Source: Oscillatoriales cyanobacterium (lineage in GTDB: Bacteria > Cyanobacteriota > Cyanobacteriia > Cyanobacteriales > Microcoleaceae). Taken from it: a stretch of 64,000 bases of DNA. The position numbers were made by a program, and so were the translations under genes. The stretch is taken from assembly GCA_004292955.1 (NCBI GenBank), contig RDXX01000008.1, positions 1-64,000 on the forward strand, given 5' to 3'. The stretch's first letter is position 1, and each line of letters opens with the position of its first letter. This document shows, piece by piece, positions 1 through 64,000 of the stretch. Under the pieces are notes generated by a model, which did not search any database, was not told the DNA's origin, and saw only the letters and a program-made list of their open reading frames with translations.

Positions 1-103
1 AATTTTCTGGTGGCATGGGCTTCTAGCCCGTGCAAAAAACAGGCAAGATGCCTGTTCCACAATCAGTAAATTTTCTGGTGGCATGGGCTTCTAGCCCGTG
101 CAA
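1..103. repeat. Tandem copies of a dispersed palindromic repeat
   Basis: A 35-bp unit at 1-35 recurs at 69-103. Each unit carries the hairpin GCATGGGCT-TCT-AGCCCGTGC. Between them, at 39-63, lies another small palindrome (CAGGCAAGATGCCTG followed by TTCCACAA). The second type recurs in this window inside chlD (37016-37044), near 8190 and at 40295-40352. They are non-coding dispersed elements seen directly in the sequence. Confidence 0.8.
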
Positions 104-172
104 GAAAAACTTATTGATAATACTAGAATATCCTAGAACTAATGTAAATAATTATCTCCCACTCTCTAAAAA

Positions 173-901
173 ATGAAAAAACATCCCATCGTTGGTATCA
201 CAACTTACTGTCGCAGTCAAGCAGGCGAATATTGCCTCAACGGAGCATATATTGATGCAGTGCAGGCAGCAGGTGGTATTCCAATTTTACTGCCTCCCAA
301 TCAATTAGATCCGGCTAGTATTTTTGATGCCGTAGATGGTTTGATTTTTTCAGGTGGTGGAGATATCAATCCAGAACTTTATGGCGGTTTTGTCGATCGC
401 ACGGTTTACTCGGTTAACGCAGAACGCGACAATTTTGAGTTAAGCTTAGCTAAGCTAGCTTTGAGGGCTGACATACCCGTGTTGGGGATTTGTCGCGGAA
501 TGCAAGTCCTGAATGTAGCCAGCGGGGGGAATTTGGTCGTGCACGTACCGGATGCTTACGGAGAGGAGGTGAATCACCGACAAGAAAACCCGATTCGTGC
601 GATCGAGCATATCATTAAAATAGACCCCGACAGCCGGCTAGCAAAAATCATGGGAACTACCTCTACAAACGTCGTTTCCTGGCACCATCAAGCCGTACAA
701 ACAATGATTCCCGGCTGGCAAATTGTAGCACGAGCACCCGACGGTTTAATAGAAGCAATCGAATACAAATATCACCCTTGGATGGTAGCAGTTCAGTGGC
801 ATCCAGAAATGTCGCCAAAAAGTCTCCCCGACTGCGGAATTTTTCGGGCTTTCGTCGAAGCAGCAGCTTCCAAGTGCATCAATTATACTATATCTGCATG
901 A
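173..901 (+). CDS. Peptidase C26 / class I glutamine amidotransferase-like hydrolase (PuuD-like)
   Basis: This 242-residue protein is a class I glutamine amidotransferase-fold hydrolase of the gamma-glutamyl-gamma-aminobutyrate hydrolase (C26) type. The nucleophile elbow GICRGMQ places the catalytic Cys at residue 107, and WHPE near residue 210 supplies the His/Glu of the triad. An oxyanion-side loop, FSGGGDINP, lies near residue 60. The length fits the family (about 230-260 aa). Relatives cleave gamma-glutamyl amides in polyamine or amino acid breakdown; the substrate here cannot be told. No operon partner is visible: upstream are palindromic repeats and the next gene is convergent, 6 bp away. 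The ATG at 173 directly precedes the conserved PIVGITTY strand and looks right. Confidence 0.85.
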   Translation: MKKHPIVGITTYCRSQAGEYCLNGAYIDAVQAAGGIPILLPPNQLDPASIFDAVDGLIFSGGGDINPELYGGFVDRTVYSVNAERDNFELSLAKLALRADIPVLGICRGMQVLNVASGGNLVVHVPDAYGEEVNHRQENPIRAIEHIIKIDPDSRLAKIMGTTSTNVVSWHHQAVQTMIPGWQIVARAPDGLIEAIEYKYHPWMVAVQWHPEMSPKSLPDCGIFRAFVEAAASKCINYTISA

Positions 902-907
902 AATTTT

Positions 908-1369
908 TCAGCCATTATTTACATTTTTTTCGCACTCTCGCTTAGTGACTTCGTGGCGGTAGCGAAACATATCAGTTAACCGCATTTCTACCCACCAACC
1001 TAACAGCAAATCGACAATCGGGCCGCCCGGTATCGAAAATGCGATCGCATCCGTCAATCGGGTCTGACCATTTTCTGTAGTAAACTCGTGTCGGTGAGTC
1101 CAACGTGCCATCGGCCCCTCAGTTTGTTCGTCAACAAACAAGCGATATTGTTCGCATTCAGTATGAGTCGCCACCCATTTTACTGGAATCGGCCCCAATA
1201 ACAGCCGAAATTCTGACACAGCCCCCACATCGAGTCCCCCTTCGCGGCGGATGATTTTCACCGGTTGCCAAGGCGGAGTCAACAGTTGCAGAATATCCGG
1301 CCTTTCGTAAAAGTTCCAGACTGTTTCAACGGTGGCGTTTATCAGCGACGAGTATCTAAAATTGGGCAT
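908..1369 (-). CDS. SRPBCC (START-like) family protein
   Basis: The 153-residue product has the usual SRPBCC layout. It starts with a strand in which a ligand-binding domain opens (FRYSSLINATVETVWNFYERPDILQLLTPPW), continues with alternating strands containing W/H-rich turns (ARWTHRHEFT), and ends in a long helix (GWWVEMRLTDMFRYRHEVTKREC). Cyanobacterial members are usually annotated as cyclase/dehydrase-like and bind hydrophobic ligands; no substrate can be assigned. It is convergent with the C26 hydrolase and not in an operon. The ATG at 1369 gives the expected N-terminus. Confidence 0.75.
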   Translation of the reverse strand: MPNFRYSSLINATVETVWNFYERPDILQLLTPPWQPVKIIRREGGLDVGAVSEFRLLLGPIPVKWVATHTECEQYRLFVDEQTEGPMARWTHRHEFTTENGQTRLTDAIAFSIPGGPIVDLLLGWWVEMRLTDMFRYRHEVTKRECEKNVNNG

Positions 1370-1863
1370 TGTAAGAAGAAGGAAGAAGGAAGTTCGGCAG
1401 CGGATGTAACGGATGTAACGGATGTAACGGATAGAATTCCCGATTACCCATCATTGATTACCGATTACCCATCAGTTCTGCCGTCATTAGGAAGAAGGAA
1501 GAAGATATATATACAGTAAGTTTTTTAGCTATCCATACTTGACGTTGAATTAGCAGGTGGATTTACTGAGCGTTGGGTTAGACTCAGGGCGAACGCATCT
1601 AAACTTTATGTTAACACAATCTAGTATATTGGAGAAGAATTATTGACTACATACAAAACATTTAATTAGAGTTTATATATAACTACTCAATAACCGCTGG
1701 TGATTTTCGAGAATCTGAACGATAGCCAACGATTTTAGGTGGTTCCAGCCTTCCTATTCACTGATTTACCAGCGGTTTTTGTATTTTTTCAGCGGTTTTT
1801 GAGCAGTTACCACTCGGTTTTCAACTGACGGTGACTGTTAAGCAGACAAATTCCTGAAGCTAT
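1370..1863. other. Intergenic stretch with CATCCGTTA-type tandem repeat
   Basis: No gene is supported. At 1394-1432 the 9-bp unit CGGATGTAA is repeated, next to GTTCGGCAG and flanked by GGAAGAAG purine tracts. The same composite (polypyrimidine, TACATCCGT units, TTGCCGAACTT) recurs at 24341-24392 and 52748-52800. Further downstream, 1696-1800 contains short repeats of ACCGCTGG/CCAGCGGTTTTT that can form weak hairpins. Nothing else is recognisable. Confidence 0.6.
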
Positions 1864-2007
1864 CGATCGCAAATAAAGTCGATCGCCTACAATCATGTAT
1901 TCGGGTGTGTCGCCACAAAAAATCCTTAGCCAAACATCAAAAATCGAGCGGGCGACGCACCTCTGTCCACTCGTGCGATCGCAAATAAAGTCGATCGCCT
2001 ACAATCA
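1864..2007. repeat. 32-bp direct repeat flanking a MITE-like insert in the NTPase leader
   Basis: A 32-bp sequence (two CGATCGC cores around AAATAAAGT) occurs identically at 1864-1895 and 1976-2007. The 80-bp spacer holds a MITE-like element at 1903-1961 with imperfect inverted ends, GGGTGTGTCGC and GCGACGCACC. A related copy lies in opposite orientation at 8334-8391. The arrangement looks like an insertion that duplicated, or recombined between, its flanks just upstream of the NACHT gene. Confidence 0.75.
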
Positions 2008-2047
2008 AACTAACCCCCTAGAGCCTGAAATTAGGAGAAACTGTCAA

Positions 2048-5000
2048 ATGCTAGATGCTGCGTTATTGGGAGGACTTTTCACAGTCGTGTGGCAAGCCAT
2101 ATTGGGGACTCAAGTTAATGATGCAGCAAAGCACCTTTGTTTGACCGGAATCAAAAAAGTATCACGAAACGGGAAAATAGTCAATCACGATTTAGAAAAA
2201 GCGCTGAAACGTTCTTTCTTGAAAGCTCAACAACAAATCGCCTCAGAATGTCATAAAGAATTGGTTGAGCCATCTCGCAGGGCTTCTAAAGGAATCGTTA
2301 TTTACTTACCTCAACACCGTCCAGATTTAGAATGGCTCGATAAGAAGATTAAGCAGTTAAAATCTGAATTGGAAAAAGTCGATAAAGAAACAGTCCCGTC
2401 TGGGATTCCCATTGCAGGTTTAGATGAGATAGAATTGCTGCTGACTGCCGCAGATGAGTCAAAGCAGAATCAGGTTGAAAAACTCAAGCAAAAACTGCTA
2501 GAAGTCGCCCTGGAAAATTGCGATGTCGCACCCTACAAGACAAAGTTAGAGCAAGAATTATTTGCCTTGGTATCTGCATACTTTGCTCAGGAAATCAAGG
2601 AAAATGAGAAAGTTTTTCAGATTTTTACCGGGCAAACCTTAACGCGGATTGATAGCAGAACCCAAGAGATGTATGATTGGCTAGAGGAGATAGTTGAAAA
2701 GAGCCGCATTGTTTATCAACCGATTGATTGGCAGGATATTTGCCAGCAGATATTAGACGAGAAAGAACAGCAGCGACTCAGTAGCAATCAACTAACTTTT
2801 GGCAACCATCAAATTGATGATGTTTATGTACCGCTGGGATTGGTGGAACGGCACAAAGTGACTGAGAAGCGCGAGAATCTTGGGGCTGAAGAAGGTTCGG
2901 ATTTGTATCGAGAAAAAGAAGTAACTCAGACATTTGAACATAGCGAGTTTCTCGAACAAGTAATCCAGCAAGGAATTAGCCCGAAAAGCAATGGGAAGCG
3001 GTTAGGAATTATTGGGGAACCGGGGGCGGGGAAAACAACGCTGTTGCGGCAGATTGCGAATTGGGTAGCGGCGGGCATTTCCGAGGCTATGGTAATTTGG
3101 GTATCCTTGGCAGATTTGCAGGGGAAGGAATTAGAAACCTATTTATTTGATAATTGGTTGGTGGCGGCAATTAAGAGAATTGGGAAGGCTGAGGCGACGG
3201 CGGATATTAAGGATGATTTTTTAGCACAGTTTAATGCCGATCGCGTTTGGTTGGTGTTGGATGGGGCGGATGAGATGGCGGTGGGTGATGGGAATCCTTT
3301 GGCGGAAATTGAGCGGCAAATTAGGACGGGTGGCTGTATTCAAAGGGCGCGGATTGTGCTAAGTTGTCGGCAGAATGTCTGGGATGCGATCGGCTCTGCG
3401 TTGGATAGTTTTGATACTTATCGCACTCTGGAGTTTTCCTATCCCGAACAGGTGGAAATGTTTATTGATAAGTGGTTTGGAACCCCCCTTAACCCCCAGT
3501 TTGGAACCCCCCCTAACCCCCCCTTGGTAAGGGGGGAGACAAGAGAAGAAGGGGACTCTCTTACTCCCGGTTTCTCAACGCAGGCGACAGGAGAAGGCGA
3601 CACTCTAACTCCCCCCTTCTTAAGGGGGGCTGGGGGGGATCTTCCCCTTTCTTTCCCAGCCCTAAATACAGAAGAAACTCTTACTCCCCCCTTACCAAGG
3701 GGGGCTGGGGGGGTGCTTTCTCAACAGCTACGGGAAGCATTAGCAGCACCGGGAAAAGAGCGAATTCGAGATTTAGTGAAAAATCCCCTGAGATGTTCGC
3801 TATTGTGCGGCACTTGGCAGTCGTTGGATGGGGATTTGCCGGATACTAAGGCTAAGCTTTATCAGCGGTTTGTGACTACTTTATATCAGTGGAAAAAACC
3901 GCACTTGAATTGGATTCAGCAGCAGGAATTGAATGCGGCTTTGGGGAAATTGGCACTTTCAGGGATGTTAAATGAAACGTCGCGGTTTCAGTTGCGAGAA
4001 AGTGTGGGATATCGGGTGATGGGTGCATCGCTGTTTGAGTTAGCTTGTCGTTTGGGTTGGCTGAATTTAGTGGCGAGGGATGGGGAGACGCTGGAAGGAA
4101 TTTATGCTTTTTACCATCCGACTTTTCAGGAATATTTTGCGGCGTTGGCGGTTGAGGATTGGCACTTTTTCTTGAATCATATTCCCCCAGAGGGCGGGCA
4201 CGGGGGCACCGCCCCTACGAGGGATGGGGTGTACCGGATTTTTGAGAAGCAGTGGAAGGAGGTTATTTTGTTGTGGTTGGGGCGTGAGGAGGTAGGGAAG
4301 GAGAAGAAGGAAGGGTTTATTAATAGGTTGGTTGAGTTTGAGGATGGGTGTGGTGATTTTTATAATTATCGTGCGTATTTTCTAGCGGCTGCGGGGATTG
4401 CTGAGTTTAAGGATTGTAGTTTTGCTGATGAGATTGTGTCGCAGGTTATTAAGTGGGGATTTGGTTATTTTAATGAGGAGAAGAAAGAGTGGCAAACATA
4501 TTCTGATCCAATTGCAGAGGGTTCAAGGGACATACTGAAAGAGACGGATCGGGGGCAAAGCGCGATTTACCATTTAGTGAAGTTAATGTGTACTTCTCAG
4601 ATTGATGAAGATACCCAGATAGAAGTAGTAAAAGAGTTAGCAGAAATAGGTGGATCGAACCCAGTTGCTATGTCCGGTTTAGTGGAGTTGATTGGTACTT
4701 CTGAGGATGATAATACCTGGAGGAGTGCCATAGATAGCTTAGGAAAAATCGACAAAGATAACTCAGTTGCGATCTCAGCTTTAGTCGATTTAATCGGTAC
4801 TTTTCAGGATAAAAATACCCAGAGGAGAGCGGCCGTAAGCTTAGGGAAAATATGCAAAGATAACGTAGTTGCGATCGCCACTTTAGTCGATTTAATCAGA
4901 AATTCAAATGATAACATTGCCCGGTGGCAAGCGGCAGATATCTTAGGGGAAATTATCAAAGGTAAACACTTCGTCCTCGCACTCTCAGGTTTGAAAGATT

Positions 5001-5593
5001 GTCTAAATTCCGAAGTCTACGAAAACGATTTTAATCGCTATAAAGATCGCTACCCAATTATCTGGGCCTGTGCCCAAAATATGACTTACCCAGAATTTTA
5101 TCAAGCATGGCACACCCAACCCACCAATTCCCCAACACCCGATCGCAACCACCGACAAAATACAGATATCCCCACACTCCTCAAACAACTCCAATCCACC
5201 GATAAAACCTTCCCCGTTCCCCTCAACATTCGCGCGTTAGAAGGCGAAACAGATATAAGCGCGATCGCCCAAGAGCTCTGTACCCAACTATATCAAACAA
5301 TCTTCCCCGCAGATACAGACATCCCCGCCATTCGCAACGCCCCCGAATTCAAGCGATTAATTCCCCAACTCAAAAATCGGCTGCAAAAACAGCACATCGC
5401 CTTAATTTTGCACTCCTGTCCCTGCGAAGATGCGCTTTCGTCTTTCACCCGCAAACTCGCCGACACTCACATGGGAATTCATATCGCCTGGATTACCGAT
5501 ACACCGCTGGAATTGCCGTTAACAGGTTTTGCCGCCGATGGAGAGGATGTGTTGGAGGCGGTGCAGGATTGGATTCGCGGGATTGGTGCGTGA
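2048..5593 (+). CDS. NACHT-domain STAND NTPase with HEAT-like repeats
   Basis: This is a large signal-transduction ATPase (about 1181 aa from the chosen start). The P-loop GEPGAGKTTLL begins near nt 3014 and the Walker B VWLVLDGADEM follows near 3250, with helical STAND modules behind (FRYHPTFQEYF-like YHPTFQEYFAALAVEDW). Repeats resembling HEAT motifs (VAISALVDLIG) lie at 4620-4950, and the C-terminal 130 residues are of unknown fold. The first ATG in frame is 1895, but ATG 2048 is preceded by AGGAG at 2033-2037, while the 1895 start reads through a repeat-derived leader, so 2048 is preferred. NACHT proteins of cyanobacteria are NLR-like and some are anti-phage sensors; that role is inference. 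Dispersed repeats are translated in frame at 3478-3720 and 4184-4226. Confidence 0.85.
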   Translation: MLDAALLGGLFTVVWQAILGTQVNDAAKHLCLTGIKKVSRNGKIVNHDLEKALKRSFLKAQQQIASECHKELVEPSRRASKGIVIYLPQHRPDLEWLDKKIKQLKSELEKVDKETVPSGIPIAGLDEIELLLTAADESKQNQVEKLKQKLLEVALENCDVAPYKTKLEQELFALVSAYFAQEIKENEKVFQIFTGQTLTRIDSRTQEMYDWLEEIVEKSRIVYQPIDWQDICQQILDEKEQQRLSSNQLTFGNHQIDDVYVPLGLVERHKVTEKRENLGAEEGSDLYREKEVTQTFEHSEFLEQVIQQGISPKSNGKRLGIIGEPGAGKTTLLRQIANWVAAGISEAMVIWVSLADLQGKELETYLFDNWLVAAIKRIGKAEATADIKDDFLAQFNADRVWLVLDGADEMAVGDGNPLAEIERQIRTGGCIQRARIVLSCRQNVWDAIGSALDSFDTYRTLEFSYPEQVEMFIDKWFGTPLNPQFGTPPNPPLVRGETREEGDSLTPGFSTQATGEGDTLTPPFLRGAGGDLPLSFPALNTEETLTPPLPRGAGGVLSQQLREALAAPGKERIRDLVKNPLRCSLLCGTWQSLDGDLPDTKAKLYQRFVTTLYQWKKPHLNWIQQQELNAALGKLALSGMLNETSRFQLRESVGYRVMGASLFELACRLGWLNLVARDGETLEGIYAFYHPTFQEYFAALAVEDWHFFLNHIPPEGGHGGTAPTRDGVYRIFEKQWKEVILLWLGREEVGKEKKEGFINRLVEFEDGCGDFYNYRAYFLAAAGIAEFKDCSFADEIVSQVIKWGFGYFNEEKKEWQTYSDPIAEGSRDILKETDRGQSAIYHLVKLMCTSQIDEDTQIEVVKELAEIGGSNPVAMSGLVELIGTSEDDNTWRSAIDSLGKIDKDNSVAISALVDLIGTFQDKNTQRRAAVSLGKICKDNVVAIATLVDLIRNSNDNIARWQAADILGEIIKGKHFVLALSGLKDCLNSEVYENDFNRYKDRYPIIWACAQNMTYPEFYQAWHTQPTNSPTPDRNHRQNTDIPTLLKQLQSTDKTFPVPLNIRALEGETDISAIAQELCTQLYQTIFPADTDIPAIRNAPEFKRLIPQLKNRLQKQHIALILHSCPCEDALSSFTRKLADTHMGIHIAWITDTPLELPLTGFAADGEDVLEAVQDWIRGIGA
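3478..3720. repeat. Three in-frame copies of a CCCCCC/GGGGGG palindromic repeat inside the NACHT gene
   Basis: Around 3478-3534, 3610-3645 and 3683-3714 the sequence alternates ACCCCCCT, CCCCCCTT and AAGGGGGG blocks. They are translated as PPNPPLVRGE, TPPFLRGAGG and TPPLPRGAGG. The same element type is in frame in the S9 peptidase at 26882-26916. It lies between the NACHT core and the following helical domain, probably a tolerant linker. Confidence 0.8.
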
Positions 5594-5899
5594 TGTTGGG
5601 AAAGTCATGCTGTTGTCTGGGCTCTGCGATTGCTTTGCTTCGCGCGCAATGACATATTCTCTTCAACCCGCGCACCATCCGGGTTTTGTCTGTCTGGCGT
5701 GCGATTTCAATCGCCCGCTACTCCGGGGCGGGCTAGGAGCATCGCCCCACAAGAGTTTTAATTTCTCGAACCCTCTGAGCTCGGGTTTTGTCTGTCTAGA
5801 CGCGATTTCAATCGCCCGCAACCGCCCCACTACCGCGATACTACTGCAATACTAATGGTAAAGATACGATCGAGCCTCCCCGCAAGACCCCCGCAAACC
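5594..5899. other. Intergenic region with 40-bp direct repeats
   Basis: No gene is supported. A sequence with GGGTTTTGTCTGTCT followed by CGATTTCAATCGCCCGC occurs at 5681-5718 and again at 5783-5820. The proximal copy follows CAACCCGCGCACCATCC, the distal one GAACCCTCTGAGCTC. It is a dispersed repeat between the NTPase and ppk. Confidence 0.6.
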
Positions 5900-8083
5900 A
5901 TGTCCAAGCCAAAAAAGACCCCAGTCAAAACCTACACCGAAATCAACCTCAGCGACCCTCAATACTACTTCAACAGAGAACAAAGCTGGCTAGAATTCAA
6001 CAACCGCGTGCTCCACGAAGCCCTAGACCCCCGCACGCCCCTCCTCGAAAGACTCAAATTTCTCGCTATTTTTAGCTCAAACCTAGACGAATACTTCATG
6101 GTGCGAGTGGCGGCCCTCAGACAGCAAGTAGAAGCAAAAGTCACCAAATTAACCTCCGATGGTAGCACGCCCCAACAACAGCTAGATGCCATCAACAAGC
6201 GGCTTTTGCCGATGGTAACTCAGCAACACGCCTATTTTGACCAAACTCTGCGGCCCAAATTAGCAGCAAGCGGCATCCACATTCTCGACTACATTGACCT
6301 CAATCAAGAACAACGAAATTACTTGCACCGTTACTTCAAAGAACAAGTATTTCCCGTACTCACTCCCCTAGCAGTTGACCCCAGCCACCCATTCCCATTC
6401 CTCTCCAATCTCAGCCTCAATTTAGCAGTAGTTGTCAGAGATCCCGACACCCGCGAGGAATTGTTTGCGCGGGTTAAAGTACCGCAGGTTTTGCCGAGAT
6501 TTTTGCCCTTACCGGCCCATTTGCAGTGGCAGCAAAGGGGCAAAACTCCTGTGTGGACGGGCGTACCTTTAGAACAGGTAATCGCCCACAATTTAGAGGC
6601 TTTGTTTCCGGGGATGGATATTCAGGAATATCACCCATTTCGGATTACTCGCAATTCCGATTTGACTGTCGAGGAAGATGAGGCAGATGATTTACTGCTG
6701 GCGATTGAACAGGAACTCCGCAAGCGCCGGTTTACAGGTTCTGCGGTACGGATGGAAATTCCAGCGATTATGCCGCTTGCGCTGCGAGATATGCTGATGG
6801 ATGAGTTGGAACTCGGCGAGCAGGATGTTTACGCGGTGGAGGGGCTGTTAGGCCTCAAGGATTTGATGTCTTTTGTGGGGCTGCCTGTGCCGGAACTCAA
6901 AGACCCGCCTTGGACTCCGGTGGTGCCGCCGCGCTTGCGGAATTCGGAATCGCCAATGATTTTAGGCAAATCGATGTTGGATGTTGAGGATGGTGAGGAT
7001 ATTTTTACGGTCATCCGTCGAGGGGATATCATGCTACACCATCCCTATCACTCGTTTGCAGCGACTGTCCAGCGGTTTATTACTGAGGCGGCGAACGATC
7101 GCTCGGTGTTAGCGATTAAGATGACTTTATACCGCACTTCTGGTGATTCGCCGATCGTCAGCGCCTTAATTCAAGCAGCGGAAAACGGCAAGCAAGTAGC
7201 TGTTTTAGTAGAGCTCAAAGCCCGGTTTGATGAAGAAAATAACATTAATTGGGCGCGCAAGTTAGAACAAGCAGGAGTCCACGTCGTTTACGGTTTGGTG
7301 GGACTCAAAACCCACACTAAGGTTGTGATGGTAGTGCGCCGCGAGGACAAATGTATTCGCCGCTACGTCCACATCGGCACGGGAAATTACAATCCCAAAA
7401 CAGCCGGACTGTATACGGATGTCGGTTTGTTGAGTTGTCGCGAGGATTTGGGTGCAGATTTGACAGATTTGTTTAATTATTTAACCGGTTATTCGCGACA
7501 GCTATCTTATCGTAAATTGTTGGTGGCGCCTGTCAATATGCGCGATCGTTTTTTAGCATTAATCCGCCGCGAGGCCGACGAATGCCGCTTGAATGCGGAA
7601 AGCGGCACTCGTAGCTGCGGCCGGATTGTCGCTAAAATGAATGCTTTAGTTGACCCTCAAATTATTGTTGCTTTGTACGAAGCTTCGCAAGCGGGAGTTA
7701 AAATTGATTTGATTATTCGCGGGATTTGCTGTTTGCGTCCGGGCGTTGAGGGTGTTAGCGACAATATCAGAGTTATCAGTATTATCGGCCGCTTTTTAGA
7801 GCATTCGCGGATGTTTTATTTTTTCAACCGTGGCAGCGAAGAGGTGTATATTGGTTCTGCTGACTGGATGCAGCGCAATCTTAGCAGGCGGGTTGAGGCG
7901 ATCGTCCAAGTCGAAGATCCGACTATAGTAATGGAATTGCAAGAAATTCTCGGTGTGATGCTGGCGGACAACCGTCAAGCTTGGGATTTGCAGCCTGGGG
8001 GACACTATTCTCAGCGGCGGCCACCTGCTAATAACCCGGAGGTTAACTCTCAGCAGATTTTGATGGATATGGCGATGAATTAG
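5900..8083 (+). CDS. ppk1: Polyphosphate kinase 1
   Basis: PPK1 reversibly polymerises the gamma-phosphate of ATP into polyphosphate. The N-terminal domain signature YFNREQSWLEFNNRVLHEA is present, followed by the head domain, and two phospholipase-D-like catalytic halves. The autophosphorylated His lies in YVHIGTGNYNPKTAGLYTD (His codon at 7370-7372). The conserved VLVELKARFDEENNINWARKLE and GSADWMQRNLSRRVE segments are intact. From ATG 5900 the protein is 727 aa, normal for cyanobacteria; an in-frame ATG at 5855 would add 15 poorly conserved residues rich in R and P. No partner such as ppx is adjacent. Confidence 0.95.
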   Translation: MSKPKKTPVKTYTEINLSDPQYYFNREQSWLEFNNRVLHEALDPRTPLLERLKFLAIFSSNLDEYFMVRVAALRQQVEAKVTKLTSDGSTPQQQLDAINKRLLPMVTQQHAYFDQTLRPKLAASGIHILDYIDLNQEQRNYLHRYFKEQVFPVLTPLAVDPSHPFPFLSNLSLNLAVVVRDPDTREELFARVKVPQVLPRFLPLPAHLQWQQRGKTPVWTGVPLEQVIAHNLEALFPGMDIQEYHPFRITRNSDLTVEEDEADDLLLAIEQELRKRRFTGSAVRMEIPAIMPLALRDMLMDELELGEQDVYAVEGLLGLKDLMSFVGLPVPELKDPPWTPVVPPRLRNSESPMILGKSMLDVEDGEDIFTVIRRGDIMLHHPYHSFAATVQRFITEAANDRSVLAIKMTLYRTSGDSPIVSALIQAAENGKQVAVLVELKARFDEENNINWARKLEQAGVHVVYGLVGLKTHTKVVMVVRREDKCIRRYVHIGTGNYNPKTAGLYTDVGLLSCREDLGADLTDLFNYLTGYSRQLSYRKLLVAPVNMRDRFLALIRREADECRLNAESGTRSCGRIVAKMNALVDPQIIVALYEASQAGVKIDLIIRGICCLRPGVEGVSDNIRVISIIGRFLEHSRMFYFFNRGSEEVYIGSADWMQRNLSRRVEAIVQVEDPTIVMELQEILGVMLADNRQAWDLQPGGHYSQRRPPANNPEVNSQQILMDMAMN

Positions 8084-8437
8084 TCAGTTGATAGTTGATA
8101 GTTGACAGTTGACAGCGGTCAAATTTTGCAGTTAGTCGTGGTCAGTTATTGTTAGTTATTAAGCTGTACTGCATTTAATTTTAACTTTTAGGGCGGGCAA
8201 GATGCCCACCCCACAAAGTTTTTAACCCACCGAAATATGCAAATCAAAGGCGCGATAAGTAATAGCAATTCAACAAATCATTGCTGCTACAACGATTGAG
8301 GTTGAGGTTGTTTTCTCAAATATTATTGTCGCTGGTGCGTCGCCCGCTCGATTTTTCATCTTTTTTGGATACTATCGATAGCGACACACCCTACAAATAC
8401 TAACAACTGCCAACTGCCAACTGTCAACTGCCAACTG
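8084..8437. other. Repeat-rich intergenic region with a second GTGCGTCGC-type MITE
   Basis: Heptamer arrays related to TTGACAG/CAACTGT lie at 8089-8120 and 8400-8446. GGGCGGGCAAGATGCCCACC at 8190-8210 is a copy of the small palindromic repeat seen at 39-63. At 8334-8391 is a MITE-like element with ends GGTGCGTCGCC and GCGACACACCC, related in reverse orientation to the element at 1903-1961. Confidence 0.65.
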
Positions 8438-8608
8438 TCAACTGTCAAAAGTGCGCTTAAATTCTTCTAACAAATCATCAATTTCCTCGATCGCCTGACT
8501 GACATCAATTCTCAGAGCTCCCAAGTCCGATCGATCTAACAGCCGCACGAGGGATTCCCGCTTGACTTCGATTTCTGCTACGCGCTCTTTGATTGTCTGT
8601 ACATCCAT
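8438..8608 (-). CDS. Small acidic conserved-type protein (56 aa)
   Basis: An ORF of 56 codons starts at ATG 8608 (MDVQTIKERVAEIEVKRESL) and ends FKRTFDS. It is rich in E, D, L and R with alternating hydrophobic positions, predicting one or two helices or a short coiled coil. Its composition and HIP1-type codons resemble neighbouring genes rather than random sequence. The last two codons and the TGA stop lie inside the CAACTGTCAACTG repeat array, so the repeat has supplied the terminus. No function is recognised. Confidence 0.6.
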   Translation of the reverse strand: MDVQTIKERVAEIEVKRESLVRLLDRSDLGALRIDVSQAIEEIDDLLEEFKRTFDS

Positions 8609-8788
8609 TGTTTTTTGCCTTGGCTAGTATTAACAAAAATATTTGACTTTCCCCCCTGCGAACAGACGAGAATTCTTAATTCACCGACGTGCCTTTCGGC
8701 GCCAATCCTTTACTATTTTTATATAGAAGTGATGAGCGCGATCTGGTTTTTTTGAGTCTGTGTTATAGTTTGATTGTACATCAAAACT

Positions 8789-9049
8789 TTAGCGCAGGAA
8801 AGGCGGACGTTTGCTATCTGCGGGTTTGTTTTTCATCATTTCAGCTAAAAATCGCTTCAAGGCCTTCTCGCGGTTTTTCATGAAAGCAGCCCAAAATCCA
8901 GGTTGATATTCATCCATTGTCTTGGCTAGGGCCCAGACATCGATCGCTAAAATATTATAAAGCCTTTCATCTTCGCGTTTGAGCGAGTTAATCTGGTCTA
9001 GAACAGACTTGTTGGCGACCGCAGTCTGTTTGTCTTCGTCTTTAATCAT
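8789..9049 (-). CDS. Hypothetical protein (86 aa)
   Basis: The product starts MIKDEDKQTAVANKSVLDQINSL and is a charged, probably all-helical small protein. It has a conserved-looking core ILAIDVWALAKTMDEYQPGFWAAFMKNREKALKRFLAEM in short. No family is recognised. A stretch of about 200 nt rich in GNRA-capped hairpins ends roughly 30 nt upstream of the ATG on the same strand, so the gene could have a structured leader or simply lie beside an independent RNA. Confidence 0.6.
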   Translation of the reverse strand: MIKDEDKQTAVANKSVLDQINSLKREDERLYNILAIDVWALAKTMDEYQPGFWAAFMKNREKALKRFLAEMMKNKPADSKRPPFLR

Positions 9050-9080
9050 AAAAAATATTCGGTAAGTGGGAAACGAGCAA

Positions 9081-9256
9081 GTCTTTAGACCTGAGAGGAA
9101 AACGACGGGCGCGGTTTCAACCGCCTTGAATCCCCTTTCGGGGTAACTGGCGTCGCATTCTCCGGTGTCGTGACCTAAATAACGTCTCCTCTTCCGAGGG
9201 GTCTGGTCAGAACAGCTTGTAATTTCTTACAAGCTCAGTGGCGTTGATTCCCTGAG
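9081..9256 (-). ncRNA. Candidate structured RNA with GNRA tetraloop hairpins
   Basis: Read on the minus strand, several stems are capped by GNRA loops. These are GCTTGTAA-GAAA-TTACAAGC (9234-9215), CCTC-GGAA-GAGG (9199-9188) and CCCC-GAAA-GGGG (9143-9132). A GCGG stem lies at 9124-9111, and CTCAG/CTGAG can pair at 9256-9252 with 9238-9234. The loops are GNRA only on this strand, which argues for minus transcription. No ORF covers it. It does not match tmRNA, RNase P RNA or 6S RNA as I know them. It could be the 5' leader of the 86-aa gene or an orphan element such as an omega-RNA/HEARO relic. Confidence 0.5.
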
Positions 9257-9581
9257 TTCCTGACGTCCTAAAATTGGTTGAAAGGGCAAGAGCGTCGATC
9301 GCGATCGCCGCTCTCTATACTTTGATGATACTGCCGATCTCGATTACCTTCTGGAACCAACGGCGTCCAATTAACCGGATATTTATCGGTGGCGCCGCGG
9401 CGAGGGAAAGCGGGATATTTTTTTGAAGCTAGAGACAAGATTGTGGATGCACAGAGAACCCGCTCTCATAGATGCTAGCAGTTTTGACCGGTATTTTGGC
9501 AAAAAAACTAAATTTATTCCAGACTTCTTGCCCGATAATAATTAAAGTATATTGTTGATTCCAGCTACTTACCTCACTAAT
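9257..9581. other. Intergenic region without recognised gene
   Basis: A HIP1 overlap (GATCGCGATCGCC) lies near 9300. A minus-strand frame is open for about 60 codons between roughly 9460 and 9280 but has no ATG start and runs into the HIP1 cluster. No promoter, tRNA or terminator is evident. Confidence 0.4.
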
Positions 9582-10133
9582 ATGTTACGTAAAATTTCTT
9601 TAGCAAGCCTAGCCTTAGTGGTGGGCGGTATTTTAGCAGTAGTCGGGTTCTATGCCTACTTCACCGACCAAGCTACCCTCAACCTAGCCGGTTTTTTTTA
9701 TGGAATTCCCCTTTTGCTGGGAGGTTTGGCCCTGAAAGCAGCCGAACTCGAGCCAGTGGAGTTCACCGAACCGACTTCTCCTGAAGTTCTCCTGTTGAGA
9801 GAAAGTCAGGCCACGGATACTCAAAACCAAGTCCGCAAAGATATCACCCGATTTCGTTACGGCCAACCCGCCCACTTAGATGACGCTCTGGAACGCTTGG
9901 GAATGGCCCCGACTGACGAGGAACGCCCCCTCCTCCAAAGCTTGCGGGAAGTTGATATTGACGGTGCTTATGCTTTAATTCTAGAGTTTTATTCGCCGCT
10001 GCTGCCGATCGCACTTTGGGAAGAAAAGCAAGAAAAAATAGCTAAATTTTTTGGTCCTGGTTTGGACGCAAAAGTCACTCAAAAGCCTGATGACAAAATT
10101 GAATTGGCTTTAATTACCACTCCTAAAGCTTAA
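9582..10133 (+). CDS. DUF2854 membrane protein
   Basis: This 183-residue protein has two N-terminal membrane segments (SLASLALVVGGILAVVGFYAYF and LAGFFYGIPLLLGGLALKAA) and a soluble C-terminal domain (FRYGQPAHLDDALERLG). This is the plan of the DUF2854 family found in cyanobacteria and plastids, function unknown. The in-frame ATG at 9552 would add 10 residues (LIPATYLTN) outside the conserved block, so MLRKISL at 9582 is chosen. It stands alone, between the RNA candidate and a palindromic repeat. Confidence 0.8.
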   Translation: MLRKISLASLALVVGGILAVVGFYAYFTDQATLNLAGFFYGIPLLLGGLALKAAELEPVEFTEPTSPEVLLLRESQATDTQNQVRKDITRFRYGQPAHLDDALERLGMAPTDEERPLLQSLREVDIDGAYALILEFYSPLLPIALWEEKQEKIAKFFGPGLDAKVTQKPDDKIELALITTPKA

Positions 10134-10489
10134 ACCAGCCTTAAGTTGTGAGTGCGATAATTTTCAACTCACCCATTATATTATGTCCGGTCAATTGACC
10201 ACAATCAGTAACGGTTCGTAGTGAGGACTTCAGTCCTCTCTTTGATGCGGACTAAAGTCCTCACTACAAACCAATATGGTCGTTAGATCTGACATAATAT
10301 TAATTATTAATCCTGCATCACTTCCGATACTGATTTTAACTGCTGCTTGAAACCAGTCGCTATCACCAAAAGCTCGTTAGCAAAGCCCTCAAAGAGGATC
10401 GCCCATCCAGACCTAGCCCAAATCTTATTTTATGTAATAATAATATTGGTTGAGGAGCGATCGCAATCTTAAAATCAGGAGCAGCACAA
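10134..10489. repeat. Intergenic region with palindromic repeat (10213-10272)
   Basis: At 10213-10272 a large imperfect palindrome has arms GGTTCGTAGTGAGGACTT and its complement ending in CACTACAAACC. A related core, CGTAGTACGGACTTCAGTCC, sits inside the MITE at 28160-28269. It could terminate transcription from the DUF2854 gene. The remainder holds no gene. Confidence 0.65.
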
Positions 10490-11560
10490 ATGGTTCCGTC
10501 CCAGACCAGGATAGGTATTATCGGCGCAGGAACATCAGGAGCTTATCTGGCAATTTTGCTGATTCAACAAGGGTTTAAAGTTGACTTGTTTGAAAAAGCA
10601 CCCTATCCGCGTACCGATGGCTGTGGTATTCTGATCGTGCAAGCAGGTATGGAAGCACTGCATCAAGGCAACGCTCAAATTACCGAAAAAATCATCAACT
10701 CGGGCGATCGAGTTAAATTATTCGAGTTTCGCAACCTGCGCGGCGGTGTCATCAATTCCGAGCCAGTCACCTACGAAGAAAACGAAGTCCCAGCAATGCT
10801 GGTACACCGCAAAGCTATATTAGAAGCAATCCTTGACGAGTTACCCCCCGAGTGTATTCATTTTAATGCAGAATTGGCATCGATCGCCCAAACCGAGCAC
10901 AGTGCGATCGCCCACTTTAAAGATGGCACAAAATGGGAAGGCGATCTATTAATTGGTGCCGATGGCATTGTCTCAAAAGTCCGTCAATTTATAGTTCCTA
11001 ACGTAGAACTATTTTATTTAGGCGATGTCGTCTGGCGGGGAATAGTCGAAGATAACAGCTTCTGTCCCGAAGGAAACTTTTTTGTTTATGTACGGGGTCG
11101 GGGAATTTATGCCAACTTCTTTCACATCGGTGGAGGTCGCACTCATTGGGGCTTCTTTATTGAAAAAGAGCGCACTGAATCTGAAATCGGGAAACTGCAA
11201 CCTACCAATATTACCATTCCTCCCGAAGAACTAGCAAAACTCCCAGAAGATGCCCGAAAACTTATAGAATCAACGCCTTTAGAAAATATTGTCTGTCGTT
11301 TTTCCTATGACATTGACCCCCTACCGAAAATCTACGATGGTCGTGTTATCTTAATTGGAGATGCAGCCCACGCCAAAAGTTCCACACGCGCCAGAGGAAT
11401 GACTTCCGGTTGGGAAGATGGTTTGTATTTAGCAAAACATCTCGCAAATAGTGCAAATATTCCCGAAGCCCTGGAAAACTTCCAAACTGAAAGACTCCCA
11501 ATTGTCCACGAATATCAACGCAGCAGCCGAGAAATTAGTCAAAAAGTTGGCCGTCGTTAA
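10490..11560 (+). CDS. FAD-dependent monooxygenase (PHBH/UbiH fold)
   Basis: The 356-residue protein starts with the dinucleotide motif RIGIIGAGTSGAYLAILL and has the FAD/NAD-binding signature LIGADGIVSKVR near residue 160. It ends with the flavin ribityl motif VILIGDAAHAKSSTRARGMTSG near residue 290, the usual order of class A flavoprotein monooxygenases (PHBH, TetX, zeaxanthin-epoxidase-like). In typical members the last motif reads GDAAH-P-GQG; here P is replaced by S, as in some divergent hydroxylases. The substrate is unknown. The start has AGGAGCA about 11 nt upstream. It is followed by purine tandem repeats (11562-11592). Confidence 0.85.
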   Translation: MVPSQTRIGIIGAGTSGAYLAILLIQQGFKVDLFEKAPYPRTDGCGILIVQAGMEALHQGNAQITEKIINSGDRVKLFEFRNLRGGVINSEPVTYEENEVPAMLVHRKAILEAILDELPPECIHFNAELASIAQTEHSAIAHFKDGTKWEGDLLIGADGIVSKVRQFIVPNVELFYLGDVVWRGIVEDNSFCPEGNFFVYVRGRGIYANFFHIGGGRTHWGFFIEKERTESEIGKLQPTNITIPPEELAKLPEDARKLIESTPLENIVCRFSYDIDPLPKIYDGRVILIGDAAHAKSSTRARGMTSGWEDGLYLAKHLANSANIPEALENFQTERLPIVHEYQRSSREISQKVGRR

Positions 11561-11727
11561 GAAAGAGAGAGGGGGAGAGGGGGAGAGGGGGAGATGAAAT
11601 TGAAATTTACAATTTAATTAAATGCAGTACAGATCAACAAACTCTGGGTGGTTTAATGATGAAATTAACTTGATTTTTCCGTCAGTCTTAAGCAAATCAG
11701 GTGTCGAGAAAAACTGGAGAGGAAATA

Positions 11728-12222
11728 ATGAGTAACAATCCTGTAATTCGTGAAAATACAGTAACCCCTGTAAGTTCTCCAGATTTGGAGAAAGTACCTG
11801 AAATTTTTACCCGTCATATTGGTACTTGGCAAGGAGAATACATCAAGACCGATACTCGCGGACATTTTTCTCGCAGCTTTTTCGGTAATTTTACCATCTG
11901 GATTCAAGGAAGTCACTACCAACAAGTTAACAATTATGAATTTTCAGACGGTTCTCGCGTTCAGCTTAATTTTCAAGGAGAGTTTGAAGAACGGATTCTG
12001 AAACTGTATTCTAGCAGTTATTCTGATTTTTCGGCGATCGCCTGGGATGCAGGCCAGGAAACAGTATGCTTTCGGGCAAATAAAACTGAAGATAACGTCC
12101 TTATTACCTTTATGGAAACAATGACATTACTCAGCGAAAATCACCGAGTTCGCAGCACTCAAGCCTTTAAAAACAGTATTTTTGATGGCATCTCATTTAT
12201 TAAAGAAACGCGCTTGCCTTAG
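11728..12222 (+). CDS. DUF3598-like / lipocalin-fold protein
   Basis: The 164-residue product has the pattern W-QGEYIKTDTRG, FWIQGSHYQQVNNYEF and CFRANK, typical of cyanobacterial beta-barrel proteins of the DUF3598/lipocalin type. The start is placed at ATG 11728 because GAGAGGAAAT lies just upstream; the GTG at 11701 would read through this ribosome-binding site. It has no clear operon partner. A ligand-carrier role is possible, from fold resemblance only. Confidence 0.6.
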   Translation: MSNNPVIRENTVTPVSSPDLEKVPEIFTRHIGTWQGEYIKTDTRGHFSRSFFGNFTIWIQGSHYQQVNNYEFSDGSRVQLNFQGEFEERILKLYSSSYSDFSAIAWDAGQETVCFRANKTEDNVLITFMETMTLLSENHRVRSTQAFKNSIFDGISFIKETRLP

Positions 12223-12293
12223 ACAAAGTACATCTAGCAAAAAACGCCTAGATTGTCAACATCTATAAGATATCTCTCTGTTCTCTTTCTCTT

Positions 12294-12400
12294 AGGACTT
12301 ACGCATCAAGGCCCAAGAAACCGGGTTTTTTCCTAAATTTTGTAGCTGCGGCGAAGGATATTCGTAAAAAACCCGGTTTCTGACTGCTCTCGTAAGTCCT
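12294..12400. mobile_element. MITE-like element with 10-bp perfect terminal inverted repeats
   Basis: A 107-bp element is bounded by AGGACTTACG and CGTAAGTCCT, with a second inner inverted repeat AGAAACCGGGTTTTTT against AAAAAACCCGGTTTCT. It has no coding capacity and is a typical non-autonomous miniature transposon. No target-site duplication is evident beyond the ends. Confidence 0.75.
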
Positions 12401-12476
12401 ATCTCTGCGTTTTCTGCGCCTTCTGCGGTTCAATACAAATAAAATTTCTTTAGTCCAAACAAGAGGCAAAATACAA

Positions 12477-12824
12477 TTAATCAACATTGATAAACAAGCG
12501 AGAACGAGTAATAAAACGCTCTCCATCCGGCCCTTCCAGGGAAAAATCGCTGCCTCCGGGCCCCTGTACTACGTCTAGGATTAACTGCGTGTGCTGCCAA
12601 TGTTCGTATTGCTGTGCTGCAATATAAAAGGGACAACCGTCTAGTTTTCCCAGCAATACATCGCCATCGCCGACGATTAATTCCCCGTTGGGATAGCACA
12701 TGGGAGAACTACCATCGCAGCAGCCGCCCGATTGGTGAAACATCAATTCTCCGTGCTGGGTTTTGAGGTATTCTATTAGTTTTAAGGCGGCTTCTGTGGC
12801 TGTGACTTTGGGGATTGTTTCCAT
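12477..12824 (-). CDS. DUF779 protein
   Basis: The 115-residue protein (METIPKVTATEAALKLIEYL start) has the DUF779 hallmarks HGELMFHQSGGCCDGSSPMCYP. The adjacent cysteines suggest metal binding or redox. DUF779 genes habitually sit next to NAD aldehyde dehydrogenases, and here it lies directly downstream of one, on the same strand but separated by two palindromes (12851-12999). A longer frame to 12908 runs back through a palindrome and is not credible. The role is probably accessory to aldehyde oxidation, based on gene neighbourhood. Confidence 0.85.
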   Translation of the reverse strand: METIPKVTATEAALKLIEYLKTQHGELMFHQSGGCCDGSSPMCYPNGELIVGDGDVLLGKLDGCPFYIAAQQYEHWQHTQLILDVVQGPGGSDFSLEGPDGERFITRSRLFINVD

Positions 12825-12850
12825 GGGAGAAATTATTGTATGGTAATTAA

Positions 12851-12999
12851 GTACGTTGTTGCGCTTTAGCGCTCTTGTTTGTATATGGATAAGAGCGCTG
12901 AAGCGCAACTACGTACCTTTTTATAAGAAGTTCTTGGTTGTTGCGATTTGGCGCTCTTTTTTTAGATAATCTAAGAGCGCTCAAGCGCAACTACGTACC
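12851..12999. repeat. Two palindromes between aldehyde dehydrogenase and DUF779 genes
   Basis: Copy A at 12851-12917 has arms GTACGTTGTTGCGCTTTAGC and a near-perfect complement ending CAACTACGTAC. Copy B at 12938-12999 is more degenerate. A third, nearly perfect copy is at 14940-15008, on the other side of the aldehyde dehydrogenase gene. All share the GTACGT...GCGCT core. Confidence 0.8.
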
Positions 13000-13002
13000 T
13001 TT

Positions 13003-14523
13003 TTAGAAGAAGCCTAATGCTTTCGGGCTGTAGCTGACTAATAAGTTCTTGGTTTGTTGGTAGTGATCCAACATCATTTTGTGGTTTTCGCGGCCGATAC
13101 CGGATGATTTGTAGCCGCCGAAGGCTGCGTGGGCTGGATACAAATGATAGCAGTTTGTCCACACGCGGCCTGCTTGAACGGCGCGGCCCATGCGGTAGGC
13201 GGTGTTGATGTCGCGCGTCCAAACTCCGGCGCCTAAACCGTAGAGGGTATCGTTGGCAATTTCTAAGGCTTCGGTTTCGTCTTTGAAGGTGGTGACTGCT
13301 AATACTGGGCCGAAGATTTCTTCTTGGAAAATTCGCATTTTGTTGTTTCCTTTGAAGACTGTCGGCTGGAAATAATAGCCGTCTTGTAAGTCGCCGGATA
13401 AGATTTTTCTTTCGCCGCCAATCAGGCATTCTGCGCCTTCTTCACGCCCGATTTTGACGTATTCGGCGATTTTTTCCATCTGGTTGACGGAGACTTGCGC
13501 GCCGAGGGCGGTTGTTGGATCTAGGGGGTTGTCTTGTTTGATTTGGCGGATGCGATCGATCGCCCTTTCCATGAATCGATCGTAAATTGACTCTTGAATT
13601 AACGCCCGCGAAGGACAAGTGCAAACTTCGCCTTGGTTGAAAGCAAACATCACAAAGCCTTCCACTGCTTTGTCCAGAAAATCGTCATCTTGGGCGCAGA
13701 CATCCTCAAAGAAAATGTTGGGCGATTTTCCGCCTAATTCTAGGGTGACGGGGATGACGTTTTGGGAGGCGTACTGCATGATCAGCCGGCCCGTGGTTGT
13801 TTCACCGGTGAAGGCTACTTTCGCAATCCGGGGGCTGGTGGCGAGGGTTTTGCCGATTTCGGCGCCGGGCCCGTTGACGACGTTGATGACGCCATCCGGT
13901 ACTAAGTCGGCGATGATTTCCATCAATACTAGGATGGATGCGGGGGTTGGCCCTGCGGGTTTGAGGACAACGCAGTTTCCGGCGGCGAGGGCTGGGGCGA
14001 GTTTCCACGCAGCCATGAGGATTGGGAAGTTCCAGGGGATGATTTGTCCGATGACGCCTAGGGGTTCGTGGAAGTGGTAGGCGACTGTGGTTTCGTCGAG
14101 TTCGCCGATCGACCCTTCTTGGGCCCGAATGCAGCTTGCGAAGTAGCGGAAATGGTCGATCGCCAGCGGGATGTCTGCTAGTCTGGTTTCGCGAATTGGT
14201 TTACCGTTGTCCCAGGTTTCGGCGATGGCGAGGCGATCGAGGTTTTCTTCGATGCGATCGGCAATTTTGTGCAACACCCGTGCCCTGTCTGCGGGGGAAG
14301 TCTTACCCCACTTGTCTTTCGCGGCGTGGGCAGCATCTAGTGCCAATTCTACATCCTCCGCGCTCGATCGGGGAATTTGACAAATTGATTTTCCGGTAAT
14401 TGGAGAAAGGTTTTCCGAGTATTTCCCCTTCACCGGTGCTACCCACTTACCGCCAATAAAGTTGTCATAACGAGCTTGAAAAATCGACTGACTGCCGGAT
14501 TGAACAGGTGCTGCTACTACCAT
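13003..14523 (-). CDS. NAD-dependent aldehyde dehydrogenase
   Basis: The 506-residue protein carries the complete aldehyde dehydrogenase motifs: [42 protein letters not shown] with the general-base Glu, and [14 protein letters not shown] with the catalytic Cys, followed by [10 protein letters not shown]. It most resembles the ExaC/AldB/AcoD acetaldehyde-type group, in which the partner is DUF779, found just downstream here. The likely role is oxidation of short aldehydes to acids in the cytoplasm. ATG 14523 fits the family N-terminus. It is bracketed by related palindromes. Confidence 0.93.
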
Positions 14524-14939
14524 TTTATTACCTAATTTAAACTTGTTTTTGTTGACGATTGAAGTCTCTTGAATATCAACTATCGTCTATATTTCGGAAA
14601 TTTGGGTAATTTCTATACAAAATTTTACATTTTCCAATATTTGATATCGAAGTAGTTTCTCAATTTCCGGGTCTGGCGGTTGATCAGAGTTTTTACAACT
14701 AACCGCAGAGCAGGCTCTTGATCCAGAGAAACAGCATCTTACAAATCATTTAAATCTACTATTATATAAATATAAAGGGTGCATCTGGTTTTGGCAAATA
14801 TGTTTGTAGGGGCGAAGCATGACCGCAGTCAATATGGGATTATAACGAATAACTTATATGCGGTCATGCTTCGCCCTCTTCAACGGTGAGATGCACCCAT
14901 CGCTTGGGGCGGATTCGCCACAATATCTCACGAAAAATA
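14524..14939. mobile_element. Intergenic region carrying a MITE-like element (14777-14898)
   Basis: The element spans 14777-14898 with ends GGGTGCATCT and AGATGCACCC. Inside are long inverted arms: GGGCGAAGCATGACCGC (14820-14836 region) against GCGGTCATGCTTCGCCC. It is non-coding. The rest of the interval (14524-14776) is AT-rich aldehyde dehydrogenase upstream sequence without a recognised motif. Confidence 0.7.
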
Positions 14940-15008
14940 AGGTACGTTGTTGCGCTTGGGCGCTCTTTATAATATTAGGAAAGAGCGCCCAAGCGCAACA
15001 ACGTACCT
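14940..15008. repeat. Near-perfect palindrome, third copy of the GTACGTTGTTGCGC family
   Basis: 28-bp arms (14940-14967 and 14981-15008) surround a 13-nt loop, starting AGGTACGTTGTTGCGC. It lies 20 bp after the stop of the histidine kinase gene and upstream of aldehyde dehydrogenase, so it could act as a transcript end for the kinase. Confidence 0.8.
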
Positions 15009-15028
15009 AAACATTAACCTCCCATTAA

Positions 15029-16273
15029 TTAACTGTGCCTGAGCGGGATTTCTATCCGAAACTTAGTACCTTTACCCGGTTCCGAAAAATACTTTAACTC
15101 TCCTTTATGCTGCTCTACAATTATCCGATAGCTGACAGCAATCCCCAAGGTGCTGCTGTATTCCGCAGGTTTCCCCATCAAAAAATTGTCCGAATTTTCC
15201 GCTGCAATCTCTTCGCTGATTGCCATGCCGTTATCAGCAATCTCAATAGCAATCCGCTGAGCATCGATTACCTGAGTGCTAATCAAAATCACAGGCTTGA
15301 ATTTAACTGATTCCGACTCTTCCAACTCTTGACTCGACTCTTCTAAAGCATCGATCGCCTGATTAATAATATTCAGAAAAGCTTGATTGAGCTGACCCGC
15401 GTAACACTCAACTTGCGGCAAATTTCCGTATTCCTTCATCACCTTGATATCCCGCCTGCCATCGCGGGCCGGCAAGCGGTGCTGCAACAACAACAAAGTG
15501 TTTTCTAAACCGTCGGAAATATCGAATAACTGCCAGCCAGAGCGATCGCTGCGGGAAAAATCCTGTACCGACAAGATTATTTGGCGGATGCGATCGCTCC
15601 CGGTACGCATGGAACTCACAATTTTCAACAAGTCGTCGAGCAGGAATTCCACATCCATATCTTGCTGTTTTTGCATAATTTCCGCGTCAGGATTGACGAG
15701 CTGTTTTTGATACAATCGCAGTAGTTCAATTAAATCGGTAGCGTAACTTTGGACGTGGGTGAGATTGCTGTAAATAAAAGTAATTGGGTTGTTAATTTCG
15801 TGGGCAATACCAGACACTAATTCCCCCAAGTTGGACATCTTTTCACTTTCCAGCGATCGATCGCGCGACAGTTGCAATTCTTGCTGAGTTCGTGCCAACT
15901 CCAGCCTCAACTCGCGCTCGCGCAATCCCGCCCGCAGCCTCCCCAACAATTCTTGCTTCACTATCGGTTTCAACAGAAAATCGTCCACCAGCGCGTCCAA
16001 TTCTTGAACTTCGGCAAATTGCTCGGGTGTTGTCAGCAGCAGAAAATACCCTGTACTCAATTCTCTATCGGCTTTCACCAGCCGGCACACCTCCAACCAG
16101 TGAATTTGAGGCAAAGTCCCATCGCAAATTATCACATCCGGAGATAATTCCCTCGCCATGTCAAAACCATCTTTGCCGTCGGAAGCGACTTTTACCTGAT
16201 GTCCCTCCTTTTCCAGTAACTCTTGGACGACTTCCCAAGTCACACTATCTGCGATCGTCAGAATCTTTGCCAT
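15029..16273 (-). CDS. Response regulator-histidine kinase hybrid (REC-HisKA-HATPase)
   Basis: The 414-residue protein begins with a receiver domain (about residues 1-118). The phospho-acceptor Asp is residue 51 (IICDGTLP) and Lys 102 is in FLLKP; the usual acidic pair is reduced to AD at 8-9. A short coiled linker leads to the dimerisation/H-box SGIAHEINNPITF (His 158) and an HATPase domain with IADNGMAIS and FSEPGKGTKFRIEIPL. REC-before-kinase proteins are common in cyanobacterial signalling. There is no membrane segment, so it is cytoplasmic. Partners are not adjacent. Confidence 0.88.
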   Translation of the reverse strand: MAKILTIADSVTWEVVQELLEKEGHQVKVASDGKDGFDMARELSPDVIICDGTLPQIHWLEVCRLVKADRELSTGYFLLLTTPEQFAEVQELDALVDDFLLKPIVKQELLGRLRAGLRERELRLELARTQQELQLSRDRSLESEKMSNLGELVSGIAHEINNPITFIYSNLTHVQSYATDLIELLRLYQKQLVNPDAEIMQKQQDMDVEFLLDDLLKIVSSMRTGSDRIRQIILSVQDFSRSDRSGWQLFDISDGLENTLLLLQHRLPARDGRRDIKVMKEYGNLPQVECYAGQLNQAFLNIINQAIDALEESSQELEESESVKFKPVILISTQVIDAQRIAIEIADNGMAISEEIAAENSDNFLMGKPAEYSSTLGIAVSYRIIVEQHKGELKYFSEPGKGTKFRIEIPLRHS

Positions 16274-16776
16274 AACACCAGCTCCACAACTTTCTCTTTA
16301 GGATACAACCGCCACAATTACCCGGACATATTTAAAACAAAATAGTTTAATCCCAGCAAAAAACAGTAGATGCTAGCTCCCTCAACAGCAAAAATGCTCA
16401 TACCATTTGAGATTTTAGATTGGAGATTTTAGATTGGGCAGGAGTTACTGGATAATGATTTGGATTGCGGGCCTACAGTTGCATCGTTTTGCCAAACAGG
16501 TATCAGTAGAATGTATAATTTGAGACGGCGAACCCAAAAATACAAATTCTCGCCTTGCTAATTTGTCACCCGCCCGCAAACAGATACCAGCCCCCGACAG
16601 GAGTCGTGGAGATCCCACAAATTTAGACCCCGTTAAAGTTCGCAGATTCACCTGTGCAATAAATCTCAAATCTCAAATCCAAACATGGAAAATAGACTGA
16701 CGGTTATCCCAGATACTTTCTCAAGTTGCGCCCGGAAACCATAAAAAACTTTAAAATTAATTAATAGTATCGTCAA
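16274..16776. other. Intergenic region, no gene supported
   Basis: It contains short ATTTTAG/GGAGATT repeats (16412-16438) and a sequence, GGGCCTACAGTTGCAT near 16468, similar to one at 33765-33780 (GGCCTACAGTTGC). A 74-codon minus frame here has no family resemblance and overlaps repeats. No terminator is clear. Confidence 0.45.
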
Positions 16777-19472
16777 ATGAACCTTCTCGGTCAGCGCCTG
16801 GGAATGCCAATCACCAACACCACCTCAACTTTGATTCAATCCGAAACACTAGAACTATTAGAATGGCCGCGCCTGTGTCAGCACTTGGCTACCTTCGCTG
16901 CTACTAAACTCGGCGTCGCGGCCGCCCTCGACCTCCAAATCCCAGCAACTCAAGCTCAAACAGCCGAACTCCTAGCCCAAACTCAGGAAGCTTATCAGTT
17001 AGAAAGCCGCGCTGGGGGTGCTTTGAGTTTTGAGGGCATCCAAGACATCGGCTCTACCCTGCAACGAGCCGAACTTCAAGGTTTGCTCGGTGGCGAAGAA
17101 TTGCTCGCGATTGCTACTACACTCGCAGGAGCAAGGCAATTGCGCCGGATAATTGACTCGGCGCCCGATGTCCCGACGCTCAAAGAACTGGCATCGCAAC
17201 TGCGGACTTATCCCGAAATTGAGCAAGAAATCCATCGCTGTATAGACGATCGCGCTCAAGTAGCCGATCGCGCCACTCCTAAATTAGCAGGAATTCGAGT
17301 GCAAATGCGACAGTTGCGCGATCGCATTTATCAAATATTGCAAGGAATTTTACAGCGCCAATCCAACGCCGTCCAAGAACAGGTAATTACTCAAAGAAGC
17401 TCGCGCTTTGTGATTCCGGTAAAAGCTCCCCAAAAAGATGCTATACCGGGCATCGTTCACGACTCCTCCGCCAGCGGCGCGACACTGTACGTAGAACCCC
17501 ACAACACAGTCAATCTTAACAACCAAATGCGGCAGTTGCTCCGGCAAGAACAAGCCGAAGAAGAAGCAGTCCGCCGCGCCCTCACCGAGCAAGTCGCAGC
17601 AGTCAAACCAGATTTAGATAGATTGGTGGTGGTAGTAACAACTATAGATTTAGCTGCGGCTAAAGCGCGCTACGGTTATTGGCTCCAAGCAAACCCGCCG
17701 AAATTTATCGACTTGGGAGAGCCAGAATTAGCACCAAAAAATACAGAAAAATTAGATGATGAAAATTCGAGTGATGAAAATTTAGATGAGGAACAACCAG
17801 AAAAAAGCCAAGTATTAATTCGCAATCTGCGATCGCCAATTACCCTCCGTCAATTGCGCCATCCTTTATTAGTTTGGCAGCAACAACACGAACAAGGCTT
17901 TGCAGTCGTTCCCGTCGATTTAACAATCAGCCCCCAGATCCGCGTCGTCGCCATCACCGGCCCCAACACCGGCGGCAAAACTGTCACCCTCAAAACCTTG
18001 GGATTGGCAGCTTTAATGGCGAAAGCAGGAATGTTTGTCGCCGCCCGCGAACCCGTAGAATTGCCTTGGTTCGACAATATTCTTGCTGATATTGGTGACG
18101 AACAATCTTTGCAGCAAAGTTTGTCTACTTTTTCCGGCCACATCCGCCGCATCAGCCGCATTTTAGAAGTTTTGCATAATAAATCGGAAGGGGAAAGTGC
18201 AGGAGAAGGAGAAGAAAATTCCCAATTCCCAATTCCCAATTCCCAATTCCCAATTCCCAATTCCCAATTCCCAATTCCCAATTCCCAATTCCCAATTCCC
18301 AATTCCCAATTCCCAAAGTAGGAGCGGGGACAGACCCATCTGAAGGTAGTGCATTGGCGATCGCCCTATTGCAATATCTCGCCCAACATTCGCTGCTAAC
18401 AGTCGCAACTACCCACTTTGGCGAACTCAAAGCCCTCAAATATCAAGACGCCCGCTTTGAAAATGCCTCAGTAGAATTTGACGACAGTTCGATGCAGCCA
18501 ACCTACCGCTTGCTGTGGGGAATTCCCGGACGTTCCAACGCCCTAACTATTGCTAAAAGACTCGGTTTGCTAGCATCGATAGTCGATGAAGCTCAAACCT
18601 ATGTCGGCGGAGCATCTCAAGATGTCAATCAAGTGATTGCAGGACTCGAAGCCCAGCGCCGGAGACAGGAAACCAAGGCCAGAGAAGCAACTCAACTGCT
18701 GCACCAAACCGAAAAACTGCACAAGGAAGTTTCTCAAAAAGCAGCGGCTTTGCAAGAGCGGGAGCGAGAACTAAAAATAGCTCAGGAAGTGGCAGTAAAT
18801 GAGGCAATAGGCACAGCAAAATCAGAAATTGCTCAAATTATTCGTCGCTTGCAGGCGGGCGACCAAACGGCTCAAAATGCCCAAATGGCAACAGAAACCT
18901 TAAATCAAATTTCCGAAAAACACCTGCCCTCTCGGAAGCAACCGGCGAAACCAAAACCGGGTTTTATGCCGAAAACGGGCGATCGTATCCGCATTCCCAG
19001 CTTAGGCCAAACCGCCGAAGTTCTCAGCGGGCCAGATGCTAACGAAGAGTTGAGCGTGCGGTTTGGGATTATGAAAATGACCGTCAAACTAACAGAAATT
19101 GAATCCCTCGACGGTCAAAAACCGGAAACTAAGGCTCAATTAGCCAAGGTTGCAGCTCAAGCAGCCGCTACCGCCAAAGCTAAACAAGCAGCGTCGGAAC
19201 CAGCAAAACCCAATCCCGAAATTGCCATCCGCACTGCTAATAATTCGATCGACCTTCGGGGCGCCAGAGTCTCCGATGCCGAAATCGAAATCGACAGAGC
19301 TCTTTCCAAAGCAGTCGAATACGGTGCGCTGTGGATAATTCACGGCAAAGGTACGGGACAGTTACGGCGCGGGGTTCACGAGTTCCTCGATTCTCACCCG
19401 CAGGTTTCCCGCTACGAGCTCGCCAGTCAAAAAGAAGGAGGTGGAGGTGTGACCTTGGTTTATTTGAAATAG
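16777..19472 (+). pseudogene. mutS2: mutS2, reading frame broken by an AATTCCC tandem array
   Basis: MutS2 is a DNA-binding ATPase/nuclease that suppresses recombination. The 5' part (to 18321) has the MutS core, Walker A ([16 protein letters not shown]) and the following [23 protein letters not shown] block. The 3' part has [30 protein letters not shown], a coiled coil and a C-terminal Smr domain (SIDLRGARVSDAE, IIHGKGTGQLRRGV). Between them fourteen AATTCCC units (18217-18314) end in a stop, and the downstream part is in another frame. The Walker B strand normally preceding VGAGTDP (LVLLDE) is absent, so even a frame restored by 12 or 15 units would lack it. It is a pseudogene unless the array is an assembly error. 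Confidence 0.85.
18217..18314. repeat. (AATTCCC)14 heptanucleotide tandem repeat (STRR) inside mutS2
   Basis: Fourteen perfect 7-bp units are counted. None of the three frames contains a stop inside the array, and all read the same seven codons (N-S-Q-F-P-I-P). Because 7 is not a multiple of 3, each unit gained or lost shifts the downstream frame. A second array of the same unit (13 copies) lies at 26017-26107. Confidence 0.95.
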
Positions 19473-19538
19473 TCAGGATTTACACATTTCCGGTTGATAT
19501 CAAATCCGGTACCATCGGAATTATTAGTAGTCGAAATT

Positions 19539-19604
19539 AGGAGACGGCTTGGCCTTAGTCCCTACAATTAATCTGGCGTAGGGACTAAGGCCAAGCCGTC
19601 TCCT
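19539..19604. repeat. Long perfect palindrome downstream of mutS2
   Basis: 27-bp inverted arms (19539-19565 and 19578-19604) surround a 12-nt loop, starting AGGAGACGGCTTGGCC. It lies between mutS2 and the methyltransferase gene and could terminate transcription or be a miniature mobile element. Confidence 0.85.
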
Positions 19605-19685
19605 CGCTTGTCATTCCGGCGCAGCCGGAATTGATATGATATAAACACCATAAAGTATCATATTGAGTAACTAACTGCCTGACTA

Positions 19686-20627
19686 ATGAAAAAAACTCCC
19701 TCAAATGAAGTTTTGGTTGGCGACTGTCGTGAAGTGATGAAGACATTGCCAGAAAATTATATTTCTGCGTGTATCACTGACCCACCTTACAATTATGAAT
19801 TTATTGGGCATAAATGGGATGACTCAGAAATTCAAAGACGTATTGAAAAAGTCAATGACAAAGGAAGTAAAACCCTTGTTAAAAACATTCCCTATGGTAG
19901 TGGTTTAGCAGGTGGAGTCAGAAACGAAAAATGGTATCAAAGGAATCGTAACAACACTCTGGAGTATGAGAAGTGGTGCTTTGATTGGGGTGAGCAGCTT
20001 TTTCGGATCTGCAAACCGGGTGCGACAGTTTTAGTTTTCAACAGCACACGAACTGTTGCTCACGTACAAGTAGCCCTTGAAAATGCTGGATTCTATGCGA
20101 GAGATATGCTTGTTTATAAAAGATCCAGTGGTATCCCCAAAGGCGTCAATATCAAACAACAGTTCGAGAAGAAAGGATATGAAAATTCTGAAAAATGGGA
20201 GGGTTGGCACAGTTGTCTGAGGAACGAATGGGAAGCAATCTGCGTACTTCAAAAACCACTGGTCAATAATTACTTGGAAACTCTACAGGAGTATGGTACT
20301 GGTCTATTTTATACTAAAGATCGGTGCGGTGGTTTTCAGTCAAATATTTTAGAAGGTATACAGCGTGAGAAAACCGAGGAGTTTAACGTTCATTGCACAG
20401 TCAAACCGATCGCTCTAATGAGAAAGTTGGTTGAAATATTTGTACCGCGTTTGGAAAATTCTATTCTAATCGATCCTTTCGCAGGATCGGGAACTACATT
20501 ACTGGCGGCGCAAGAATTTGGGATTAAGTATGTTGGCATTGAAATAGTACCTGACTACATAGATATTATTAACAAGCGCCTTGATAGTTTCATCGGTGTA
20601 CAGGGAATTCTCCCACTCTTTCAATAA
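19686..20627 (+). CDS. Type II DNA methyltransferase (beta-class amino methyltransferase)
   Basis: The 313-residue enzyme has the catalytic motif IV TDPPYN near residue 34 and the SAM-binding motif DPFAGSGTTLLAAQEFG near residue 265. This beta-class order is typical of N6-adenine or N4-cytosine methylases. A variable target-recognition region lies between. It protects DNA against the endonuclease encoded convergently on the other strand; the two genes overlap by 38 bp at their 3' ends. The target sequence cannot be read from the protein. Lower GC and fewer HIP1 octamers than the neighbours suggest horizontal acquisition. Confidence 0.9.
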   Translation: MKKTPSNEVLVGDCREVMKTLPENYISACITDPPYNYEFIGHKWDDSEIQRRIEKVNDKGSKTLVKNIPYGSGLAGGVRNEKWYQRNRNNTLEYEKWCFDWGEQLFRICKPGATVLVFNSTRTVAHVQVALENAGFYARDMLVYKRSSGIPKGVNIKQQFEKKGYENSEKWEGWHSCLRNEWEAICVLQKPLVNNYLETLQEYGTGLFYTKDRCGGFQSNILEGIQREKTEEFNVHCTVKPIALMRKLVEIFVPRLENSILIDPFAGSGTTLLAAQEFGIKYVGIEIVPDYIDIINKRLDSFIGVQGILPLFQ

Positions 20628-21138
20628 GAAATGACTTTAAATCAAACCCACTTATTGTTTGTATAAACTCAAACGAAGCATCGCCAGTATAAACTCTCCA
20701 AGTCCCTACTTGGCACGCTGTAATAGCTGCGGACAAATTATCTTGTCTAAGTATTAAAAAAACTGGCTCATAATTATAGGTACGAAGTAGTTGGCCATAG
20801 GATTTAAACTTTTTCAGTGTTCCAGAATCTCCTGAGCCAATACGATATTTTGTATCTATCGCATACCCATCAACAATTAGATCGCACGGCTCATCGCTTC
20901 CCACTTTAAATGCTGGCTGAAAACTACTGCAATATGTTTTGCACGTTTCAATAACTAACAATTGCCAACACATACCTAACTCGCGCCCCCAATATTGCCT
21001 ATTTTCTCTTTTTATTATGGGAGAAATACCAAACACATCCATTAAAATATCGTGTTCTTCATTCTCTTCTGCGTAAACTTTCTCGGTAAATGAATTTTGG
21101 TATTTTGCTAAAATTTGATCTAGTTTTCTTTCAGTCAT
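20590..21138 (-). CDS. Probable type II restriction endonuclease
   Basis: The 182-residue protein is assigned by context: convergent with a beta-class methyltransferase and co-transcribed with a controller gene whose end overlaps its start by 8 bp. The segment CDLIVDGYAIDTKYRIGSGD has the D-X(n)-D-X-K form of a PD-(D/E)XK nuclease site, followed by a helix and a strand (EPVFLILR). No specific restriction family is recognised. Lack of a stop or frameshift suggests an active system. Confidence 0.75.
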   Translation of the reverse strand: MTERKLDQILAKYQNSFTEKVYAEENEEHDILMDVFGISPIIKRENRQYWGRELGMCWQLLVIETCKTYCSSFQPAFKVGSDEPCDLIVDGYAIDTKYRIGSGDSGTLKKFKSYGQLLRTYNYEPVFLILRQDNLSAAITACQVGTWRVYTGDASFEFIQTISGFDLKSFLIERVGEFPVHR

Positions 21139-21340
21139 CAGTTACCAGTTCAGCTAAACTAACGGATAATGCTTTGGCTATTTTGTTTGCATTCAGCAGC
21201 GTTATATTCCTTTCTCCTCGTTCAACAGAGCCAATATAAGTACGATGTAATTCAGATAGTTCTGCAAGCTGATCTTGGGAAAGATTTCTGAGCTTTCTGA
21301 AATGTCTAACTTTTTTGCCAAATTGCTCCGTAATATCCAT
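21131..21340 (-). CDS. Controller (C) protein of the restriction-modification system, XRE-type HTH
   Basis: From ATG 21340 the protein is 69 residues (MDITEQFGKKVRHFRKLRNLSQDQ start), a size typical for C proteins. Its helix-turn-helix is LSQDQLAELSELHRTYIGSVERGERN. An upstream TTG (21367) would add 9 residues, but the ATG start leaves operator repeats 24-70 bp upstream, as in other systems. It overlaps the endonuclease start. Controller proteins delay endonuclease expression until host DNA is methylated; that role follows from family and context. Confidence 0.85.
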   Translation of the reverse strand: MDITEQFGKKVRHFRKLRNLSQDQLAELSELHRTYIGSVERGERNITLLNANKIAKALSVSLAELVTDD

Positions 21341-21363
21341 AGATTGCGCCAGATTAAGCAATG

Positions 21364-21410
21364 ACAACTATAATCTGACAGACTATAAGTAGCGACAGAC
21401 TATAAGTAGC
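21364..21410 (-). promoter_or_regulatory. C-box operators: tandem 17-bp repeats
   Basis: The 17-mer GACAGACTATAAGTAGC occurs at 21377-21393 and immediately again at 21394-21410. A weaker third match, CAACTATAATC, is next to them (21365-21375). Read on the minus strand the core is CTACTTATAGTC, close to the GACTTATAGTC-type sites bound by C proteins of the PvuII group. The position just upstream of the controller gene supports autoregulation. Confidence 0.8.
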
Positions 21411-21719
21411 ATTCGAGAATGCTAAGAGTTTGGCCTTGATATAAGTTCCGATCGCCTCAAAACACTGATTTGATTTCGGTCACTCTGCGGCGTAGGATGG
21501 TTGGGGGTGAAAATTTTTGGGTTTTGCTGCGGTTGGGCGATCGAACTTGCAACCGCAACTTTCAACTCGCAAATCCGTCCAGCAACTAGGATTGCCGGAA
21601 TCAAAGCCACGAGTTATGGAGAAAAATTAACAGATCAGCTTTTGTCCGGCCACAAAGCTTGCATTACTGCATACTGTCGATATCCTGCATCAACCTGTCT
21701 TATTTCCCGTGCCCAAGCC
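21411..21719. other. Gap between the restriction cassette and the DUF3038 gene
   Basis: No gene is supported. The frame of the next gene is open back to 21501 but that leader lacks conservation-like features. Boundaries of the cassette are not marked by clear inverted or direct repeats. Confidence 0.4.
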
Positions 21720-22325
21720 ATGCGCTCGACTGTAAAGCCCTCCGCTCCCACAAACGAAACGGGCCCATCTCCCAACTGGGAAGAATTGACCCAAAAAGCA
21801 CCAGAACCTACCCAGTTGGACAACATTAAAGCCCAACTGGATTTAGTGCTGTTAGCCCTAGAAGCCCTGGCAGAAATTGGCTCAGAGGCGATGCTCAAGG
21901 TAGCAGCCGAACTGAATTTAGAGCCAATGGTAGCCGATCGCGTAGCTTTGTGGCGGCTGCGCCAATCGAACCCGCTGCGAAAAGGCCAGGGAGGACGGAA
22001 AAAACTGGATGTGGAGGAAGCTCGATCGCTCGTTTTGATAAGCTGTAATTTGGCAAAACAGCATCAAGCTTTAATCCGCCGCGCCGTGGCCTTGCTCGAA
22101 CAAATGGCTGAGCAAAACCGCGAACCTCACACAGTCGCTTTGTTGGGAGACTATATTGATAGGTTCAGCAACACTTATGCCGATCGCATGGAAGATGCAG
22201 AAACTTTATCGGCAAAAGAACTAACTAATTTGGCCCTGAAACTCCTGATCGATTTGCTGTTTTACAGCAGTCCCGGCGGCCACCGGCGCCTCTGGCTCGC
22301 CCTCCTAGATCGTGCTAAGAATTAG
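21720..22325 (+). CDS. DUF3038 protein
   Basis: The 201-residue protein (start MRSTVKPSAPTNE) is a cyanobacteria-specific DUF3038 member. It is helical, with the conserved LDLVLLALEALAEIGSEAML and LWRLRQSNPLRKGQGGRKKL blocks. The function is unknown. It is followed at 94 bp by a DUF4335 gene, an arrangement common in cyanobacteria, so the two probably work together. An in-frame ATG at 21501 would add 73 non-conserved residues and is not preferred. Confidence 0.75.
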   Translation: MRSTVKPSAPTNETGPSPNWEELTQKAPEPTQLDNIKAQLDLVLLALEALAEIGSEAMLKVAAELNLEPMVADRVALWRLRQSNPLRKGQGGRKKLDVEEARSLVLISCNLAKQHQALIRRAVALLEQMAEQNREPHTVALLGDYIDRFSNTYADRMEDAETLSAKELTNLALKLLIDLLFYSSPGGHRRLWLALLDRAKN

Positions 22326-22331
22326 TCACCA

Positions 22332-22401
22332 GTCATTAGTTATTGGTTATTGGTTATTAGAACAAACAAATAACAAATAACAAATAACAAATAACAAATA
22401 A
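22332..22401. repeat. Heptamer arrays GTTATTG and CAAATAA
   Basis: TTATTGG-type units at 22339-22358 are followed by five CAAATAA units at 22367-22401, just before the DUF4335 gene start. Together they can fold as a loose inverted repeat. Confidence 0.75.
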
Positions 22402-22418
22402 CATACAGTCTTCTTGCT

Positions 22419-24023
22419 ATGGCTCTCAAACGCTACACGCCCCCCACTTGCACGCTGGAAATTACAGCCAAAAGTTCGCCTCTATCTCGTTGGGCGGGCA
22501 AACCCGTGTTTAAATCTTTAAATTTTGAGTTGCGACTAGATGACCCCAGGCTACCAGATACCGAACACGTTACTCTCAGGGGCGATCGCAATCAACTCGA
22601 AACCCTCCACGAAGCAGTCACCAACTACGTCCAAAACTTCCTCGGCGAAGCCCGCGATTGGGACAACAACCTCAACTCCCAAACAGGTTTTACCATAGCC
22701 CCAGACTCGCCAGAAGTCGCGCGCAATGTCGTTACATTCGATCGACCCCTCAGCACATCCGAACTAGCAACCGCAGCCCCAAACACTACCTACCTGCCAG
22801 TTCCCCCCCGCCTAGAACCCCGCGGCTTGCTCGCCCACAACTTGTTCTTAGGCTCATTGAGCGCCGCCGAATCCGGGCCGGAAGTACACTTGAGTACCCT
22901 CCAACTCTTTGACTTAGCCACCGCACTAGATGACTGCGCCGCCGAAGTCATGGCAGTCCCCAACCTCAACCGCGATCGCCCAGAAGCGAAAGCATTACCA
23001 TGGTTGAATATCGCAGCAATCCTAGTCGCCAGCGTCGGAATGACGACGGGAATTGTTAAAATGCTCGATCGATCCTCCTCCAACACCTCCCCAACAACCG
23101 CCACAGCCCCCGTCACAGCCCCCACCAACCCACAATTTACCCCCGCACTCCCGCAGCCCCAAATACTTGCCGGCGCCACCCCCAGCCCAGTTCCCGCCCC
23201 CACCACATCCCCCACCACATCCCCAACAGCAACACCAACAGCCGCAGCCACACCAGGCTTACCCCCCCTACCGCCCCCGCCCATCAACACCGCCGCCGCC
23301 ACCCCCAGCCCCAGCTTGCCCCCAATCGCCCTAGCCCCAAGCCCAAGCACCAACAAACCCAGCCCCATCCAGCAGCCACCCCTGCTATTCCCCCCCAACA
23401 GCAGCGCACCCGCAGCATCACAGAGCGCCCCAGCCCTCCCCCAAGGGCAAATCATCACAATTCCCGATCCCGCAGGGCCCCCAATTGCCGCCCCCCAAGC
23501 ACCCTACCTGCTGCCCCCCATACCGCCGAGACTAGCTCCCGCCGTACCGCCCCCCCTGCCACCATCCCTATCTGCATCGCGATTCCCAGTTCCCCCACCG
23601 CAATCATTCCCCCCCCTCCCCCAGCCGATTTCCCCCCCCAGCACCGAACTCCCACCCCTTGAGGACACTAAACCGCAAGCCGAGTCAGAGGACAACAACC
23701 GGGCTACCGCCAGCAAAAAAAACCGCACTTTATTTGATACAATTCCTCAAGTTTCAGAAGCTAGAACCTACTTTGAGGAACGCTGGAAGCCACCAGAAGG
23801 AATGGAACAAACCTTGGAATACAGCCTCCAGATCGATGAAAACGGCTCAATTCAAACTATTGTCCCGATGGGCAAAGCAGCCGCCGATTATATCGATCGG
23901 GCTAGTATGCCCTTAGTCGGCGAGCCGTTTGTTTCTGCCGTTACTCATGGAAAAAACCCGAAAATTAGAGTAGTCTTAAGACCAAACGGTCGAGTACAAA
24001 CCTTTTTGGAAGAGACTAATTGA
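22419..24023 (+). CDS. DUF4335 protein with membrane segment and Pro-rich linker
   Basis: The 534-residue protein starts with a DUF4335 domain (residues 1-165; RYTPPTCTLEITAKSSPLSRW start). A single membrane helix follows near residues 195-212 (LNIAAILVASVGMTTGIV). Next is a long low-complexity linker rich in P, A, S and T (about residues 220-440). A C-terminal globular block (TLFDTIPQVSEARTYFEERW) ends the protein. The plan suggests a cytoplasmic head tethered to a C-terminal domain across the membrane by an extended Pro-rich spacer, TonB-like in style only. It pairs with DUF3038 upstream. The function is unknown. Confidence 0.75.
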   Translation: MALKRYTPPTCTLEITAKSSPLSRWAGKPVFKSLNFELRLDDPRLPDTEHVTLRGDRNQLETLHEAVTNYVQNFLGEARDWDNNLNSQTGFTIAPDSPEVARNVVTFDRPLSTSELATAAPNTTYLPVPPRLEPRGLLAHNLFLGSLSAAESGPEVHLSTLQLFDLATALDDCAAEVMAVPNLNRDRPEAKALPWLNIAAILVASVGMTTGIVKMLDRSSSNTSPTTATAPVTAPTNPQFTPALPQPQILAGATPSPVPAPTTSPTTSPTATPTAAATPGLPPLPPPPINTAAATPSPSLPPIALAPSPSTNKPSPIQQPPLLFPPNSSAPAASQSAPALPQGQIITIPDPAGPPIAAPQAPYLLPPIPPRLAPAVPPPLPPSLSASRFPVPPPQSFPPLPQPISPPSTELPPLEDTKPQAESEDNNRATASKKNRTLFDTIPQVSEARTYFEERWKPPEGMEQTLEYSLQIDENGSIQTIVPMGKAAADYIDRASMPLVGEPFVSAVTHGKNPKIRVVLRPNGRVQTFLEETN

Positions 24024-24393
<370 letters not shown>

Positions 24394-24771
24394 TTATTTT
24401 CTATCCCAAGCTTCACCAATCCAATAAAAAACTACAATCCCCGCAAAACTAAATAAAAAATCTTCAATACTAGCAGTACGATTCGGTAAAATCGCTTGCA
24501 GCATTTCTTCCCCAGCAGTGAAAATAGTAAACAGTGCTGGCCCGAAAGGAATTGGATAATTCAACACCATCATCATTTTTTTGCCCGTTGCTCTATGGCA
24601 CAAAAAAGATGCTATTCCGTACAAAATAAAATGTCCGAGTTTATCATAAGGCGGATGAGCCAGAGGAAAGTTAGTTAACTTTCCCATATCTGCTACCAGC
24701 ATGATACTGAGAATAATTAACAAGTACAAAACACACGCAACAATCCAGAATTTTTTTGAGGATAATTTCAT
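24394..24771 (-). CDS. VanZ-like membrane protein
   Basis: The 125-residue protein has four hydrophobic segments and the VanZ-family pattern DKLGHFILYGIASFLCHRA followed by a charged turn, TAGEEMLQAILPNRTASIEDF. VanZ relatives have no settled function outside teicoplanin resistance. The stop is inside the TTGCCGAACTT-associated repeat neighbourhood. It is followed upstream by a repeat with GCAGAGGGCGCAGAGGGCG (24865-24885). Confidence 0.75.
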   Translation of the reverse strand: MKLSSKKFWIVACVLYLLIILSIMLVADMGKLTNFPLAHPPYDKLGHFILYGIASFLCHRATGKKMMMVLNYPIPFGPALFTIFTAGEEMLQAILPNRTASIEDFLFSFAGIVVFYWIGEAWDRK

Positions 24772-24988
24772 CGGATTTTTTCCACTATCGACAATTGACG
24801 AACCGAGTCCACGCCGCTTACCGCAATTTTGTTGGATTTGTGAATGAGATTTTTTTTGATTAACCGCAGAGGGCGCAGAGGGCGCAGAGAAAGAGAGGAA
24901 AGAGAAGATAGCGTAAATATTTGAGTTAGGGCGGGTTTTGTAGGGATATTTTTGGCTAAGAACCCGCCTCTACCAGATATTGTTATGC

Positions 24989-25912
24989 TTAACGCGCCCA
25001 CTGTTGCAATATGTAATTGTAAAACTTTTCCGTATCTACTCGATCCATTGCTTGAATTTTTCGCCCTCCTGTTTCAACTTTTGTACGCCCTTGACTGACA
25101 CCTTCGGTAACTATTTCGGTTTCCCATTCTCGCAGTTCGTAAAATTCTGGATGTACCAAATAAGCCGTTGCCAAAATATCCCAAAAATAGTAATCTTGAG
25201 ATATTGCTAAAGCATAACACTGTCCTGCTAAATCGGAGATTGAATATTTGCGCTGTCTGGCTAAGCGATTAGAAAAATCCACAGTCAGCGGTACATTATT
25301 GGTGATATCTAAAGGACACATCACAACGGGAATTTGTGTTTGCCAAATTCTCTCAATGGCTATCGGATCCCAGTAAGCATTCCATTCCGCCGACATATCT
25401 TGTCCCGGTTTCATATCTTTGCTAACATTGCCTATAGCGTTGAGCGCCCCTCCCATCCACACAATTTCTTTGATTTTGCTTTCAATTTCTGGTGCAATAT
25501 CTAAGGCTTGTGCCACTGTTGTTAGCGGCCCCGTTACCATTAATGTGACCGGTTCCTTTGCATCCCGCAAAACTCGCACCATAAAGTTTTGTCCGGGTTC
25601 TGATATTAACGGCGCGTCAACGGTTGCTTTTTCATTTAGAATGGGAAGTCGATCGCACGCAAAGGAATCTCGCCTAAACAACACCGGAAATGGATTCAAT
25701 CCCCGCACCGTACTCGCCGCCACTGGCACCTCTGAACACCCCATCAAATCGAGGATTTTGCGGGTTGCACTCACGGCTGGCTGAATGTAGCAATCCGCCG
25801 GAGTGACAATTACTCCCAGAGTTTGCACTTCCTCCATTGTCATCAGCAACACGACTGAGAGATAGTCGTCAACTGCACCGTCGTGATCCATTAGTACCAG
25901 CTTTTTCGACAT
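24989..25912 (-). CDS. Inosine-uridine preferring nucleoside hydrolase family protein
   Basis: The 307-residue protein begins with the calcium-binding aspartate cluster MDHDGAVDDYLSVVLL (the family DxDxxxDD signature), followed by VTPADCY and the conserved VTGPLTTVAQAL. Nucleoside hydrolases cleave the N-glycosidic bond of ribonucleosides to base and ribose, a purine/pyrimidine salvage step. The distal metal-site Asp usually found near the C-terminus is not obvious, so the substrate is uncertain. It stands alone, divergent from the S9 peptidase gene. Confidence 0.85.
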   Translation of the reverse strand: MSKKLVLMDHDGAVDDYLSVVLLMTMEEVQTLGVIVTPADCYIQPAVSATRKILDLMGCSEVPVAASTVRGLNPFPVLFRRDSFACDRLPILNEKATVDAPLISEPGQNFMVRVLRDAKEPVTLMVTGPLTTVAQALDIAPEIESKIKEIVWMGGALNAIGNVSKDMKPGQDMSAEWNAYWDPIAIERIWQTQIPVVMCPLDITNNVPLTVDFSNRLARQRKYSISDLAGQCYALAISQDYYFWDILATAYLVHPEFYELREWETEIVTEGVSQGRTKVETGGRKIQAMDRVDTEKFYNYILQQWAR

Positions 25913-26016
25913 TCTGCTTCCCCATCATTGAATTAGTGTAAAGTACAAATATAAATTTATTTGTTCTAAAAACACAACTGATTCAACTATAGCCGTTCTC
26001 AAGTGAGGTACTCGCC

Positions 26017-26107
26017 AATTCCCAATTCCCAATTCCCAATTCCCAATTCCCAATTCCCAATTCCCAATTCCCAATTCCCAATTCCCAATTCCCAATTCCC
26101 AATTCCC
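26017..26107. repeat. (AATTCCC)13 heptanucleotide tandem repeat in an intergenic region
   Basis: Thirteen perfect units lie between the nucleoside hydrolase and peptidase genes, ending 31 bp before the S9 peptidase start. It is the same unit as the array in mutS2. The minus-strand frame it opens (NWELGIG repeats) is not a gene. Confidence 0.95.
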
Positions 26108-26138
26108 AATCTGTCCCTCACTCACTAAATAATTTATT

Positions 26139-28115
26139 ATGAATACCATATCACCTTACGGCTCTTGGAAATCTCCCATTACCTCAGATTTAATTGTTTC
26201 AGGAACTGTCGGACTCGGACAAATTGCCATTGACGGCGATGATATTTACTGGGTAGAAGGAAGACCATCGGAAGCAGGAAGAAGCGTCCTCGTGCGGCGG
26301 ACTCCCGACGGTAAAATAACTGACGTAACACCGCCTCCGTTCAACGTTCGCACTCGCGTCCACGAATACGGCGGCGCTGCTTTTGCAGTTTCTGATAGCG
26401 TGGTTTATTTCTCTCATTTTGCCGACCAAAGAATTTATTGTCAAACATTAAATTCTCCACCAGAACCCTTGACACCTGCTGCTAAATGTTGCTACGCAGA
26501 TGCGATCGTTGACAAACCAAGAAATCGCCTGATTTGTGTGCGCGAAGACAATGCAGGAAAAGGCGAATCTGTGAATACAATTGTTAGTATTAATCTAGAT
26601 AACGGCGAAGATATTCAAATTTTAACTCAGGGCAACGATTTTTATGCTTCCCCTCGTTTGAGTCCTGACGGTGTTCAACTTTCCTGGATTTGTTGGAACC
26701 ACCCAAATATGCCGTGGGATGGCACAGAATTGTGGGTGGCAGAAATTAATGCTGATGGTTCTTTAGGCGAAAAATATTTAGTTGCGGGCGGAGTTGATGA
26801 GTCTATTTTTCAGCCAGAATGGTCGCCCGATGGAGTTTTGTATTTTGTTTCCGATAAGTCGAACTGGTGGAATTTTTACAGAACCCCCCTCAATCCCCCC
26901 TTAGCAAGGGGGGAAGCAAAGATAGAAAAAAGCTTGCGCGAACAACCAGAAATTGAACCAGTCTGCGAAATGTCCGCTGAATTCGGCCTTCCCCAATGGG
27001 TTTTTGGAATGTCTACCTATGCCTTTGTCTCGGAAAGCAAAATTATTTGCACCTACACTCAGCAAGGTAAGTGGCATCTAGGAAGTCTCGATTTAGCGAC
27101 AAAGCAGTTGACAAATATTGAGACAGGTTACACTGATATTTCGTCGGTGAAAGCGCGGGGAGAAACTGTAGTTTTTCTGGCAGGTTCGCCGATCGCATCT
27201 ACTGCTATTGTACAGCTAAATTTAGCCACAAGTCAACGGAAAATTTTGCGAAAGTCGAGCGATTTAAACATCGATTCTGGTTATCTTTCTGTACCGGAAC
27301 CGCTGGAATTTCCAACCGAAAATGGTTTGACTGCTTTTGGCTTCTTCTATCCTCCGAAAAACCAAGACTTCGCTGCACCTGAATCTGAAAAACCGCCGTT
27401 AGTTGTCAAAAGCCACGGCGGCCCGACTGCTGCTACTTCTAGCAGCATGAATTTGAAAATTCAATATTGGACGAGTCGCGGTTTTGCGGTGCTTGATGTC
27501 AACTACGGTGGTAGCACTGGTTACGGCCGGGAATACAGAAGAAGGCTGCAAGATAGTTGGGGTATTGTTGATGTTGATGACTGCGCTAATGGTGCTAAAT
27601 ATTTAGCCGAACAGGGTTTGGTAGACGGCGAAAGAATGGCGATCGCCGGAGGCAGTGCAGGGGGCTACACAACTCTGTGCGCTCTGACTTTCCGCGATGT
27701 GTTTAAGGCCGGTGCGAGCTATTATGGAGTTAGCGATTTGGAGGCTTTGACAAATGATACTCACAAGTTTGAAGCGCGGTATCTGGATGGATTGATCGGG
27801 CCTTATCCTGCACGAAAAGATTTGTATGTAGCTCGATCGCCCATTCATGCAGCCGAAGGTTTATCTTGTCCCGTTATCTTCTTTCAAGGATTGGAAGATA
27901 AAGTCGTGCCGCCCAATCAAGCCGAAATGATGGTAGAGATATTGAAAGCTAAAGGTTTACCGGTTGCTTACGTTGCTTATGAAGGGGAACAGCACGGTTT
28001 TCGTCGCGCTGAAAATATTAAAAGAACTCTTGATGGGGAATTCTATTTCTATTCCCGCGTGTTTGGGTTTGAGTTAGCTGAACCGGTGGAACCAGTGCCG
28101 ATTTACAATCTTTAA
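26139..28115 (+). CDS. S9 family prolyl oligopeptidase-like peptidase
   Basis: The 658-residue enzyme has an N-terminal beta-propeller-like half and a C-terminal alpha/beta-hydrolase. The catalytic Ser lies in [13 protein letters not shown], the Asp in [14 protein letters not shown] and the His in [11 protein letters not shown]. The class S9C acylaminoacyl-peptidase-like enzymes are the nearest fit. A repeat of the CCCCCC/AAGGGGGG type is translated in frame at 26882-26916 ([12 protein letters not shown]), inside the propeller and apparently tolerated. No signal peptide, so cytoplasmic. Confidence 0.9.
26882..26916. repeat. In-frame CCCCCC/GGGGGG palindromic repeat in the S9 peptidase
   Basis: ACCCCCCTCAATCCCCCCTT followed by AGCAAGGGGGG adds about 12 residues without shifting the frame. 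It is the same repeat type as at 3478-3720. Confidence 0.8.
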
Positions 28116-28151
28116 CAAAAATTAACGTTGCAGTTGCTCTGTTTGCGATCG

Positions 28152-28277
28152 AACGCAACGGGAGCATCTCAGTTTTGCATTTACAGTGCTGCCCCGCTCA
28201 AAAAATGCTTCGTAGTACGGACTTCAGTCCGCTCTTTAAAAATGCTTCTTGCAAAACTGAGATGATCCCAACGCAAC
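28152..28277. mobile_element. MITE with 20-bp terminal inverted repeats and 8-bp target duplication
   Basis: The element is 28160-28269 (110 bp). Its left end GGGAGCATCTCAGTTTTGCA matches the complement of the right end in 19 of 20 positions. AACGCAAC occurs immediately outside both ends (28152-28159 and 28270-28277), an 8-bp target-site duplication. Inside is a GTAGTACGGACTTCAGTCC palindrome. It has no coding capacity. Confidence 0.88.
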
Positions 28278-28469
28278 TGTAAAATTGAATCATAATTCGC
28301 CAAGATTAAATGTGATTTCGTTCACAAATTCTGATGTTTATTATCACAAATTTTGCTGTTTATTATCACATCTTTTAAGGCAATATACCGAGAGAATAAA
28401 ATAGTCCGATCGATCTCTGTTACCGCAGAAAAGATCGATCGCGCGATGTCGAGTTGAGAGTCAATCTCT
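28278..28469. other. AT-rich upstream region with short direct repeats
   Basis: GTTTATTATCACA is repeated at 28332 and 28352 after TCACAAATTCTGAT, giving three ATTATCACA/TTCACAAAT-like blocks. It may hold the promoter and regulatory site of the following small gene. Confidence 0.4.
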
Positions 28470-28688
28470 ATGCAAACCCCTGTCAACCTGATTCCATCTG
28501 CTTTGGGCGAGTTGTTTGCCGAAGTGAATCATAGAGGCTACATTACTATAGCCGATCGCTACGGTTTGCTGGCGGCTATTTTTGACGAGACTTTGACTGA
28601 GGATGACAAACGCTCTATCGATCGCCTCCTGCGCTCTGTCTGCCGGGGCAGGATAAAATTAGTTGATGAACTTTCTGCGATCCGATAA
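28470..28688 (+). CDS. Small conserved cyanobacterial-type protein (72 aa)
   Basis: The protein MQTPVNLIPSALGELFAEVN... contains a compact helical pattern GYITIADRYGLLAAIFDETLTEDDKRSIDRLLRSVCRGRIKLVDEL in outline. Similar short proteins are widespread in cyanobacteria as I recall, without assigned function. Upstream AT-rich repeats suggest a regulated promoter. No partner gene is adjacent on this strand. Confidence 0.7.
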   Translation: MQTPVNLIPSALGELFAEVNHRGYITIADRYGLLAAIFDETLTEDDKRSIDRLLRSVCRGRIKLVDELSAIR

Positions 28689-28817
28689 GCATTCAACAAC
28701 CCTTAATAACACTCATCAATCTAGCGTTTTTGAAGCAAGAGAAGCACCAACCGCGCAGGGATCTTAACTCGCTCGCGCTATAAAATCTCACCTCAGAGGC
28801 TTCCATTTCCCACAAGT

Positions 28818-29609
28818 TTAACGTGCAGGCATAGCTGTAGCCAACTGCAAGTTGCTCAAACTTTCTTCGGGCCCCAAATCCATCGGATAGCTGAGTGCGG
28901 CAGGAATCCCCAACACGCAGCAGGGAAAATTCTTGCCGAGTTGCCTAACCAGCGGGTGGTTGCGAGAATTGCAGCCTAAAAATAGTAAATTTGCCGATTC
29001 TAATTCTACCACATTTCTCAATTCTGTCGCAACTTTACCGATGCGTAAATGAGCTTTGAATAAACCGCGCCATTCCTCAGCCAAACAGCGGGCTTGCCAC
29101 AGCAACTTATCTGCTACCTCGTACTCATTATTTTGACAGAAAATTGCTCGAAAATAAGGCGGATCGATCCAGGTCGCTCGCTGGGATACCGATTGGATTT
29201 CGGCTGTAGGTAATGCGATCGCAGGCGCTGCACAGTAAAGAGCCGATTTTTCCTCTAAATCCGACAGTTGGGGCTTCGTAGCCCAGGCATTTTCCACACC
29301 CAAACTACAAGTATTTTCATCGTAAATGTTGGGAGTTTCGTCGAGTACGTAGACGACTTGCACCGTGACTTCTTGAGTTGTTACTAAACGAGTTTGATGA
29401 GCAATCCAAAGGGTAATATCGAGAGCTGTTTGACTTTGAGGAGAACTGTTGTAACCCACAATAAAATTGATAGATTTTGTCGGTTTTGTCGGTTTTGACT
29501 TTTTCTTAGAAACAGGGACTTTTGACTCCGGCAGCAACACCATTTCTTCCGCTAAGTTTTGGCATCCTAATGCACTTTCAAAACGCGCTAAAATTGTTTT
29601 GAGATTCAC
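28818..29609 (-). CDS. Universal stress protein (UspA-like) family
   Basis: The 263-residue protein has a USP-type opening strand after a basic linker (INFIVGYNSSPQSQTALDITLWIAHQ) and a C-terminal nucleotide-loop-like segment (LLFLGCNSRNHPLVRQLGKNFPCCVLGIP). It is the last gene of the ABC transporter operon, 55 bp after the ATPase gene. USPs in other bacteria bind ATP or cyclic di-AMP; in this operon, led by a candidate c-di-AMP riboswitch, a sensing role is plausible but inferred. Confidence 0.7.
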   Translation of the reverse strand: MNLKTILARFESALGCQNLAEEMVLLPESKVPVSKKKSKPTKPTKSINFIVGYNSSPQSQTALDITLWIAHQTRLVTTQEVTVQVVYVLDETPNIYDENTCSLGVENAWATKPQLSDLEEKSALYCAAPAIALPTAEIQSVSQRATWIDPPYFRAIFCQNNEYEVADKLLWQARCLAEEWRGLFKAHLRIGKVATELRNVVELESANLLFLGCNSRNHPLVRQLGKNFPCCVLGIPAALSYPMDLGPEESLSNLQLATAMPAR

Positions 29610-29664
29610 AGGCTAGACCTCTCTTAAGTGAATTTTTTTGTCGGTTCTTCTAGTCGCCCTTGGG

Positions 29665-30507
29665 TTATTCGTCTTGAGTAAAGTAGCGATCGAGAAAATT
29701 CAAAGCGTAGTTTCGCAGTTCGTAATATTCCTGAGATTCCCGCAACTCCTGGCGATCGCGCGGATGCGAAAACGGCACTGCCAAAATCTCGCCGATTGTC
29801 GCCGCCGGGCCGTTTGTCATCAACACAATGCGATCGGACATATAGATAGCCTCGTCCACGTCGTGGGTAATCATCATTGCAGCTTGTCTGTGATTTTCCC
29901 AGATATCGAGCACCTGTTTTTGCAACTTGCCACGAGTCAGAGCATCCAGCGCTCCAAATGGTTCGTCCATTAATAACATCTTCGGCCGAAGTGCCAAAGC
30001 TCGCGCAATCCCAACCCGTTGCTTCATGCCCCCTGAAATTTGATCGGGATATTTATCTGCTGCTGCTGTTAAGTTTACCATTGCTAGGTGTTCATTGACA
30101 AGGCTAATCTTCTCAGCGCGGTTGAGATTTTGCAAAACTTCATCAACTGCTAGGCGAATGTTTTCCCGCACCGTCAACCAAGGCAGCAATCCGTAGTGCT
30201 GGAATACCATCATGCGATCGGCTCCAGGTTTGCGAATTTCCTTGCCTTCTAGTGTCACAATTCCGCCGCTTTGTTTTTCCAAACCTGCTACTATTTTCAG
30301 CAGCGTCGATTTGCCACAACCCGAGTGACCGATTACTGAAATAAATTCGTCAGATCCAATACTTAAGTTGATATTTTCCAAAACGCTAAATTCGCTGCCA
30401 TCAGCATTTTTATACGACTTGAACAAATTGTTTATTTCCAGAAAATTAGCAGATTTGCTGTTAACTTTGTCGTTGGTGGGGGTAGATGTAGAAGTAAATT
30501 GAGTCAC
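29665..30507 (-). CDS. ABC transporter ATP-binding protein (NrtD/SsuB type)
   Basis: The 280-residue ATPase carries Walker A GHSGCGKSTLLKIVAGLE, Q-loop VFQHYGLLPW, signature SGGMKQRVGIARALA, Walker B MLLMDEPFGALD and the H-loop (MITHDVDEA). The family matches nitrate/taurine/bicarbonate importers. It is the third gene of the operon permease-binding protein-ATPase-USP. A separate NrtC-type fused ATPase is absent here. Confidence 0.92.
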   Translation of the reverse strand: MTQFTSTSTPTNDKVNSKSANFLEINNLFKSYKNADGSEFSVLENINLSIGSDEFISVIGHSGCGKSTLLKIVAGLEKQSGGIVTLEGKEIRKPGADRMMVFQHYGLLPWLTVRENIRLAVDEVLQNLNRAEKISLVNEHLAMVNLTAAADKYPDQISGGMKQRVGIARALALRPKMLLMDEPFGALDALTRGKLQKQVLDIWENHRQAAMMITHDVDEAIYMSDRIVLMTNGPAATIGEILAVPFSHPRDRQELRESQEYYELRNYALNFLDRYFTQDE

Positions 30508-30742
30508 GGTATTCTCCTAACAAGTAGTAAAGTAATTTAATTTAACTGCCACTGCCTAAAGCCTCAAATTTAGCAGTCGGTTTCAACTGAGCTCTTGCAT
30601 CAATGTCAATTGGGGCTTTTTCGTGGGGTGGGGCGGGTTTATTTAACCTGTCTGCTACCTTTTAGGCTGTTGGCTTTCCCCGCCCATACAGGTTGTTGAA
30701 AATGGTGCAAGATGTCATAGGAACAGCGAAAGCAGTCAAATA

Positions 30743-32170
30743 TTAAGACTGAAAAAAAGATTGAGGGCGATTGGCTCGAATTTCAAAACTATTCAAATAA
30801 CCCACCGGATCGCTGGGGTCAAATGATTTTTTGTCAATGAAAACTTCCGCAGGTTCGACTTTGTAATCCTCCTGGGGACAATCGATCGCCATTTCGGCAA
30901 CAATCTTGCGGTAAAGGTCGGTTCTCCAAGCTTGTTTAGCTAATTCATCAGCATTTTTAGGCACCTCCTTAATGTGTCCCCAGCGGGCCGCTTGAGTCAT
31001 CAACCAAATACTGTGAGATTGCCACAAAAATGTTGAATGATTTCCCGGTATTTGGGGCAAGTTCTTAGGAATGTCATAGAAAATTGTGGTATCTTCAGAT
31101 ATTATAGTGCGGTCTTTTTCATCAAACCCACCATAGTTGTATTCCCCAACTATTCCCGGTCGCGTAAATTTGTCGATCGCCCCGTTTTTAGGTTTAGCCC
31201 CCGTAAAAGATCGATCGGTCAACAATGCTGCTATTTGACTGCGATTTTCCGGTTTGCTGCAAAACTGACAAGCTTCCACCATTGCCTTCACCAGCGAGTA
31301 ATAAGTCTTCGGGTTTTCGTCAATGAATGATTGCATTACTCCCAAAACGCGATCGGGATGTCCCTGCCAAACTTCCTTACCTTGCGCGAAGGTAAACCCC
31401 ACGCCCAAATTACCTTTAATTGCCCGCGTATTCCAAGGTTCTGCCACCATGTAAGCCTGCATCGCCCCGATTCTCATATTCGTTACCATTTGAGGCGGCG
31501 GCACAATAATTATCCTAAATTCTTTGAACGGATCGATACCGGCAGCGGCAGATATATAACGCACAAAGTATTCGTAAATAGCAGAACTTAGTACAACTGC
31601 CCAGACTTTATTTTCTACTGGTTGACTCTCAAAAAAACCTCGAAATTGCTTGCCAAATTCTTCTAAATTGCCGTTGTATTCGTGCCACGGGCGCAAACCA
31701 AAATCCCACATTGCTTTGCTCATCGTCATCGCGTTGCCGTGGCGGTGAATTGTCATTGCCGCGCACATGGGTGCGTGACGCGCTCCTTCAGCGCCAATGC
31801 GGGCGTTTGTGACGGCGCCGGATACGACTGGGGAGGCGTCGAGGCGGCCGAAAATCAGGCCGTCGCGGGAGGTTGCCCAGCTTGCTTCGCGGTTGAGTTT
31901 GACGTTTAAGCCGTATTTGCGGAAAAATCCTTTCTTCCAGGCGATCGCAAATGGTGCACAATCGTTAACGGGTACGTACCCTATGGTTAAATTTGGTTTT
32001 TCTAAGGTTTGGGAATTGACGATCGGCTTTACCGCTTCGGCTTCTTCTGTGAGTCCTTTTGCCGATCGATCGGCGTTAATCCCACAACCAGATAAAGCCA
32101 TTCCCGCCGCCGCACCCATTCCTTGCAAAAACTCCCGCCGATTCCATTCATTGGAAAAGTTATCACTCAT
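30743..32170 (-). CDS. ABC transporter substrate-binding protein, NrtA/CmpA family
   Basis: The 475-residue protein starts with a twin-arginine signal NRREFLQGMGAAAGMALSGCG whose Cys forms a lipobox, so it is a membrane-anchored periplasmic lipoprotein. The NrtA/CmpA fold is indicated by LTIGYVPVNDCAPFAIAWKKGFF and the C-terminal NADELAKQAWRTDLY. NrtA binds nitrate/nitrite and CmpA bicarbonate; other family members bind guanidine or other small ions. The binding residues cannot be mapped confidently from sequence alone, so the substrate is left open. Confidence 0.85.
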   Translation of the reverse strand: MSDNFSNEWNRREFLQGMGAAAGMALSGCGINADRSAKGLTEEAEAVKPIVNSQTLEKPNLTIGYVPVNDCAPFAIAWKKGFFRKYGLNVKLNREASWATSRDGLIFGRLDASPVVSGAVTNARIGAEGARHAPMCAAMTIHRHGNAMTMSKAMWDFGLRPWHEYNGNLEEFGKQFRGFFESQPVENKVWAVVLSSAIYEYFVRYISAAAGIDPFKEFRIIIVPPPQMVTNMRIGAMQAYMVAEPWNTRAIKGNLGVGFTFAQGKEVWQGHPDRVLGVMQSFIDENPKTYYSLVKAMVEACQFCSKPENRSQIAALLTDRSFTGAKPKNGAIDKFTRPGIVGEYNYGGFDEKDRTIISEDTTIFYDIPKNLPQIPGNHSTFLWQSHSIWLMTQAARWGHIKEVPKNADELAKQAWRTDLYRKIVAEMAIDCPQEDYKVEPAEVFIDKKSFDPSDPVGYLNSFEIRANRPQSFFQS

Positions 32171-32173
32171 ACC

Positions 32174-32250
32174 ATTTTAGATTTTAGATTTTAGATTTTA
32201 GATTTTAGAATTGAAGAATTGAAGAATTGAAGAATTGAAGAATTGAAGAA
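32174..32250. repeat. ATTTTAG and AATTGAAG tandem repeats
   Basis: Five ATTTTAG units (32174-32208) are followed by five AATTGAAG units (32209-32248). They lie in the gap between binding-protein and permease genes. The remainder of this 256-bp gap has CTGACTAATGA-type heptamers. Confidence 0.85.
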
Positions 32251-32426
32251 TTGGCAATTACTGATGAGTTAAGGGTTTGGCTCTAGCAAATCAATTGCAT
32301 TTTATTTGGAGTTCACTATGATATAATTCTCCATCGTTAATCGCTAACTATCCGCCATCTCAAACCTGAGTTTTTAGCTAATGACTAATGACTGCTGACT
32401 AATGACTACTGACTAATGACTAATAA

Positions 32427-33275
32427 CTAATGACTCTCGATCGATCGATGCGTTACCATTTCTTGAACTTTGCCAACAGCCCAATCGAGCAGCAAACCAG
32501 TTATGCCAATTACAAACACCGCTAAAAATACCGAACTTAGATTCAAACGGCTCCACTCATCCCACACAAAAAAGCCAATTCCTACACCACCAGTCAGCAT
32601 TTCCACCGCCACAATCACCAGCCAAGCAATCCCCAAACTAATCCGCAAACCAGTAAAAATGTAAGGCAAACTCGCCGGCAAAATTATCTTAGTAATCCGC
32701 CTCCAGCGCGGCATCTCCAACACTCGCGCCACATCCAGATAATCCTTGGAAACGCTAGAGACTCCCAAAGCTGTATTGATCATTGTCGGCCACAAAGACG
32801 TAATAAATATCACAAAAATTGCCGACGGATCTGCTAAATTAAAGATTGATAGAGCGATCGGCAGCCAAGCCAGCGGCGACACCGGTTTGAAGATTTGAAT
32901 CAGCGGATTGAGCGCCATCATCGCCGGTTTCGACATCCCGATCAGAAATCCCACGGGAATCGCCACAACGGCACCCAGCAAAAATCCTAGCAACACCCGC
33001 CGCAAACTCGCCAGCAGCAGCCAGCCAATGCCTAAATCTCCCGGCCCGCGCTGGTAAAATGGATGCAATATGTAATCTAAATTAGCGATTAACGCTTGAT
33101 ACGGAGTGGGAATTAAATCGCTTTTGAAGCTGGCAACAATCCACCACAGGCCAAGAATTCCCAAAAAACCAACCGCCGGCAACAATACATTATCTCGGAT
33201 GATGACGGGTTTTGTTCGTTTCCAGGCAGCTTGTCCGGCAATTGCGATCGCAGATAAATTAAGTTGAATTGACAT
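32427..33275 (-). CDS. ABC transporter permease, NrtB/CmpB type
   Basis: The 282-residue protein has six hydrophobic segments and the EAA-type cytoplasmic loop YLDVARVLEMPRWRRITKIILPASLPYIFTGL in outline. It is the first gene of the operon. ATG 33275 is preceded by GAGGAG, about 7 nt upstream, so the start is clear. The c-di-AMP riboswitch candidate lies 100-300 nt upstream. Confidence 0.9.
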   Translation of the reverse strand: MSIQLNLSAIAIAGQAAWKRTKPVIIRDNVLLPAVGFLGILGLWWIVASFKSDLIPTPYQALIANLDYILHPFYQRGPGDLGIGWLLLASLRRVLLGFLLGAVVAIPVGFLIGMSKPAMMALNPLIQIFKPVSPLAWLPIALSIFNLADPSAIFVIFITSLWPTMINTALGVSSVSKDYLDVARVLEMPRWRRITKIILPASLPYIFTGLRISLGIAWLVIVAVEMLTGGVGIGFFVWDEWSRLNLSSVFLAVFVIGITGLLLDWAVGKVQEMVTHRSIESH

Positions 33276-33377
33276 TTAAATCTCCTCAGAGTCAGGGGCG
33301 GTACAAGAAATCTTGAACAATACCAACCGGAGACACTGACGAAGCCAAACTATCTATTGAAGACAAGTTGACTCTTC

Positions 33378-33580
33378 AGTCTCTTCTCAATGCCTGCGAA
33401 GTTAGCTGACGGGCTAGGACTGAGAGATGTCCTTCTCTAAAGATTTCAAACTCAAAATTACACTCAAATTTGGCAATTTTTAACTTTGGTTTTTAATTCT
33501 GTAGGGATTCGCCCCGAAAATTGGTTCCTCCGCTCCAGCCACAGGCTTTGTTTAAGGGCGCAGTGCTGGATTAGGCTTGA
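33378..33580 (-). promoter_or_regulatory. Candidate c-di-AMP riboswitch (ydaO/yuaA)
   Basis: On the minus strand, the leader of the permease gene has the core elements of the ydaO/yuaA class. These are AATCCAGCACTGCGCC near 33573-33558, GCGGAGGAACCA near 33533, GGGGCGAATCCC near 33511, and CCGTCAGCTAACTTCGCAGG near 33412, followed by ATTGAGAAGAGAC. In this family the matching consensus is GGGGGAACC, GGGGUGAAUCCC and CCGACAGCUAACCUCGUAGGC. The aptamer ends about 100 nt before the permease start. No clear terminator hairpin with a U-run is visible, so gene control could be at translation or by another mechanism. Confidence 0.82.
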
Positions 33581-33639
33581 CTTTTAAGCCAATTTAAATT
33601 AACCTAGCACGACCTTCTCATCCTGTCAATACGTCTTTA

Positions 33640-33874
33640 GGAGTAGGTAGGGGCGATGATCGGCGAAGCCCAAAAGTTGAGAAACAGAACTAATACAATT
33701 TGAGATTTTCCATTTTTCGATTTGAGATTAGGCAATGACTGATGACTTAAGGGTTTGGATCGCTGGCCTACAGTTGCTTTTTTTGAAGGGGTATAATAAA
33801 TGCTGACTAATGACCAATGACTAATGACCAATGACCAATGACTAATGACCAATGACTAATGACTAATGACTTCT
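33640..33874. repeat. Intergenic ACTAATGACC-type heptamer array
   Basis: From about 33799 to 33869 the sequence is built of CTAATGA and CCAATGA heptamers, adjoining the stop of the permease-like gene on the minus strand. The stretch from 33640 to 33798 contains a copy of the GGCCTACAGTTGC element seen near 16470. Confidence 0.7.
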
Positions 33875-35212
33875 TCAAATCAGAAACCGGATAGTTACAT
33901 AAACAGCCGCAGCCACCAATTGCAAAGCCATCACAGGAAGCCCGTAACGCAGAAAAGTTTGAAAAGAAATCCGGCGCCCGTGCAGCTCAGAAATTCCCGC
34001 AGCCACAATATTAGAAGAAGCTCCTACCAAAGTGCCATTTCCTCCTAAAGTTGCCCCGTACATCATCGCATAAAACAGTGGCAGCACAGCAGGTGGAAAC
34101 TGCCCTGCAAAATCGGGTGCCAGCACCTCCGTCGGTGCGAGTCCGACATTCACAACATACTGTTTTAACAGTGGCACCATCGCCACAACAAGCGGAATAT
34201 TTGGCACCACGCTCGACATCAAACCCACGAAAAATAACAGCGTTAAAGAACCAAGAAAAATATTTTTACCTAAAATAGCTGCTAAAATTCCCGACATCCC
34301 AGCGATGACTCCGGTTTTTTCCAAACCGCCAATTAGCACAAATATCGACATGAAAAATAGCAGCGTACTCCAATCTAAATCCCGTAAAATATTGTTCAAA
34401 GAATCTATTTTGGAATGGTGAGCCAAGAGCATTGCCAAAGCCGCCCCCAACAAAGCCACGGCTGCTGGTGAAATTGGCACGGGCAGCGACTCTCCCACTA
34501 CAAAAAATGTCAGCACGAAAGCTATAATTAAACCGCCCACCGCTAACACTCGCGGATGATTGATTTTTGGGTGTGGCAAATGTTCCAAATCATCCAATTC
34601 TTTGTGCCAGATTTCGGGGAACATCCACGGCAGAATAACTAAGATGACTGCTACGGCGATCGCCCCACCTAAACTTAACTTTAACAGGTAATCTGTAAAG
34701 CTCATGTTAATCGCATCGCCGACTATGAATGTCGCCGGATCTCCCACGATTGTCAGCAGTCCCGAACTGTTAGCCACAAATACCATTAAAATCAGCAGCG
34801 GCACAAAATCTACACCGACTTCTTCTGCCATTGGCGGTATTAACGGTGCTAGCAGCATGACAGTCGTGGCGTTGGGTAAAACTGCACAAATTGGCGTAGT
34901 AATTCCGACAATACCAAGCAAGAGATTTTTGCCTTTGCCTTTCGCCAACAGCACCATTTGAGTTGCCAAGTAGTCGAATATCTTGGTAGGCTCAAAGGCT
35001 CTCACCATGACCATGACTCCAAAAAACAAGCCCAGCGTTCCGTGACTGCGACTAATATATTCGATCGCATCCTTTAACGTCATTACGTGGGTGAAAACCA
35101 GAATCAGCGCTCCCAGAAATGCCGCAATTGTGAGGTGTATCCATTCTGTAATTATTAAGAAAACTACACCGATAAATGTGGCCGCAGCGATCGCAGCTTG
35201 CACGTTTTCCAT
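33875..35212 (-). CDS. SLC13/ArsB-NhaD-type permease
   Basis: The 445-residue membrane protein has about eleven hydrophobic segments and the ion-transporter fold signatures GLFFGVMVMVRAFEPTKIFDYLA, VLPNATTVMLLAPLI and ANSSGLLTIVGDPATFIVG, with a second repeated half. The family includes Na+/H+ antiporters, arsenite exporters and anion symporters. The substrate is not settled. Its 3' end overlaps a CTAATGACC repeat. Confidence 0.85.
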   Translation of the reverse strand: MENVQAAIAAATFIGVVFLIITEWIHLTIAAFLGALILVFTHVMTLKDAIEYISRSHGTLGLFFGVMVMVRAFEPTKIFDYLATQMVLLAKGKGKNLLLGIVGITTPICAVLPNATTVMLLAPLIPPMAEEVGVDFVPLLILMVFVANSSGLLTIVGDPATFIVGDAINMSFTDYLLKLSLGGAIAVAVILVILPWMFPEIWHKELDDLEHLPHPKINHPRVLAVGGLIIAFVLTFFVVGESLPVPISPAAVALLGAALAMLLAHHSKIDSLNNILRDLDWSTLLFFMSIFVLIGGLEKTGVIAGMSGILAAILGKNIFLGSLTLLFFVGLMSSVVPNIPLVVAMVPLLKQYVVNVGLAPTEVLAPDFAGQFPPAVLPLFYAMMYGATLGGNGTLVGASSNIVAAGISELHGRRISFQTFLRYGLPVMALQLVAAAVYVTIRFLI

Positions 35213-35399
35213 TTAGTCCCCTGACAAAATTAAAAATTAAAAATTCAAACCTCTCGGATTGAGGGATTATACTACTTTATGGCTATTAGGTCAATAAGTT
35301 TAAGTGCTCCTTTTGGCAGCACCAAGCTGGAATGTATTCATAGTGAGAGTTGCAGCACAGGGAAAAATTAGAGCGAAACTACTTCTTTTGGCAGGCTCG

Positions 35400-35485
35400 C
35401 GTGGGGGTGAAGTTTGGTATGGCGATCGGGCGATCGCTCAACTACAATGAAACATGGGGAATATCTGCCAAACTTCGCCCCCACG
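35400..35485. repeat. Palindrome upstream of the sensor kinase
   Basis: Arms CGTGGGGGTGAAGTTTGG (35400-35417) and CCAAACTTCGCCCCCACG (35468-35485) bracket a GCGATCGGGCGATCGC cluster. It ends 8 bp before the proposed kinase start, which suggests the coding region does not include it and that it may be part of the promoter/leader. Confidence 0.8.
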
Positions 35486-35493
35486 CAGACATT

Positions 35494-36702
35494 ATGGACT
35501 ACAGCCAACTGCTCGCCGACAAAACCGATACCATCCTCAAAAACTGGATTGAAGCAGTACGCTTGGATCGGAAAATAGAAAGCGCTGACACCTTGCCACA
35601 CTCTGCGATCGAAAATCACATACCTCACCTGTTGGGGGCGATGGTCACAGTGCTTTCACAATCTCAAAACAGCGACATAAAAGCAATAATTGAAGCTAGT
35701 TTAGACCACGGGTTTCTGCGAGCAGAACAAGGCTACGATGCCGCAGAAGTAGCTCGGGAATACCATTTATTGCGTCAAGTAATATTCTCCCACTTAGAAG
35801 CACAATTGTTAGCAGGAACCACCGCCGACGTATTCAGAGCTTTTCGGCTCATAGATGCCGTAGTAGACGAAGCAATTGCCCAGTGTTTCGATAGCTACGT
35901 CGCTCAGAGGATGCAGGAACTTCAACAAATCCAAACTCAGTTAGAACTGAACAATCAAGAACTCTCTCGCCTGGTCAGCGTCAACCAAGAAAACCTCTAC
36001 CATTTAGCTCACGAACTCAAAACTCCCCTCAACTCAATTATCGGTTATTCCGAACTATTTTTGCGCCAAGAAAAATGGCAAGCCGAAATCAAAGATACTC
36101 TCCCCGGCATCGAACACATCGAGCGAGTATTGCGCAACGGCAGACAGTTGCTGCGCCTGATTAACGATACCCTAGAACTTTCTCGCGCCGATGCCGGCAA
36201 AATTAAACTTAACCTGCGGCAAACTAATGTACAATCTCTAATTAATACCGTAGTAGAAATGATGCAGCCAATGGCTGATGCTAAGGGATTAAAGCTCGCT
36301 GTTACCAGCGACTGCGCCCCCACACAAGTAATCGCCGACGGACAGCGGCTGCAACAAATTCTCACCAACCTGCTGAGCAATGCCATTCGCTATACAGAAT
36401 CTGGTAGCATTGAATTAAGTTGCTGCCGTGCTGGAAATGCAAATTGGTCGATCGCCATTACAGATACCGGCATCGGCATCGCTCCCGCACATACCAACCG
36501 CATCTTTGAGCCATTCTTTCAAGCCTCAGAAGCCGGCCAACAGCACTTTCCCCCCGACAGCACCGGTTTGGGATTAGCTATAGTATCGCGGCTCGTTACC
36601 CTGATGCAAGGCAAAATCGAGCTCGCATCAGAAATCGGAGTCGGCTCAACTTTTACCGTGATTCTCCCCTTAGAAGTTAAAATACTTCAAGCAGTAACCT
36701 AA
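35494..36702 (+). CDS. Sensor histidine kinase with RsbRD-like N-terminal domain
   Basis: The 402-residue protein has an N-terminal helical sensor (residues 1-150; HSAIENHIPHLLGAM, GYDAAEVAREYHLLRQ), resembling the RsbT co-antagonist (RsbRD) N-terminal domain. It is followed by HisKA with the H-box HLAHELKTPLNSIIGYSE and an HATPase with TDTGIGIA and GLGLAIVSRLV. There is no membrane span, so it is cytoplasmic. ATG 35494 (MDYSQLLADK) is preferred; the frame is open to 35350 but runs across the palindrome. Confidence 0.85.
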   Translation: MDYSQLLADKTDTILKNWIEAVRLDRKIESADTLPHSAIENHIPHLLGAMVTVLSQSQNSDIKAIIEASLDHGFLRAEQGYDAAEVAREYHLLRQVIFSHLEAQLLAGTTADVFRAFRLIDAVVDEAIAQCFDSYVAQRMQELQQIQTQLELNNQELSRLVSVNQENLYHLAHELKTPLNSIIGYSELFLRQEKWQAEIKDTLPGIEHIERVLRNGRQLLRLINDTLELSRADAGKIKLNLRQTNVQSLINTVVEMMQPMADAKGLKLAVTSDCAPTQVIADGQRLQQILTNLLSNAIRYTESGSIELSCCRAGNANWSIAITDTGIGIAPAHTNRIFEPFFQASEAGQQHFPPDSTGLGLAIVSRLVTLMQGKIELASEIGVGSTFTVILPLEVKILQAVT

Positions 36703-36744
36703 ACATTAAGTTCAAATTTTTAGATCCGAAAATCAGAAAATCCT

Positions 36745-38844
36745 ATGCCCGCAGCCAGCCTTAGCCCTTCCACAGCATCCTTTCCCCTCACCGCCGTAGT
36801 TGGGCAAGAAGCAATCAAATTAGCCCTGCTGTTGGCAGCAGTAGATCCCGGATTGGGAGGAGTTGCGATCGCCGGACGCCGCGGTACAGCAAAATCAGTA
36901 ATGGCCCGCGCCTTGCATTCCCTACTGCCACCAATTGAAATTGTCAAAGACTCTTTTTGCAACGCTGAACCTGATGAAATTATTGCAGAAAATGCCTCTG
37001 ACCTGTCAGAAGAAAACGGGCAAGATGCCCGTTCCACAAATACAAATCCAGCCACCGAAATAATTCCCACACCATTCATTCAAATTCCCTTGGGTGTCAC
37101 CGAAGACAGACTCTTAGGTTCAGTCGATGTCGAACAATCAGTAAAATTCGGTCAAACTGTATTTCAACCCGGACTCTTAGCCCAAGCAAATCGAGGCGTA
37201 CTTTATGTAGACGAAATTAACCTCCTCGATGACAATATTTCCAACCAATTGCTCACAGTATTAACCGAAGGCCGCAACCAAATAGAGCGCGAAGGAATTA
37301 GCTTCCAACATCCCTGCAAACCTCTGTTCATTGCCACCTACAACCCCGAAGAAGGCCCCCTCAGAGAACATTTGCTCGATCGCATCGCGATCGTCCTTTC
37401 CGCCGACGCAGCCCTCGAACTACAAGAAAGAGTCTACGCAGTAGAACAAGCTTTATCCTACTCCAGCTCCCCCCAACAATTTCTCACTCAATACGCCGAA
37501 GACACCGACAACCTCAAAACCCAAATCATCCTCGCCAGAGAATGGCTCAAAGATGTCACCATTAAACGCGAACAAATCGCCTACTTAGTAGAAGAAGCCA
37601 TCCGCGGCGCAGTTCAAGGACACCGCGCCGAAATATTCGCAGTGCGCGTCGCCCGCGCCTGCGCCGCCATCGAAGGACGTACAGAAGTTAACGCCGAAGA
37701 CTTGCGCCGCGCCGTAGAATTAGTCATCGTACCCCGCGCCACCGTCATCCAATCTCCCCCAGACGAAAACTCTCCTCCTCCCCCGCCGCCACCACCCCAA
37801 AAGCAGTCAGAACAAGAACAAGACGAACCAGAAAACGAGCAAGAAGACGAAGAAAATCAAGAGGATGAAGACAACCCCGAACCTCAAGAAGAACCAGAGC
37901 AAGATACCATTCCCGAAGAATTTCTGTTTGACCCCGAAGGCGTAATTCTCGACCCCAGCGTGCTTTTATTCGCCCAACAATCCGCCAACAAACAAGGCAA
38001 ATCCGGCAGCAGAACCACCATTTTCTCCGAAGATAGAGGCCGTTACGTCAAGCCAATATTGCCCAAAGGCCCAGTCCGTCGCATCGCCGTTGACGCGACT
38101 CTTAGGGCCGCCGCACCTTACCAAAAAGCCCGCCGCCAAAGGAATTCAGACCAAGAACCCGCGGCGAGTTCCAGCCCAAATCGAGATAAGCGGGTATTTG
38201 TGGAACAGGGAGACATTCGGGCGAAGCGCTTGGCCAGAAAAGCTGGGGCTTTAGTCGTATTTGTCGTGGATGCTTCGGGTTCCATGGCGCTCAACCGGAT
38301 GCAGTCGGCAAAAGGTGCTGTCATGCAGCTACTCACCGAAGCTTATCAAAGTCGCGACCAAGTTGCGCTGATTCCCTTTCGCGGAGAACAAGCAGAAGTA
38401 TTGTTACCGCCGACTCGATCGATAGCCTTGGCCCGCAAGCGTTTGGAACGATTGCCCTGCGGCGGCGGTTCCCCCCTGGCCCACGGTTTGACTCAGGCGG
38501 TGCGCGTGGGAGTTAATGCGCGGCAGTCTGGAGATATCGGTCAAGTGGCGATTGTTGCTATTACTGACGGACGCGGTAATATTCCTTTGGCTCGTTCTTT
38601 GGGCGAACCGATTTTAGATGGCGAAAAGCCGGATATTAAGAAGGAGTTGCTAGAAATTGCTGCCAAAATTCGCGGTTTGGGAATGCAGTTGCTGGTGATT
38701 GATACCGAGAGCAAGTTTATTTCGACCGGCTTTGCGAAGGAGTTGGCCAAGACTTCTGGCGGGAAATACTATCATTTGCCGAAAGCTTCGGAACAGTCGA
38801 TCGCAGCTATGACTAAAAATGCTCTGCGCGACGCGATCGGCTAA
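36745..38844 (+). CDS. chlD: Magnesium chelatase subunit D
   Basis: ChlD forms, with ChlI and ChlH, the chelatase that inserts Mg into protoporphyrin IX for chlorophyll. This 699-residue protein has an N-terminal AAA domain with a modified P-loop [13 protein letters not shown], an acidic, Pro-rich linker near residues 335-395, and a C-terminal VWA/integrin-I domain with the MIDAS motif DASGSMA and TDGRGN. A dispersed repeat (37016-37044; GGGCAAGATGCCCGTTCCAC) is translated in frame as NGQDARSTN, inside the AAA domain. ChlI and ChlH are not adjacent. Confidence 0.95.
37016..37044. repeat. In-frame GGGCAAGATGCCC repeat inside chlD
   Basis: ACGGGCAAGATGCCCGT is a palindrome followed by TCCACAA, the same unit as at 39-63 near the window start. 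It interrupts the AAA domain between [10 protein letters not shown] and the continuation [11 protein letters not shown]. Confidence 0.85.
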
Positions 38845-39048
38845 AATCCTTAACGGACACGCGGGAAGTCCCGCGCTCTAACGCAGGGCGTGAGCGTCGG
38901 GATGAAAGCCGAGCGAGGTGAGGAGTCCCATTTGCCCACAAGCTACTAGGCGTAAGCCATAGAGAGATGGGCTCCTCGGCGACGAGATGAGCAAACTCCT
39001 TGCATTTTCTTTGTATATCAGCTATAATATTATCAGCAACCTTGGTTA
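38845..39048 (+). mobile_element. Presumed left end of a TnpB-only insertion sequence
   Basis: The region between chlD and tnpB contains several stem-forming blocks (GCGGGAAGTCCCGC near 38864, GAGGAGTCCCATTTG and its partner ATGGGCTCCTC near 38920-38977). It is followed by AT-rich TATATCAGCTATAATATTATC. It is non-coding. Left ends of IS200/IS605-type elements look like this, but the exact end is not fixed. Confidence 0.5.
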
Positions 39049-40251
39049 ATGATAATGTATCAGGCTTACAAGTTCCGACTATATCCGACAGCCGAACAGC
39101 AGCAGTATTTTGCTGGTGCTTTCGGCTGTTCGCGTTGGTTGTGGAATTACAGCCTAAATATGAGTCAGGAAACATACAAGGCTACGGGTAAGGGGCTAAG
39201 TCGAGGTGCGATCCAAGGTTTATTACCTCAGCTAAAAATAGAATATCCTTGGCTGAAGAAAGGGGCTTACTCGCAATCTCTACAGGTTGTTGCGCTAAAT
39301 CTGTCTGTTGCCTACCAAAACTTCTTTGAGAAAAAAGCTGGATTCCCTAGCTTCAAATCAAAGCACGGTCGGCAATCTGTCAGCTATCCTCAGAATGTCA
39401 AGGTTGGCGAAAAGTCGATCAAGCTACCTATCATTGGTGAAGTGAATTGCAAAGTTCATCGCACTTTTGATGGCACAGTTAAGACTGTTACCGTATCTAA
39501 AAACCCAGATGGAAAGTATTTTGCTTCTATCTTGGTTGATGATGGCATCAAGAGCGTAGAAACTACTGCGAAAGGCAAGGCAATTGGTTTAGATGTAGGC
39601 TTGATTGACTTCTGTGTAACTAGCGATGGCAGTAAGTATAAAAACCCTCGTCACCTCAAGAAACATAGCAAAAACCTCAAGCGCAAACAGCAAAAACTCA
39701 GTCGTAAACAGAAAGGAAGTAGCACTAGAAACAAAGCTAGAAGATTAGTGGCTAAAGTCCACTCTAAAATCAAACGTGTTCGCGAGGATTTTCTGCACAA
39801 ACTGTCCCGCAAGATAGTAGACGAAAACCAAGTCATTGCAGTAGAAGATCTAAATGTCAAAGGCATGGTACGCAACCACTGTCTAGCCAAAGCAATTAGC
39901 GATGCTGGCTGGGGGATGTTCGGAACAATGCTCAAGTACAAAGCTGAGAAAGATGGGAAAACCTATATTGAGGTTGAGCGATTTTTCCCTAGCTCCAAAA
40001 CTTGCAATAATTGTCTGCACAAAGTATCCGAGATGCCTTTGGATGTTCGTCATTGGGATTGTCCTAAATGTAAATCTCGAAACGATCGCGACGTGAATGC
40101 GGCAAAAAATATCAGAGATGAAGCCTTGCGGTTTTTGGCATTAGGAACGAGTGCTGCTGCCAGTGGAGGGAATGTAAGTCGTGGTGGCAAGATTTCGGTC
40201 TTGTCGAACGCGGTTCCCCTTGAAGCTGGAAGCCCGCTCTCTACCCGATAG
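39049..40251 (+). CDS. tnpB: TnpB-type RNA-guided nuclease of an IS200/IS605-family element
   Basis: The 400-residue protein has the RuvC-like triad (GLDVGLIDF, VEDLNVKGM, DRDVNAAKN) and a zinc finger with CNNC and CPKC. All acidic residues are present, so it may be active. No TnpA transposase is nearby, as in IS1341-type elements that move in trans. The C-terminal 20 residues (EAGSPLSTR end) overlap the predicted omega-RNA/right-end hairpin, a normal arrangement. Confidence 0.92.
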   Translation: MIMYQAYKFRLYPTAEQQQYFAGAFGCSRWLWNYSLNMSQETYKATGKGLSRGAIQGLLPQLKIEYPWLKKGAYSQSLQVVALNLSVAYQNFFEKKAGFPSFKSKHGRQSVSYPQNVKVGEKSIKLPIIGEVNCKVHRTFDGTVKTVTVSKNPDGKYFASILVDDGIKSVETTAKGKAIGLDVGLIDFCVTSDGSKYKNPRHLKKHSKNLKRKQQKLSRKQKGSSTRNKARRLVAKVHSKIKRVREDFLHKLSRKIVDENQVIAVEDLNVKGMVRNHCLAKAISDAGWGMFGTMLKYKAEKDGKTYIEVERFFPSSKTCNNCLHKVSEMPLDVRHWDCPKCKSRNDRDVNAAKNIRDEALRFLALGTSAAASGGNVSRGGKISVLSNAVPLEAGSPLSTR

Positions 40252-40290
40252 GGTGAGAGTCGGGTAGTTCACATCGAGATTCACTAGCCT
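40200..40290 (+). ncRNA. Predicted omega-RNA / right end of the tnpB element
   Basis: Downstream of and overlapping the 3' end of tnpB is the segment GAAGCTGGAAGCCCGCTC and the hairpin CTACCCGA (40241-40248) with TCGGGTAG (40260-40267), ending GTTCAC. This is the usual position and form of the guide RNA/right end. The 3' boundary is estimated. Confidence 0.6.
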
Positions 40291-40291
40291 G

Positions 40292-40355
40292 GATCGTGGC
40301 ACAGGCATCTTCCCTGTGTCCTGAATTGTGGCACAGGCATCTTCCCTGTGTTGCA
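40292..40355. repeat. Tandem GTGGCACAGGCATCTTCC repeat
   Basis: GTGGCACAGGCATCTTCCC with CTGTG following occurs twice, starting near 40297 and 40329. It is a relative of the GGGCAAGATGCC repeat at the window start and in chlD. Confidence 0.75.
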
Positions 40356-40370
40356 TCTACTCTTAACAAT

Positions 40371-40724
40371 CTAAAAACTTTGATTTTTGCCAAAACTCTC
40401 CTGTTTAACTCTCCCTCTCCGGCGAGTCATCACCAGCGAACCGGCGACTAAAACCAACCCCGCCAGCATTGAAGGCTCAGGAATTTTCACCGGCCCAGCC
40501 GCCCGGTTTACCGTTCCCGAGTTCGGGCTCGGTAAAATTGTACCTTGCGCGGATTGACCAGTCAGAGCCAGCAGCAAATGTTCTGAACCCTGCGATGAAG
40601 TGGCAGTAGAAACGGCACTGACATTAGCTGCAAGGGCAGCTTGACCGCCGGAAATAAGGGTAGTTGCCGCCAATAGAATTCCGGCGGCAGGTGGCAATAA
40701 TGTGCGAGCAAAAAAGGTGGGCAT
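40371..40724 (-). CDS. PEP-CTERM sorting domain protein
   Basis: The 117-residue protein has a signal peptide (LPPAAGILLAATTLISGGQAALA) and a C-terminal PEP-CTERM signal: PEPS, then the hydrophobic AGLVLVAGSLVM, then the basic RRRGR. Such proteins are exported and anchored or processed by exosortase, usually extracellular/biofilm-related. The middle is short and low in complexity; the function is unknown. Confidence 0.85.
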   Translation of the reverse strand: MPTFFARTLLPPAAGILLAATTLISGGQAALAANVSAVSTATSSQGSEHLLLALTGQSAQGTILPSPNSGTVNRAAGPVKIPEPSMLAGLVLVAGSLVMTRRRGRVKQESFGKNQSF

Positions 40725-41292
40725 TAGATATTACCTGTTTGGCATTTTGTCGATCGAACTAAATACTTTCACGATTAATTTGCTTTACATACCCTGTCTC
40801 GACCACTTTCGCAACCCACCCAACCGCTTAAAAATTTAAGATTTATTTTATAGTTGAGATGATTCAGATTTCCGGGCTGTAGTTTCAACTAAGTCACCAA
40901 TCAAAAACCTAAAATCAATGGGAGTCCCTGACTCAATCATAAACTGCTCAATCCCAAATCGTAAATCCCAAATTCCAAATTGATTAACTTCAGCTATATA
41001 TTTGCAATGCGATCGACTTTTAGGTTGCCCATCGCCGGCAATAGCACCGGTACTTTAACCTCAATTATAGCTCTACGACGACTGACAACGGTCTCAGACA
41101 TCGTTCCCCGACAACGACCGCAGGGTGGAGATTTACTGGTACGGCGTTGATTATAAACAATCACTTCCAGGTAGGAAGTGATCTCACCCCCGTTCTTTAT
41201 CAAATCTTTAAACTACTTCATGTTTTGTCAACAAACTGTAAAGCTGTCAAAATATAGATAGCAAATCTCAGCCAAAATTAGGTAACATCCTC
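40725..41292. other. Intergenic region with a doubtful small ORF
   Basis: Between the PEP-CTERM gene and the next gene is a 69-codon minus frame (41203-40994) from a TTG start. It includes a CGRCRG (single CxxC) motif and a VPVLLPAMGNLKVDRIANI end. Its composition is plausible but no family is recognised. The remaining sequence has no motif. Confidence 0.35.
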
Positions 41293-42021
41293 GTGAGTAA
41301 CACCAGCAACTTCCGCGAAGCCGTGCGCGAGGCCAAAAACCACGCGCTGGTTGGCCCCAACGTCATCGCTAACGCTCTCCCCTTCGTGGGCGGCGGACTT
41401 GTCTTAACTGCTGTCGGCACCTACGGCGGCCTCGGAGTCATCCGCAACTATCCCGGTATCTTCTTTCCCACGTTTATTGCTGCGATCGTCCTAGAATTAA
41501 TTCTGTTCTTCGTCGCCAGCGCCGCCGCCGAACAAAACAACAAAAACACCGCCTTGCCCCTGCTGGCTACCTACAGCCTGCTTTCCGGCTACACCCTCAG
41601 CGGATTGGTATTTACAGCCCTCAGAACCCAAGGCGTCGGCATCGGCGGCATCGGTTTTGCAGCCCTCGGCTGCGGCATTACTTTCATCGCCGCCCGCCAA
41701 ATAGGCTCCAACTTGTCGGAAGCAGACGGCATGGCCCTCACCAAGACTATCAGTTTAGGTGTCATTGCTTTGTTAGTAGTCGTTGGCGGTCAATTTCTGC
41801 TGTCGCTGTTTGGCGTTTACACCCCAACTTGGTTGGAAATTGGCATTTCTGGCATCGGCGTGTTTATATTTGCTGGTGCTGCGATCGTCGATTTTTACAT
41901 CTTACCCCGCACCTACCACGACGACCAGTATTTGCCCGCCGCCCTGTCGATGTACTTGACTTACATCAACTTGTTCATCTTCATTCTGCGCCTGATGATT
42001 GCTCTCAACGGTCGCGATTAA
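41293..42021 (+). CDS. Bax inhibitor-1/YccA family membrane protein
   Basis: The 242-residue protein has seven hydrophobic segments with conserved YSLLSGYTLSGL, GCGITFIAARQIG and MYLTYINLFIFILRL blocks. The Bax inhibitor-1 (UPF0005) family includes bacterial calcium-leak and stress-related membrane proteins. GTG 41293 is the start. A rho-independent terminator lies 24 bp after the stop. Confidence 0.85.
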   Translation: MSNTSNFREAVREAKNHALVGPNVIANALPFVGGGLVLTAVGTYGGLGVIRNYPGIFFPTFIAAIVLELILFFVASAAAEQNNKNTALPLLATYSLLSGYTLSGLVFTALRTQGVGIGGIGFAALGCGITFIAARQIGSNLSEADGMALTKTISLGVIALLVVVGGQFLLSLFGVYTPTWLEIGISGIGVFIFAGAAIVDFYILPRTYHDDQYLPAALSMYLTYINLFIFILRLMIALNGRD

Positions 42022-42044
42022 TCATTGAAAGTTTAGCTTAAAAA

Positions 42045-42084
42045 CAACCGCAGCGCGATCGACATCCGGCTGCGGTTTTTTATT
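42045..42084 (+). terminator. Rho-independent terminator
   Basis: AACCGCAGC (42046-42054) pairs with GCTGCGGTT (42069-42077) around CGCGATCGACATCCG-like loop sequence, followed by TTTTTATT. It is just downstream of the Bax inhibitor-1 gene. Confidence 0.85.
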
Positions 42085-42221
42085 ACCTTGACAATTCCCG
42101 CTTGCATCCGCGTTCATCCGCGTTCATCCGCGGTCAAAAAATATTTTTTAGTATTTGTGGCACAACAAGTGAGCCACAAGCTAAGATTAATATAATCACC
42201 CACAACGCTGGAGAAATCACA

Positions 42222-43308
42222 GTGGAAATTCTAGAGACCAAACACAATATCGAAATTTTGTGCGATCGACTAACCAACCTACAAGACTGTCTTTGACTCA
42301 GCCTTAACCGCCGAAAGCCAAAAGTTACAACAGCTAGCAGCACAGCCGGAATCTGGCAAAAGCATCAAGACAGTTGAACGACCACTCCAAGAACTAGACG
42401 CACTCCAATCCTATCAGGCAAAACTCAACCAGTGCCAAACAATTTTGGCAGATGCTACAGCAGCACTGGAGTTACTCGAATTTCAAGCAGACGACGAACT
42501 AGAGCAAGAACTTCAAACTAATTTAGCTCAACTAAACCACTCTCTCCAAGAGTATGAAATAGAGCAATCCTTGAGCGGGCCTTGCGACAAAAATGGAGCC
42601 TACCTCATAATTAAGGCCGGAACAAACGGTATCGATGCTCAATACTGGGCAGAAATGTTGCTCAGAATGTATATTATGTGGGGACTAAGCCGAGGCTACC
42701 AAGTTGCGGACGTTGAATCTTCCCCAGCGCCTGAAATAGGAATTATTTCTACAACCTTGGAAATAGACGGACGTTACGCTTGCGGCTATCTCAAGTCAGA
42801 AACCGGAATACACCGACTTAAACGGAAATCGCCTTTTAATATTACCATAATGCGACTCTCTTCTACAGCGACGGTGGAAATTTTGCCAATGTACGTGCAA
42901 TTGGAGATTGCACAGCAGGATTTAAGAGCCATATTACCCAATCTCAATCAGAATACTAACGGAACCAAAGCATGGGTGAAAATTGTGCATATTCCTACTG
43001 GTATTTCTGCCATTTGTGACGGATGTCGCACTCAAATGCAAAATAAAGACAAGGCTTTGGCGGTTCTCAAGAGCAAACTGTTTGCTATTATGCAAAGGCA
43101 AGGAGTTCAGCAGCTTGCAGACATTCAGTGCGATCGGCTAAAAACATTCCTCAACCAACCAATTCGAGAATATCAATTTGCCAGCGACAGCGCAAACCAG
43201 GACAAAGTTCTGGATTTCCGTACAGGAATCGAAACAACAGCCGTCGCCGAGGTACTCGACGGCAAGATTGACCCATTCATCAAAGCTGGTCTGCTGCTGA
43301 AAAATTGA
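42222..43308 (+). CDS. GGQ-less RF2 (PrfB) paralogue with conserved programmed frameshift site
   Basis: The gene begins at GTG 42222 after GGAGAAATCACA. It reads 24 codons to TGT-CTT-TGA-C (42288-42297), as in prfB. A +1 shift joins an uninterrupted frame of 337 codons (DSALTAESQ...), predicting about 361 aa colinear with the next gene. Conserved are LSGPCDKNGAYLIIKAG, the SPF tripeptide (RKSPFNITIM), KIVHIPTGI and DFRTGIETTAV. The catalytic GGQ loop is missing: DLRAILPNLNQNTNGTKAWVKIVH replaces [14 protein letters not shown]. It therefore should not hydrolyse peptidyl-tRNA. Its long open frame and kept shift site argue against simple decay; pseudogene remains the alternative. Confidence 0.85.
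42288..42297 (+). other. Programmed +1 frameshift site of the RF2 paralogue
   Basis: TGT-CTT-TGA-C, with the first 24 codons ending at CTT and the next codon in the +1 frame GAC. It matches the RF2 site (CTT TGA C) and precedes an open frame without stops. Confidence 0.85.
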
Positions 43309-43374
43309 TTTGCACAGATTGAACCCAATTTCAGCTAAAATCGACAAGACACCACAAAACTAGGAGAACTCACA

Positions 43375-44485
43375 GTGGAAGTTCTAGACATCAAACACGA
43401 TATTGAAACATTGTCCGATCGACTGGGTACCACCCAGGACTATCTTTGACATCCCCGCACTCACAGCCAAAATCCAAGATTTAGAGCAAATCTGCGCCCA
43501 ACCGGCATTCTGGGACGACCAAGAACAAGCTCAAGGAACCCTCCAAGAACTGAATGACTTCAAATCTCATTTAGACCAATACCACGGCTGGCAGACTAGC
43601 CTAGAAGACGCTAGAGCTATTTTAGAACTGCTGGAGTTAGACGCAGACGAGTCCCTGTTCCAAGAAGCCTCATCGAGTCTTTCCCAATTAACCCGCGAAC
43701 TTGACCAGTGGGAACTGCAACAATTACTGTCGGGGCCCTACGACGAAGGCGGCGCCGTTTTGACAATTAACGCCGGGGCCGGCGGTACAGATGCTCAAGA
43801 TTGGGCCGAAATGCTGCTGCGGATGTACACCCGCTGGGGTGAAAGTCAGGGTTACAAGGTACATTTAACCGAGATTTCTGAGGGAGAGGAAGCAGGTGTT
43901 AAATCTGCCTCTTTGGAAATTGTCGGCCGCTACGCTTACGGCTACATGAGGTCGGAAAAAGGTACTCACCGTTTGGTGAGAATTTCGCCGTTTAACGCTA
44001 ATGACAAGCGTCAAACAAGTTTTGCGGGCGTTGAAGTGATGCCGGTGCTCGATCGATCCGTTAAACTGGATATTCCAGAAAAAGATTTGGAAGTCACGAC
44101 TTCTCGCGCAGGCGGCAAGGGCGGACAAAATGTTAACAAGGTAGAAACGGCTGTCCGCATCGTTCACCTTCCGACTGGTTTAGCCGTCCGCTGTACCGAA
44201 GAACGCAGTCAGTTGCAAAATAAAGAAAAAGCTCTCGCCTTACTCAAAGCTAGGCTGTTGGTGGTTGCTAGGGAACAGCGCGCCGCCGAAATTGCCGAGA
44301 TTCGCGGCGATATGGTAGAGGCGGCTTGGGGCAACCAAATTCGCAACTACGTGTTTCACCCCTATCAAATGGTCAAGGATTTGCGGACTGGAGTGGAAAC
44401 AACTGCCGTCTTAGATGTGATGAACGGCGAATTAGAGCCGTTTATTCAAGCTTACCTGCGCCAGGAAAATCAGTTGGTCAGTTGA
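43375..44485 (+). CDS. prfB: Peptide chain release factor 2 with programmed +1 frameshift
   Basis: RF2 reads UAA and UGA. The gene starts at GTG 43375 after TAGGAGAAC. Its first frame ends at UGA 43447-43449 within TAT-CTT-TGA-C, and a +1 shift gives the main frame ([10 protein letters not shown]...), total about 369 aa. The SPF anticodon-like motif ([12 protein letters not shown]) and the catalytic GGQ (44120-44128, in [14 protein letters not shown]) are both present. A purine AGGA at 43436 lies just upstream of the shift site, as in the E. coli stimulator. Autoregulation by UGA reading is known for this gene family. The paralogue upstream ends 66 bp before this start. Confidence 0.93.
43436..43450 (+). 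other. RF2 programmed frameshift site
   Basis: AGGACTATCTTTGAC contains the slippery CTT, the UGA stop and a following C, with a Shine-Dalgarno-like AGGA just before. Confidence 0.92.
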
Positions 44486-44508
44486 CAGTTGACAGTTGAC
44501 AGTTGACA

Positions 44509-44626
44509 GTTGGTCAGTATCCGCTCAATAGCTCGGGGTAGACTACTGCGTTTGGAACGATTTTGCGATATTTAACGCTCATCATTGAGCGATTTACCCC
44601 GATTTATTGAGCGGATACGTTGGTCA
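44509..44626. mobile_element. MITE with 14-bp inverted ends and 8-bp target duplication
   Basis: The element spans 44517-44618 (102 bp). GTATCCGCTCAATA (44517-44530) and TATTGAGCGGATAC (44605-44618) are perfect inverted ends. GTTGGTCA flanks both sides (44509-44516 and 44619-44626). It sits in a TTGACAG heptamer array, so part of the flank match may reflect the array. Confidence 0.8.
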
Positions 44627-44695
44627 GTTGGTCAGTAGTCAACTGTCAACTGTCAATTAACTGTCAACTGTCAATTGTCAACTATCAACTGAATG
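44627..44695. repeat. TTGACAG/CAACTGT heptamer array before rpsU
   Basis: Repeated CAACTGT units and GTTGGTC units fill the space between the MITE and the rpsU upstream region. A similar array precedes the MITE at 44476-44508. The whole 328-bp gap between prfB and rpsU contains no other gene. Confidence 0.75.
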
Positions 44696-44813
44696 AAGAA
44701 CCTATTTTCTGGTATAATTTTGGGGTTTTGGTCGATCGCCCGACATCCAACAGGTCGCGCCGCCAGAAATCTTGATATGATAAAACTTGATCTAACGAAC
44801 CAAAGGAGAAAGA

Positions 44814-45008
44814 ATGACCCAAGTTGTAATCGGCGAAAATGAAGGGATTGAGTCAGCCCTACGACGGTTTAAGCGACAAGTTTCCAAAGCGGGAATTTTT
44901 CCCGACATGAGAAAGCACCGCCACTTTGAAACCCCCCTCGAAAAGCAGAAGCGCAAAGCTATTGCTAGAAGGACTAAGAGACGCTTCCACCGCAACAACA
45001 AACCCTAG
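44814..45008 (+). CDS. rpsU: Ribosomal protein S21
   Basis: The 64-residue basic protein ([20 protein letters not shown] start) has the S21 signature and a C-terminal basic tail [26 protein letters not shown] lies 7-13 nt before the ATG. S21 is a small-subunit protein near the anti-Shine-Dalgarno region. Confidence 0.95.
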
Positions 45009-45016
45009 AACTAGCA

Positions 45017-46480
45017 CTAAATTGATTCGGCACATATAATGCCTTGCGATTCTAGTACCGCAGCGACTCGGAGAATCACCGCTTCGCTGTAGGGAGCACC
45101 AATAATTTGTACCCCCAAGGGCAAAGCGCCGGGCCGCTGTACGGGCACGCAAAGCACCGGCAAGCCTATAAATGATAGGGGTTGGGTGAACAGTCCCAGA
45201 TTAGGACGCACTCTTGTTTCTTGTCCGGCGATGACCATTTTCTCGACGCCAATTTCAGGAGCTGCGATCGGCGTGGCGGGTGCGAGAATGATATCTGTAT
45301 GTTGGAATATTGCACGAATTTGAGACCGATACCACTGTCTGAATCTCTGTGCTTGCACGTACCATGTCGCAGGAATCAGGGTTCCAGCCAAAAAACGATC
45401 GCGCGTGGCGGGATCGAAGTCTTGAGGGCGCGTCCGCAAATTCTCCAAATGCAAGTTTCCACCCTCGCAAGCAGTTATTATAAACGCTGCCGCCCTCGCG
45501 CGATCGGATTCCGGTATGCTGACAGTTGCAAGCCCCCCGATTTTTCGGGGGTTTGTTGTTGTTGTTTCCGTCTCAATACCACAATTCAAGACATTTGTCA
45601 AGGTTCGGGCAACTATTTCTACAGCATCCATAGCTTCCGGTTCGGCCCCAGTAGCGAAATAGCCGTCAGCAAAAGCAATTCGCAATCCTTCAATTCCTGT
45701 ATTTAACTGTGGCGAGGTAAGTTCTGGCGGGCGTTGAGTGCAAACTGGATCGCGAGAATCTGGGCCTTGCAGGATATCATACAGTAGCGCGATGTCTCGG
45801 AGCGATCGCCCGAACGGCCCCACGCAATCCAAACTACTCGAAAACAAAAAAGCACCGGCCCTTGACAAACGGCCGTAAGTAGGCTTAAAGCCAAACACAC
45901 CGCACAAAGCAGCGGGTACGCGGATGGAACCGTTAGTATCGGAACCGAGGGTGAAGGGTACTAAACCGGCGGCCACTGCTGCTGCGGAACCGCCGCTGGA
46001 ACCGCCGGCGATGCGCGCAGTATCGTGAGGATTGCGAGTTGGGCCGTAATGGCTGTTTTCGGTGACAAAACCGTAGGCGTACTCGTCCATGTTGAGCGTA
46101 CCTACAAGGATAGCACCGGCTTGTTTGAGTCGGGCGACCCCTGCCGCGTCTTGGCTCGCCGGAGGGTTGTCAGCGTTAATTTTTGACCCTGCTAGGGTAG
46201 TAATTCCGCCGACATCGAACAAATTTTTGACTGCGAAGGGAACGCCTGCTAGCGGGCCTGGGTTTTCGTTATTTGCGATCGCATTATCTATCTTTTCGGC
46301 TGCTGCGATCGCACTTTCTGCGGTGATGGCAGTAAAGCAATTGAGTGTGTTGTCTCGATCGGCAATTCGTTCTAATGCAGCATTCACAACCGCTGTCGCT
46401 GCAATTTTACCACTTTTAACAGCGGATGCTGTAGCGACTGCATCCGCTCCTGCTAAAAATTTGGCTTCATCTGCGTTCAT
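45017..46480 (-). CDS. atzE: AtzE family amidohydrolase
   Basis: The 487-residue amidase-signature enzyme has the Ser-Ser-Lys type core (GGSSGGSAAAVAAGL) and GVPFAVKNLFDVGG. AtzE-type enzymes with the small subunit AtzG act on carboxybiuret/allophanate-type or related amides in nitrogen salvage. The AtzG-like partner (46495-46671) lies directly upstream, 14 bp away, on the same strand. It could alternatively be annotated as a general amidase. Confidence 0.88.
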   Translation of the reverse strand: MNADEAKFLAGADAVATASAVKSGKIAATAVVNAALERIADRDNTLNCFTAITAESAIAAAEKIDNAIANNENPGPLAGVPFAVKNLFDVGGITTLAGSKINADNPPASQDAAGVARLKQAGAILVGTLNMDEYAYGFVTENSHYGPTRNPHDTARIAGGSSGGSAAAVAAGLVPFTLGSDTNGSIRVPAALCGVFGFKPTYGRLSRAGAFLFSSSLDCVGPFGRSLRDIALLYDILQGPDSRDPVCTQRPPELTSPQLNTGIEGLRIAFADGYFATGAEPEAMDAVEIVARTLTNVLNCGIETETTTTNPRKIGGLATVSIPESDRARAAAFIITACEGGNLHLENLRTRPQDFDPATRDRFLAGTLIPATWYVQAQRFRQWYRSQIRAIFQHTDIILAPATPIAAPEIGVEKMVIAGQETRVRPNLGLFTQPLSFIGLPVLCVPVQRPGALPLGVQIIGAPYSEAVILRVAAVLESQGIICAESI

Positions 46481-46494
46481 CGGCGGTAAAAAAT

Positions 46495-46671
46495 CTAAGG
46501 TTCAAACACTGGTGCAGCTTCGATTTCTGGGGGTAAGGGGAATTCTGTAACGAGTCGGGCGATCTGCACTATCCTCTCGAAGTTTACCACAACGCCGGGA
46601 CGATGTTCGGGTTTTAGGGGTAAGTCGATTAGCTCGGAAGTGCGATCGACGTATTCTTCTATATTTGTCAT
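46495..46671 (-). CDS. atzG: AtzG-like small subunit (DUF4089)
   Basis: The 58-residue frame MTNIEEYVDRTSELIDLPLK... has the DUF4089 pattern (LIDLPLKPEHRPGVVVNFERI). AtzG is the structural partner of AtzE. Stop and start of the two genes are 14 bp apart, in the expected order. Confidence 0.85.
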   Translation of the reverse strand: MTNIEEYVDRTSELIDLPLKPEHRPGVVVNFERIVQIARLVTEFPLPPEIEAAPVFEP

Positions 46672-46731
46672 TTTTTTTCTTGCTAGCGTTGGAGTGCGAT
46701 CGATTATTGTATTGTAAGGGCGATCGGGCTA

Positions 46732-47226
46732 TCAGTTATTATTGCTCAGCTTTTTGTATTCCTCAGATTGTCTGATATCATCTAAAGGCGATATAGGTTC
46801 AGTTGGGCGATCGGGAGTGAATTCTATACATATATCAAGAACAGCTTTATTATACTTTTTATAATCATCATTTTCGTAATATGAATTTACGACTGTGGCC
46901 TGCATTCTCAATTTTCCTTCCTGCCATCCTCCAGAACCCACTTTGAGAAATTTACAATTTACTGCTTTTATACATTTCCATTGAATCTCACTGCATATAA
47001 AAAAACCTCCTGAATCAAACGAGATAGTGCTTAAGTCTGATTTAATATCAGTACGTTTTTCATCAAAGCCACCATGATAATCTGGTTTTTTTTGATAACT
47101 TCTTAAAAACTTTTCGTGAAATTCTTTACTGATTAAATCCTTAATTTTTCCAACTGTAAATGTATTATTGTTATCGAACAACAAAACATCGTCATCGCGG
47201 TCTAGGGGTTGAAATTTATCATTCAT
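46732..47226 (-). CDS. KGK domain protein
   Basis: The 164-residue protein has the cyanobacterial KGK domain pattern: LDRDDDVLLFDNNNTFTVGKIKDL, then GSGGWQEGKLRM and DICIEFTPDRP. The function of the domain is unknown. It is located downstream of the duplicated toxin-like cassette. Confidence 0.7.
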   Translation of the reverse strand: MNDKFQPLDRDDDVLLFDNNNTFTVGKIKDLISKEFHEKFLRSYQKKPDYHGGFDEKRTDIKSDLSTISFDSGGFFICSEIQWKCIKAVNCKFLKVGSGGWQEGKLRMQATVVNSYYENDDYKKYNKAVLDICIEFTPDRPTEPISPLDDIRQSEEYKKLSNNN

Positions 47227-47394
47227 AAAATTTTATGCAGTCATGTACTGTTAAATATTAGGCGTGTAAGGGCATACGTTACAAATCTTTCGGTGGCACT
47301 GTCCACCCTAGGGATGCAACTATTTTAACCTTTTTTATGTCTACTTACTTACCATATTTTATGAACTCATCCCGGTTCGATGTTTGTTTCCAAC

Positions 47395-47847
47395 TCAAAC
47401 ACTGACAGTTTCCCGCAACTTCTCAACAGCCACATCCAGCGGAGGCAAATCAAAATCCTCAGCATCCATCAATTCCTTAACCTTATCAAAAATCTCAACC
47501 TCCGCCTCTTCCTGATCCGTTAGCTTATCATAAAAATAAGGGTCAGTAAACCACTGTTCAAACGCTATCATTAACAACCCATTAGGCGAAAGTTCAAACT
47601 GCCAATACTTAGAAACCCTTTTGTCAACCACTTCAAACATCGGTGCCGGATTATGGATGGGATAATAGCTGTAATTATCGTCGCAGATATAGTACCAAAT
47701 AGTTCCTTTCCATTCTCGGATAGCGTAAACAACATATTCCTTGCCTATAGTTAGTGATAACTCAACTGTTCTGATGTAACCGCGTGGGGGATCTATATAA
47801 TTTTCAGGAAGAGATGCACCAGTCTTTGCAATACAACGAATTTTCAT
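47395..47847 (-). CDS. Putative immunity protein, copy 1 (150 aa)
   Basis: The protein MKIRCIAKTGASLPENYIDP... has a beta-rich core YVVYAIREWKGTIWYYICDDNYSYYP and a C-terminal acidic helix. It is about 75% identical by eye to the gene 857 bp away (48252-48704). The gene follows a small protein with features of an orphan polymorphic toxin domain (47859-48167), in the usual toxin-then-immunity order. Function is inferred from order only. Confidence 0.55.
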   Translation of the reverse strand: MKIRCIAKTGASLPENYIDPPRGYIRTVELSLTIGKEYVVYAIREWKGTIWYYICDDNYSYYPIHNPAPMFEVVDKRVSKYWQFELSPNGLLMIAFEQWFTDPYFYDKLTDQEEAEVEIFDKVKELMDAEDFDLPPLDVAVEKLRETVSV

Positions 47848-47858
47848 AACTTGATTAC

Positions 47859-48167
47859 CTACATATTTTTAGGTGCTGTTTTAGGATACTGTCGCTTGAA
47901 CTTGAACTCCACCTCTTGAAAAGTCTGACTGTTCCGAAACCAATGAACTTGTACAGAATATCCATTAACTTCAAAAGCCTCAATACTTGTCATCTTATCC
48001 CAATCTTCAGAATTACCGCCATAAAGAGCAACAAGTCTCGGTGCATCCCCCAGCAGTTTATCTGTACCGCAATGAATTACTATGCAATTACCAACCTTAG
48101 CATCTTGCAGCAGCAATTGCTCCGGTAAATTTCTCGGTTCCTCATCGGGAATAGCACCTTGATTCAT
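47859..48167 (-). CDS. Orphan toxin-like domain protein, copy 1 (102 aa)
   Basis: The protein reads NQGAIPDEEPRNLPEQLLLQDAK... and ends VQVHWFRNSQTFQEVEFKFKRQYPK. RNLPEQLAL...KM...VHW..N...FKFK is, from memory, the form of C-terminal domains of polymorphic toxins (RHS/filamentous haemagglutinin). Here it is free-standing, without a secretion or repeat region. Immediately downstream is the 150-aa partner. Nuclease activity is inference. Confidence 0.55.
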   Translation of the reverse strand: MNQGAIPDEEPRNLPEQLLLQDAKVGNCIVIHCGTDKLLGDAPRLVALYGGNSEDWDKMTSIEAFEVNGYSVQVHWFRNSQTFQEVEFKFKRQYPKTAPKNM

Positions 48168-48251
48168 AGTTTAACAGTTTCAGATGTCATCGATCAAAAA
48201 AGTATGTGAGTCAAACGGAAAATATTAAATTGACTTTCACTCTTTCTCAAC

Positions 48252-48704
48252 TCAAACGCTGACAGTTTCCCGCAACTTTTCAACAGCCACATCCAGGGCA
48301 GGCAAAGTAAAATCCTCAGCATCCATCAATTCCTTAACCTTCTCAAAAATCTCAACCTCCGCCTCTTCCTGATCCGTCAGCTTATCATAAAAATAAGGAT
48401 CGTTAAACCAGTGTTCAAACACGAACCTCAACACCCCATTCGGGTTAAGTATAAACCTCCAATACTTAGAAACTCGGTTATCAACTACTTCAAACAGCGG
48501 TGCAGGAGTCTGTATGGGATAATAGCTGTAATTATCATCACAAATATAATACCAAACTATTCCCTGCCATAATCGAATAGCATAAACCACATATTCCTTG
48601 CCAACAGTCAACGGCAATTCAATTTTTTGAGTATAGCCTCTTGCCGGATCGATATAATTTTCCGGTAAGTGTTCTCCAGTATTAGCAATACAGCGAACTC
48701 TCAT
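48252..48704 (-). CDS. Putative immunity protein, copy 2 (150 aa)
   Basis: Second copy of the 150-residue protein (MRVRCIANTGEHLPENYIDP...), differing from copy 1 in both the N-terminal half and the middle, but with identical LTDQEEAEVEIF and VEKLRETVSV ends. It lies between toxin-like copy 2 and copy 1. Confidence 0.55.
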   Translation of the reverse strand: MRVRCIANTGEHLPENYIDPARGYTQKIELPLTVGKEYVVYAIRLWQGIVWYYICDDNYSYYPIQTPAPLFEVVDNRVSKYWRFILNPNGVLRFVFEHWFNDPYFYDKLTDQEEAEVEIFEKVKELMDAEDFTLPALDVAVEKLRETVSV

Positions 48705-48715
48705 AACTTGTCTAC

Positions 48716-49024
48716 CTATAAATTCTTAGATGCTGTTTTAGGATATTGTCGTTTGAATTTTAATTCAACTTGTTGTAAAATTTGCTTATTTTCAAACCAG
48801 TGTACTTGTACGGAAGCTCCATTAATTGCAAAAGCCTGAATGCTAGTTATTTTGTACCAGTCTTCGGGATTGCCTCCGTATATGGCAACAAGTCTAGAGA
48901 CATCTCCTAGTATATCGTCAGGCCCGCCCTGAATAGATCTACAATTACCAGCCTTAGCATCTTCGAGGATCAGTTGCTCTTGCAAGTTTCTCGGACTCTC
49001 GTCGGGAATAGCACCTTGACTCAT
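48716..49024 (-). CDS. Orphan toxin-like domain protein, copy 2 (102 aa)
   Basis: Second copy (SQGAIPDESPRNLQEQLILEDAK..., VQVHWFENKQILQQVELKFK) with substitutions concentrated between residues 20 and 70. Gene order repeats as toxin-immunity, toxin-immunity with a constant 857-bp offset. Confidence 0.55.
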   Translation of the reverse strand: MSQGAIPDESPRNLQEQLILEDAKAGNCRSIQGGPDDILGDVSRLVAIYGGNPEDWYKITSIQAFAINGASVQVHWFENKQILQQVELKFKRQYPKTASKNL

Positions 49025-49050
49025 AATTTAACATTTTTAGATATTATTTG

Positions 49051-50315
49051 TCAAATACCATGAAAACAAATTTTAGGTGGTAGAGTTTCAGCCAGCAACT
49101 TTCCCCGCGAAATCACATACAGAACCGTCGCACGTCTCCTAATAGCATCGTAACAGCTATCAGAATCTAACACAATTAAGTTGGCAGGTTTCCCCACATC
49201 TATGCCATAACTTTCATCTCCCACATTTAAAGTTTTAGCACCGCTTCCAGTCACCATATCAAAACAAGCTTTTATCTCAGACATTCCCGTCATCTGACAA
49301 ACATGAACCGCCATGTGAGCCACATCCAACATATTCCCAGTACCCAAACTGTACCACGGATCTTGCACGCAGTCGTGTCCAAAACTGACATTCAAACCAT
49401 GCTGCCATAACTCCTTAACCCGCGTCACTCCGCGACGTTTCGGATAAGTATCCGCGCGGCCTTGCAATGTGATATTAATCAAAGGATTGGCAATAAAATT
49501 GATGTGCGATTTTTGCAAAATTCCCATCAGCTTAAACGCATAGGCATTGTTGTAGGAACCGAAAGCTGTCGTGTGACTGGCTGTCACCCGCGAACCCGCA
49601 CCGCTTCTAATCGCACAAGCTGCTACAACTTCCAAAAATCTCGACTGTTCGTCATCGATTTCATCGCAGTGGATATCAATTAATTTATTGTATTTTTCTG
49701 CAAGTTCAAATATGCGGTGAACCGATTTTACTCCATCTTCCCGTGTCAACTCGTAATGCGGAATCCCGCCCACAGCATCCGCACCCATATCCAGAGATTT
49801 ATCTAAAAGTTTGTCGTTTCCAGGACTCCCATAAATCCCGTCTTGGGGAAAAGCCACAACTTGCAAAGTCATCCAATCTTTGACTTCTTCTCGTACTTCC
49901 AAAAGTCCTTGCAAAGCAGTCAGCGTCGGTTCGCTAACATCAGCGTGACTCCTGACAAACAAAATCCCTTGAGATGCTTGCAACCTTAAAGTTTCAATCG
50001 CCCGTTTTTTGACATCATCCAGAGTTAAACCTTGCTTGCGTTCACCCCAAATTTGAATTCCCTCAAACAAAGTGCCGCTTTGATTCCATCGCGGTTCCCC
50101 GCAGTCAAAGCAGAATCGAGATGAATGTGCGACTCCACAAACGGAGGACTAACTAAATTGCCTTGAATGTCGATTTCCTGTTCGCCCATTCCTGATATGC
50201 GCGGCGATACCGCAACTATTGTATCATCATCGATCGCAATATCCACCGTTTCGCGATCGCCCGCACCCAACAAACGACATCGGCGCAGAACCATGCTATA
50301 CTTTTGTTCACACAT
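49051..50315 (-). pseudogene. codA: Cytosine deaminase, single-base frameshift
   Basis: The amidohydrolase converts cytosine to uracil. The N-terminal part reads FVESHIHLDSALTAGN and the rest continues LFEGIQIWGERK, IDIHCDEIDDEQS, VTASHTTAF and SFGHDCVQDPWY, all CodA-type. Near 50093 the sequence GATGGAATCAAAGC follows AACC, where the intact gene would read AACCCGCGATGG, so one C (a G on the plus strand) is missing and the frame shifts. MCEQKYSMVL (start 50315) is used, because upstream codons come from a repeat. It is a pseudogene or a base-call error. Confidence 0.8.
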
Positions 50316-50450
50316 CCTATTTATTTCTTTCTCTTCCATCTCTTCCTCTGTGCCCTCTGCGCCCTCTGCGGTCAAAAAATCTTACTCAAAAAAACAACCC
50401 ATAACGAAAAATAATCACCAGGAAGAAAGCGCAACGACAAATCACCAACA

Positions 50451-50942
50451 TTAGACAATCTCAAACTCCAGATTGTGATGCTTCACCAAATCAAAGCTAA
50501 AATGGTCAACCACATTAGTATCGCTCAACTCCAGATTATAAAAATCCACAAAATCAGCATCAAAATAAGGCCCCGCGTGCCAAGTCCCCACATCTAACTT
50601 AATAAAACAATCACCCGGAATCCGAAAAGCAACAATATCCTCCAAACTAGGTCGATCGCTATCCCCAGGAGGCGCAACAGCCATCAACCAATCCTTCCCT
50701 TCCAGAGAACCCAAACACTGAGTACATTCAACGTGCCGCGTAATTTTACCAAACTTGCGACCCTTCTCGTGCAACCGCATAATGTAAAATCTAGGAATGC
50801 CATTTTGCAAATTTAACTTAGCATCCTCATCATCAAAAGACTTGCCATCAAAACTCGCAGAAATAACTTGACCGTAACTCCGAAAATTCTCCGATGTTAT
50901 CCATTGTGCCGGCAATTGCTTCATTGAAACTGATGTACTCAT
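50451..50942 (-). CDS. allA: Ureidoglycolate lyase (AllA-type)
   Basis: The enzyme releases glyoxylate and urea from ureidoglycolate at the end of allantoin breakdown. The 163-residue protein from ATG 50942 (MSTSVSMKQLPAQW) has IPRFYIMRLHEKGRKFGKITRHVECTQCLGSLEG and the metal-site-like FIKLDVGTWHAGPYF. An upstream GGAGGTG is about 10 nt before the start; the ATG at 50987 is less likely. It is upstream of codA on the same strand with about 140 bp between them. Confidence 0.85.
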   Translation of the reverse strand: MSTSVSMKQLPAQWITSENFRSYGQVISASFDGKSFDDEDAKLNLQNGIPRFYIMRLHEKGRKFGKITRHVECTQCLGSLEGKDWLMAVAPPGDSDRPSLEDIVAFRIPGDCFIKLDVGTWHAGPYFDADFVDFYNLELSDTNVVDHFSFDLVKHHNLEFEIV

Positions 50943-51042
50943 AAATCCCAACACCTCCTCACTCATTTCATCAAAAACATAATACAAATACTCCTCTATC
51001 TCTCTTCTCTGCGCCCTCTGCGCCCTCTGCGGTTAAAAAAAT

Positions 51043-52560
51043 CTAATTCACTCGATCGCCCAAAACACCCTTACAATCAAAATTAGAACACTGCTGCAAA
51101 AAACGAACCGCAATATCAGGGTTCGCACCCCAGTGCAAATGCAAATAAGCAGCGTGCACCCCATAAACCCCCCAACCTTCAGCAACCGCCTCAACTTCTC
51201 CCCGTTTGCCGTACCTCCAACTGTGATAAATTGGATTAGTTGGTTCCACTGTTAAATGCGATCGATGAAACTCATGTCCCCAAACCACATCCCCCGCAGT
51301 TAACACCAAACTATCTCCCACCGCCACAGCTTCTCGATATCCCAGAGTCAAACGCTTTCCCATCGCAGCCACAGCCGGCAAAACTCCCACTCCTTGCCAA
51401 GAATTCCCGTCGAAGTCTACAATCGAATCGCACAAGTACATCAAACCGCCGCACTCCGCATAAGTCGGCATTCCCGAAAAAATCGCACTTCTGACAGCAT
51501 CCCGAATTAAAACATTACCGCTTAATTCCCCAGCAAACACTTCGGGAAAACCACCGCCAAAATACAACCCCTGCACATTCTCAGGAAAAACCGAGTCATC
51601 CAACGGACTCCAAAATACCAACTCGGCGCCCAACTCTTCCAGCAAATCAAGATTGTCCTGATAGTAAAAATTAAAAGCCCGATCGCGCGCAACTGCAATC
51701 CTCACCGAAAACTTTTTTTCCAAACAGTTGACAACATCATCTTTTTTAGTTACAATTGAGTAAGGGAGACTGTATCTACCCAAAAGTTGCTCAGACCCCT
51801 CACCCCCCCCATGAGGAGTTGCAGCCAATAAAGGTAAAAGTTGCTCCCAGTCAAAACTAACAGCAGCCAAATCAGCCAATTTATCGATCGCACCGTGAAG
51901 ATGCGGCAACTCCTCGGCCGGAATCAAACCCAAATGCCGATCGGGAATCGTCACAGCCTCATCCCTACGCAAAACTCCTAAAATCGGTAAATTGAGCGGT
52001 TCCAGAGCATCTGTCAGCAGATCCAAATGTCGATCGCTCGCCACCCGATTGAGCACCAAACCCGCGAACTTAAGATTTGGGTTAAAAGAACGAAAACCGT
52101 GGGCGATCGCAGCCACAGAACCAGAAAGCCGGCTGCAATCTATCACAAACAATATCGGCAAATTCAACAAATAAGCAACATGAGCCGTAGAAGCAAAGGA
52201 AATAGGATAATTTTGTTCTTCTTCCCTCTTCTCTCTTCCCTCTTCCCTCTTCCTTCTTCCTTCTTCCTTCTTTGGAGAAACCCCATCAAATAAACCCATT
52301 ACCCCTTCAACCAAAGCACAATCGACATCTTGAATGTGGCGGGAAAAACACTTTTTTACATAAGATTCAGACGTTAAAACCGGGTCTAAATTCCGACAGG
52401 GGCGGCCAGTCACAAAAGCATGAAACATCGGGTCAATGTAGTCAGGGCCGACCTTAAAAGATTGCACGTTCAAGCCGCGGCGGATTAAATAAGCTAAAAG
52501 GGCGATCGTTACAGTAGTCTTTCCTGCCCCGCTTCGTTCGCCAGCAATTACTAAAGCCAT
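51043..52560 (-). CDS. cbiA: Cobyrinate a,c-diamide synthase
   Basis: CbiA amidates cobyrinate in cobalamin synthesis. The 505-residue protein has a P-loop/DRAP-like N-terminal half (IAGERSGAGKTTVTIALLAYLI, FKVGPDYIDPMFHA) and a glutamine amidotransferase-like C-terminal half (YFGGGFPEVFAGEL, MPTYAECGGLMYL with the nucleophile Cys). The purine repeat GGAAGAAGGAAGAGGGAAGA is translated in frame at 52206-52285 as KKEEGRRKREEGREKREEEQ, between the two core blocks of the N-terminal domain. The gene stands alone. Confidence 0.92.
   Translation of the reverse strand: MALVIAGERSGAGKTTVTIALLAYLIRRGLNVQSFKVGPDYIDPMFHAFVTGRPCRNLDPVLTSESYVKKCFSRHIQDVDCALVEGVMGLFDGVSPKKEEGRRKREEGREKREEEQNYPISFASTAHVAYLLNLPILFVIDCSRLSGSVAAIAHGFRSFNPNLKFAGLVLNRVASDRHLDLLTDALEPLNLPILGVLRRDEAVTIPDRHLGLIPAEELPHLHGAIDKLADLAAVSFDWEQLLPLLAATPHGGGEGSEQLLGRYSLPYSIVTKKDDVVNCLEKKFSVRIAVARDRAFNFYYQDNLDLLEELGAELVFWSPLDDSVFPENVQGLYFGGGFPEVFAGELSGNVLIRDAVRSAIFSGMPTYAECGGLMYLCDSIVDFDGNSWQGVGVLPAVAAMGKRLTLGYREAVAVGDSLVLTAGDVVWGHEFHRSHLTVEPTNPIYHSWRYGKRGEVEAVAEGWGVYGVHAAYLHLHWGANPDIAVRFLQQCSNFDCKGVLGDRVN
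52206..52285. repeat. In-frame purine repeat in cbiA
   Basis: On the minus strand the coding sequence contains repeated GGAAGAA/GGAAGAG units encoding a charged, K/R/E-rich loop. On the plus strand it reads CTTCTTCCCTCTTC. The same pyrimidine type recurs in intergenic tracts near 24240 and 52740. Confidence 0.8.
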
Positions 52561-52804
52561 AGTTCTAGTTAGTTACAATAAATACTGAAAACAGATAGTT
52601 GATAAAGTTATGAGTGTAGCTCTCTCATCTATTAAATAATGCTTTAACGAACCGCGAAGACACGAAGAACGCGAAGAAAGAAAGAAGAATATAAAGTAGA
52701 GCAGACATTGCCTGCTCTACTTTATATTAACTCAATTCCTTCTTCCTTATTCTATCCGTTACATCCGTTACATCCGTTACTTGCATCCGTTGCCGAACTT
52801 CTCT
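52561..52804. other. Intergenic region with a hairpin and TACATCCGT repeats
   Basis: A perfect hairpin, AATATAAAGTAGAGCAG (52688-52704) with its complement (52712-52728), surrounds a 7-nt loop. It may terminate opcA transcription. The composite ATCCGTTAC repeat with TTGCCGAACTT lies at 52748-52800. No gene. Confidence 0.65.
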
Positions 52805-54169
52805 TTACCTCTTAGCCAACTTCAGCATTTGAGCCGTCACCGCCAAACTTTCCTCGTACAGCATATCCCGGCCCCAACTCTGCAAGTGCTGGCCCAGCAA
52901 CTGTTCCGTCACCTGATCGAACAGAGGAGTCACCTGGTTAAATCGATCGGTTTGAGCGCCTCCCTTCATTTCCATCCGCATACAGCCCCCCGTTTCCGAA
53001 CACAGAACCGTACCGCAGGCCGCTTTCTCGTTCGTAGAATTTAAACGCAGAGCAATTAAATCGCCGGGGACATCGCCCGTATCGGCAATCGGAATCGCAG
53101 CTAACTCGGCTTCTACAACCCGTTCGTCCGCACCTGCGAATTTAATGCGCTTAATTTGGTAATCGCCCTCTTCTTGCTTGAAAGCAACCGGACGCCACTG
53201 AAGCCGGCTCGCCAGCCAGCCCAAATACATCAGCGCTTGAGTAGAATTGCCTTGTTCGTAATCGATCGTCACTCGATCGATCTCCCGAATTGCCGCCCTA
53301 CGTTCCGGCGGATCGAAGGCCTCGGCAGCCAACTCCTGCCACGCCGCCAGCCTGCGCCAATTCAAATCCGCGATCGGAATTCCTTCCTCGATCAGACTTT
53401 GCATCAACAGCAATTCCGCTTCAGACTCGGCAAAACTGCTAGAGTCGATAATCACAGAACTGCTAGTTGCCGCCAGCCGCTGGAACAAACCTCGATCGGC
53501 ATCGGGATTCGCTTTCCACCATAACAAAGTCGGCAAATCCGCGATCGTCAGCGCTGTCACGATCGCGCTCACCCGTTCCAGAGCAGCTTCCGTACCCCGC
53601 AGCGTAATATACTCGCAGCAGATCAGATTGCCGCTGCCGCGCTTGTGCACCGGACAGTAAGCAGCCACTTGAGCCTGCACGCCCGTATCTTCTCCCGCCG
53701 TCGGGCACAGAGCAATAATCCGGCAGGGATTCGCAGCTACGATCGCATCAGCCACCCCCGAACCCCCGGAACCCAAGCCACTCGAACCCAAAAGCTCTCC
53801 CTTGGCATTTTTGCGAGCCACTTCTTCGCGCAACATCGCCAACAATTCAGCGCTAGGTTTGCCACTTCTGGGCATTCCGTAAGCTTTTTGAGCAGCCCTG
53901 ATGCTAGATGCCGTCATCGGCCCGCTAATACCATCGACAGGCCCGTCATAAAATCCCAGATCCGCCAATAATTGCTGGGTTTCTTCCGGTTCGTACACGA
54001 CAAAAGTAAAAGTTGCTGCCCTAGTCGCGATCGGAAAATCGCCCTTCGATCCTGATTCTCTGTAACTTTCCCAGATTTTACTCAGTTCTGCCTCTATTTG
54101 GTCGATCGACACATCTTTAGGGTTTTGCAGCGAAACCAGAGGCGGAGCTTTCATCGGTGTCATCGTCAT
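52805..54169 (-). CDS. opcA: OpcA, glucose-6-phosphate dehydrogenase assembly protein
   Basis: OpcA allosterically activates G6PDH in cyanobacteria. This 454-residue protein has an N-terminal peptidoglycan-binding-like domain (FYDGPVDGISGPMTASSIRAAQKAYGM) and the OpcA core (LPTLLWWKANPDADRGLFQRLA, YLGWLASRLQW). It is the last gene of the zwf-opcA unit and 300 bp downstream of zwf, with a minisatellite in between. Confidence 0.9.
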   Translation of the reverse strand: MTMTPMKAPPLVSLQNPKDVSIDQIEAELSKIWESYRESGSKGDFPIATRAATFTFVVYEPEETQQLLADLGFYDGPVDGISGPMTASSIRAAQKAYGMPRSGKPSAELLAMLREEVARKNAKGELLGSSGLGSGGSGVADAIVAANPCRIIALCPTAGEDTGVQAQVAAYCPVHKRGSGNLICCEYITLRGTEAALERVSAIVTALTIADLPTLLWWKANPDADRGLFQRLAATSSSVIIDSSSFAESEAELLLMQSLIEEGIPIADLNWRRLAAWQELAAEAFDPPERRAAIREIDRVTIDYEQGNSTQALMYLGWLASRLQWRPVAFKQEEGDYQIKRIKFAGADERVVEAELAAIPIADTGDVPGDLIALRLNSTNEKAACGTVLCSETGGCMRMEMKGGAQTDRFNQVTPLFDQVTEQLLGQHLQSWGRDMLYEESLAVTAQMLKLAKR

Positions 54170-54187
54170 CGGTTTTTTCTCCTTTCT

Positions 54188-54306
54188 TATTGGTTATTGG
54201 TTATTGGTTATTGGTTATTGGTCATTGGGCATCGGGCATCGGGCATCGGGCATCGGACATTGGTCATTGGTCATTGGTCATTGGTCATTGGTCATTGGTC
54301 ATTGGT
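54188..54306. repeat. Heptamer minisatellite between zwf and opcA
   Basis: About sixteen 7-bp units of the type TTATTGG, GCATCGG and TCATTGG, in blocks of identical units. A second array of AACTAAC/AACTGAC units follows at 54389-54463. They lie in the zwf-opcA gap and could affect transcript structure. Confidence 0.85.
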
Positions 54307-54468
54307 CACAACTGCTATCACGCAAGAGTTCCCGAACATTAGGATTACTAAATTAGTCCTTGATGATTCTTAAGTTAGCAACTCTTACCTAATGACAACT
54401 AACAACTAACAACTAACAACTAACAACTGACAACTGACAACTGACAACTGACAACTGACAATTGACTT

Positions 54469-55998
54469 TTAAAGTCGTCGCCACTTGCGGCCGTCTCTGT
54501 TAATCATTAATTCTGCTTCTGCCGGTTCCCAAGTACCAGCTTCATATTTAGGAACCAAACTTTGGTCGTTGGAAGATTCCCAAGCCATCAGCGCCGGAGT
54601 TACCACCCGCCAAGCTTCTTCCACTTCATCAGAACGGGTAAACAAAGTTTGGTCGCCCAGCATACAATCAATCAACAGGCGATCGTAAGCATCCGAAGAT
54701 GTCACCCCAAACGAAGCACCATAACTAAAATCCATATCCACCGTCCGCGTCCGCAAATCTGGCCCCGGCATTTTCGCCTCAAACCTCAGCGAAATCCCCT
54801 CATTGGGATGCACCCGCATCGTCAAAACGTTAGGAGTAGTTTGTTGGGCCGCCGACTGAAAAATTAACAGCGGCACTTCCCGAAACTGAATTGCAATTTC
54901 GCTAACTTTTTTCGGCAACCGCTTACCAGTCCGCAGGTAGAAAGGCACTCCCTGCCATCGCCAGTTGTCAATCATAAACTTCATCGCCACAAAAGTCGGC
55001 GTTGTCGAGTTGGGAGCAACCCCCGGTTCTTCGTGATAACCCGGCACGGGTTTGCCTTTCATCCACCCTGCGGAATATTGACCGCGAATCGCGGAAAACT
55101 CTAAGTTATTCAAATCCGCCAAGCGAGTTGCTTGCAGAACTTTCATCTTTTCGGTGCGGATGCTGTCAGCATCGAGGGAGTTTGGCGGTTCCATCGCCGT
55201 CAGACAGAAAATCTGCATCAAGTGGTTTTGCAGCATATCCCGCAACGCCCCAGAGGATTCGTAGTAACCGGCCCGGTCTTCTACGCCCACAGTTTCTGCA
55301 ACCGTAATTTGTACGTGATCCACAAATTGCCTGTTCCACAGCGGTTCAAAAATCGCGTTCGCAAACCGGAACACCATCAAATTTTGAACCGTTTCTTTAC
55401 CCAAATAGTGGTCGATCCGGTAAACTTGCTGTTCTTGGCAAACCTGCTGCACCACACGGTTGAGAGCTTTTGCCGAACTCAAGTCGCGGCCGAAGGGTTT
55501 TTCAATTACCAAGCGATGTTTTATTGGATCGGCAAGCATTTGAGCTGCGCCCAGTTGCCGAATTGCTTCTGGGAAAAAGTTCGGAGAAACGGACAGATAA
55601 AAGATGTGATTGCCGCGGGTTCTCCTTTCTTCATCGAGTTCGGCTAAGAAAGCTTTGAGTTTTTGATAGCTTTCGGGGTTATCAATGTCGCCGGGACAGT
55701 AGTACAAACCTTTGGCGAAATCTTGCCACAATTCCTCATTGCTAATACCGCCGCCAAATTCTTCGATGCCTTCCCGCATTTGTTCTCGGAAGTAATCGTG
55801 ACTCCAGGGACGGCGGGCCACACCCACGACGGTAGTTTCTGGTGGTAAACGCCGATCGAGCTTCATCTGATAAATTGCTGGTACCAGTTTGCGCTGGGTG
55901 AGATCGCCGGAAGCTCCAAATATCACCAGAATTTGCGGTTCCGGCATCCGTTCTTTTCGCAAACCAACCCGCAGTGGATTTTCAAGTATCGTTACCAT
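54469..55998 (-). CDS. zwf: Glucose-6-phosphate 1-dehydrogenase
   Basis: Zwf makes 6-phosphogluconolactone and NADPH, the entry step of the oxidative pentose phosphate pathway. The 509-residue protein has the NADP-binding [17 protein letters not shown] and the active-site [21 protein letters not shown]. The ATG abuts the stop of the upstream 276-aa gene (TAA-ATG), so translation is coupled and its ribosome-binding site (AAGGAAAAT) is inside that gene. opcA follows. Confidence 0.95.
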
Positions 55999-56829
55999 TT
56001 ATTTTCCTTGTTCTAGTGCTGTTAATCTTGCCAGTACAGCATGATAATTTGCCGTCATTTCTGCTAATTGCTGGGTCAGAGAGTTGATCTGCCCTTCATA
56101 TTCGGCTTTGACTTCCGCCCGGATTTCCTCTCTGAGTTCCGCTATAACTTCCGCCCGGATTTTAACCCTTTCAGCAGCTAGTCGAACTTCCCAATCTTTA
56201 TCTCGTTGTCGCAGTTCAGCTTTTAGCTGCCTGTTTTCGGCTCGAAGTTGCTCCATTTCCAACGCCACAGCAGCAGCACGCCGATCCCTCTCTCTGTTTT
56301 GCTCTCGGATTTGCTGTCTGAGGCGTTGATTGTCCGATCGCAATTTTTCCAATTCTGAAGCAGTATCCTTGGGAGTTCGCCCGCTTCCTAGCGATGGAAA
56401 TCGCTGTTCAACCAAACGCTGAACTGCTGCACCAGTAGGAATCCCGTTGGGCGATGACTCTACTGCTTCTTGCCAAATTTCTAGCTGTACCTCGGGGGGC
56501 AATCCCTTTAATGGGCGGATTTGATATTCTTTAACAAGGGAATTGTGTACGTTCGTACACAAATTTTCCATAATCTCAGCCGCGTCAATGAACTGATAAG
56601 CTCTTCGTTTCGTGATTCCCCACTTTTCGTGGCAATAAGCCTCAAAATTCTTGTGGGTTTCCCGGTACAGTTTTTGTTCCCGAATTTCCTCAAGGGCTTT
56701 GCCAACTTCGTAAAAAGTATGAAGTCCTTGTTCTACGATCGATTCGAGTTGTTGAAGCCTCGCCCGTTCAGCGATATCCAGTTGGGCGTTGACTTCCTCG
56801 CTTTGTTGAATGGTATGGGGAGTTAACAT
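55999..56829 (-). CDS. Coiled-coil protein of plasmid/DNA-associated type, inserted between tal and zwf
   Basis: The 276-residue protein starts with a helical DNA-binding-like domain (LHTFYEVGKALEEIREQKLYR, FEAYCHEKWGITKRRAYQFIDAAEIM) that resembles proteins of plasmids and phages. A long coiled coil (about residues 155-250; repeated REEIRAEVKAEYE-type heptads) ends it. A palindrome (56543-56562) is part of the coding sequence and is duplicated twice upstream. Being in tight contact with zwf, it is part of the OPP transcript here, although its family is unrelated. The function is unknown. Confidence 0.7.
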   Translation of the reverse strand: MLTPHTIQQSEEVNAQLDIAERARLQQLESIVEQGLHTFYEVGKALEEIREQKLYRETHKNFEAYCHEKWGITKRRAYQFIDAAEIMENLCTNVHNSLVKEYQIRPLKGLPPEVQLEIWQEAVESSPNGIPTGAAVQRLVEQRFPSLGSGRTPKDTASELEKLRSDNQRLRQQIREQNRERDRRAAAVALEMEQLRAENRQLKAELRQRDKDWEVRLAAERVKIRAEVIAELREEIRAEVKAEYEGQINSLTQQLAEMTANYHAVLARLTALEQGK

Positions 56830-56867
56830 AACACTTCTTTAGCAGTCAGGTATGAAAAATCAGGAAT

Positions 56868-56990
56868 TTGCGGACTTGATATTCTTTGACAAGGGAATTG
56901 TGTACGTTCGTACACAAAATATTCTTTGACAAGGGAATTGTGTACGTTCGTACACAAATTTTCCATAATCTCAGTCGCGTCAATAATTGG
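56868..56990 (-). pseudogene. Duplicated fragment of the 276-aa gene with tandem palindromes
   Basis: The sequence from about 56873 to 56987 repeats the segment 56517-56590 of the gene downstream, including TTTTCCATAATCTCAG and GCGTCAAT. A 40-bp block carrying TTGTGTACGTTCGTACACAA occurs twice (palindromes 56898-56917 and 56938-56957, period 40). The fragment has no continuous reading frame. It may function as an operator region. Confidence 0.75.
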
Positions 56991-57081
56991 GGACGAGCAT
57001 TTAATCAGGATTCAGGAGCCAAAACGATTATGTGTTCAGACTCCTGAGAGTTTCTGCCCTTACCGATACCAAATCGGCGAA

Positions 57082-58233
57082 CTATACGGGTGCGAGCCTC
57101 TTAACTTTCTCTTCCAAGGAATCCATCAGGGATTGGAAGGGGCTGACGAATTTCTCGATCCCGTCCAGGAGCAAGTCTTCCATCACTTTGTCCAAGTTGA
57201 TGTCGATGTCGGGATCTTTGAGACTTTCGATCAGGCTGTAAGCTTCTGCAACGTTATTCTCAATCCGGGGCGCGACATCGCAGTGATCGAAACAAGCTTC
57301 CACGGTGTTCGGCGGCAAAGTGTTAACCGTGTCGGGGCCGATTAGCTCATCCACATACATCACATCGCTGTAGTTGGGGTTTTTGGTGCTGGTGGAAGCC
57401 CACAGCAAACGCTGCACTTCGGCTCCCTTTGCTGCTAATGCTTGCCAACGATCGCTCGCGACGATCTCTTTATACTTCTGGTAAGCTACCTTGGCATTGG
57501 CGATCGCAATTTTCCCCTTCACTGCTTCCAGTTTGGCTTTGGTGGAAATATCTGTGACGTTTTTGAGTTTCTCGTCAATCTTGCCGTCAATATTGATGTC
57601 GATCCGGCTCAAGAAGAAACTGGCAACAGAAGCGATGTTGCTCACATCCAAACCCTTAGCTGCCCGCGCTTCCAAACCGCGAATGTACGCCCAGAAAGTT
57701 TCGACGTAGCTGTCAACCGAGAACAGCAAAGTCACGTTAACGTTAATCCCTTCACTGATGACTCGCTCTACGGCGGGCAAACCTTGAGCAGTTCCCGGAA
57801 TCTTGATCATCACATTTGGTTTGCCGATCGCCTGATAATAGCGCAAGGCTTCGCTAATTGTACTTTCTGTGTCATTCGCGATCGTCGGTGGCACTTCGAT
57901 ACTGATGTAACCGTCCAAACCCTTGGACTCTGCGTAAACTGGGGCGAAGATGTCACAAGCATTGCGGATATCTGCAAATACCAGAGATTCGTAAATTTCG
58001 AGTACAGATTTACCAGCCCGGATGCCCGCTTCAATATCAGCATCGTAAATCACATTACCCGCGATCGCCTTCTCGAAAATCGCCGGATTAGATGTGATCC
58101 CCCGCAGTCCCCGACTTTCAATCATCTGCTTGAGTTCGCCGGACTCGATCAGATTGCGAGTCAAATTGTCCATCCAGATACTCTGGCCAATTTCTTTGAT
58201 TTCTAACAGGTGATTCTTTGTCTGGTCCGTCAT
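57082..58233 (-). CDS. tal: Transaldolase
   Basis: Transaldolase moves a dihydroxyacetone unit between sugar phosphates. The protein from MTDQTKNHLL (58233) is 383 residues, long like other cyanobacterial enzymes. The conserved GITSNPAIFEKAI and the Schiff-base lysine in MIKIPGTAQGLPAV are present. ATG 58233 is preferred; the frame runs to 58353 through a TTGGTAATGGGTAATTGG repeat. It lies between fbp and the coiled-coil gene. Confidence 0.93.
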   Translation of the reverse strand: MTDQTKNHLLEIKEIGQSIWMDNLTRNLIESGELKQMIESRGLRGITSNPAIFEKAIAGNVIYDADIEAGIRAGKSVLEIYESLVFADIRNACDIFAPVYAESKGLDGYISIEVPPTIANDTESTISEALRYYQAIGKPNVMIKIPGTAQGLPAVERVISEGINVNVTLLFSVDSYVETFWAYIRGLEARAAKGLDVSNIASVASFFLSRIDINIDGKIDEKLKNVTDISTKAKLEAVKGKIAIANAKVAYQKYKEIVASDRWQALAAKGAEVQRLLWASTSTKNPNYSDVMYVDELIGPDTVNTLPPNTVEACFDHCDVAPRIENNVAEAYSLIESLKDPDIDINLDKVMEDLLLDGIEKFVSPFQSLMDSLEEKVKRLAPV

Positions 58234-58349
58234 TGATTTAACTCCTAAACTTGGATAATTGGTAATGGGTAATTGGCAATTGGTAATGGGCAGTGAAAAC
58301 TTTCTTCCTTCTTCCTTTTTTCCTCTTACTATCTTCCAACTTCGGTCTA

Positions 58350-58422
58350 ACAACTAACAACTAACAACTAACAACTAACAACTAACAACTATCAATTGAC
58401 AACTGTCAACTGTCAACTAACT
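58350..58422. repeat. AACTAAC/AACTGTC heptamer array between tal and fbp
   Basis: About nine CAACTAA/CAACTGT-type heptamers lie directly after the fbp stop (58423). Confidence 0.8.
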
Positions 58423-59496
58423 TCACTCCTCAAGTGTTATGGGATTGCGCGATCGCTCTTTAATAAAAGACTCAACCAGCGCTACATTTTCTTTACTGCC
58501 AATAATCAAAGGCGTGCGCTCATGAATTTTAGTCGGCACCACGTCCAAGATGTCTTGAATACCCGTACTAGCGCGCCCTCCGGCTTGCTCCATCAAAAAC
58601 GCCAAAGGAGCCGACTCGTAGAGTAAACGCAATTTGCCATCGGGGTTTTTCACGGTTCCGGGATACAAAAACACGCCTCCCTGAAATAAAATCCGGTGAA
58701 AATCTCCCACCAAAGCCCCGCCGTACCGAGCAGTGTAGCCTTGATTTCGATGTACGTAGCGAATGTAATCCCGATAAGATTCTTCCCACTGCCAAAAGCT
58801 ACCTTCATTGACACTGTAGATCGGGCCGTTATCTGGAATCTTGATGTTTTCGGTTGATAGAATAAACTCGCCTAAACTGGGGTCGAGGGTAAATGAATGA
58901 ACGCCCTGCCCGATCGAATAAACCAGCATGGTACTAGGGCCGTAGAGCACGTAGCCCGCTGCGATTTGTTTGTGCCCGTGTTGGAGCAAATCGGCAGCAG
59001 AACCGTCTGCATCATCCCCTTCTTGCTTGCGGATGCTGAATATGGAGCCGACATTGAGATTGATGTCAAGATTGGAAGAACCGTCTATGGGATCGTAGAG
59101 CAGACTGTAACGCCCGATCGGACAATTTTCAGGAATGTAATAGGGTTTTTCCATTTCCTCCGAAGCCAAGCGGCAGACAAGTCCACTTTGCTGGAATACG
59201 GAGATAAACACTTCATTAGCATAGATATCCATCTTTTTGACAGATTCTCCCTGCACGTTTACAGCCCCTGTAAACCCTAAAGCATCTTCCATTAATCCGG
59301 CTCTGCTGAGTCGCCTCGCGATCAGCTTGGCCGCGAGCCCGATGCGACTCATTAGCGCACTCAGATCCTGAGCATCTGCACTAAAGCTGTGGAGTTGCTG
59401 GAGTACGTGACGGGATAGAGTCGTGCAATCGCGGTCTAAGGCTTGTACCTGCTCGGTTTGGCCTAGGCGGGCTTCCCCTGTCGGCGCGTTTACCAT
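58423..59496 (-). CDS. fbp: Fructose-1,6-bisphosphatase class I
   Basis: The 357-residue enzyme releases phosphate from fructose 1,6-bisphosphate. The conserved metal/substrate site [22 protein letters not shown] and the downstream [24 protein letters not shown] are intact. It is the first gene of the fbp-tal-zwf-opcA order. The GTG/ATG at 59496 ([13 protein letters not shown]) is the annotated type start. Confidence 0.93.
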
Positions 59497-59821
59497 GATT
59501 TTGATGTTCTCCCTGTCTTGTGGCTCGCTAGTTTGGGATTTTTCAGGTGTTCCTGAATCGGCGATGAGACCGATAGTCCTGCAACTTCTATTTTAGGGAG
59601 GGTTTTGCGATCGGGCATGGAACTTTAGGGGAACTTTAGATCCCCAGACAAAATTGAGGAGTGCGATCGACTATTTAGTCGGGAATTGTATTCAAAATCA
59701 CTAAATTTTTTATTTAACCGCAGAGGACGCTTAATTTTTGGAATATCTCATCGGCGAGCGAAACGAATGTTATAATTAAGTTATAAATCATACTTTGCAG
59801 AACGAACCCGATCGCGAAACT
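59497..59821. other. Intergenic region upstream of fbp and RiPP-type cluster
   Basis: No gene is supported. It carries an AGGGGAACTTTAG direct repeat (near 59618-59640) and an AACCGCAGAGGACGC fragment (59715-59730) of the repeat seen near 24865, 50350 and 51010. Confidence 0.5.
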
Positions 59822-60625
59822 TTAAGACAACAAACTTTCAATAATTATTGCCCAAATTGGAAGTTTGTTAAATATGTGGTTTTTGATTTGAGTTAAAACT
59901 CGATCTAATTTAACCTCAATAGACTTAATAGTGTCAGCCATCAACATTACATTCTTATCAATTTGACTATCGTAGTTATATACTAAATTGGTAATCGGAG
60001 TTTTTTGTTTATAAATATCCTTAATAATATCCAAGCAATCTGCTTTGAGCAACAAATAACTTATATACCGTTTGTAATAAAAATCAAAATCAACTATTTG
60101 ATTGCAAGATTTTAAGTAACTTCCAGAAATAACAAATAGAGGAGATACTCTTCTCCACAAACTACCAAAATCATGAAATCGATCGGAATTAACCTCTTTC
60201 TCATAGTCAAAATATTGGGTATAAATAGCTATTTGCTCGGAACGCCACAAATAGCCTCTTTGATTTAGTAGCATTTGCGCTCGGAATAAATAATCATAAG
60301 ATTTTTGCGTAATTAATAATCTACTTATGTCTATTTTATCATCATCTATTATGTAATCGACATATCTTAGATGTAAATCTAAACATAGTTGTACAGTTCC
60401 CCAAAAAATAGCATTTTCCTGCTGCTCTAATAATCCTAGTCCTTCTAACATAGGTAGTGTGTGAAGATAGAAATATTGTTGGGCGGTTTCTCGATCCTCC
60501 ACATCTATTAACAAATTTTGACAACCTAAAGTTAATTTAGAAGTCAAAATCTTTTTTTCTAAATCAATAACATATTGTAAGTCTTTTCTTTGAATATTGT
60601 TAATGACTTTTTCTACCAAACTCAT
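59822..60625 (-). CDS. Hypothetical protein, possible class I isoprenoid-synthase fold
   Basis: The 267-residue, all-helical, low-GC protein has two Asp-rich stretches, LRYVDYIIDDDKID (near residue 88) and LKADCLDIIKDIYKQKTP (near residue 195). Together these resemble the paired metal-binding motifs of polyprenyl/terpene synthases, though neither is a perfect DDxxD. It is located at the downstream end of a RiPP-type cluster. Alternative: an unknown helical protein; the assignment is inference. Confidence 0.5.
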   Translation of the reverse strand: MSLVEKVINNIQRKDLQYVIDLEKKILTSKLTLGCQNLLIDVEDRETAQQYFYLHTLPMLEGLGLLEQQENAIFWGTVQLCLDLHLRYVDYIIDDDKIDISRLLITQKSYDYLFRAQMLLNQRGYLWRSEQIAIYTQYFDYEKEVNSDRFHDFGSLWRRVSPLFVISGSYLKSCNQIVDFDFYYKRYISYLLLKADCLDIIKDIYKQKTPITNLVYNYDSQIDKNVMLMADTIKSIEVKLDRVLTQIKNHIFNKLPIWAIIIESLLS

Positions 60626-60700
60626 TATATTAATCCGCTCCTACAAATTAACTCAATATGGTAATCCCCACCTAAAAATGAGCAATATTTTATACTTGAT

Positions 60701-61219
60701 TCACAGAACTCCCACTAAATGAAGTATCATATTGCAAGCCCAAAGGCGTCGATCTGTTACTACAGAAATTCCGCAGTTAGTTACTTCAATTATTGAACAA
60801 TCTTTAGCTTCTAAAATGTTCCCAATTACCGATTGAATTAAGTTGCCATGTGTAACTATCAAAAATAAGTTTTGGTCGTTATCTTTTGATATTACATCGC
60901 CCACAAAATCATTAAATCTTCTAAAAGCCTCTTCATAGGACTCTTCTAGATTTTTTTCAATTAACCGCTCATCATAGTTAACTTCCATCAAAGAATTAAC
61001 CTCATTTTTGATAATCTCTGCTGATAACTTTGCTCTAACAAGAGTAGAAGAATATAACTTAAAACTTCTTTCTACAAGAAATGGTTTTAAGGCTTGTCCA
61101 GTACGTTCTGCTTGAGTACATCCTTTTAAAGTAAGTACATCTTCTTCATGATTTTCAAGGAGTGTTTTAGGTTGATTAGATACGCACTCACCATGTCTAA
61201 TTAAAACTAAAGTATACAT
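60701..61219 (-). CDS. Histidine phosphatase family protein
   Basis: The 172-residue protein has the phosphatase signature LIRHGECVSNQ with the catalytic His, and the second His in LIVTHGNLIQSVIGN. Family members are phosphoglycerate mutase-like. The position within the cluster suggests that it acts on a cluster-specific substrate; which one is unknown. Confidence 0.88.
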   Translation of the reverse strand: MYTLVLIRHGECVSNQPKTLLENHEEDVLTLKGCTQAERTGQALKPFLVERSFKLYSSTLVRAKLSAEIIKNEVNSLMEVNYDERLIEKNLEESYEEAFRRFNDFVGDVISKDNDQNLFLIVTHGNLIQSVIGNILEAKDCSIIEVTNCGISVVTDRRLWACNMILHLVGVL

Positions 61220-61293
61220 TTTGTTTTCCTCCGCTAAATATTTGTCTGCCTATTACTAAATGCGTGTTCAAATTTGCTAAATTCATATTTTTT

Positions 61294-63138
61294 TTACTTG
61301 ACTAATTTTTTCACAGATTTAACCAGCAATTGAACTTTGTTGTCAGAGCTTAAATCTTGCCGTAATATTTCTTGAATTGCTAAACTATTAGCAACAAGTT
61401 TATCGAGGTTAAGTAAGATTAGCTCGCAATCTTCCAGCAGGTTTAAATGTCTCAATGCAAACATAAAGCATTGCCAAAAATAAGGAGCATTAGGATATTG
61501 CTCGATACAACTTTGATAAAATTCTGCCGCTTTCTGATAGTCTCGATCGAGATAAGCAGTATGTCCGCATATTAAGTCCAATAAAATTGAATCTCCCAAC
61601 TGAGTTGATTTTAAGATCTCTTCTAATTCTTTTAAGCCTCGATCGTGGTAAATAGCTACTAAAGTCTCAAGAATTGGATCCAAGGGTTGTCTTAGATAAG
61701 TTAAGGGACGTAAATCAATATTTGGGGCAATTCCTAACCATTGACACGATTGACTTAATATTGTATTGATGTCCTTATTTTCCAAATCAACAGAGAGTTT
61801 AATGGGAAATATTTTAGTTTCCACTAAATTAGGATTTTCTGCTTCCCATTGCCGCTGATGTTCTTTTAGTCTCAAGTCAATCAGTTGTTGTTCTATTTGA
61901 GGAATTTCAGGTTCAACTCGATCGATATTTTCTTCTATTCCTTCAATCAAGCCTCGACCAATCGAAGAAAATCCTGCATTTGTTCTTAAAACTTTAAGTG
62001 CTGTTTGCAGTTGTTTTTTAACAGTATATACTCTTTGTTGCAAACGCTTTTCCTGTAAAATAGGCATATCTGTTTTCAGAAGTTTATTCCCAAATTCTAA
62101 AACAGCTTGAAATACATAAGTTCCCTGCAAAATACCACCGAGAGGCCGGGGATCATCACGCCAAGGAGAATAATAAATTTCTTCTGGACTACCTTCTACA
62201 AGGATTGGATCTAAATTTAATAAAGCATGAAGTTTGTGATGATGATATTCATGGACTAAAGCTTCTACTATTACTGAGGTATCTGACATCCAAGATAAAA
62301 TGAGAAGTCCGGGTATTTCACGAAATGTCTGGCTTATATGAACATCAATAGCATGGGAATGTACGGGGACTAAAGATTGGACACCCATGAGAATTTCACT
62401 TGCTAATAAACTTGAACAACTATCTATCCAAAACCAAGCTTCCTCTAAACTAGATAACCATTTAATAGTGGTATTTGGTGTTAATTCTTCAAATCTTAAA
62501 TCATAGCGACCTCCTAAATGTAAGTCACTATCAAAACCATTTAATTCAATTCCATTATTGAGATGAGGTATTTCATTTTGAATCATTTCCAACTTTTGAT
62601 TGTCATCTGTATAAATATTAAATTTGTCATTATTTGTGGTAGTAAAACGCAATCTTTTAAAGGCAATATGTTGAGGGTGCTGTAAATAAATTCCAGTTCC
62701 GGGTATGGCAATAATTCCAGCACTATCGGTATATAAATAACACTCAAAATTTTCTATCTTGTCATATGTTGCCATTGCTAAAATAAAGTTTATGAAAGAT
62801 TCCAGATGAAACTTAATGTGCATTTCTGGAAAAAGAATATGAGCTTTTCGGTTCACCAATTGCCAAGCGGTATCTAACCAAATACTAAAGGATGGATAGC
62901 GTAAAATCTTTCTTTGGGCTTTTTTAGAAAAAGATTTTACCAACTCAAAAGATTGACGAAAGTTGGTATCATCGTCAATTAACGGAGGTGATTCAGATCG
63001 CAGTTTTTGATAGAGATTGCTTAACCTTAGCAAAGTTCTATGATATTCTGCCAAGTAAATTACTTGAACTAATGGATCGGAAGCCCCTGTAGGAGAAACT
63101 AATTTTTTTATCGTATTACTATTCAGCTCGATTTTCAT
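61294..63138 (-). CDS. HExxH-motif peptide-modifying enzyme, RiPP-associated
   Basis: The 614-residue protein contains EALVHEYHHHKLHALL with the HExxH motif, and C-terminal helical repeats (LGDSILLDLICGHTAYLDRDYQKAAEFYQ). Proteins of this kind accompany FxsB-type radical SAM enzymes and have been described as 2-oxoglutarate-dependent HExxH-type peptide hydroxylases. It starts 20 bp after the end of the radical SAM gene, so translation is probably coupled. No precursor peptide is visible in this window. Confidence 0.7.
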   Translation of the reverse strand: MKIELNSNTIKKLVSPTGASDPLVQVIYLAEYHRTLLRLSNLYQKLRSESPPLIDDDTNFRQSFELVKSFSKKAQRKILRYPSFSIWLDTAWQLVNRKAHILFPEMHIKFHLESFINFILAMATYDKIENFECYLYTDSAGIIAIPGTGIYLQHPQHIAFKRLRFTTTNNDKFNIYTDDNQKLEMIQNEIPHLNNGIELNGFDSDLHLGGRYDLRFEELTPNTTIKWLSSLEEAWFWIDSCSSLLASEILMGVQSLVPVHSHAIDVHISQTFREIPGLLILSWMSDTSVIVEALVHEYHHHKLHALLNLDPILVEGSPEEIYYSPWRDDPRPLGGILQGTYVFQAVLEFGNKLLKTDMPILQEKRLQQRVYTVKKQLQTALKVLRTNAGFSSIGRGLIEGIEENIDRVEPEIPQIEQQLIDLRLKEHQRQWEAENPNLVETKIFPIKLSVDLENKDINTILSQSCQWLGIAPNIDLRPLTYLRQPLDPILETLVAIYHDRGLKELEEILKSTQLGDSILLDLICGHTAYLDRDYQKAAEFYQSCIEQYPNAPYFWQCFMFALRHLNLLEDCELILLNLDKLVANSLAIQEILRQDLSSDNKVQLLVKSVKKLVK

Positions 63139-63157
63139 TGCATTAACCCTAATTTAA

Positions 63158-64000
63158 TCAAAGGAAGTTTGACTTAACTTCCGTATTTTTTTTCCTCTTT
63201 ATTGTTTGCATATCTTCAATTACTTGTCGGCGAATTGTAGTAATCAGTTTTTTGAGATCGGAACAATACACTGATGGATTATGAAAGTAATTTTCGCGAG
63301 AGTATCTATGGGGAAGATAACCACCACCACAAACTTTAACTAAGTTACATTCTTGACAATTTTTACTCAAATATTGCCACTTTTCTTGACGCTCAATAAC
63401 TTTTGGCGAGTTAAAAATATCATCAAAACTGTGGGTAAATATATTCATTCCTAACTTGGTAGCTTCGGGATAAGTAACTTTCAAAGAATCAACTGCTTCA
63501 ATATCACCGTTGGTTTCAATAACGGCAAAATCAACAGGGTCTAAACCCCATTCTTCTGAATTCCCTTGCAATCCTAGCATTAGCGAAATAATTTCTTCAA
63601 ATTTCCTGATTTTGATTGTTTGAGGTTTTTGATGATACCAAATGTTAAAAATCTTAAGTAACCAATCTGCATAAGGGCTTACATCAAGAGATTGTTCTTT
63701 ACCAAAAGGTCTTAGATCGTGGTGATGTAAAGGGAATAAAAAATCAATAAAAGGAGGCTTATGTTGTGATAAGTACGAATATACTGTTTCAGGATCGTTG
63801 TTGAGATCGATCACACATAAAAAACCAGTCCATATTTTACGTCCTCGATCGCTACTTAATAATTCAAGAGTTTTTTCCAAACTGGAAAATGAAGATTTAC
63901 CTTGATGGTCTAAGCGATGCAGATCGTTAGCTTCTCGATTCCCATCCATACTTAAGCCGATACTGATATTATTAGAAACACAAAAATCTAAAATTTCATT
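63158..64000 (-). CDS. Radical SAM/SPASM peptide maturase, 5' end beyond window
   Basis: The frame continues past the right edge, so the start and the first part (with the CxxxCxxC cluster) are missing. The visible part has ISIGLSMDGNREANDLHRLD, a conserved radical SAM strand, and the C-terminal SPASM-like region CQECNLVKVCGGGYLPHRY with further Cys in VYCSDLKKL. It is of the FxsB/GrrM/XyeB-like group that crosslinks RiPP precursors. The visible ATG at 63949 is internal. Confidence 0.85.
   Translation of the reverse strand, partial: NEILDFCVSNNISIGLSMDGNREANDLHRLDHQGKSSFSSLEKTLELLSSDRGRKIWTGFLCVIDLNNDPETVYSYLSQHKPPFIDFLFPLHHHDLRPFGKEQSLDVSPYADWLLKIFNIWYHQKPQTIKIRKFEEIISLMLGLQGNSEEWGLDPVDFAVIETNGDIEAVDSLKVTYPEATKLGMNIFTHSFDDIFNSPKVIERQEKWQYLSKNCQECNLVKVCGGGYLPHRYSRENYFHNPSVYCSDLKKLITTIRRQVIEDMQTIKRKKNTEVKSNFL

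Follow-up and report, generated by a model that had tools for sequence, protein, structure and literature searches.

A GGQ-less RF2 paralogue with its own +1 shift cassette directly upstream of prfB in a Microcoleus-like cyanobacterium

The paralogue and prfB in the window

The stretch of 64,000 nucleotides analysed here (the window; contig RDXX01000008.1 of assembly GCA_004292955.1, an Oscillatoriales cyanobacterium) stems from a Microcoleus-like genome of 7.29 Mb, designated G000, and carries a second RF2-like gene at positions 42222–43308 of the forward strand, directly 5' of prfB. The paralogue begins with a GTG at 42222 that is preceded by GGAGAAATCACA, with a Shine-Dalgarno (SD)-like GGAG at 42210–42213 (+). 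According to the sequence and the comparison across the genus, a leader of 24 codons runs in frame 0 from this GTG to CTT and is followed by TGA (42222–42296, +). It contains CAAGAC (42282–42287, +), which from its sequence and pairing energy is a degenerate SD-like stimulator (CAGGAC in prfB), and ends in the shift site CTTTGAC (42291–42297, +), beyond which a stop-free +1 frame of 337 codons extends from 42295 to 43308. The prfB gene encoding RF2 (43375–44485, +) repeats this layout 1153 nt downstream, with a GTG at 43375, its own CTTTGAC at 43444–43450 and a +1 frame of 345 aa (43448–44485) that includes the GGQ codons at 44120–44128. Such a layout is beyond chance, as seven more copies from the same genus and 13 others have the same arrangement. 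The genome also has a third, prfA-like match away from the pair (C112).

The upstream neighbour of the paralogue is a gene for a Bax1-I family membrane protein (41293–42021, +; Pfam PF01027), which served as a locus marker and, in the majority of the relatives inspected, was present on the contig piece that carries prfB. A TnpB-like gene with OrfB_IS605 and Cas12f1-like TNB domains (39049–40251) is located approximately 2 kb upstream of the pair, and a cluster of short repeats resembling TTGACAGTTGACAG / GTTGGTCAGT was noticed by eye just after prfB (44479–44700). Promoter and terminator scans yielded nothing useful at the start of the paralogue or of prfB; a small hairpin listed by the terminator scan, CTGGGTACCACCCAG, is situated at 43423–43437, just before the SD-like element and the shift site of prfB.

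The protein predicted from the +1 frame is 46% identical to the prfB product over residues 3–334 of its 337, and Pfam profiles recognise a PCRF domain (127 bits) and an RF-1 domain (45 bits, cut-off 35), while the scores on the RF2 model TIGR00020 (250.4 bits, cut-off 370) and on the PrfH model TIGR03072 (29.4 bits, cut-off 166.65) stay below the respective thresholds. Alignment with the other members of the family, 21 paralogues in total, located the SPF codons of the window copy at 42829–42837 (+); the motif is intact in 14 of the 21 and altered in seven, and the KRQTSF segment that follows it is altered in all of them. GGQ is missing from 20 of the 21 paralogues, including the window copy, in which the loop is replaced by the segment LRAILPNLNQNTNGTKAWV (42922–42978, +), four residues shorter than that of prfB. 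GQ is retained in G059 and G331, and the paralogue of G349 (L132:2589–3680) is the sole one to keep GGQ. Where the switch loop of prfB has WGNQ, the window copy has LNQP (43150–43161, +). The Trp of this loop links the reading of the codon with the catalytic arm, and it is present in 30 of 30 prfB sequences and in none of the 21 paralogues. A conserved motif specific to the paralogues is IREY, which replaces IRNY in 19 of 21.

An AlphaFold model of the window paralogue, built with 16 family members, reached a mean pLDDT of 78.8 with a low-confidence stretch at the place of GGQ. The structure closest to this model is free E. coli RF2 (1gqe, TM 0.79), and the 50 structural matches listed are of the RF2 and RF1 types, the aeRF1-type fold not being among them. 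A sequence-only reading of the locus had described a colinear, GGQ-less RF2 paralogue adjoining prfB, with a long stop-free frame, a retained SPF and a replaced GGQ loop, and this description is confirmed for the window copy.

Distribution, descent and selection

In the window's genus, the paralogue was found in 8 of 29 genomes, beside prfB each time. A search of 388 genomes of the order, in which scoring was restricted to the top five candidates of each genome, revealed a second RF2-like match (E 1e-50 or better) in 21 genomes, namely the eight of the genus, G189, G059 and G129, and ten genomes of family f33, which we take to be Nostocaceae. No second match was present under this scoring in the other 367 order genomes, 12 of which gave no match whatever, and the paralogue is therefore dispensable. 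While 18 of the 21 copies lie directly 5' of prfB, the copy of G363 is located about 4.3 kb from prfB on the same contig and that of G377 at a contig edge, as is its prfB contig. The G129 copy sits well inside a contig other than that of prfB, which argues for a function of the paralogue in trans.

A sample of 386 genomes from the phylum, searched with profile A1 for two matches at E 1e-60, contained five known carriers and 26 more genomes with two matches. Eighteen of these 26, eight of them from other orders, were rechecked, and their second match (E 1e-38 to 1e-42) proved to be prfA-like and apart from prfB; the remaining eight belong to the window's order and had one match each in the order-wide search. 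No paralogue was recognised outside the order among the 386 genomes, a search that more diverged or fragmentary copies could escape. A collection of named genomes gave Microcoleus FACHB-DQ6 and FACHB-61 together with a distant Sulfurospirillum match, and, with regard to a phage origin, 68 records of a phage collection matched, all with less than 60% identity and the best 10 of the 68 with 30–37%. Across the 29 genus genomes, RF3 exceeded the cut-off in 27 and ArfB in 20 (5 of the 8 genomes with the paralogue, 15 of the 21 lacking it). A role of the paralogue as substitute for a missing termination or rescue factor was dismissed, given that no link with RF3 or ArfB was evident in these genomes.

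In a tree of the 21 paralogues and 30 prfB sequences, the two sets formed the two sides of one branch with a support of 100/100, with the caveat that long branches may draw paralogues together. Forcing the genus paralogues onto the genus prfB costs 70 log units (p-AU 0.0003), and a recent duplication within the genus only is ruled out by the tree and the AU test. The IREY motif shared by 19 of 21 paralogues agrees with the tree on a common origin. Since the 21 paralogues are one clade apart from all 30 prfB, the duplication is judged to be old, and on this phylogenetic evidence the family is the product of a single ancient prfB duplication with later losses. Because the G349 paralogue still has GGQ, the motif probably disappeared on more than one occasion since the duplication.

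In G001 (L064), whose prfB protein matches the window's in every residue, other sequence occupies the paralogue's place upstream of prfB, and only the last bases of the paralogue and the spacer remain; G014 resembles this remnant pattern by eye. G001 and, by eye, probably also G014 look like secondary losses. For the others among the 21 genus genomes without the paralogue, loss and original absence are indistinguishable. The prfB of G003 (L040; G003:C239, about 1732–2737) is matched in two pieces separated by a gap, which is either an assembly fault or a broken gene. The dS of the paralogue is below that of prfB in many pairs (0.43 vs 0.92 for G000–G007), and recombination between species is a possible cause.

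The dN/dS ratio of the paralogue was 0.727 in the genus (n = 8; 2 delta lnL 11.4, p 7e-4; 0.706 without G016) and 0.346 in f33 (n = 10; 2 delta lnL 251, p 2e-56), in comparison to 0.081 and 0.063 for the respective prfB genes, and is thus about five- to ninefold higher; these p-values are approximate, as the fits with omega = 1 were made on a kappa grid, and recombination could bias dN/dS. By region, the genus values are 0.54 for domain 1, 1.05 for the middle, 0.79 from SPF to GGQ, 1.34 for the GGQ segment (17 codons) and 0.56 for the rest, the middle and the GGQ segment being close to or above neutrality, and the GGQ segment of f33 reaches 0.40 (20 codons). Codon positions 1–3 of the genus copies are almost equally diverged (0.17, 0.14 and 0.18). 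Neutral simulations, run on the fitted trees and starting from observed sequences, produced a mean of 41–60 stops in seven genus leaves (minimum 11) vs one observed, with no more than one stop in 0 of 2000 runs for each of three roots, and 110 stops in nine f33 leaves (minimum 53) vs four observed. Internal stops occur in five of the 21 copies, a TAA each in G016 and G363 and one common TGA in G260, G191 and G377, and length differences among the copies amount to whole codons that leave the frame open. To judge from these substitution patterns, purifying selection holds the paralogue frame, loosely in the genus, and the individual copies of G016 and G363 may well be dying. The common TGA is codon 166 of the paralogue in G260 (L129), G191 (L130) and G377 (L134) and is followed by C. 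In these three f33 species, dN/dS is 0.57 before the TGA (p 0.025) and 0.41 beyond it (p 0.003). This suggests that the region downstream of the stop remains in use, three related genomes being thin evidence, and the TGA-C may possibly be a readthrough gate.

According to the sequence-only reading, a tandem pair in related genomes with a dN/dS well below 1 would speak for function, whereas stops in relatives or a dN/dS near 1 would speak against it. The paralogue does recur (8 of 29 genomes in the genus, 21 of 388 in the order), with a dN/dS below 1 in f33 and in the genus. The genus value of 0.73 and the internal TAA of G016 partly match the unfavourable signs but are countered by the neutral simulations and by f33. 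With a dN/dS below 1, the 337 codons open in +1 represent a real coding gene, and by these comparisons the paralogue is more than a local, decaying copy.

The shift cassette and the leader

All 21 paralogues have a leader, CTTT, a stop and C, with the main frame in +1, and the prfB genes of the 21 carrier genomes have CTTTGAC without exception. The stop in the paralogue's shift site is TGA in 12 copies, TAA in three (G016, G059 and G129) and TAG in six, all of the latter in the window's genus. Of the eight genus copies, one has CTTTGAC (the window's own), six have CTTTAGC and one has CTTTAAC. The paralogue's own CTT-TGA-C site emphasised by the sequence-only reading is therefore conserved as a cassette throughout the family, but as CTTTGAC proper in only one of the eight genus copies. 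RF2 can read the stop in the window and in 15 of the 21 copies in all, while UAG in the other six is read by RF1 only. The spacing from GTG to CTT is 69 nt in 8 of 8 genus copies. In neutral simulations on the tree of 21 copies, the cassette was kept in all leaves in 0 of 2000 runs, the best run preserving it in 11 of 20. With the tree of the genus by itself, the shift site remained intact in all leaves in 29 of 2000 runs by chance, so that the evidence for conservation of the cassette comes from the family as a whole.

In 17 of the 21 copies, the pairing of the SD-like element is weaker than in prfB, and there is hardly any in seven of the eight genus copies, including the window's (-0.5 kcal/mol for the paralogue vs -4.0 kcal/mol for prfB). 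Given this weak stimulator, frameshifting at the paralogue site may be inefficient. The first 50 codons past the shift site are constrained in both clades (dN/dS 0.51 and 0.60, p 0.006 each), and the window copy has no in-frame start ahead of codon 51 (TTG, 42445). The constraint on a stretch without an in-frame start points to translation entering the +1 frame from the leader. An alternative start inside the +1 frame was rejected, since none precedes codon 51 in the window copy and yet that stretch is constrained, and readthrough of the frame-0 stop cannot reach the ORF, which is in +1. The first 48 nt of the genus paralogue leaders are 86% like those of their own prfB vs 57% like the f33 paralogue leaders, and the last 21 nt are only 53% like prfB. 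The leader (42222–42272 and its homologues) thus looks as if it had been homogenised with, or converted by, prfB, with the cassette left distinct.

The cassette shares CTTT, the in-frame stop, the following C and the short leader with the prfB frameshift motif as far as it is described in the available text of a survey published in mBio in 2025 (PMC12421855), and differs from it by the RF1-only UAG in 6 of 21 copies and by the SD-like element that is weaker in 17 of 21. That text reports TGA in 98.6%, TAA in 1.4% and TAG in none of 8,164 prfB motifs, and its authors suggest from the lack of UAG that RF2 autoregulation is the universal purpose of the motif (PMC12421855). UAG is mechanistically workable at a CUU-U site because, according to the accessible part of a review from 2016, UAG was the codon that followed in the widest CUU substitution test (32 variants), in which CUU-U far surpassed all others in efficiency (PMC5009743). 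An early in-frame stop combined with same-frame readthrough is described in that part of the review as unknown for RF2 (UGA) and RF1 (UAG) (PMC5009743). A stop that changes in identity but is never missing from any of the 21 copies is the pattern expected for a gene that depends on the shift yet no longer has to sense RF2.

Possible roles of a release factor relative without GGQ

The paralogue resembles RF2 (prfB, TIGR00020) in descent, domain order, predicted fold, +1 shift cassette and its place beside prfB, and it differs by lacking GGQ (20 of 21) and the switch-loop Trp (21 of 21), by the altered SPF in 7 of 21 and by a TIGR00020 score below the cut-off. With PrfH it has the RF-1 domain in common. 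PrfH keeps GGQ, and the paralogue scores only 29 against the cut-off of 167 on TIGR03072. Balon has an aeRF1-type fold unrelated to RF2, in contrast to the RF2-matching model of the paralogue. Nevertheless, Balon is likewise a release factor relative without GGQ and binds the ribosomal A site in hibernation according to the text available, which illustrates that such a protein can serve as a hibernation factor (PMC10901736). Chloroplast PrfB3 of plants, as presented in the accessible text, is an RF2 relative whose gene was kept after loss of the release motifs; it differs in being a land-plant gene that has also lost SPF and binds the petB 3' UTR, with no frameshift cassette described there, and is an example of an RF2 relative turned RNA protector (PMC5897788). 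The window paralogue keeps SPF, unlike a PrfB3-type protein that has lost both motifs, and we file the family in neither the Balon nor the PrfB3 family. Our literature search, which ran outside supplements, most subscription journals and NCBI protein records, retrieved no publication about an RF2 paralogue without GGQ in cyanobacteria.

A dead prfB duplicate in slow decay, the alternative given by the sequence-only reading, would fit the missing GGQ, the genus dN/dS of 0.73 with its evenly diverged codon positions, the internal stops in five of 21 copies and the patchy occurrence (8 of 29), together with the secondary losses in G001 and, as judged by eye, probably in G014. However, neutrality predicts approximately 41–60 stops in the genus and 110 in f33, where 1 and 4 are seen, the length differences are of whole codons in an open frame, f33 has a dN/dS of 0.35 (p 2e-56), and motifs found only in the paralogues such as IREY (19 of 21) are conserved. 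As the window copy itself is also open, decay is largely refuted for the family and very unlikely in our view. We consider it highly improbable, too, that the gene is a long cis-acting upstream reading frame whose translation, and not its product, tunes prfB. While 18 copies directly 5' of prfB, a nineteenth in G363 about 4.3 kb off on the same contig, the G377 copy and its prfB contig both ending at a contig edge and a genus frame kept in spite of a loose sequence would suit such a role, the G129 copy well inside a contig without prfB, the 4.3 kb in G363 and the constraint on f33 copies at the amino-acid level speak against it.

The sequence-only reading had further proposed that a protein which recognises UGA without releasing the peptide could compete with RF2, favour frameshifting or readthrough, or act in rescue or regulation, and that the pair could form a feedback loop. 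A competitor that reads UGA through SPF is in line with the SPF of the window copy and of 14 of 21 overall, with the predicted RF2 fold and with UGA in 12 of 21 shift sites, including the window's, but KRQTSF is altered and the switch-loop Trp lost in all 21 copies, and SPF is altered in seven. The loop does not hold as a general rule, because the shift-site stop is the RF1-only UAG in six copies, with UAA in three others; for the copies with UGA, among them that of the window with both UGA and SPF, it may apply. On balance, a competitor of RF2 appears unlikely. An RNA-binding protein acting off the ribosome is likewise improbable: the accessible text on PrfB3, an RF2-related protein that without SPF and GGQ protects petB mRNA, provides a precedent (PMC5897788), and here 20 of 21 copies lack GGQ and seven have an altered SPF, but 14 copies keep SPF, and the genomic context points to no RNA target.

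RF2 descent, a predicted RF2 fold, the disappearance of both GGQ and the switch-loop Trp, purifying selection and a retained cassette are all evident at the level of sequence. The reading that we prefer, with a probability of roughly 45%, is that the paralogue is an ancient prfB duplicate kept by selection, encoding a non-hydrolytic RF2-like protein that would be reached by +1 frameshifting and would probably act on the ribosome. During slow termination at the leader stop, the ribosome would slip by +1 at CUU-U, and this slip would be the sole route to the protein, so that its output would rise when termination capacity falls. The relevant capacity would be that of RF2 where the stop is UGA, of RF1 or RF2 at UAA and of RF1 alone at UAG. 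In the steps of which we are least sure, the protein might dock in the ribosomal A site via its conserved domains without release of the peptide, and might thereby hold or protect slow, terminating or idle ribosomes, much like the GGQ-less Balon with another fold.

A wider interpretation, unlikely as it stands, is that we are dealing with a natural frameshift sensor re-tuned from RF2 to RF1: with CUU-UAG-C in six of the eight genus copies, the protein would appear when termination by RF1 is slow, the second UGA-C in three f33 species may add a readthrough gate, and the product would be a stress factor of RF2 fold, sitting on ribosomes with the chain left unreleased. The textbook autoregulatory switch of RF2 here precedes a protein without the parts to work as RF2, and in six species it carries UAG. 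One system thus poses two questions, whether the cassette senses termination in general and what the role of a release factor that is unable to release might be.
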